Below are positions 1-25,339 of a stretch of DNA of 25,339 nt, one piece after another. The position numbers and the translations under genes are program-made. Location of the stretch: positions 1 through 25,339 of the IMG/VR virus record IMGVR_UViG_3300012000_001059, one strand, 5' to 3'. The notes below the pieces were generated by a model. That model saw only the letters and a list, made by a program, of their open reading frames with translations, ran no database searches and was not told where the DNA came from. Origin of the DNA: a virus. How positions within the stretch are numbered: position 1 is the first letter of the stretch; each line of letters begins with the position of its first letter.

Positions 1-186
1 CCGGGGGAGCCCGACGAGCACCGCGCCGCCCTCGAGGGCCATCTGTGGCGCGAGGCAGCGGCAGAGCTGGACCGCGAGCTACGCAGCGTTGCCAAGCACG
101 GCGAGGAGCCCGCGGCTACCTATGCGGCATGGGCGCGCGAGCTGCTGTATCGGATTCTCGACGAGAGCGGAGTGGAGTTGCCATGA
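1..186 (+). CDS. 3' end of an unidentified gene (partial)
   Basis: Frame 1 is open from the first base to a TGA at 184-186 and encodes the last 61 residues of a protein whose start lies outside the window. The tail is charged and predicted helical, with a Glu/Arg/Ala-rich stretch (HLWREAAAELDREL) and the C-terminus ILDESGVELP. The stop overlaps the next gene's ATG in an ATGA arrangement, which supports a real translationally coupled gene. Its position just before head genes would allow a packaging or DNA-modification protein, but no diagnostic motif remains, so no function is assigned. Confidence 0.6.
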   Translation, partial: PGEPDEHRAALEGHLWREAAAELDRELRSVAKHGEEPAATYAAWARELLYRILDESGVELP

Positions 187-1364
187 TCGATGATTGCTAT
201 CTGTGCGGACACAGCCTGAGCGATGCGCTGCACGTGCACGACCAAGGACGCACCGGGCCGCTGACCACCGTGGCGTGCTCCGAGTGCGCGCTGGTGCAGA
301 CGAGCCCGCATCCGACCGCGGCCGAGGTGGCGGACTACTACAGGTCCGGGCAATACCGGATTGAGTTCCCGGCGCTGCCGCGCGAGGAGCTGGACGCCGA
401 GCTACAGCCGACCGGGCGCACGGTACGGCCCGAGGACGACGACTACGCGGACACGCTGGACCGGCACGGCGAGCACGCGGCGCGGCGTCTAATCGATGCC
501 CTGGGGCTCGGAGCGGGCGTGCGCGTGCTCGAGGTGGGCTGCGGCGATGGGCGCGTGGCAGCGGCCATGCGGCGGCTCGGCGTCGACGTACGCGCTGCGG
601 AGTACGACCCGCGGCTAGCTGCCGAGGCGGTTGAGCGCGGCGCGGAGCTGGCCGGCCTCGAGGATGACGGCTTCGACATCGCCTACGCGCTGCAGGTGGT
701 CGAGCACTTCGCGGACCCCGTGGGCGAGCTCGAGGCGATGGTGCGGCGGGTCAAAATCGGCGGGCTCGTGTTTGTTGAGGTGCCCACGGTCGAGCGCCCG
801 TATGTGAGCCTGAGTCATTTCCTGCAGAAGCCGCATGTGGTCAACTACTCGACGCACACGCTGGCCGCGGCGCTGCGCCGGGCTGGGCTCAAGGAGGTGC
901 ACACGGCCATCGACGGCTCGGTGCTGCTCGGCTGGGGTGTGCGCTCGGCTGATGGTCCGCGCGCGTATGAGCCGCATGGTGGCCCGCTTGCGCCCGAGGT
1001 CGTGGGCAAGTTGCTGGCGTGGGAGCGGCAGCGTGCAGCGACCGCCGCGGCCGAGCGCCATATCGAGTGCTTTCTAGATGCGGAGTGGCGTGCATCCATG
1101 CCGAGCGAGAACACCCGCGAAACGCTGGCATTCATGGCCGACGAGTTCCAGCGGTGGCGCCGCATGGGCTCGGATGCTGGCGTGTCGCTAGCCAAGCTCT
1201 GCCGCATGCTCGAGGAGGTCGAGCGCCCCGACTGGCACGCTGACCCGTGGATGCGCGGCTTCTACGCGGGCCGCATCTACGAGGGGCAGCGCATGGGCAC
1301 GGCCATCGCGCACATCAACAACCAGCTTGGGCTGAATCTGAATAAGCCCGTGGAGTCGAAGTGA
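183..1364 (+). CDS. class I SAM-dependent methyltransferase with N-terminal zinc ribbon
   Basis: 393 residues from the ATG at 183. The N-terminus has paired cysteines (C5, C8 and C32, C35) followed by a Pro-Thr-rich and YYxxxxY segment. This resembles the putative zinc-binding domain that precedes sugar C-methyltransferases and related methyltransferases. The SAM-binding motif I VLEVGCGDG is at residues 115-123, the acidic motif II (AAEYD) near 140, and a VVEHFADP motif further on, so the Rossmann-type fold appears complete. The C-terminal ~100 residues are helical and unrecognised. The frame is open upstream to 45, but 183 is preferred because it overlaps the preceding stop (ATGA) and starts exactly at the Cys-rich domain. 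The substrate is unknown. Sitting beside a DUF115 gene, it may act on a sugar or another small molecule. The fold call is firm; the substrate idea is inference. Confidence 0.85.
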   Translation: MIDDCYLCGHSLSDALHVHDQGRTGPLTTVACSECALVQTSPHPTAAEVADYYRSGQYRIEFPALPREELDAELQPTGRTVRPEDDDYADTLDRHGEHAARRLIDALGLGAGVRVLEVGCGDGRVAAAMRRLGVDVRAAEYDPRLAAEAVERGAELAGLEDDGFDIAYALQVVEHFADPVGELEAMVRRVKIGGLVFVEVPTVERPYVSLSHFLQKPHVVNYSTHTLAAALRRAGLKEVHTAIDGSVLLGWGVRSADGPRAYEPHGGPLAPEVVGKLLAWERQRAATAAAERHIECFLDAEWRASMPSENTRETLAFMADEFQRWRRMGSDAGVSLAKLCRMLEEVERPDWHADPWMRGFYAGRIYEGQRMGTAIAHINNQLGLNLNKPVESK

Positions 1365-2554
1365 TGGACCGTACATCCCAGGCATTCGCGCTGTTCAAGG
1401 CGCCGCACATTGCCGAGGCCATCGCGCGCAACGCGCGGATGATGACGCTGGACAAGTGCTCCACGCGGCTGCGCGCGTCCGACACGGTGATGGTCATCGG
1501 TGCCGGTCACACGCTGCCGGATGACGTACACGCCACGCTGCTGCGCGAGCGCGAGGTGGTGACGGTCGCGGTCAACAGCGCGCTGCTGCCGCTGGCCTCG
1601 CGTGGCTTCTGGCCCGACATGCTGCTGTGCCGCGAGTCGATCAGCATGGCAGAGCAGATCCGCCGTGCGTCCGAGGTGTGGCGCCGCATGCCGCGCTCGG
1701 AGTGGCCGATTGCGGTGCTCGACGTAGGCACTCACCACGACACATGGCTGGCCTGCTTGGAGGTCTGCTCTGATGTCAGGTGGTTCGTGCCGGCCTCGAC
1801 GCAGACGTTCGGGCTGGCTGCGCACACTGGCATTGAGCCGCTGTATGGAGGCACCTCAAACGTGACTGCCGCGGTGGCGCTCGCCGAGCGGTGGGGCGCC
1901 AAGCGCATTGAGCTGCTCGGCTGCACGCGCGCCTTCGGTCCAGATGGCCAAGCGTATGCGTCGGGCTCGGATTGGAGCACGGTCAAGCTCGAGCGCGTCG
2001 AGGCGGCGACTATGCCCGATGGCACGGTCGATCACTACCTCGGTCACGTATCAGGGCTCGAGGCCAAAGACGCGCTGCACCTCGCATCCGGCCAGCGACC
2101 GCCGTTGCGGGTCGAGCGCATGGTGCCTGTGGTCGCGGTGGACGGCTCGCGACGGTGGGCGCCTGAGACCCTCGAGGGCGACCGCGAGTGGCTCGCGACC
2201 TTCGCCGCGCGCCGACCCGAGCTCGACCTGTGGCAGCACGAGCCCGACGTAGCCATCGACGGCTGGGGCCATGCTCCGCGCCGGCCGCTACAGGCCGAGG
2301 CGTTCGACGCACGCTCCGACATACAGGCGCAGACAGAGCGCACGCTGGCGATGGTCAAAGCAATGGGCGACGGCACGCCGGCAGTAGATGTGCCGGGCTT
2401 GCTCGAGGGCAGCGCCATCGTGGACTATGCGGCAGCGGGCGACACGCTCACGGTGTTGCGCACGATGCGCAACAGGGGTCCTGCTGTCACCGTGCCGGCT
2501 GTCTGCCGAGCATGGGAGTCGGCGGCGCACCGAGTTGCCGAGTGGGTCCGTTGA
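1364..2554 (+). CDS. DUF115 / MptE-like protein
   Basis: 396 residues. The start is ATG 1364, overlapping the preceding stop as TGATG; a GTG at 1361 would add one residue. The pattern resembles the DUF115 domain shared by MptE-type pyrophosphokinases and bacterial motility-associated glycosylation factors. There is a nucleotide-binding-like VMVIGAGHTLPDD at residues 42-54, an alternating hydrophobic VVTVAVNSALLPL segment, a PD(M/I)xxxxE-like PDMLLCRES at 84-92, and YGGTSNVTAAVALAERWGAK at 161-180 followed by RIELLGCTRAFG. The last ~200 residues are less conserved. In bacteria this family includes proteins tied to pseudaminic/legionaminic acid glycosylation. In a phage it could make or transfer a sugar-like group, but the reaction cannot be read from sequence. 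The next gene is the portal after a 65-base gap. Confidence 0.65.
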   Translation: MDRTSQAFALFKAPHIAEAIARNARMMTLDKCSTRLRASDTVMVIGAGHTLPDDVHATLLREREVVTVAVNSALLPLASRGFWPDMLLCRESISMAEQIRRASEVWRRMPRSEWPIAVLDVGTHHDTWLACLEVCSDVRWFVPASTQTFGLAAHTGIEPLYGGTSNVTAAVALAERWGAKRIELLGCTRAFGPDGQAYASGSDWSTVKLERVEAATMPDGTVDHYLGHVSGLEAKDALHLASGQRPPLRVERMVPVVAVDGSRRWAPETLEGDREWLATFAARRPELDLWQHEPDVAIDGWGHAPRRPLQAEAFDARSDIQAQTERTLAMVKAMGDGTPAVDVPGLLEGSAIVDYAAAGDTLTVLRTMRNRGPAVTVPAVCRAWESAAHRVAEWVR

Positions 2555-2566
2555 TTGCCGGACTGG

Positions 2567-2599
2567 CCGATATCGGACACACTCGCTGACAGTGCGAGT
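2567..2599. repeat. palindrome plus inverted repeat before the portal gene
   Basis: The 65-base gap between the DUF115 gene and the portal holds a perfect 10-bp palindrome CCGATATCGG (2567-2576). Five bases later comes an inverted repeat ACTCGC/GCGAGT (2581-2586 and 2594-2599) with a 7-base loop. No T-tract follows, so it is not a typical intrinsic terminator, and no convincing -35/-10 pair was found. It could be a protein-binding site or an mRNA structure between the upstream accessory genes and the head operon; function is unknown. Confidence 0.4.
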
Positions 2600-2619
2600 A
2601 CACGCCAGCGAGGTTTGCC

Positions 2620-4581
2620 ATGGGTGCCGGGTCTGACCTGCTGAGTCGTCGTGCGTCCAAGCGGGCGCTTGATGCGAGTCCGATCATCGGCGTTCCGCAG
2701 CCGGCGCCCGTGCTCGAGCTTGCGTCCTACGCTGGGCGCGATGCCCCTCCCGCTACGCTGACGCGGTGGCGCGGTGGCCAGTGGGGCACGCTGTCGTGGT
2801 CCGACCTGCTGGGCATCATGCAGAATGCCGAGATCACCGGCGCCACCGAGGATTGGGCGCGGCTGACTCGGCGCATGTACCAGGACGCGCATTTGCTGGC
2901 GCTGCGCGGCACGCGGCTCGACCCCATCAGCGGAGCGGACTTCGACGTTGCTCCGGGCGGTGCATCGGCCATCGACGCACAGGCGGCGCGCGATGTCGAC
3001 TTGATGCTGCGGTCGATTCCCGACCTTCCGACGCTGCTTGATGCCGTGCTTGACGCCGTGTTCGTCGGCTACTCGGTGCAAGAGATCATCTGGGGTGTGC
3101 GCGGGTCGTGGGTGTGGCCTGAGGCCATCGACGTCCTTGAGCCGCATCGGTTCCGCTTCGACCGGCTCATCCATCCGTATCTGTGGGACGACGGCCGGCT
3201 CGGAGGCGACATCGACGCCAATATGCAGATTGGCCTGATGGGCAAGCCGCTGCGCGAAAACAAGTTCATTGTGCACATGCCGCGGGTCATCCCCGACTAC
3301 GCCATCAGCTCGGGCATCCTGCGAAGCTGCGTGCGCCCGTGGTGGGTCAAGTGGCAATGCGTGTCGTACAACCTCAGCGGCGCCGAGGTGAGCGGCAATC
3401 CGCGAGCGATTGGCTTTGTGCCAGTCGACACGCCGCAGCCGCTTCGGCAGAATCTGTTTGACGATCTACAAAACCTGTCGGCCACCGGGACGATGGTGGT
3501 TGACGAGCGCGTGCGGGTCGAGATCCAGAATCCTTCCGCACAGGGCGCATCGTCGGTGTGGTCCTCGCTACAGCAGTGGTGCGACGACAGCATGACCAAG
3601 GCGGTGCTCGGCTCGACGCTGAACACCGAGGTTGGCGCGACGGGCGGCAACCGCGCGCTCGGCGAGTCGCAGGCAGCGACGACCATCGACCCGCGCATCA
3701 AGAAAGACTCGGCGAGTCTGTGGGCCACGATTGCGCGTGACCTGATTCGGCCGTTCCTTGAGTTCAACATCTGGCGATACGGCGAACGCATGCCGGCGCT
3801 GCCGGTAGTCTCGACGCGCTTTGCCGAGGAGCTGTCGCCTAAGCCCAGCGCGGAGCTCATCACCGTGGGCGGCGTGACCATTGACGAGCTGCGTGCTCGC
3901 GATGGTCTGCCCGAGTGGGGTCCTGAGCGCGGCGGCAACCGCGTGGCGCGCACCGCTGCGGATGCTGCGTCGATGATGCCCACGGCATCTCAGGAAGATG
4001 CCAGCCCTGTCAACGTGCAGGCTTTGGCAGATATTCTTTCAGCCGTTTCGGAAAAGAAACTGGCTCCGCAGGCCGCGATCATCACCATCCGCAACGCCTT
4101 CCCGTCCATCTCCGATGCCGATGCCGCATCGATGGTGCAGGCACAGGCGTCCATCATGCTGCCGTCCGAGCTACTGCCGCAGCCGGCAGCCGCGGCGCCC
4201 GCGACGACGCCGCTTGCAACCGAGTACAAGACCACGCCCAGCGTCGGCGAGGTGTGGTCGGACTCGCAGGACGGCCACCGCCTCGAGGTCAAGGCTGTGG
4301 GCGGCGGCCACGTGTACTTCGCGGACCTGGACGACGCCAATCCGCAGCGGCAATGGCGGTGGACCGAGCAGCACTTCGCAGAGCGGTGCATCCCGCCTGC
4401 ATCGCCACCGAGCGCATCGCCTGAGACCGCGGCAGCGGGCATTGCGGGGCAGCTCGCGATGGAGCCCGCGCAGACCACCTACGCGTCCGGGGGTGCGCCC
4501 GCGGCTTCCCCTTTTCCATGGGAGATGGCCGACCGGATAGCGAGCGAGATGCTCGAGGATACGCCGACTTCCACGCCCTGA
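2620..4581 (+). CDS. portal protein, DUF935 family (Mu gp29-like)
   Basis: 653 residues. The portal is the dodecameric ring at the head vertex through which DNA is packaged and to which the tail attaches. The family is recognised from its overall pattern: the N-terminal helical region (LTRRMYQDAHLLALRGTRL), the VGYSVQEIIWG segment, IDVLEPHRFRFD, and the C-terminal core motif TKAVLGSTLNTE followed by GGNRALGESQA (around 330-350). The start is ATG 2620 with a GCGAGG-like ribosome site about 7 bases upstream. The protein is longer than I would expect for gp29 relatives. Beyond about residue 460 it has an Ala/Pro-rich tail and a compact extra segment (about 535-592, VGEVWSDSQDG...WRWTEQHF). The gene overlaps the following MuF gene by about 64 bases. 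Family call strong; role of the tail unknown. Confidence 0.92.
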   Translation: MGAGSDLLSRRASKRALDASPIIGVPQPAPVLELASYAGRDAPPATLTRWRGGQWGTLSWSDLLGIMQNAEITGATEDWARLTRRMYQDAHLLALRGTRLDPISGADFDVAPGGASAIDAQAARDVDLMLRSIPDLPTLLDAVLDAVFVGYSVQEIIWGVRGSWVWPEAIDVLEPHRFRFDRLIHPYLWDDGRLGGDIDANMQIGLMGKPLRENKFIVHMPRVIPDYAISSGILRSCVRPWWVKWQCVSYNLSGAEVSGNPRAIGFVPVDTPQPLRQNLFDDLQNLSATGTMVVDERVRVEIQNPSAQGASSVWSSLQQWCDDSMTKAVLGSTLNTEVGATGGNRALGESQAATTIDPRIKKDSASLWATIARDLIRPFLEFNIWRYGERMPALPVVSTRFAEELSPKPSAELITVGGVTIDELRARDGLPEWGPERGGNRVARTAADAASMMPTASQEDASPVNVQALADILSAVSEKKLAPQAAIITIRNAFPSISDADAASMVQAQASIMLPSELLPQPAAAAPATTPLATEYKTTPSVGEVWSDSQDGHRLEVKAVGGGHVYFADLDDANPQRQWRWTEQHFAERCIPPASPPSASPETAAAGIAGQLAMEPAQTTYASGGAPAASPFPWEMADRIASEMLEDTPTSTP

Positions 4582-6278
4582 GCGATGCAGACCAGCGAGT
4601 CGCACAGGCCACCATCGGTATCCCGCAACAGGTCAGCGGAGCGGGAGTCGTGGCGGCTCTGCCGATTGCAGACCGATGGATGGAGACACTCGCAGGCGCC
4701 CTCGAGTCCGACAAGCTTGACGAGTGGGGCGCAAGCATTGAGAAGGATCCGCAGTTTGCGGCGCTCGTTTATCAGACGCTGATGACCGCCGACATGGGCG
4801 GGCAGCTCGTCGTGCGCACGGTCGAGGTGCCCGAGTCTGCGCCGCGCTCGGTGCCACTCGCGCGCGTGACTGGTGACGCGTTTTTCGCGATGCCTTTCGA
4901 AGAGGCCATTCGCGAGTTCTTGGCGCGGCGGCTGATTACGCCGGCTCAGTATCGGCGTCTGTCCGCCGAGGCTCGTGCGCGGGCATTCTCGGTCAGCAAC
5001 ATGACCTCGACCGAGCTCGTGCGGCGCGTGCGTGAGATTCTCGCTGACCAGCTCAATCAGGGTGTCAGTCTGCGCGAGTTCACTGCGTCCGTGCGTGCGG
5101 GCGAAGTCGACCTCGGTGTGACTCCGACGAGCAGCTACTACCTCGAAAACATCTTCCGCACGAACACGCAATCCGCGTATGGCGCAGGCCGATTGCGGCA
5201 GATCACCGCGCCCGAGGTCATGGCCGCGCGTCCGTTTGTCGAGTACCGCACCGCTGGTGACAACCGCGTGCGACCGAATCACGCGGCACTCAATCGCATG
5301 GTGTTTCGCCAGACCGACCCAGCGTGGCAGCGGTATGCGCCGCCGCTCGGCTATCAGTGTTTTGTCGGAAGCACCCCAGTAGCAGGGTCATTTCTCGCGG
5401 CGGTCAGGGCACTCTACACCGGTGAGTTTGTAGAGCTTAGGACCCATTCCGGACGGTCGGTCACTGTGACCGCAAACCACCCATTGGCGACCGTAGACGG
5501 GTTCGTTCCTGCGAATAGCATTCACGAAGGCGACGAGGTGCTCTGTCATCAAGCACCGGTCTGGACTGCGCTTGACAGCGAGATCGACCCAGAGAATCGT
5601 CCATCCAGCGCTGAGCAGGTATTCCGTGCGCTTCCGGAACGGAACCGTTCCAAGCTTCGGGTAATGCCCGAGGATTTCCACGGCGAAGCGAAGTTCTGGA
5701 ACGGCGACGTCGATGCTGTAACCGCAGACGGGATGCTGTTGAACAACCCCAAACCCGAGGCCGCGAAGGATGTTGGCGATGTCATGTTCGCCATGTCCAA
5801 TGAACGAGCCGTTGGCGAATCGTGTGGCGGCTCGTTTAGCCATGGATTCAGCGCTCCAAATCTTTCCCCTGGAAGCGCTATTAGCGGCAGAGACTTGCCG
5901 CCTGCGCTGCTCGACGGTCATCTGCGACCACTTGACCCGCTCCGCGTCGGATTGACTGCGGGGCTGCCTGCCAGCGGCTATGAGCCATCGGTCAACGACT
6001 CTGCGACTGACTCCATAGATTTTCGAGAGTTGATTGACAGAAGCTCCGGAGTCGTAGCGCTTGAGAAAGTCGTCTACGTCAGAAAGTTCTTTGCGAGCGA
6101 CCATGTTTACGACCTCCAATCCGACACAGGACTGTTGGTAGCAGGTGGCATCGTCACTAGCAACTGCCGATGTGCCGTAGTCACTCGGCGCGAGCGTGAT
6201 GTGGATTTGACTCGCGTGGTCGACGCGTCCACACTCCCCATCGAGCCCGATCCTGGGTTCGGCAATCCAAGGCTGTAA
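4518..6278 (+). CDS. MuF-like (Mu gpF/gp30) head morphogenesis protein interrupted by an intein
   Basis: 586-residue precursor. Residues 1-280 and 550-586 form the MuF-type minor head protein. This family is usually encoded straight after the portal and is thought to sit inside or at the portal vertex. Recognisable parts are FRTNTQSAYGAGR, the FVEYRTAGDNRVRPNHAALNRMVF segment (shown here only as a landmark near residues 240-265), and the C-terminal PPLGYQ/CRCAV motif. That motif is split by an intein (residues 281-549). Splicing would give a 317-residue product. The start is uncertain: 4518 is the only upstream in-frame ATG, overlaps the portal gene by 64 bases and has no clear ribosome site. 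Later options are GTG 4650 and ATG 4680, just before METLAGALES. The stop is directly followed by the protease ATG. Confidence 0.9.
   Translation: MGDGRPDSERDARGYADFHALSDADQRVAQATIGIPQQVSGAGVVAALPIADRWMETLAGALESDKLDEWGASIEKDPQFAALVYQTLMTADMGGQLVVRTVEVPESAPRSVPLARVTGDAFFAMPFEEAIREFLARRLITPAQYRRLSAEARARAFSVSNMTSTELVRRVREILADQLNQGVSLREFTASVRAGEVDLGVTPTSSYYLENIFRTNTQSAYGAGRLRQITAPEVMAARPFVEYRTAGDNRVRPNHAALNRMVFRQTDPAWQRYAPPLGYQCFVGSTPVAGSFLAAVRALYTGEFVELRTHSGRSVTVTANHPLATVDGFVPANSIHEGDEVLCHQAPVWTALDSEIDPENRPSSAEQVFRALPERNRSKLRVMPEDFHGEAKFWNGDVDAVTADGMLLNNPKPEAAKDVGDVMFAMSNERAVGESCGGSFSHGFSAPNLSPGSAISGRDLPPALLDGHLRPLDPLRVGLTAGLPASGYEPSVNDSATDSIDFRELIDRSSGVVALEKVVYVRKFFASDHVYDLQSDTGLLVAGGIVTSNCRCAVVTRRERDVDLTRVVDASTLPIEPDPGFGNPRL
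5388..6104 (-). CDS. putative Vsr/DUF559-like homing endonuclease encoded antisense inside the intein
   Basis: 238 residues on the minus strand, lying wholly within the intein. ATG at 6104-6102, TGA at 5390-5388; GGAGG lies 8 bases before the ATG (6117-6113), a strong ribosome site. Residues 12-45 form a helix-turn-helix (ASVNQLSKIYGVSRRVVDRWL), followed by a basic linker with SDAERVKW and RRRQVSAANSASRG. Residues 104-175 match a Vsr/PD-(D/E)XK-type nuclease layout: E106 (GEHDIANIL), D132 (YSIDVAVP), E143 (FAVEILG), then KR158-159 and SAGWTILWVDL. From memory, small phage nucleases with this HTH-linker-Vsr order occur near inteins, and Vsr-like homing enzymes are known from fractured split-intein genes. 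DNA cleavage at intein-free MuF alleles is the inferred role. The reading frame stays open upstream to 7799, but that part is a shadow of the protease gene. Confidence 0.85.
   Translation of the reverse strand: MVARKELSDVDDFLKRYDSGASVNQLSKIYGVSRRVVDRWLIAAGRQPRSQSDAERVKWSQMTVEQRRRQVSAANSASRGKIWSAESMAKRAATRFANGSFIGHGEHDIANILRGLGFGVVQQHPVCGYSIDVAVPELRFAVEILGHYPKLGTVPFRKRTEYLLSAGWTILWVDLAVKRSPDRCLMTEHLVAFVNAIRRNEPVYGRQWVVCGHSDRPSGMGPKLYKLTGVECPDRREK
6113..6117 (-). promoter_or_regulatory. Shine-Dalgarno of the antisense nuclease gene
   Basis: Read on the minus strand, the sequence is TTGGAGGTCGTAAACATG. GGAGG is followed by 8 bases and then the ATG at 6104. This is as good as any ribosome site in the window and decides the start of the antisense gene. 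It falls within the codons for the intein's block F, so both strands are constrained here. Confidence 0.75.
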
Positions 6279-7829
6279 ATGCCCCACCACCTTGAGGCGT
6301 TCGCACTCAAGGCAACCGGCAGCAGTAAGACTCTCGCGGCGCCCGTCATGTCGGTCGGGCTCGCCGAGACCACCGTTGCGCGCTCGCGGCACGTGGGCCT
6401 GACGGGACCGAATCCCGAGCAGCGCACGACCTGGATTCACGTAGCCAATGAGGGCGAATGGGAAGGCCATCCCAACGGCCCGTTCGCGCTCGACCGCAGC
6501 ACGTTCAAGCAGTGCATTGCGGCGCTGCGGCAGACGGCTACGCCGCCTCCGGTCGACTACGACCATGCGAGTCTGCGGCCGCTCGACGGCCAGCCGACGC
6601 CGGCTGCGGGCTACGTGCTCGACCTCGAGATGCGCCGTGACGGGCTGTATGCGCTTGTCGAGTTCACGCCCAGCGCGGCGCAGATGATCCGCGGCGGCGA
6701 GTACCGGTTCTGCTCCGGTGTGTTCGTTTGGGATGCGGCGGACCGTAAGACCGGTGAGCCGATTCCCTGCCAGCTCGATTCCATCGGGCTGACCAACAAG
6801 CCGTTCATCGACGGCCAGCATGCGATCCGGCTGAGTCGCCGGGCGCTCTCTACGGGAGAGACTATGGAGATCAGCAAGAAGGATCTGATGGCCAAGCTGG
6901 ATGCGCTCGTCGCGGGTCCGGCTGTGACTGGCGAGCAGCTCGATGCGCTCGTTGAGTTCCTCAAGAAGTCGGCTGGCCCTGAGGTCGAGGCTGCCGAGGA
7001 AGCCGCCGAGGAGAAGGCCGAGGCTAAGTCCGAGTCGATGCCGCCGCCCGCTGGCGAGGTCGAGGAGTCCGAGGTGGTCGACATGGCGTGTGGCCCCAAG
7101 GGCGAGCGCGAGATGGGCAAGAAGGCGCTTGCCGCGCCGCCGCCGCCTGCGATGGCCATGGCCGAGCCGATGGTGCCTGCCGAGCCCGTGCCCGCGCTGG
7201 CGCCCGAGACGGCCGCTGCGGCCACGCAGGACGCCGCGGCGATGCTGCTGACCAAGCTCGCTGAGATGACTGGCCTGGATACGGCCAGCATCATCGGCTC
7301 GCTCGACGCTAACGCGGAGTCGATCAAGGCGGCATTCCTCGGGGCCAATGGCGGCGCTCTGCCGGCCACGGTGCTGTCGGCCAAGCTCGAAGCGCAGGAC
7401 GCTACGATCACCGCTCTGTCGGCCGAGGTGGCCCGGTATCGTGCCGACGAGGCCAAGCGTGCGGACGCTGCGCTCGTGGCCGAGGTCGAGGCGCACGTGG
7501 CCGCTGGGCGCATCCTGCCTGGCAGCCGCGAGACCTGGGTGAGTCTGGCGCGCAAGGCGCCCACTGAGTTCCGCGCGCTTGCGGCGAAGCTCCCGAGTGC
7601 AGTGCCGATGGGCCGCGAGGCTCCGGTTGAGGCGCCCGCCACTGCGCCCAACGGCGGCGCCGGAGACCCCGACAAGTCGCATCCTCGCTTTGCCGTGCTG
7701 CATCGGCAGTACAGCGATCCGAGCAGCCCGTATGCGCGGCTGCTTCCCCACAGCGGTCCGGAGCGCGAGGCTGCAATCGAGCGCGCCGTCATCAACCACC
7801 TTCGTCGTGAGCAGCCGATCAGCGGCTGA
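6279..7829 (+). CDS. Mu I-like prohead protease with C-terminal scaffold region
   Basis: 516 residues, ATG directly after the MuF stop. The N-terminal ~190 residues show the pattern of the Mu-like I protein (prohead protease): PPPVDYDHASLRP (90-101), AAGYVLDLE (109-117), GLYALVEFT (122-130), GGEYRFCSGVFVW (139-151) and SIGLTNKPFI (168-177). The remainder is Glu/Ala/Pro-rich and helical, suited to an internal scaffold that guides capsid assembly and is then degraded. In Mu the protease (I) and scaffold (Z) share a reading frame, and the same arrangement is visible here (see the internal start at 6864). The catalytic residues are not assigned. It is followed by the decoration and capsid genes, the standard order. 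Confidence 0.88.
   Translation: MPHHLEAFALKATGSSKTLAAPVMSVGLAETTVARSRHVGLTGPNPEQRTTWIHVANEGEWEGHPNGPFALDRSTFKQCIAALRQTATPPPVDYDHASLRPLDGQPTPAAGYVLDLEMRRDGLYALVEFTPSAAQMIRGGEYRFCSGVFVWDAADRKTGEPIPCQLDSIGLTNKPFIDGQHAIRLSRRALSTGETMEISKKDLMAKLDALVAGPAVTGEQLDALVEFLKKSAGPEVEAAEEAAEEKAEAKSESMPPPAGEVEESEVVDMACGPKGEREMGKKALAAPPPPAMAMAEPMVPAEPVPALAPETAAAATQDAAAMLLTKLAEMTGLDTASIIGSLDANAESIKAAFLGANGGALPATVLSAKLEAQDATITALSAEVARYRADEAKRADAALVAEVEAHVAAGRILPGSRETWVSLARKAPTEFRALAAKLPSAVPMGREAPVEAPATAPNGGAGDPDKSHPRFAVLHRQYSDPSSPYARLLPHSGPEREAAIERAVINHLRREQPISG
6864..7829 (+). CDS. internally started scaffold protein (Mu Z-like), in frame with the protease
   Basis: An in-frame ATG at 6864 is preceded by GGGAGAG (6854-6860), a much better ribosome site than that of the full-length gene. 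Initiation here gives a 321-residue protein starting MEISKKDLMAKLDALVAG. It lacks the protease domain and consists only of the helical, acidic, Ala/Pro-rich part. The position is exactly at the boundary between the I-like domain and the scaffold, as in the nested I/Z genes of phage Mu. This allows many scaffold copies per protease. Expression from the internal start is inferred from sequence only. Confidence 0.65.
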   Translation: MEISKKDLMAKLDALVAGPAVTGEQLDALVEFLKKSAGPEVEAAEEAAEEKAEAKSESMPPPAGEVEESEVVDMACGPKGEREMGKKALAAPPPPAMAMAEPMVPAEPVPALAPETAAAATQDAAAMLLTKLAEMTGLDTASIIGSLDANAESIKAAFLGANGGALPATVLSAKLEAQDATITALSAEVARYRADEAKRADAALVAEVEAHVAAGRILPGSRETWVSLARKAPTEFRALAAKLPSAVPMGREAPVEAPATAPNGGAGDPDKSHPRFAVLHRQYSDPSSPYARLLPHSGPEREAAIERAVINHLRREQPISG

Positions 7830-7840
7830 GGAGATAGCAC

Positions 7841-8317
7841 ATGGCTCTTTCGGCAGACTTCACCCGGCCCTCGCGAGGGCTCAACAACAAGCGGACTGAG
7901 ACCTTCTCGATCCGCACCTCGAGCACGCTCTACATCGGCTCGCTCGCGGCCTTCACGACCATTGGCCGTGTCCAGGCTGCGGCGGCTGCGACGAACCTTC
8001 GTCCGGCTGGCGTGGTCGAGGAAATCTACAACGAGAGCGGCGCGCTCATCAGCGCGGCCACTGGCAACGCGGCGGGCACCGTCCGCGCGCGCATCGCGTG
8101 GGGACACGAGGTGTTTGTCGCGATCCGCACCGCGGCGCGCACGTTCGTCAACCTCGGCCGCAACGTGTTCATCGCCGACGATGAGGCGGTCACGGACACC
8201 ACGGCTGCCGGCACCGCGGCAGTCCGCGTCAACATCGGCTCTCTCACCGAAATCAACTCGGCCAAGACCTTCGGGTGGCTCGCCCTCCGCGTGTACGGCG
8301 ATACCAACGCGGTCTGA
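7841..8317 (+). CDS. putative head decoration / capsid cement protein
   Basis: 158 residues with a strong GAGGAGA ribosome site (7828-7834) 6 bases before the ATG. The sequence is small, rich in Ala, Thr and Val, and predicted to be beta-stranded (TFSIRTSSTLYIGSLAAF, AGTVRARIAWGHEVFVAIRTAARTF in part). It has no cysteine, membrane segment or enzyme motif. Its location between scaffold and major capsid, its size and its strong ribosome site fit a decoration protein that stabilises the expanded shell. I cannot name the family, and a minor virion protein of another type is possible. Confidence 0.5.
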   Translation: MALSADFTRPSRGLNNKRTETFSIRTSSTLYIGSLAAFTTIGRVQAAAAATNLRPAGVVEEIYNESGALISAATGNAAGTVRARIAWGHEVFVAIRTAARTFVNLGRNVFIADDEAVTDTTAAGTAAVRVNIGSLTEINSAKTFGWLALRVYGDTNAV

Positions 8318-8348
8318 TTCCACTACCACCTAGAAGGGACCAACACCA

Positions 8349-9302
8349 ATGCCCGCTCTGACTGGACAGCTCAACTCCATCAACGTGAACACCGAGTTCA
8401 CGACGATGGCGAACGACATCTTCAACCGCCGCGTCAACGGCCCGTGGTCCGCGCTCTGCAAGGTCATGCCGATCAGCGGCAGCAGCCTCGAGCTCGACGC
8501 CATCGGCCCGAGCCCGGCTGTGTCGAAGATGCTCGGCTCGCGCCCGTTCTCCTCGCTTCGCGCGTACTCCAAGCCCACGCCGGCTGTCGAGTACACCGCG
8601 GACGGCCTCGAGCTTCCGCGCTCGGTGGTCGAAGGCGACAAGTCCGGCATGGTCCGCGGCCGTCTCGCGGACTACCTCGCTTCGACTGCCGACTTCTTTG
8701 AGAAGCCGGTGATCGACCTGCTGCTCAGCAACCCCATCGGCATCGACGGCGTGTCGCTGCTCAACGACTCGCACCCGTTCGGCGCGGCTGGCGGCACGTG
8801 GGATAACCGCACCACCAACGCGCTGTCGCAGACCGAGCTCGAGGCTGGCATCGTCGCGATGCGTGGCCTCCGCTTCGAGAACGGCGAGCCCGCGGGCTTC
8901 TTCCCGACGCATCTCGTGGTCGGCCCGGCGAATGAGCGCGAGGCGCTCGACCTCGTGGGCGGTGACCGCATGATGCCCGTCAGCAACGCCGGTGCGCCCG
9001 ATGCGGCTGCCTCGGTCGTCGCGGCCATCGCGCTCCGTAACTGGGTCGGTGGTCGCCTTCAGGTGATCGTCGTCGACCGCTTCGCGAACGGCACCAACGA
9101 CAACGACTGGATGCTCTGCGACCTGTCGAAGCCGAACGTCCGCCCGCTCGCGGTTGGTCAGCTCATCGCGCCCTCGGGCGTGGTGGTCGATGACCCGCAT
9201 TCCGAGGCCATGATCCAGCGCGCCAACTACCAGTACTACGTGAGCGCGTGCGCCGCGCTTACCGGGTACGCGCCGCACTGCATCTACGGCCGCGTCGCCT
9301 GA
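8349..9302 (+). CDS. major capsid protein, Mu gpT-like
   Basis: 317 residues. It forms the icosahedral shell. The overall pattern fits the Mu-like major head subunit family: an N-terminal NTEFTTMANDIFNRR region, an EYTADGLELPRSVVEGDKSG-type central strand-helix region (81-100), the IDGVSLLNDSHPFG motif (132-145) resembling the DGxxLFxxxHP signature of the family, THLVVGPANER, and RLQVIVVDRF...DNDWMLCDL near the C-terminus. The ribosome site is AAGGGA (8334-8339), 9 bases before the ATG. The gene is flanked by the putative decoration protein and a perfect hairpin, a common way to insulate the most abundant virion transcript. Confidence 0.9.
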   Translation: MPALTGQLNSINVNTEFTTMANDIFNRRVNGPWSALCKVMPISGSSLELDAIGPSPAVSKMLGSRPFSSLRAYSKPTPAVEYTADGLELPRSVVEGDKSGMVRGRLADYLASTADFFEKPVIDLLLSNPIGIDGVSLLNDSHPFGAAGGTWDNRTTNALSQTELEAGIVAMRGLRFENGEPAGFFPTHLVVGPANEREALDLVGGDRMMPVSNAGAPDAAASVVAAIALRNWVGGRLQVIVVDRFANGTNDNDWMLCDLSKPNVRPLAVGQLIAPSGVVVDDPHSEAMIQRANYQYYVSACAALTGYAPHCIYGRVA

Positions 9303-9319
9303 GTAAATCACGGTGAGTG

Positions 9320-9355
9320 ATGCCGGCCGGTGGATGCCTCCCCACCGGCCGGCAT
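9320..9355 (+). terminator. perfect 14-bp stem-loop after the major capsid gene
   Basis: ATGCCGGCCGGTGG (9320-9333) is followed by an 8-base loop and its exact complement CCACCGGCCGGCAT (9342-9355). The stem is extremely GC-rich and begins 17 bases after the capsid stop. No T-run follows, so it is not a textbook rho-independent terminator. It may be an attenuator, an mRNA 3'-end stabiliser for the capsid transcript, or an RNA-processing site. The gene after it has its own ribosome site. Confidence 0.6.
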
Positions 9356-9382
9356 GACCCCTTGCGAGGCATGGAGTTGATA

Positions 9383-9985
9383 ATGTCGTCCAGCAACTTT
9401 GGTTCTCTGTATGCGCGCCTGCCCGACAACCCGATCACGGCCAAGTCGGACGGTAAGACGTACAAGCATTCCGTTCCCACTCGCGACGAAGCGCGGGTGT
9501 TGATCGAGGTCGAGGTTACGCCGACGAATGGCATCGTCATCGGTGGCCAGCATGTCCGCCAGGGCACGCATCGCCTGGTGGTCTATGAGACCGAGCTTTC
9601 CGACATTGAAGCGCGTGTCGCGACCGACGAGCACAAGCGCGCGTGGTCGGAGGCCATCAAAACCTTCAACCGCGCCCTCGACCGATTCGTGATCTCCTCG
9701 GTGGGCAAGGACGATGGCTCCGAGGCCTACCGGCTCCGCAAGGAGCAGGCGATCAAAATGTTCGGCGAGACCACCCCGAGCCTCGAGTTCTCGCGCAACT
9801 TTCCTGGCGGCATGCCGCCGATTGCGCGGCTGACCAAGGTGGAACAGCTCAAGGCGCCTGAGACCGAGACCAATCGCGACGCCACGCGCCTCGAGGGGCT
9901 AGTGACCAAGCTGGCCGAGACTCTCGGCAAGGCCATGGCGGCTTCTCAGCAGTCGAGTGGAGCGCGAGCGAATCAAGCGAGGTGA
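9383..9985 (+). CDS. conserved-looking virion-module protein, function unknown
   Basis: 200 residues from ATG 9383, chosen because GGAG (9373-9376) lies 6 bases upstream. The longer reading frame from 9317 would translate the hairpin. The N-terminal half is beta-rich (KTYKHSVPTRDEARVLIEVEV, in part), the middle is helical (KRAWSEAIKTFNRALDRF), and the C-terminus is a charged, probably flexible helix ending SGARANQAR. Location between capsid and connector genes suggests a head-associated or head-completion protein. I do not recognise the family. Confidence 0.6.
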   Translation: MSSSNFGSLYARLPDNPITAKSDGKTYKHSVPTRDEARVLIEVEVTPTNGIVIGGQHVRQGTHRLVVYETELSDIEARVATDEHKRAWSEAIKTFNRALDRFVISSVGKDDGSEAYRLRKEQAIKMFGETTPSLEFSRNFPGGMPPIARLTKVEQLKAPETETNRDATRLEGLVTKLAETLGKAMAASQQSSGARANQAR

Positions 9986-9988
9986 ACC

Positions 9989-10435
9989 GTGGCCGCGTGG
10001 GTCGATGCGAACTTCATCAATCTGATGATCGGCACCGCGGCCCGCACGGCGCTCGGTCTATCTGGCAACACGTTCACGCACTACCAGAACGCCGCCCAGG
10101 GGACGGTGATTTCGGCCATGCAGTATGCCGGCTACACGCCGCCGGATACGGTCGATCACCTGACTCCCCAGGGCGCGTTTCTGGCGCAGCTCGTGGCCGG
10201 CATCATGGTCCGCGATGCCTTCCAGTTCCGAAAGGGCATCAGGCTCCCGTTCGATCCGAGCGGCACCATCAGCGAGGCGCTGTTCCGGCTGGATGCACTC
10301 TACAACAAGAAACTGCCGATTCCCGGCATGACGCCTGACACGCTGGCCGGGTACGGAGGCAACATCAGCAGTCCGACGACTGGCACCAACGCGCGCCCGA
10401 GCTACTTCGGCCCTGGCAAGTTGCAGGGGTTCTGA
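9989..10435 (+). CDS. putative head-tail connector / adaptor (gp36-like position)
   Basis: 148 residues beginning at a GTG (9989), with AGCGAGG about 7 bases before it; it starts 3 bases after the previous stop. The N-terminal helices (DANFINLMIGTAARTALGL, then NAAQGTVISAMQYAGY) and a second helical pair (AFLAQLVAGIMVRDAF, SEALFRLDALYNKKL) give an all-helical small protein. This is the fold type expected of head completion proteins that bind under the portal. The gene lies just before the gpG-like gene, where Mu-type phages encode gp36 (DUF1320). The assignment rests mainly on position. Confidence 0.45.
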   Translation: MAAWVDANFINLMIGTAARTALGLSGNTFTHYQNAAQGTVISAMQYAGYTPPDTVDHLTPQGAFLAQLVAGIMVRDAFQFRKGIRLPFDPSGTISEALFRLDALYNKKLPIPGMTPDTLAGYGGNISSPTTGTNARPSYFGPGKLQGF

Positions 10436-10962
10436 TGACCTTCCGGGTCAACGGAGCGCAGCAGACGAAACGCGAGATTGACGCGGCCATCGCGCGTGCG
10501 CGCGACCTGACGCCGGTGCTGAACGTAGCGGCCGCGGACACAAAGACGCTCATCGATGACGCGTTCGATGGCAGCCATTCGCCCGATGGAACGCGCTGGC
10601 AGGCGCTGTCTCCGCGCACGATTGCCAAGCGGCGTCAAGGCAGCAGCAAGCCGCTGATTGACACATCCATTCTGCGCAACTCCGTGACAGCCACGGCGCG
10701 CGGAGTCGTGCTTTCGTTTGGCACGAACGTCATCTACGCGCGTCCGCATCAGATGGGCTTTGAGCGCACCGGCCAATACAAACGCACGCGGTACAATCCG
10801 CGACGCGAAGAAGGCTCGCCGTGGCGCTACTCGGTGCCAGCTCGGCCGTTCTTGCCGGTCACGCCGCAGTTCGCATTGATGACCACCGGGCCTGCTGGAC
10901 AGCATTGGCGCGAGGTGCGCGAGATGGTCCGTGAGTACATCCGCAGCGGACGGACTACCTGA
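10435..10962 (+). CDS. phage virion morphogenesis / tail completion protein (Mu gpG-like)
   Basis: 175 residues, ATG overlapping the previous stop (TGATG). Typical features of the virion morphogenesis family are visible: an N-terminal helical segment, SHSPDGTRWQALSPRTIAKRR (48-67 region, with DGxxWxxLSxxTxxxR), LIDTSILRNSV (75-84), a FGTNVIYARPHQMG strand-His motif (95-108), and a C-terminal VPARPFL (about 138-144). In Mu and related phages the protein acts in head-tail joining or tail completion. It is coupled to both neighbours through overlapping start and stop codons. Confidence in the family is high, while the exact role in this long-tailed phage is inferred. Confidence 0.88.
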   Translation: MTFRVNGAQQTKREIDAAIARARDLTPVLNVAAADTKTLIDDAFDGSHSPDGTRWQALSPRTIAKRRQGSSKPLIDTSILRNSVTATARGVVLSFGTNVIYARPHQMGFERTGQYKRTRYNPRREEGSPWRYSVPARPFLPVTPQFALMTTGPAGQHWREVREMVREYIRSGRTT

Positions 10963-11498
10963 TGGCCCACCTCGCCGCAGGACCGATTCAGACGCGCATC
11001 CGGCAGGTGCTCGAGCAAGCGGCCGGCTCGCTGCGCACCATCACGGCGGGCACGTACCTCGGTGACTTCCCCGAGGGCGAGGACGACATGGGCAGCGCCC
11101 GTGGTGTGGTCACTGGCGCCCGCGTCGAGGCGCGCGTTACATCGGTCAAGCGGTCGCCGTCGAGCCCGCCTGTGGTCGGCAATCTCGCGCTGTACGAGCT
11201 CGAGGTGCGCGTGCGTGTGCAGCGGCTTATTGACCGCACGGCGCAGATCACGGACTCGCTGCGGGACACTGCCAAGGCCCTGTCATTCCAGGACGCCGAC
11301 GTACTCGCGCAGGCGCTCGGCTTCCCAGGCAATCTCAGCACGACAACGGCCGGAACTGCGACCGGCATCGTGTCTGGTCTGCTATCCTATGTGGACAGCA
11401 GCATCGATGTCCGCGGGCCGCTGGATGATGGGGCATCCATCATCGAAACGGATCACCGCTTCACCTGTGTCGCTCGGTCGACACCAGCAACGAGCTAA
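10962..11498 (+). CDS. putative tail terminator / gp37-like protein
   Basis: 178 residues, start ATG 10962 overlapping the upstream stop. It has an N-terminal helix (PIQTRIRQVLEQAAGSLRTI) followed by alternating strands (ALYELEVRVRVQRLIDR) and a helix with DSLRDTAKALSF. This order resembles small tail terminator proteins of long-tailed phages, which cap the tail tube and stop its growth. It also sits where Mu-like phages carry gp37 (DUF1834). It is immediately upstream of the tail tube gene, supporting a tail-end role. No specific motif proves it. Confidence 0.5.
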   Translation: MAHLAAGPIQTRIRQVLEQAAGSLRTITAGTYLGDFPEGEDDMGSARGVVTGARVEARVTSVKRSPSSPPVVGNLALYELEVRVRVQRLIDRTAQITDSLRDTAKALSFQDADVLAQALGFPGNLSTTTAGTATGIVSGLLSYVDSSIDVRGPLDDGASIIETDHRFTCVARSTPATS

Positions 11499-11501
11499 GC
11501 C

Positions 11502-12761
11502 ATGAGCATCGAAGTCCACTCAGTCCAGCGCATCCGAGTGCTCACCGAAGTTACGTTCGGTGCGGACTCGTCATCTTCGATTGCATCGTTCGTTGACTTG
11601 CCCATCGTCGAGGGCTCGGCGACGGTCACGCTCACGCGCGACGAGCTTGATCCTGGGCAGCTCGTGCAATCGCGCCTCGAGGGCCGTGAGCGCGTGCTGG
11701 GCAAGCGGTCGGCCACGCTGTCGTTCCAGCTCAATCTCGCGCCTACGGGCACGGCTGCGGCCAGCGCGGTCGCTGCGGTCCAGGGCGGGCTTGGCCTGCT
11801 GCTCAAGAACGTCATGGGCGGCGAGACCTTGGGCACGGGCTCGACGGCTGCGGCGGGCTCCACGGCCTCTGTGGTCAACGTGTCGGCTGGAACGGGCACG
11901 CGCTGGGCATCGCCGGGTCAGCTCATGGGCTGGGCCAACTCGGCGGGTGTGGTCGAGTGGCGTGAGGTCGAGTCGCGCTCCACGGACGCCATCACCTTGA
12001 AGCGCGGATTCAGCGGAGCGCCTGCGAACGGCAACGCGCTATTCAACGCGGCTACCTACTTCATGACCGAGAATCCCACCGCGTCGATGGCGTTCGCGGT
12101 GTATGGCCTTGAGTCTGACGACCGCTGGCTACTGACTGGCTCGCAGGCTGTCGGCGGCATCACCATCGCGGTTGATCCCACGGCTGCGGCGCTGCCTCGG
12201 ATCACGTTCAACATGACCTCGGCGCGGTGGTACGCGAGCAACGAAGTCGGCACGCCGTTTACCGGATCCATCGGCACGGCGACCTACAGCAACTACAACC
12301 CCATTGTCGGCGAGGCTGGCAACTTTGAGGTGTGGACTGTGGGCGCGGCGACGTTCTCGACCACGCAGTCAATCCACGTGTCTGCGATGGCGTGGGAGCC
12401 GCACATTGCCTACGTGCCCTACACGAGCCCGAGCGGCATCAACACCGTCAAGCAGTGGGTCGCCTCGCGCAACATGGACTCTCCGGTGCAGGGGCAGTTC
12501 ACTCTGCCCTACCAGGACACGACTTGGTTTGCGGCTCGGAACAACCTGACCGACTACGCGTGCACGTATGCAATGGGCGTTGCTGCGGGCTCGGCGGTCG
12601 TGCTGTCTGCGCCCACGTTGCAGGTGCTGAATCCGCAGCGCGCGGCTGACGCGGGCGGACTCGCGGCGCAGACGATCATGTGGAAGGGTCGGCGCGACAC
12701 GGATGTCGGCGCGGACACGAGCGAGATCGGCAAGTCGCCGTTCCGCATTCACTTGGGCTGA
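11502..12761 (+). CDS. major tail tube protein (putative)
   Basis: 419 residues. Beta-rich throughout, with the alternating polar/hydrophobic pattern of siphovirus tail tube proteins: SATVTLTRDELDPGQLVQSRLEGRE near the N-terminus (only partly shown here), ATLSFQLNL, EWREVESRSTDAITLKRGF, and a second half with ITFNMTSARWY. It lies directly before the G/GT chaperone genes and the tape measure, the conserved position of the tube protein. It is longer than minimal tube proteins, suggesting two domains or a surface-exposed insert. There is no good ribosome site; translation may be coupled to the upstream gene, whose stop lies 3 bases away. Confidence 0.72.
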   Translation: MSIEVHSVQRIRVLTEVTFGADSSSSIASFVDLPIVEGSATVTLTRDELDPGQLVQSRLEGRERVLGKRSATLSFQLNLAPTGTAAASAVAAVQGGLGLLLKNVMGGETLGTGSTAAAGSTASVVNVSAGTGTRWASPGQLMGWANSAGVVEWREVESRSTDAITLKRGFSGAPANGNALFNAATYFMTENPTASMAFAVYGLESDDRWLLTGSQAVGGITIAVDPTAAALPRITFNMTSARWYASNEVGTPFTGSIGTATYSNYNPIVGEAGNFEVWTVGAATFSTTQSIHVSAMAWEPHIAYVPYTSPSGINTVKQWVASRNMDSPVQGQFTLPYQDTTWFAARNNLTDYACTYAMGVAAGSAVVLSAPTLQVLNPQRAADAGGLAAQTIMWKGRRDTDVGADTSEIGKSPFRIHLG

Positions 12762-12775
12762 AAGGATGATGATTG

Positions 12776-13324
12776 ATGGACACCGGATTCCGCGTAGTGT
12801 GCCGGTTCGATTCGGCACTTGACCCCGAGGCGATGGGACCGGATGCGGTCCGCAAGTTCCGCGAGACTGGCGATGTTGCACACGCCAAGTACCGCGAGGG
12901 CGAGCGGCCCACCGTGTTCCACTGCCGCCGACTCAAGGTTTCGGAGATGCAGGCTGTCAACAGCTACTCGACCGAGGCCGACAGGCTGACTGCTGCGTTC
13001 GCACGCGGAATCCTCCGCTGCGAGGATCTCTACTCGGAAAACGGCAGTCGCCGGGAGTGGCACAGGCCAGATCCCGAGCGGCCCGTTGCGCCCAGCGTGA
13101 TCGACTCGACGTTCGATTACGGTGAGGTGCAGGAGGTGGGAGCGGCTATCTACGGGAGATCCATCCTGGGAAAAGGGAGGCCGGCAGCTTGGCCGCTGCC
13201 GGATACCTCGCGGTCCGCAGTCGGGGCCCTCGCGTACCACCTTGCGGAGCAGATGCGCGGGCAGGATGCAAGCTCAGTCCCGAGCAAGAGCGCAGTAGAC
13301 CCGGCACCAGCTACGAGCGGCTGA
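12776..13324 (+). CDS. tail assembly chaperone, unshifted product (G-like)
   Basis: 182 residues from ATG 12776 (AAAGGA at 12761-12766); a TTG at 12773 would add one residue. Tail chaperones coat the tape measure and recruit tube protein during assembly and are absent from the finished virion. The protein has no enzyme motif but lies between tube and tape measure genes. Its reading frame overlaps by about 140 bases a second frame that has only a weak TTG start. The slippery heptamer at 13168-13174 lies in codons 132-133, so most ribosomes would make this product and a minority the G-T fusion. Confidence 0.75.
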   Translation: MDTGFRVVCRFDSALDPEAMGPDAVRKFRETGDVAHAKYREGERPTVFHCRRLKVSEMQAVNSYSTEADRLTAAFARGILRCEDLYSENGSRREWHRPDPERPVAPSVIDSTFDYGEVQEVGAAIYGRSILGKGRPAAWPLPDTSRSAVGALAYHLAEQMRGQDASSVPSKSAVDPAPATSG

Positions 13325-13716
13325 GGGGCTGGCGCGAGGTGTACGGCTGCGACTGCGATGACATCGAGCGCCCTGACCAGCTCGACCACGGGCGGGCTCA
13401 GGACGTAGCTCGAGGCGTCCTCGTCGCGGTGGAGCGGGTGACCGGCCATCGGCCTCCTACGTGCCCGTGGCGGGCCTTCTACGAGCCCGTGGTGCGCGAC
13501 GTGCTGGCCGTATCGTGGGCGACGGGCGATGCCCACGCGCTCGGCCCGGTGGTCGGTCCCGACCCCGACCACAAGCTCATGGTGGCGCTGGGTGTGTACA
13601 CGCGGGCGAAGATGGCGACATCGGCCGACGAGCAGCGCATCCGTGATGAGGAGCGCGAGCGCGAGCGCCAGCGCAAGCAGGCCACGATGAACGCGCAACG
13701 AGGGCGCCATGGCTGA
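12776..13716 (+). CDS. tail assembly chaperone, -1 frameshift fusion (G-T-like)
   Basis: Predicted 313-residue fusion: 133 residues in the G frame up to AAA at 13172-13174, then re-reading base 13174 and continuing for 180 residues in the -1 frame to TGA 13714-13716. The T part contains YERLRGWREVYGCDCDDIER, a PWRAFYEPVVRDVLAVSW segment (both partly quoted), and a highly charged C-terminus (DEERERERQRKQ). As in lambda, a fusion made at low frequency would bridge tape measure and tube protein. The T-frame alone has only a TTG at 13189 without a proper ribosome site, arguing against independent translation. Its stop overlaps the tape measure start. Confidence 0.8.
13168..13202 (+). promoter_or_regulatory. 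programmed -1 ribosomal frameshift signal
   Basis: The zero frame reads G GGA AAA (13168-13174), a canonical X-XXY-YYZ slippery heptamer. After a 6-base spacer comes a perfect hairpin: CCGGCAGC (13181-13188), loop TTGGCC, GCTGCCGG (13195-13202). An SD-like GGGAGA (13154-13159) lies 8 bases before the heptamer, resembling the stimulatory element of dnaX. Slipping back one base places the ribosome in the frame that stays open to 13716. All three parts are where they should be for the conserved G/GT frameshift of long-tailed phages. Confidence 0.88.
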
Positions 13717-15238
13717 GCAGCCGATTCAGATCGAGGTCACGTTTGACGGCGCATCCGAGGCGACGCGCGAGCTGGGCCGCGTCAGCCAAGGTATCTCCAA
13801 CGTCGGCCAGACTGCGGACCGAGCGGGCGTCACGGTCGAGTCGTTCTCGCGCGGATTCCAGAACACCGCGCAGCGCATTCAAGGCGTTGCGGGTGCGGTG
13901 CAATCGTTGGCCAGTGCGCTTGGGAGCGAGGACCGCACTGGCAGCTTGATTGCCAGCGCCGCAGGAACCACGGCGCAGTTTGCCGCCATGGGCGCGATGT
14001 TTGGCCCCGGCGGCGCCATCGTGGGCGGAATCGTTGGGCTGACCACTTCGATCCTGTCGTTGGCTCGGGCCAATGACGATGCCGCGGAATCTGCGCGACG
14101 AGCCCGCGATATGATGCGCGAGCTAGCCGATCAGCGCATCGCAGAGCGCAACGAGGCTGCTCGTGCAGAGGCTATCCGCACCGGAGCATTCGCTGGTATT
14201 AGCGAGGAGGATTTGACTCGCGAACGGGAGATGAGAACCATCCGACGCGAGGAGCTGAGAACCGAGTTTGAGGAGTTGCGTGAGCGCGGACGGCGCACTC
14301 GAGAAATGTACGAAGGCGCCGGCCGTGAGGTGCCAGAGGCAATCGCGCGACCCATCCTCACTAGGATCAGGGAAATCGCGGAAGAGTTTCGTTCGCTTGG
14401 TGCAGAAGCGACAACCATCACTGGCGAGCTGAGCGAACGCGCTGGCGGACTTGGTGGAGCGCCAGAACCAACGCGACGTCGCGGAGGCGGTGGCCGTCGC
14501 GCAACCGCACCCGTCGCGGCGGCAGAGCCAGAGGCGCCAACGCGACTGGATTCGATGCGGTTTTTTGCAGAGGCCGAGCTTGAGATTACCGAGGATACCA
14601 ACAACCGTCTGATTGAAATGCGCGAAGCTCGTGACGAGCTTCTCGCCAGCAAAGCCGAGGAGGCCGCGCAGCTCGAGATCGATATCGCGAAGCGCCAGTA
14701 CGAAGAAATGGCTAGGCTCGGCGAGGAGCAAGAACAGGAACGCATCGCAGCCGACGAGCGTGCCATTGAGCATCGCCAGTCGATGATGAATGACCTTGGC
14801 GGCATGATGGCTCAAACCACCATGATGCTAGGTAAATCGGTGGCGGCGATTGCCACTGGCGAGCAAACCGCAGAGCAAGCGTTTGAGGGAATGGCCAAGT
14901 CCTTCCTTGAGATGATCGCTCAGTATGCCGCCATGAAAGCGGCCACCGAGTTTGCCGATGCGATTGCATCGTTCGCGCGGTACGACTACTCCGGCGGCGC
15001 TCAGCACATCGCTGCCGGCGTGGCCTTCACTGCGGTCGCTGTGGCGACCGGCGTGGGAGCTGCGGCCATCGGCTCCGCACCCAGCGCGCCCGCCCGTCCC
15101 GAGGCTGGCGGCGGCACCGAGGCAGCCCAGGGAGGCGACGTGATCATCAACTGGAACTCGCCGGTCATCACGGCGGGCACGCAGGCCGATCTTGGCCGCG
15201 AGCTGCAAGCCGCCGTCAGCGCGGCAGGGAGTATCTGA
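13709..15238 (+). CDS. tape measure protein
   Basis: 509 residues, ATG overlapping the end of the T frame. Tape measure proteins fill the tail tube and set its length. The sequence has the usual layout: an amphipathic N-terminus with repeated small residues (GRVSQGISNVGQTADRAG), a Gly/Ala-rich hydrophobic stretch (about 80-120, GPGGAIVGGIVGLTTSILSL), and a long charged coiled-coil region (about 130-380, many Glu/Arg heptads). A second hydrophobic segment near the end (AAGVAFTAVAVATGVGAAAIG) follows. At about 0.15 nm per residue this predicts a tail near 75 nm (inference). It is short for a siphovirus tape measure. The call rests on position after G/GT and composition. Confidence 0.82.
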   Translation: MAEQPIQIEVTFDGASEATRELGRVSQGISNVGQTADRAGVTVESFSRGFQNTAQRIQGVAGAVQSLASALGSEDRTGSLIASAAGTTAQFAAMGAMFGPGGAIVGGIVGLTTSILSLARANDDAAESARRARDMMRELADQRIAERNEAARAEAIRTGAFAGISEEDLTREREMRTIRREELRTEFEELRERGRRTREMYEGAGREVPEAIARPILTRIREIAEEFRSLGAEATTITGELSERAGGLGGAPEPTRRRGGGGRRATAPVAAAEPEAPTRLDSMRFFAEAELEITEDTNNRLIEMREARDELLASKAEEAAQLEIDIAKRQYEEMARLGEEQEQERIAADERAIEHRQSMMNDLGGMMAQTTMMLGKSVAAIATGEQTAEQAFEGMAKSFLEMIAQYAAMKAATEFADAIASFARYDYSGGAQHIAAGVAFTAVAVATGVGAAAIGSAPSAPARPEAGGGTEAAQGGDVIINWNSPVITAGTQADLGRELQAAVSAAGSI

Positions 15239-16044
15239 TGCCGGCCGGTCTGCTCTATTGCGCGGGCTTTCAGGTCACCTCAAGCGCGTCGATGACGGCG
15301 ACCGTAGCGGGCTCGGCTGCGACCATCGCATCCGGCTACTACATGCCATCCATGCAGACCTCGCTTGTGTATCCGACTCCGGGCGTAGCCTACGCTGGCG
15401 CGGCGTACACCAACTTCACCACGGCGGTAAAGACCGCATTCGACGCGGCGACGGCCACGACGTTCACCGTCACGTTCAACACGACCACGGGCCTCTACAC
15501 CATCAGCCGCGCCACGACGTTCACGTTGTCATTCAGCAGCGCATCGGACTTGCGGTTGCGCGCCGCCCTGGGATTCACTGGCAACAAATCCGGAGCCAAC
15601 ACGTACACCTCAGATGTCGTGCCGGCCTATGTGTGTCGGTCGGAAATTCTGGGTCGGTCGAACGTCATGGGCCAAGTCGAGCCCGACGAGATAGCCGAAG
15701 AAACCGTGTCCGATGGCGGCGAAGCATTCGTTATCACGCGCAAGAGCGGCGAGTTCCTGATGACATGGCAGCAGACCATGGAGCCGCGCTCGGCGGTGTA
15801 CGAATGGGCGGCATATGTCGCGGCCAGCTCCTCGAGCATCCCGTGGTCGTGGCAGCAGTGGTTTCGCCACACGCGCGGGACGCATCCGTTCTACGTCAAC
15901 GACACGCTCGAGGGCGAGCCCAACGGCGCGGTGTATCGGCTGACGGCCAAGGGCGCTAGCTTCCGCCCGCAGCGTGTCACCGCGGACTATGACGATCAGT
16001 GGGTCGTGCCTTTTGAGGCGCGCTGGCTGGGCCGGTACAACTGA
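15238..16044 (+). CDS. putative distal tail protein
   Basis: 268 residues, start overlapping the tape measure stop. The first half is Thr/Ala/Ser-rich and beta-stranded (TFTVTFNTTTGLYTISRATT then LRAALGFTG), a pattern I associate with tail-tip proteins. The second half has a compact region with WSWQQWFRHTRGTHPFYVND and ends in VVPFEARWLGRYN, reminiscent of tube-like beta-sandwich domains. The position between tape measure and the large hub-like gene is that of the distal tail (Dit) protein of siphoviruses. No motif is diagnostic, so the call is positional. Confidence 0.5.
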   Translation: MPAGLLYCAGFQVTSSASMTATVAGSAATIASGYYMPSMQTSLVYPTPGVAYAGAAYTNFTTAVKTAFDAATATTFTVTFNTTTGLYTISRATTFTLSFSSASDLRLRAALGFTGNKSGANTYTSDVVPAYVCRSEILGRSNVMGQVEPDEIAEETVSDGGEAFVITRKSGEFLMTWQQTMEPRSAVYEWAAYVAASSSSIPWSWQQWFRHTRGTHPFYVNDTLEGEPNGAVYRLTAKGASFRPQRVTADYDDQWVVPFEARWLGRYN

Positions 16045-18647
16045 TGACCAGCACCGTCACAGGAAGCGGCGAGGTCTCCTATAGGCTCGTCATTGAGCGA
16101 TGGCCCGAGTCGTGGGTCACGCATCAGTCGATGGAGAACGCTGCCGTCACGCCCAAGCGGTACATGGGCCTGAGCGTCCGCGGCGCCAAGATCAAGCACA
16201 TCTCCAACCCGCTGACGGCTGAGGCCGAGGTCTCGTCGTTTGCGTGCCGCATCGCTGACATCCTGGGTCGAGCCACCGCGTCGTTCGGACAGCGGCCGAC
16301 GCTCAAGACGTGGCTGACCTCTGACATGACCACAGCGGCCGCGACCATCCTGTGTCGAGCGAATCCGATTGCCGATGGATGGCCGACGACCGGCACGCTG
16401 TGGGTCAACAGCGAGGCAATCAACTACACCGGCCGCACGACTGCGCCCAACCGATTCACCGGATGCGGCGGCGCCAACCGTGCGCGGCTCGATTCGCAGT
16501 TGCAGAAGCACTACGTCTCGACGGGCGGATACACGCGCTACCCAGAGATCACCAACCGTCCGCCGACAATGGCGGGCTGCCGTGCATGGCTGTACCGCTA
16601 CGAAGCGACCGACGACCCGCAAGGCGACGGAACAATCTACTGGCGAGGCATCGTCACCAAAGACCCGGTGTACGATGGTGCTACGTGGACGCTGGCTATC
16701 GAGCCGCTCACGGTGCTGCTCGAGCGCAGCGTCAACGCGGACATTGCCAACTCGGCCCGGCCTCGAGGTATCTACTACCCCGACAACGCGTATTTTAGTC
16801 TGTACCTGACCTCGGATGCGATTAGCGGATCGCTGCGCATCAACCTATCTGGATTCTGGGAGACCAATCAGGACTTCGTTGACGACATCAACGCGGCTAT
16901 TGCGGCGTCGTCTTTCGATGCGAACAACCGATGCCGCATGACGGCGGTGGCCGACGGCGACTCGTCGTGGCACCTCGAGATGCTGGCCAGCGTGGGGTGC
17001 GCCAACGTCAACATCAGCATTGGATCGCTGTTCCGCGACGGCGCCAACTCCATTGAACCAGAGTTCAATCGATGGCCAGTAGATGATGCGGACGACCCGT
17101 TCGCGCTGCCCATTGAGGGCGGTTACGTCAACGGCACCACGTATTTCTGGCTGCCGCAGACGACATCGACGCCGGGCGCTGGCGGCGTGCCTCGAGGTGT
17201 GTTCGGCTACAACCGGCGTCCGCTTCCGGGCATTGCTGGCGGCACCAACCCGCAGACTCGCATCTACTTCGGAGGCGGGCTCGACCTAACCGGGCTGACC
17301 GGAGCCATGATCGAATGGAAAGAGTTCGGCTCGTTCTCAGGCACCGAGTCCTTCCATAGCGTTCTGACGTACAGCTCGGGCTCTCGGTATATCGACTTTT
17401 CGCGAGGCACTGGCACGAGCGCCGCGGAGTCCATGTACGGCTGGACGCCAGCGCTGTTGCCAGAGATTCGGTTTGGTCGCGACTATGGCAGTGGCAGCCT
17501 TGGGACGTTCTTGAAGGGCATTGTCGATGCTGTGCCCAACGGGCTGAATCTCGGCGCCGTTCCTCCGCTGCGTTCTGACGACTTTGAGCAGACGTTGCCT
17601 GCGGTGTTCCCGGCCGTTGCGGATCGGGTCGTCAATGGCCGCAGGTACACGTCCTTCGGCTCGTCAGACCTGATGGACATCATCAAGCCCGAGTGTCTGT
17701 TGGCTGGATACGGGCTCGGCCTGACTCCGACTGGCAAGATCCGGTTCTACTTGGTGCAGCCGCCAAACGCCGGACTCATTGTGACAGGCACGCTGACCAC
17801 TACTGGCTTCGTCATCAGCTCGCCCACCGGCGACATTTCATGGCAGCCGATGGGACGCGGCACGGCCAATCAGGTGACGCTGCTCCGCGGGTATCGGTCT
17901 CAGGATGACGACTACGCCGAGCGTCCCGTGACGGTGCGCGACGTTGCGGCGTTCGGCCAGTCGCCTCGCCCGCTGTCTGTCAAGATCGAGCCCAAGTCAT
18001 ACATCACCCCTCCCGAGTCGTATTCCGAGGTGGTCGAGGTGGCGCGGCGGCAGTTCGCTCTGTTCGCCTATCCGTATGCCCACGTGGTCGTGCCCACCGA
18101 TCTGCGGTTTGCCGCACGAGCTCACGGCGACATCGTGTACGTCAGCAGCTCGAGGGTGCCCGATGTTGCAACCGGGACGCTTGGTGTCTCCAACATGCCG
18201 ATGCTGGTCACCGGCTTTGAGAAGTCTCCGAATGACCCACAAGTGAAGCTGCATGGGATTGCGATTGCAGACTCGCTGGCTGGGTACGTGCCTGAGTTTC
18301 AGATTCTCAGCGAGGTCAACGTCAGCGGCAACACGTGGGATCTGACGCTCGACATGGGCACATTGACTGCCAGCGACTACTTCGCGGCCAACTACGGCGT
18401 GCGCGTGTGGGAGTTCGATGGCACGACCTCGATGGTGCTCGGCGGCGTGGTGAGCGTGACCGGTTCCGTGGTGCGGGTGATTTTTGGCACCTCGGCCGCT
18501 GCACTCACGAGCGGGACTTGGGTGCTCGGCTGGTATTCGGCCTCCGATGGCATCGACCCGGCGCAAGAGTTCCACGCATACGTGGCGGACTCTACCGGCA
18601 ACATCAATACCGGCTCAGGCAGCACGACAACCAAGGTGTTCTCATGA
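16044..18647 (+). CDS. large tail-tip / baseplate hub-like protein
   Basis: 867 residues, the largest gene in the window, coupled by TGATG to the gene before. The N-terminal region has YRLVIERWPESWV and repeated beta segments (GTLWVNSEAINYTGRTT, TIYWRGIVTKDPVYDGATWTLAIEPLTVLLE, in part). The middle holds a helix-rich stretch with DLMDIIKPECLLAGYGLGLTP, followed by IRFYLVQPP. The C-terminal quarter has small beta domains ending in a Ser/Gly/Thr-rich tail. This matches the hub or tail-associated protein that closes the tail tip. No lytic or peptidase motif was seen. Family name uncertain; virion location inferred from order. Confidence 0.6.
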   Translation: MTSTVTGSGEVSYRLVIERWPESWVTHQSMENAAVTPKRYMGLSVRGAKIKHISNPLTAEAEVSSFACRIADILGRATASFGQRPTLKTWLTSDMTTAAATILCRANPIADGWPTTGTLWVNSEAINYTGRTTAPNRFTGCGGANRARLDSQLQKHYVSTGGYTRYPEITNRPPTMAGCRAWLYRYEATDDPQGDGTIYWRGIVTKDPVYDGATWTLAIEPLTVLLERSVNADIANSARPRGIYYPDNAYFSLYLTSDAISGSLRINLSGFWETNQDFVDDINAAIAASSFDANNRCRMTAVADGDSSWHLEMLASVGCANVNISIGSLFRDGANSIEPEFNRWPVDDADDPFALPIEGGYVNGTTYFWLPQTTSTPGAGGVPRGVFGYNRRPLPGIAGGTNPQTRIYFGGGLDLTGLTGAMIEWKEFGSFSGTESFHSVLTYSSGSRYIDFSRGTGTSAAESMYGWTPALLPEIRFGRDYGSGSLGTFLKGIVDAVPNGLNLGAVPPLRSDDFEQTLPAVFPAVADRVVNGRRYTSFGSSDLMDIIKPECLLAGYGLGLTPTGKIRFYLVQPPNAGLIVTGTLTTTGFVISSPTGDISWQPMGRGTANQVTLLRGYRSQDDDYAERPVTVRDVAAFGQSPRPLSVKIEPKSYITPPESYSEVVEVARRQFALFAYPYAHVVVPTDLRFAARAHGDIVYVSSSRVPDVATGTLGVSNMPMLVTGFEKSPNDPQVKLHGIAIADSLAGYVPEFQILSEVNVSGNTWDLTLDMGTLTASDYFAANYGVRVWEFDGTTSMVLGGVVSVTGSVVRVIFGTSAAALTSGTWVLGWYSASDGIDPAQEFHAYVADSTGNINTGSGSTTTKVFS

Positions 18648-19342
18648 GCGGATCCAGCGAGCTCGAGTACCGCGTCAGGCATACGCCTTCGACGCTGTAC
18701 AACGCGGCGTATAGACCGGTCGGCGACAAGGCAACGCGCTGGGTGCTGGTGAACAACACCAACCACTATGCTGACATCCACGGACAGGTGCGGGCGTGTT
18801 TCAGCTCGCGCGCCGTGGGGCCTGCCAAGTCTCCGTACTACGAGACCTACTCGACCGACTGGAAGAACGTCATGACGACGGCGCCATTCCCGATTGCGAT
18901 GCGGGAGGATGGCAGCTCGTATCGCATCCGCGTGGTGGTCGGAGGCGCCGCAGAGAACGCCGCGGCAGCCTGCCGGTTTGGCGTGGTGCTGTCTCTGTTC
19001 GGCGCTCCTACGGACCCGCGCAGCACGCTTGAGCAGGCCGTGGCTGGGACCATTCCCACGGACTCTGTGTGGCATACCGATTCGGCCACCAGCGGCACCA
19101 CGCCTGCGTTTCTGAACGGCAAGTCAAAGGGCACTATCAATTGGGACCGGCTGATTGCGCTCACGCGCGACGAGGCGGCTCCGTTCTTGACGGTGACCGG
19201 CACTCCGCTGGACATCGGCGGCTCGTCGTCTGGTGTGCCTCAATGCCTCGCGCAGCTATTCGTGTTCGCCAAAACGAACAACGGCCTGTATGGCGCGCGG
19301 CTGCATTACTTCCAGGCTACCGAATGGTATGGTGAGCCGTGA
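18644..19342 (+). CDS. virion-module protein of unknown function
   Basis: 232 residues from ATG 18644, chosen because it overlaps the hub stop (ATGA); the frame is open further upstream but only as a shadow. The sequence is predicted to be mainly beta (TRWVLVNNTNHYADIHGQV, SYRIRVVVGG), has two cysteines and no signal peptide. It is coupled to the next gene by a GTGA overlap. Its place between hub and fibre suggests a tail-tip or receptor-contact protein. I do not recognise the family. Confidence 0.6.
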   Translation: MSGSSELEYRVRHTPSTLYNAAYRPVGDKATRWVLVNNTNHYADIHGQVRACFSSRAVGPAKSPYYETYSTDWKNVMTTAPFPIAMREDGSSYRIRVVVGGAAENAAAACRFGVVLSLFGAPTDPRSTLEQAVAGTIPTDSVWHTDSATSGTTPAFLNGKSKGTINWDRLIALTRDEAAPFLTVTGTPLDIGGSSSGVPQCLAQLFVFAKTNNGLYGARLHYFQATEWYGEP

Positions 19343-20358
19343 CGTACATCCCGCGTAACCTGCTGAGAACCAAGCCGAGCTATACGCTGGTCAATCCAGG
19401 TGCTCCGGTGCGCGCGGCTGGCACGTGGCGCGAGCTGGCCGATGGCATCCAGTGGATTGCGGGCAAGGGCGCGTGCCTCGTGCCTTGGATGAATACCAGC
19501 TTTCAGATTGCGGCTGGCGTGACAAAGACCTTGCGCTTCCGCGTGCGACCTCGAGGCAAGGCCATTCGTCGCATGTGGGGGCTGATGTTGCAGCCCAACA
19601 CGCTGTCGGTCGATACGTCGGTCACCATTCGCGCGCCGGCCTCGACGGGCACGGCGGTCACGGTTGACCTTCGGCACCCTGGGCTGTTCTGGCAGCCGTT
19701 CACGTACATTGAGGATCTGGCGGCCAAGTCCTCGACCGAGCAGGAGATCAGCATCGACATTGCCTCAATCGGAGGCACGACCAATGTGCTTGGTGTCCAG
19801 TGCTATGAGCAGGACCGTTCTGCGTTGAACGACGACGCGACTGACTACGGCATCCGGGTCGAGACTGTGGTTCCGCGTGCGCCGATGATCGACGTTGCGC
19901 AGACGAGCCTTCGCGGCGTGTACGATGCGTTCGCCAATATGGACGCGCGGCGGGTGGGCATTCTGCACCTCGCGCTCGACACCAGCGAGGCATTCACACG
20001 CACAAGTACGGGCTTCCTCAAGCTGACCAATCTGCCGTATAAAATCCAGGTGCCGAAGCTAAACGCAGGCGCCACGACACAGGCGGTCTACTGGAGCTGC
20101 TATGCGCGCATGGCGACGTCGGGCGGTACAGGCGGCAGCGTCCGGATAGTGACGACGACTTCGGCCGTCACCGATACCGCCACGATTACCGGGACCACGT
20201 TTGCGTGGATCACCTCGAGGTCTATCAACGTCGCTTGCGACAACTTCGCCACGGTCGACGGCTTCCGCGATGATGAGTTGTCGATTGAGATTGCTGGCGA
20301 TGGCACGCGCACGGTCGAGGTTGCGAGCGTGTCTATCTGGGTGGATTCGGTGGCGTAA
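19339..20358 (+). CDS. virion-module protein of unknown function, beta-rich
   Basis: 339 residues starting at GTG 19339, overlapping the preceding stop. Two beta-rich halves are visible: about 20-180 (TKTLRFRVRPRGKAIRRMW, TSVTIRAPASTGTAVTVDL) and about 200-339 (KIQVPKLNAGATTQAVYW, SVRIVTTTSAVTDTATITG, VEVASVSIWVDSVA). The second half has the look of a jelly-roll/carbohydrate-binding-like domain, but this is impressionistic. It directly precedes the tail fibre, so a baseplate or fibre-attachment role is plausible. Confidence 0.58.
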   Translation: MTYIPRNLLRTKPSYTLVNPGAPVRAAGTWRELADGIQWIAGKGACLVPWMNTSFQIAAGVTKTLRFRVRPRGKAIRRMWGLMLQPNTLSVDTSVTIRAPASTGTAVTVDLRHPGLFWQPFTYIEDLAAKSSTEQEISIDIASIGGTTNVLGVQCYEQDRSALNDDATDYGIRVETVVPRAPMIDVAQTSLRGVYDAFANMDARRVGILHLALDTSEAFTRTSTGFLKLTNLPYKIQVPKLNAGATTQAVYWSCYARMATSGGTGGSVRIVTTTSAVTDTATITGTTFAWITSRSINVACDNFATVDGFRDDELSIEIAGDGTRTVEVASVSIWVDSVA

Positions 20359-22070
20359 TGGCAGGCACCGGCTCAGTCGTCATCAACTTCGTGACCGCGT
20401 TGCCCACGACGGCCAACGTCGGCGCGCATCGCATCCACACCAGCAACGGCCTACTGCAAGGCTACAACGGCACGACCTGGGTGCAGTACGGCTCGGGCGG
20501 CGGCGGCGGTGGCGTAGCCATCAGCGCCAGCGGCAGCAGCGCCTCGAGCGGCACGGTCGTATTCAGCAACTCGAACGGCGTCTCGTTCGGGATGTCTGGG
20601 TCCACCGTGACCGCCAGCGTGGCCGCAGGGCCGTCCGCTGGAATCGGCGGCATTGGAGCGAGCACACAGACCGCGACGAGCGGCACGGTGGTCTTTAGCG
20701 CCAGCAACGGCCTTTCCTTCGGCCTGTCTGGCAGCTCGCAGATCACCGGTTCGCACGACGGATTCCGCTCGGTCTCGGCGGGCACGACTCACGCGCTCGG
20801 CCCGAGCTTGTCGCTGGCCAACTCCAACGGCCTGAGCTTCGGCGTCAGCGGCTCGACCGTCACGGCCAGCTACACAGTCCCCAGCACAGGGGGGCTTATC
20901 AGCGCGGTCAATCTCTCGGCTGGCACCGCCTCGAGCAGCCTGACGAATCTGGTGCTGTCCAACAGCAACGGTGTGAGCTTTGGCCTTGGGACTGGCTCTG
21001 TCGTGACCGCTTCCGTGGCTGCGGGCGCGACGGCTACGGGCAACCTCGGGGCGCTGGCTGCGGGCACGCAGACGGCCACGAGCGGGAGCGTGGCGTTCAT
21101 CGACTCCAACGGGATCTCGTTCGGCATGTCGGCATCGACGCGCATCACGGCGTCGTACACGGTGCCCAGCACGGCGGGGCTCATCAGCGCCATCAACGTC
21201 AGCGCGGGCACGACCTCGACCAACGCAAGCGCGGTGGTTTTCAGCAACGCCAATGGCGTGTCATTCGGCCTCAATGGCGCGACTATCACCGCGTCCGCAT
21301 CGGGCGGTGGAGGCGGCGGTTGGACGCTGTCCACCTTTGAGCCTGCTCCATTCGTCGCCAACACGGGCACCGCTGCCATCTCGCTGTCGAGCAACACCTC
21401 GGCGGCCATGATGCTGTTCCCGATGCAGCTAGAAGCGCCCGTTGCCGCCGAGGTGATGGGCATCGTCGTGTCAATGAGCATGACCACGGGCGGCGCATCG
21501 AGCTTCCGCCAGTCGGGGACGCTTCGATGGGGGCTATACACACGGCCAACCGGCGCGTCGTCTACGCAGCTAAACCTATTTGGGTCTGACTCGCTGAGCT
21601 ACGCAGTCACCTACAACAACAGCTCAATCAGTATCTCTCAGGTGACGACCACGAACTACGGTCCGTCGTATAGCTATGGACTGACAAACAGCGCGGGCCT
21701 CAATATCAGCAGCGGATACACCGGCCTAAAGTTGCTGAATCTAGATCTTGGCTCGACGCTGACAGCCGGCCAGTATTGGTTCGGCCTGCATCACATCAAC
21801 ATCAGTTCAAGCTTCAACAGCGGGATTCGTCTCAGCCTGTATGGCTCGGCGCACACGCTGACCGGCCTTGCGCCAATGGGCTCGTTTTCGTCGGCGTACT
21901 CGACGGGCACCGATTTGTATCAAGGACTCGGAGGCAATCTGTACCTCGGGCTCGGCAGCTACTCGGTGGCCGGTCTGACGTCGCTCCCTGGCACCATAAG
22001 CATCTCGCAGATCACGCAAGCCGGCGTCAACTTGGTCCCTTATTGGCGACTTTCCACGAGGGTCACATGA
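20358..22070 (+). CDS. tail fibre protein with internal repeats
   Basis: 570 residues, start overlapping the previous stop (TAATG). After a short N-terminal domain containing LLQGYNGTTWVQYGS there is a Gly run, then six imperfect repeats centred on SNGVSFGxxGSTVTAS (residues about 58-313), then another Gly run (near 316-321) acting as hinge. A C-terminal domain of about 250 residues rich in Ser, Gly, Leu and Tyr (QYWFGLHHINIS, LYQGLGGNLYLGLGSYS) follows. Repeats of this type are widespread in phage fibres and probably form a trimeric beta-structured shaft. The C-terminal domain would be the receptor-binding tip. There are no cysteines and no chaperone motif. Fibre call strong; receptor unknown. 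Confidence 0.85.
   Translation: MAGTGSVVINFVTALPTTANVGAHRIHTSNGLLQGYNGTTWVQYGSGGGGGGVAISASGSSASSGTVVFSNSNGVSFGMSGSTVTASVAAGPSAGIGGIGASTQTATSGTVVFSASNGLSFGLSGSSQITGSHDGFRSVSAGTTHALGPSLSLANSNGLSFGVSGSTVTASYTVPSTGGLISAVNLSAGTASSSLTNLVLSNSNGVSFGLGTGSVVTASVAAGATATGNLGALAAGTQTATSGSVAFIDSNGISFGMSASTRITASYTVPSTAGLISAINVSAGTTSTNASAVVFSNANGVSFGLNGATITASASGGGGGGWTLSTFEPAPFVANTGTAAISLSSNTSAAMMLFPMQLEAPVAAEVMGIVVSMSMTTGGASSFRQSGTLRWGLYTRPTGASSTQLNLFGSDSLSYAVTYNNSSISISQVTTTNYGPSYSYGLTNSAGLNISSGYTGLKLLNLDLGSTLTAGQYWFGLHHINISSSFNSGIRLSLYGSAHTLTGLAPMGSFSSAYSTGTDLYQGLGGNLYLGLGSYSVAGLTSLPGTISISQITQAGVNLVPYWRLSTRVT
20529..21296 (+). repeat. six-copy coding repeat of the tail fibre shaft
   Basis: The protein motif (S/A)N(S/A)NG(V/L/I)SFG followed by a Gly/Ser turn and TVTAS recurs six times, at residues about 69-87, 112-132, 153-171, 199-219, 247-266 and 294-313. 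Spacers vary in length and carry a shared SAGT or AGTQTATSG phrase. Two copies are followed by nearly the same YTVPST(G/A)GLISA(V/I)N segment, so the unit has partly been duplicated as a longer block. Such arrays can lengthen or shorten the fibre by recombination. Confidence 0.8.
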
Positions 22071-22315
22071 CGACGACGACGGTTGCGTGGTTGCGCTCGG
22101 TACGCATCGACGACGACGGAATCACCGCCTACGTGGACATCCATTCCACGCTCGGCCCCGAGGTGACATCGTGGGAAATCCACGGGCTGAACCCCGATGC
22201 CGATGGAGCCGTGCTCGAGGAGACTATTCTGGCTAACGTCCAGGCGTATTGCCGCGGGACGCTGGGCATCCCCGTGGATGCCGACCATGCGGTGCGATTA
22301 CTGACGAGGCTATGA
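22067..22315 (+). CDS. small protein of unknown function
   Basis: 82 residues, ATG 22067 overlapping the fibre stop (ATGA), with CGAGGG about 6 bases upstream. It has an N-terminal beta hairpin (TVAWLRSVRIDDDGITAYVDIHS) and a C-terminal helix (VLEETILANVQAYCRGTLG). Its stop overlaps the next start, so it belongs to the same operon. It could assist the fibre or the following glycosyltransferase, but there is no direct evidence. Confidence 0.6.
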   Translation: MTTTTVAWLRSVRIDDDGITAYVDIHSTLGPEVTSWEIHGLNPDADGAVLEETILANVQAYCRGTLGIPVDADHAVRLLTRL

Positions 22316-23034
22316 TGACGATGATGACGATGGATCAGGCCAACGCCTACGCGGCGGGCCGCAACTTCGATAACATGGCCCATCTCAAGGGCACGACATA
22401 CAAGGACGTATCCACGGTAGTCATCCTGCCGTCGCGCGGGATGATGCACCAGCGGGCCGCACAAGCCATCTTCAACGTCCAAGGCCCGATGAACGCGAAG
22501 CGGGCCGTGCTCACGTGCGAGGGGCACGAGGTCGGGCACGCATACAACGCGATGATTGACACCATCCTGGCGCATCCCGACCTCGGGAAATGGCGCTACG
22601 TCCTGACCATCGAGGACGACAACCTGCCGCCGCCCGACGCTCACATCAGGCTGATCGAGTCCATCGAAGCGGGGCCGTTCGACGCGGTGGGAGCGTTGTA
22701 TTTCACTAAGGGCGAGGGCGGCATGCCGATGTGCTACGGGGATCCGTCGCAGCTCGCGCCGATGTGCTTTCGCCCTCGGGACGTCCGCGCTGCTGTCGAG
22801 CGTGGGCACATCGTGGAATGCAACGGGATCGCGATGGGCTGCACGCTGTATCGCATGGACTTGTTCCGCGACATCAAGGGTCCGTGGTTCGTCACCACGC
22901 AGGACAGCGTGCACGGGCACATGACGCAGGACTTGTACTTCTGCCAGCGTGCTCGAGCCGCAGGCAAGCGGTTCGCTGTGGACTGCCGGGTCAAGGTGGG
23001 CCACCTGGATATCAATACCGGCATTGTGTGGTGA
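22312..23034 (+). CDS. glycosyltransferase-like protein, GT-A fold (GT2-type)
   Basis: 240 residues. Several tandem in-frame ATGs (22312, 22315, 22321, 22324, 22330) make the exact start uncertain; 22312 overlaps the upstream stop and has GAGG 4-5 bases before it. The protein opens with a VVILPSRGMMHQRAAQAIF strand-helix typical of GT2 nucleotide binding. It has an acidic LTIEDDNLPP motif (98-107) in the DxD position for metal/UDP-sugar binding, then VECNGIAMGCTLYRMDLF and a C-terminal MTQDLYFCQRARAAGKRF (204-221) with the Asp typical of the acceptor-side base, ending VKVGHLD. It probably transfers a sugar to an unknown acceptor such as virion protein, DNA base or host glycan. Fold call strong. 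Confidence 0.8.
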   Translation: MMTMMTMDQANAYAAGRNFDNMAHLKGTTYKDVSTVVILPSRGMMHQRAAQAIFNVQGPMNAKRAVLTCEGHEVGHAYNAMIDTILAHPDLGKWRYVLTIEDDNLPPPDAHIRLIESIEAGPFDAVGALYFTKGEGGMPMCYGDPSQLAPMCFRPRDVRAAVERGHIVECNGIAMGCTLYRMDLFRDIKGPWFVTTQDSVHGHMTQDLYFCQRARAAGKRFAVDCRVKVGHLDINTGIVW

Positions 23035-23047
23035 TCGGAGGCTGACG

Positions 23048-23620
23048 ATGGATGGCGAGTTGACTGTGGTGACGAACACCGACCCCGTGCGTATCGACCT
23101 CGGGAGCGGGCAGCGTCCCGCCGATGGCTGGACCGGATGGGACTTGTGGGCACCGGAGACGCCCAGCGTGCGCCGTGTGGATCTGATGGAGTTCCCGTGG
23201 CCTGCTGAGACGGCCAGCGTGGACGAGCTGCGGTGCTCCCACTACATCGAGCACATCCCAATGGGATGCACGAGTGATGGGCGGGATTTGCTGCTGGCGT
23301 TCTTCGATGAGGCGTACCGCGTGCTGAAGCCGGGAGGCAAAATGACGGTGGTGTGGCCTGCTCTACAGAGCGTGCGCGCCTTCCAAGACCCGACACACCG
23401 GCGCTTCATCCCGGCTGAGACGATGCTCTATCTGGACGCAGCGTGGCGCAAGGCGAACGGGCTGGATCACTACCGCGTGGCGTGTGACTTCGGCCTCGAG
23501 GCGCTGAATCCGACCGTCGATCAGGCGTTCACGCTGAGGGCTCCCGAGGCTCAGGCATGGATGCTCCGAGGCATGTGGAACGTGGCTGTCGATCACATCG
23601 CCGTTCTGGTGCGCCGGTGA
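23048..23620 (+). CDS. class I SAM-dependent methyltransferase
   Basis: 190 residues from ATG 23048, with GGAGG (23037-23041) 6 bases upstream. Motif I is RIDLGSG (15-21), followed by a conserved GWTGWDL, the LRCSHYIEHIP segment, and FFDEAYRVLKPGGKMTVVWP, the hallmark order of small predicted methyltransferases that act on saccharides or small molecules. No target-recognition domain or DPPY motif is present, so a DNA methylase is unlikely. It sits directly after the glycosyltransferase, suggesting the two modify one product. The gene is distinct from the larger zinc-ribbon methyltransferase at the start of the window. Confidence 0.82.
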   Translation: MDGELTVVTNTDPVRIDLGSGQRPADGWTGWDLWAPETPSVRRVDLMEFPWPAETASVDELRCSHYIEHIPMGCTSDGRDLLLAFFDEAYRVLKPGGKMTVVWPALQSVRAFQDPTHRRFIPAETMLYLDAAWRKANGLDHYRVACDFGLEALNPTVDQAFTLRAPEAQAWMLRGMWNVAVDHIAVLVRR

Positions 23621-23841
23621 TTCGCGCGCGTCAGATTGGGCATCTAGTGGAGCTTCCGTTGACGTCGGGGAAGTCGCACGCCATCGACCCCGAGGAGGTG
23701 GTCGAGGTCGGTCCTGCTCACGGACAGGTGGGAGTCACTATCGTCCGACTGCGGGATCAGCGGTTTACGCTGTACGTGTCTGCCGAATACCAGGAGATCC
23801 GCGAACTGCTGAGGGTCGCGCTCGGCGGTTCTTCGTGCTAG
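23617..23841 (+). CDS. small beta-rich protein, FlbD-like pattern, unknown function
   Basis: 74 residues from GTG 23617, overlapping the methyltransferase stop (GTGA). The middle reads HAIDPEEVVEVGPAHGQVG then VTIVRLRDQRFTLYVSAEYQEIRELL. This gives a pattern of I-x-P-E-x-V-x-x-V, a T/V-x-I-x-L strand and a short helix, similar to small FlbD-like proteins often seen in phages. No enzymatic motif. Role unknown. Confidence 0.55.
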   Translation: MIRARQIGHLVELPLTSGKSHAIDPEEVVEVGPAHGQVGVTIVRLRDQRFTLYVSAEYQEIRELLRVALGGSSC

Positions 23842-23881
23842 CGTTGGCCGAACCCCGGTAATCCAAGGGGCACGGAGCGAG

Positions 23882-24223
23882 ATGGCTACGAACTACGCAC
23901 TGAGGGTCAATGCCACCACGGGTTCCGCTGGGCAGCTCACCGTGAGCGGCACCGCGACCTCGACCGCTTCGGCAGTCAACCTGACTGCGGTTCGATACTG
24001 GATGGTATCCGATGTGGATACGTTCATCCGCTTCGGCACTACGGCCAGCCTGACCGCTCCGACGACGGCTAACAGCATCTGGATGCCGGCGAACATCCCG
24101 CATGTCATCGATGTTCCTCGAGGCGGCTCGACGTCTGGCGGCGCCACCGGCACAGGGACTTTCGCCAAGGTTCTTCGCAAGGGCGCGACGTCGGGGAAGC
24201 TGGCCTATCTGCCGGTAGCGTGA
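23882..24223 (+). CDS. small Ala/Thr-rich virion-type protein, unknown function
   Basis: 113 residues, ATG 23882 preceded by ACGGAGCGAG. The centre (AVRYWMVSDVDTFIRFG, then TTANSIWMPANIPHVIDVPRGG) follows a pattern I associate with small phage beta-sandwich proteins encoded near tail or decoration genes. A Gly/Ser/Thr linker precedes a short last strand. A 40-base gap separates it from the previous gene; it holds only a weak CCCC/GGGG pairing. Likely a virion surface protein, but the family is not named. Confidence 0.6.
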   Translation: MATNYALRVNATTGSAGQLTVSGTATSTASAVNLTAVRYWMVSDVDTFIRFGTTASLTAPTTANSIWMPANIPHVIDVPRGGSTSGGATGTGTFAKVLRKGATSGKLAYLPVA

Positions 24224-24226
24224 GCC

Positions 24227-25339
24227 GTGGGCCGCAGCATCTCGGGGGGGCTCTCTAGGGTCACGGGCGACAGGACGGCTGTCGGCTCGTCCAAGGTCAT
24301 CGGCCTAGAGTTCGCCTCGGACTCTCAGTATGTGCTCGGCGGGGCGGGCTCGTGGAACAGCACGATTCTGTCGGTGATGGTTCGATGGGTGCCGCTGACT
24401 CGGCCGGCGAATAGCACCCTGTCGATTGCGATGGTGGGCGACTTCGCGGCCAACTTCAACCTCATCACGTATGCGAATACCGGATTCACGTATGCGCCGG
24501 AAACGGCTTTCAACGGGGCCTATGCCAGCTCACCCGGAGCAGGCATCGGCAATGGATGCGACATCACGCAGGCAGGCCGCCTCGGCTTGATGCGGACTGA
24601 CGTCGTGCGCCTGGTGAGCGGCTCGAGCATCCAGCATTGGCGCGATGGCCGCCAGGTGGGCCGACAGGGCACGACTGCCGCGACGTCGCTCGGCAGCACG
24701 AACGCTCTGGCGATCAATCGCCGCGTGTCGTCGGCGACGTTGGGATACGGCAACTTCGCGCTGGTCGAGATTCGCGCGACGACGGCTGCGCTCACCGACG
24801 CTCAGATTGCCGCGTGGTCGGCATCGCCAGTCGGCACCGTCTGCCCTGCCGGCGGCGAGACAAACGTGCTGGTGGCATCCGATTTCAACGGCTCGACTAT
24901 CCCGCCGAGGACTGGCGGTGGCACGTATACGGCGACGGGCTCGCCCACGCTCAAGACATACAACCGCGCCGCAGCCGGACTAGGCAGCATTGAGCCGATG
25001 GGGGATTCCATCACGCTCGGCAGGGCGTCGGGGCCGGTCGATGGCAACGGCTGGCGGCGCGAGGTGCTGCAGCTCGTCAATGCGTCCAGGCACGCCACGA
25101 TGTCGGGGCAGTTTACGCCAGCCACGACGAACCTGACACCCGACTTCTCCACGAACCACACCGGCGTGTCGGGCATGGGTTTAGGGGCTAATCCCGCCGC
25201 CGGGCCCCCCCGGCTCGCCGCTGTTGGTGTCGAACTTGGCGTGGATCGCATCGAGCCGATCGAGGCTGTGCTTGAAGCGCTCCACCTTGGCCGCCTGCCG
25301 CAGCATGGCGTTGAGCAGGCCGCGCATCAGCTGCAGCAC
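24227..25339 (+). CDS. LamG-like lectin domain plus SGNH-hydrolase start, apparently broken at about 25180
   Basis: Open from GTG 24227 to the window end without a stop (371 codons). Residues about 20-210 look like a concanavalin/LamG-type beta-sandwich (SIQHWRDGRQVGRQG, ATLGYGNFALVEIRATTAALTDAQIAAW, in part), often used by phages to bind glycans. A linker leads to PMGDSITLGRASG, the catalytic Ser block of SGNH/GDSL esterases (S261), followed by NGWRREVLQLVN and NHTGVSGM. A full SGNH domain needs about 150 more residues, with the GxND and DxxH blocks. Instead, after about 25178 the frame becomes low-quality shadow coding opposite a minus-strand frame. The true gene is therefore probably truncated or the sequence is joined to something else here. 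A deacetylating or esterase tail enzyme is the likely role of the intact gene. Confidence 0.7.
   Translation, partial: MGRSISGGLSRVTGDRTAVGSSKVIGLEFASDSQYVLGGAGSWNSTILSVMVRWVPLTRPANSTLSIAMVGDFAANFNLITYANTGFTYAPETAFNGAYASSPGAGIGNGCDITQAGRLGLMRTDVVRLVSGSSIQHWRDGRQVGRQGTTAATSLGSTNALAINRRVSSATLGYGNFALVEIRATTAALTDAQIAAWSASPVGTVCPAGGETNVLVASDFNGSTIPPRTGGGTYTATGSPTLKTYNRAAAGLGSIEPMGDSITLGRASGPVDGNGWRREVLQLVNASRHATMSGQFTPATTNLTPDFSTNHTGVSGMGLGANPAAGPPRLAAVGVELGVDRIEPIEAVLEALHLGRLPQHGVEQAAHQLQH
25181..25339 (-). CDS. 3' end of an unidentified minus-strand gene (partial)
   Basis: Read on the minus strand from the window edge, 52 codons end at TAA (25183-25181). The product is helical and charged (LLNAMLRQAAKVERFKHSLD, then RLDAIHAKFDT) with a Gly/Pro-rich tail ending GGGISP. 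It reads as a natural protein end, unlike the plus frame here. Its orientation is opposite to every other gene except the antisense nuclease. It would overlap the lectin/SGNH frame completely, so it is more likely the neighbour across a junction than a true overlapping gene. No family recognised. Confidence 0.5.
   Translation of the reverse strand: MLQLMRGLLNAMLRQAAKVERFKHSLDRLDAIHAKFDTNSGEPGGPGGGISP

Follow-up and report, generated by a model that had tools for sequence, protein, structure and literature searches.

A predicted Vsr-like homing endonuclease gene lies antisense to an intein of a phage MuF gene, in register with its codons

The locus described here raises the question of whether an intein can carry its mobility enzyme on its complementary strand, so that one DNA segment holds both the splicing element and a nuclease gene. 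Canonical inteins are built of splicing blocks A, B, F and G, and the nuclease is normally an in-frame domain between blocks B and F. The window, that is, the whole stretch of 25,339 nucleotides analyzed, is an IMG/VR virus record (IMGVR_UViG_3300012000_001059) whose MuF gene (4518 to 6278) bears an intein. A sequence-only reading had placed a 238-codon minus-strand gene, with GGAGG 8 bases before its ATG, between the splice junctions of this intein, and that layout was confirmed by the sequence and by an intein-less relative (L222), which matched both window junctions to the base. The intein starts with Cys1 at positions 5358 to 5360 (GYQ/CFVG, the slash marking the junction) and ends with Asn at 6162 to 6164 (VTSN/C); therefore, the nuclease gene, which covers about 89% of the intein, lies wholly inside the splice junctions (Table 1). 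The two strands are in exact codon register, with sense position 1 opposite antisense position 3. As seen from the sequence, the GGAGG and the ATG of the nuclease gene are together the reverse complement of block F (HVYDLQ), and when the codons of the sense motifs DFHG and GDVD are read on the other strand, they encode A-V-E-I and I-D-V-A, respectively.

Table 1. Coordinates of the MuF-intein locus and of the antisense gene in the window
Feature	Position	Strand	Basis or remark
Antisense nuclease gene, 238 aa	5388..6104	(-)	ATG-to-stop translation
Intein, 807 bp, 269 aa (Cys1 to Asn269)	5358..6164	(+)	Codon register with the nuclease gene
MuF N-extein (minor head protein)	4518..5357	(+)	Phage_Mu_F E=3.2e-13; phrog_220 1.5e-41
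MuF C-extein (Cys+1, CRC)	6165..6278	(+)	
Intein block F (HVYDLQ)	6102..6119	(+)	His codon CAT, read on the other strand, is the nuclease ATG
GGAGG ribosome-binding site of the nuclease, within block F	6113..6117	(-)	Sequence; CTC codon bias in the family
Intein block B (TANHP)	5469..5483	(+)	Reverse complement codes for the nuclease C-terminal W-V-V
Nuclease helix-turn-helix, residues 10-43	5976..6077	(-)	
Vsr-like nuclease core, residues ~101-199	5508..5804	(-)	
Predicted catalytic E106 codon	5787..5789	(-)	Invariant in 53
Predicted catalytic D132 codon	5709..5711	(-)	Invariant in 53
Predicted catalytic E143 codon, facing the sense Phe of DFHG	5676..5678	(-)	Invariant in 53

On the sense strand, the window intein exhibits Cys1, TANHP, HVYDLQ and VTSN/C, which meet the block A, B and F, C-terminal Asn and Cys+1 criteria of HINT inteins. 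In an alignment of 55 inteins (54 loci plus the window), C1, G22, H41 and N269 were invariant and T38, N40 and P42 nearly so. A Cys start together with an N/C end was also found in 85 of 91 loci; however, this count holds by construction, since the boundary caller required both. The structure model reached a pLDDT of at least 90 over most of residues 1 to 69 and 230 to 269 and fell below 50 over residues 70 to 77, 125 to 184 and 191 to 216. When this model was compared with the PDB, the matches listed were inteins or Hedgehog/intein-like domains (best E, 2.6e-4), as expected of a HINT fold. Residues 85 to 122, which face the catalytic part of the nuclease, were modelled at a pLDDT of about 70 to 90, and thus some sense structure is possible there. 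A profile search gave no nuclease match in the sense linker, so that no in-frame endonuclease was detected between blocks B and F. Two known architectures were ruled out: a canonical large intein, because the linker has no nuclease match and is largely below a pLDDT of 50, and a fractured-gene split intein, because the sense MuF-intein frame runs uninterrupted and without an internal stop from 4518 to 6278. Judged by its blocks and its predicted fold, the window element is a HINT intein, and its protein splicing is inferred.

The openness of the opposite frame has to be read with care. The window has an open antisense frame of 803 codons (5388 to 7799, minus strand) that extends across the end of MuF and the protease gene, and only about one antisense stop is expected by chance within the nuclease gene; hence, its openness is no evidence by itself. 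Upstream of the nuclease ATG, such openness is ordinary for GC-rich codon use of this kind. The case for a real antisense gene therefore rests on relatives and not on the window alone. With the window nuclease as tblastn query and a cut-off of E ≤ 1, 111 phage records matched, the best at 3e-22, and in 12 of the 12 that were fetched the match lay antisense inside a long sense CDS. From IMG/VR, the window protein alone retrieved 2 loci and a six-member alignment 79 (best 80 of 110 relatives). A table of 91 loci was compiled, leaving out the window itself (L015) and the loci 100% identical to the query (L017 to L019). The in-register sense frame was free of stops in all 91, the other two sense frames had 2 to 47 stops, and the nuclease frame was without a stop in 89, at 36 to 70% GC. 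The remaining loci, L057 and L082, have one stop each. That of L057 comes late in the gene and is possibly a natural terminator; that of L082 lies mid-gene in the nuclease core, with the sense frame intact, and this nuclease may be decaying. Antisense nucleases were also found in seven more phage loci (L102 to L105, L107, L109 and L110), some of them reached via the sense intein or a distant query. One of these, in an epsilonproteobacterial (Helicobacter) prophage (L109, 2246 to 4024), exhibits the same two-strand layout in register 0 with both frames open.

The reverse search, in which IMG/VR was queried with sense inteins and the best 80 of 354 relatives were kept, found no locus among the 80 with a broken antisense frame in the nuclease region; thus, the prediction that homologous MuF inteins keep this frame open held, and the broken frame that would have refuted it was not met. 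A full-length nuclease match was present in 77 of these loci and a partial one in 3, their GC content was 33 to 65%, and 64 were non-redundant at 90%. The search was not wholly blind to the nuclease, because one of its two patterns lies in the nuclease-facing linker. In one locus (L157), a sense stop lies inside the intein and the antisense frame is open. With Leu and Ser codon usage taken gene by gene, the expectation for 65 non-redundant loci is about 551 antisense stops, against one internal stop observed (that of L082); the raw count was two, since the window nuclease's own terminator had been included. Loci more than 90% alike, with fewer than 150 extein codons or without called intein bounds (6) were excluded from this test, and the loci are related, so that the counts are not independent. 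A chance open frame, which holds for the window alone, is ruled out for the family. A profile search of 398 genomes drawn from the phylum to which an A. actinomycetemcomitans genome belongs gave matches at E ≤ 1e-6 in 29; full-length members were present in 2 (the starting genome and G220), and those in the other 27 were partial by coordinates, mostly core-only. A profile scan of genome contigs gave one relative, the known Aggregatibacter prophage. Overall, the antisense-nuclease layout is a family trait and not a one-off.

The two frames were also compared for the positions at which they change. In pairwise comparisons, extein substitutions fall mainly at sense position 3, whereas in the intein core they move to sense position 1, the third position of the antisense codon. 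Between the window and L013, the substitutions at sense positions 1/2/3 were 73/66/148 in the extein (identity, 65% in the sense and 38% in the antisense frame) and 61/29/52 in the intein core (54% and 64%), a modest shift. The corresponding values for L011 and L101 were 65/47/153 (65% and 29%) and 50/6/18 (66% and 87%), and L004 and L009 gave 56/39/129 in the extein and 62/16/31 in the core. Antisense identity exceeds sense identity in the core only, and in block F the pattern is mostly back to that of the sense frame. By Fisher's test of position 1 versus 3 in core versus extein, the contrast gave a p of 2.6e-4 for the window and L013 and of 7e-7 to 3e-10 for four other pairs, the value of 3e-10 being that of L011 and L101; pairs within a group are not independent because they share ancestry. 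The shift in the core and the return in block F therefore indicate that the frames share the DNA, with sense constraint acting on the splicing blocks and antisense constraint on the nuclease core. The purifying selection for which a check had been proposed is thus supported by the shift to antisense position 3 in five pairs, and the comparative evidence identifies the antisense product as a conserved protein, under constraint in its own frame.

Regarding the identity of this product, searches with the single window protein gave weak domain matches only. In Pfam, these were HTH_23 (2.9e-4), DUF559 (2.6e-3) and MTES_1575 (5e-3), all below cut-offs, so that by the curated thresholds the window protein is a member of neither DUF559 nor MTES_1575. 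Across 53 family members, Pfam at E ≤ 0.01 gave HTH_7 in 35, MTES_1575 in 19 (best, 4.3e-9) and DUF559 in 8, and the family profile matched the sequences of 3hrl (E=7e-6) and I-Bth0305I (E=8e-6). The AlphaFold2 model of the nuclease had a pLDDT of 83.0 and a pTM of 0.67. A Foldseek search of the PDB with this model returned nothing at E ≤ 0.001; its top match was the catalytic domain of I-Bth0305I (E 4.6e-3, prob 1.00), with Vsr in the next ranks, and against viral models the best match reached an E of 2e-12, several matches being named Vsr or DUF559. In VIA-align, the model met the test for a Vsr-type nuclease fold, with Z scores of 11.9 for Vsr 1cw0 (113 residues, 2.5 A), 11.6 for 1vsr and 10.4 for I-Bth0305I (3r3p, over 93 residues), followed by NGO0050 3hrl at 10.2. 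Two Toxoplasma mitoribosome chains also reached 10.2 and 9.0, and for this reason the fold alone does not give function. Residues 1 to 46 matched Hin/resolvase helix-turn-helix (HTH) domains at a Z of about 5 to 6.

The sequence-only reading had assigned the protein an HTH and a Vsr/DUF559-like core with E106, D132, E143 and KR158-159 as its key residues. The domain assignment agrees with the structure model and the family profile, and the lack of any nuclease similarity, which would have refuted it, was not met. The residue assignment held in part. In the alignment of 53 nucleases (52 fetched IMG loci plus the window), the only invariant residues were R67, E106, D132 and E143; R159 was invariant in a 13-sequence alignment, but its column in the set of 53 is neither invariant nor nearly so, and K158 is among the conserved columns of neither. 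With respect to an EDxHD signature, the observation is limited to the invariance of E106, D132 and E143. Taken together, the model and the profiles support a product composed of an HTH and a Vsr/I-Bth0305I-like nuclease, for which DNA cleavage is inferred. In Rhodococcus phage REQ3 (L107, 2048 to 3826), the antisense nuclease seemingly lacks the HTH, and the MuF intein seems to start with Ala instead of Cys.

Signals for expression of the antisense gene were then sought in the C-terminal part of the intein. When the block F Leu is encoded by CTC, the other strand reads GAGG. Of 87 non-redundant inteins, 68 used this codon, compared with 15.7 predicted by extein usage, and 19 lacked it. The set had been thinned of inteins over 85% alike and of those in which a block F Leu could not be recognised or the extein had under 10 Leu codons, and the input included 38 of the 80 sense-selected loci. 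An exact TATAAT upstream of the antisense start was present in 16 of 42 loci, compared with 1.3 in shuffles. For the 37 of 91 loci with an assigned start codon plus the window, the summed promoter score over the 38 was 300, compared with 189 on average and at most 238 in 400 null sets obtained by resampling sense codons; a near-consensus promoter was found in 14, versus 2.1 expected. In L022, L023, L028, L039 and others, the strand opposite the intein C-terminus carries TTGACA-N18-TATAAT, near the sigma-70 consensus, ahead of the antisense ATG; the penultimate intein residue, usually His, is Ser there. In one clade, the codons for the last residues of the intein, V-S-N, give TTGACA on the other strand, and an H-N clade (L070, L084 and L086) has an extended -10 (TGTTATAAT) in place of TTGACA-N18-TATAAT. 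Many single loci, including the window, do not exceed the promoter null. The passages of PMC10087258 on S1249 transcription that were available do not mention the strand.

In the window, the promoter scan found no promoter-like site for the antisense gene (score 0). This absence on the minus strand would suit a reading that we regard as unlikely, yet worth keeping in view, namely that the family is as described but the window copy is poorly expressed or inactive and its intein was acquired passively. Against it, the frame, the predicted catalytic residues, the ribosome-binding site and the start of the window gene are all intact, and its core, compared with L013, is antisense-constrained.

Next, we considered the evidence for mobility. 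L222, from another IMG/VR contig, is identical to the window in 312 of 317 MuF residues (96.1% nucleotide identity). The 807 bp are precisely what it lacks, so that its junction reads GYQ/CRC; no member of the antisense-nuclease family was found in its 25-kb contig. A blastn search with a Jerseyvirus MuF-intein query matched 501 phage records, of which 70 contain at least 80% of the query. In ST3, which has no intein, the joined flanks align gap-free, as an empty site. Comparison of L096 with L099 gave 93% identity over the 120 bp just upstream of the site and about 72% beyond, a tract that appears co-conversion-like; L011 and ST3 showed the converse, with lower identity beside the site. The Gordonia phages Vivi2 and Sedona have exteins 98 to 99% identical and inteins only 34 to 40% identical, which, read from the alignments, is an intein swap at one site. 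These comparisons demonstrate by computation the horizontal replacement or movement of the element and the exact empty sites; homing of the intein is inferred from its distribution, without a cleavage assay. In Escherichia phage BEU35 (Kagunavirus; L102, about 1501 to 2394), a sister intein, again with an antisense nuclease, is inserted at a second MuF site (STT/CRARDG), more upstream in the same gene.

A free-standing form of the nuclease was found in the Acinetobacter phages BUCT629, IME285 and P1068. The protein, of 297 aa and 100% identical among the three, is encoded after a MuF gene that has no intein and on the strand opposite to it; the sense frames over this stretch are full of stops. 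Of the 83 Acinetobacter records matching the region, 3 contain at least 80% of it. In LZ35, the one compared, the free-standing nuclease gene is absent. Between BUCT629 (L106) and LZ35 (L111), the MuF codons around C-R-C differ sharply and the flanks are 96% and 100% identical, as would be expected, by inference, if the homing nuclease had replaced its own target.

A real antisense gene need not serve homing; it might encode, for example, a regulator or a nuclease that excludes competitor phages and is sheltered in the intein. The HTH matches do look like regulators and resolvases, and no cleavage site is known. Nevertheless, we consider this improbable in view of the invariant nuclease residues, the nearest solved relatives (Vsr and a homing endonuclease), the exact presence or absence at one site, the apparent co-conversion and the free-standing copy adjoining the MuF gene. 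That the antisense frame is an accidental shadow of GC-rich codon bias and intein conservation, as the long open frame of the window would allow and as is true of part of the antisense C-terminus (W-V-V facing N-H-P), is scarcely credible given the single internal stop against the hundreds expected, a frame open even at 33% GC, the independent HTH and nuclease profile matches, and both the move of constraint to the antisense frame in the core and the free-standing relative, which together rule out a shadow of sense conservation.

We hold it to be very probable that the MuF head gene of this phage harbours a mobile intein, with a homing endonuclease gene overprinted antisense to it in exact codon register. 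The computation establishes the conservation and constraint of both frames, the nuclease family and fold, the intein blocks, the empty sites and the free-standing relative. On the sense strand, the intein would be read through as part of MuF, and its N- and C-terminal splicing blocks would fold as a HINT domain and excise, leaving an intact MuF, a splicing step that is inferred. The antisense strand, whose expression is likewise inferred, would give the HTH and Vsr-like nuclease from a start site that is the reverse complement of block F. The nuclease may then bind and cut intein-less MuF alleles at or near the conserved N/Q-C-R-C codons (both cleavage and the exact cut site being inferences), and repair off the intein-bearing copy would insert the element, completing the inferred homing. 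The proposal that the homing enzyme is read from the complementary strand of the intein is thereby supported by the constraint in its own frame, the predicted Vsr-like fold and the free-standing relative.

Several known systems resemble this arrangement in part. In the fractured-gene arrangement that Dassa reportedly described in 2009, in a study cited by PMC12350094, a free-standing Vsr-like (EDxHD) nuclease lies between the halves of a split intein; our locus likewise associates a Vsr-like nuclease with an intein, but here the intein frame is unbroken and the nuclease overlaps it. Homing endonuclease genes of group I introns may lie antisense to the host gene, also on the opposite strand, but are not known to overlap a second protein-coding frame. 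I-Bth0305I, the homing endonuclease of a group I intron, shares the nuclease core at the scores given above, whereas it is intron-borne, has another genetic context, and its deposited chain aligns Ala at the D132 column. Canonical homing-endonuclease inteins (compare PMC6801210) have the same A/B/F/G splicing blocks, a nuclease tied to the intein and precise insertion at conserved codons; in contrast, the nuclease here is a separate opposite-strand gene overlapping the splicing blocks. The ShiLan domain (PMC11855218, Arsenault 2025), as presented in the excerpts at hand, contains a hidden HNH endonuclease in an out-of-frame insertion without a splicing domain, and is similar in that a homing nuclease is hidden in another frame and the insertion is open in the host frame.

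Inteins in the MuF/capsid morphogenesis gene of Guernseyvirinae are reported for Snoke (PMC6776784) and the UPWr phages (PMC8425127), as far as the accessible portions of these papers go. The Snoke intein is said there to be nearly identical to that of LSPA1 (PMC6776784), and we found the LSPA1 intein to be a member of the antisense-nuclease family; the word "antisense" does not occur in the available passages of either paper. The ShiLan excerpts also cite a preprint on non-canonical inteins for overlapping reading frames in actinobacteriophages (PMC11855218), and, by its title, that preprint may already describe the Gordonia members. It lay outside the reach of the literature searched, whose listings brought up no intein with an antisense nuclease; hence, within that literature and with that possibly relevant exception, the statement that this layout has no standard description stands.

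We also lean, with less assurance, towards a broader reading, namely that of a widespread two-strand selfish element of about 0.8 to 1 kb. It would pair a splicing domain with a codon-for-codon antisense homing endonuclease whose ribosome-binding site, start and, in part of the family, sigma-70 promoter come from reverse-complemented C-terminal splicing motifs, shaping the residues and codons of the intein. If so, the use of CTC for the block F Leu and the C-terminal V-S-N, whose codons read back as TTGACA, would have been shaped by the opposite gene. The antisense layout itself would be a third way to pair a splicing element with a mobility enzyme, besides fusion and splitting, and a natural example of one set of codons that serves two unrelated enzymes, one on each strand. 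Back-to-back pairing of this kind has been debated for ancient gene pairs (the Rodin-Ohno idea) and is rarely testable. Here, the wealth of natural variants, the empty alleles and the free-standing relative make the dual-coding cost, the expression of the hidden gene and its homing measurable. Surveys of inteins or genes that read the host frame only miss this family of antisense nucleases, and most of the records fetched annotate MuF only. In the records of Salmonella phage PK1 (L096, 1233 to 2042) and StyS-sam (L100, 1348 to 1749), the depositors annotated antisense hypothetical proteins inside MuF, and thus gene callers sometimes see the antisense gene.
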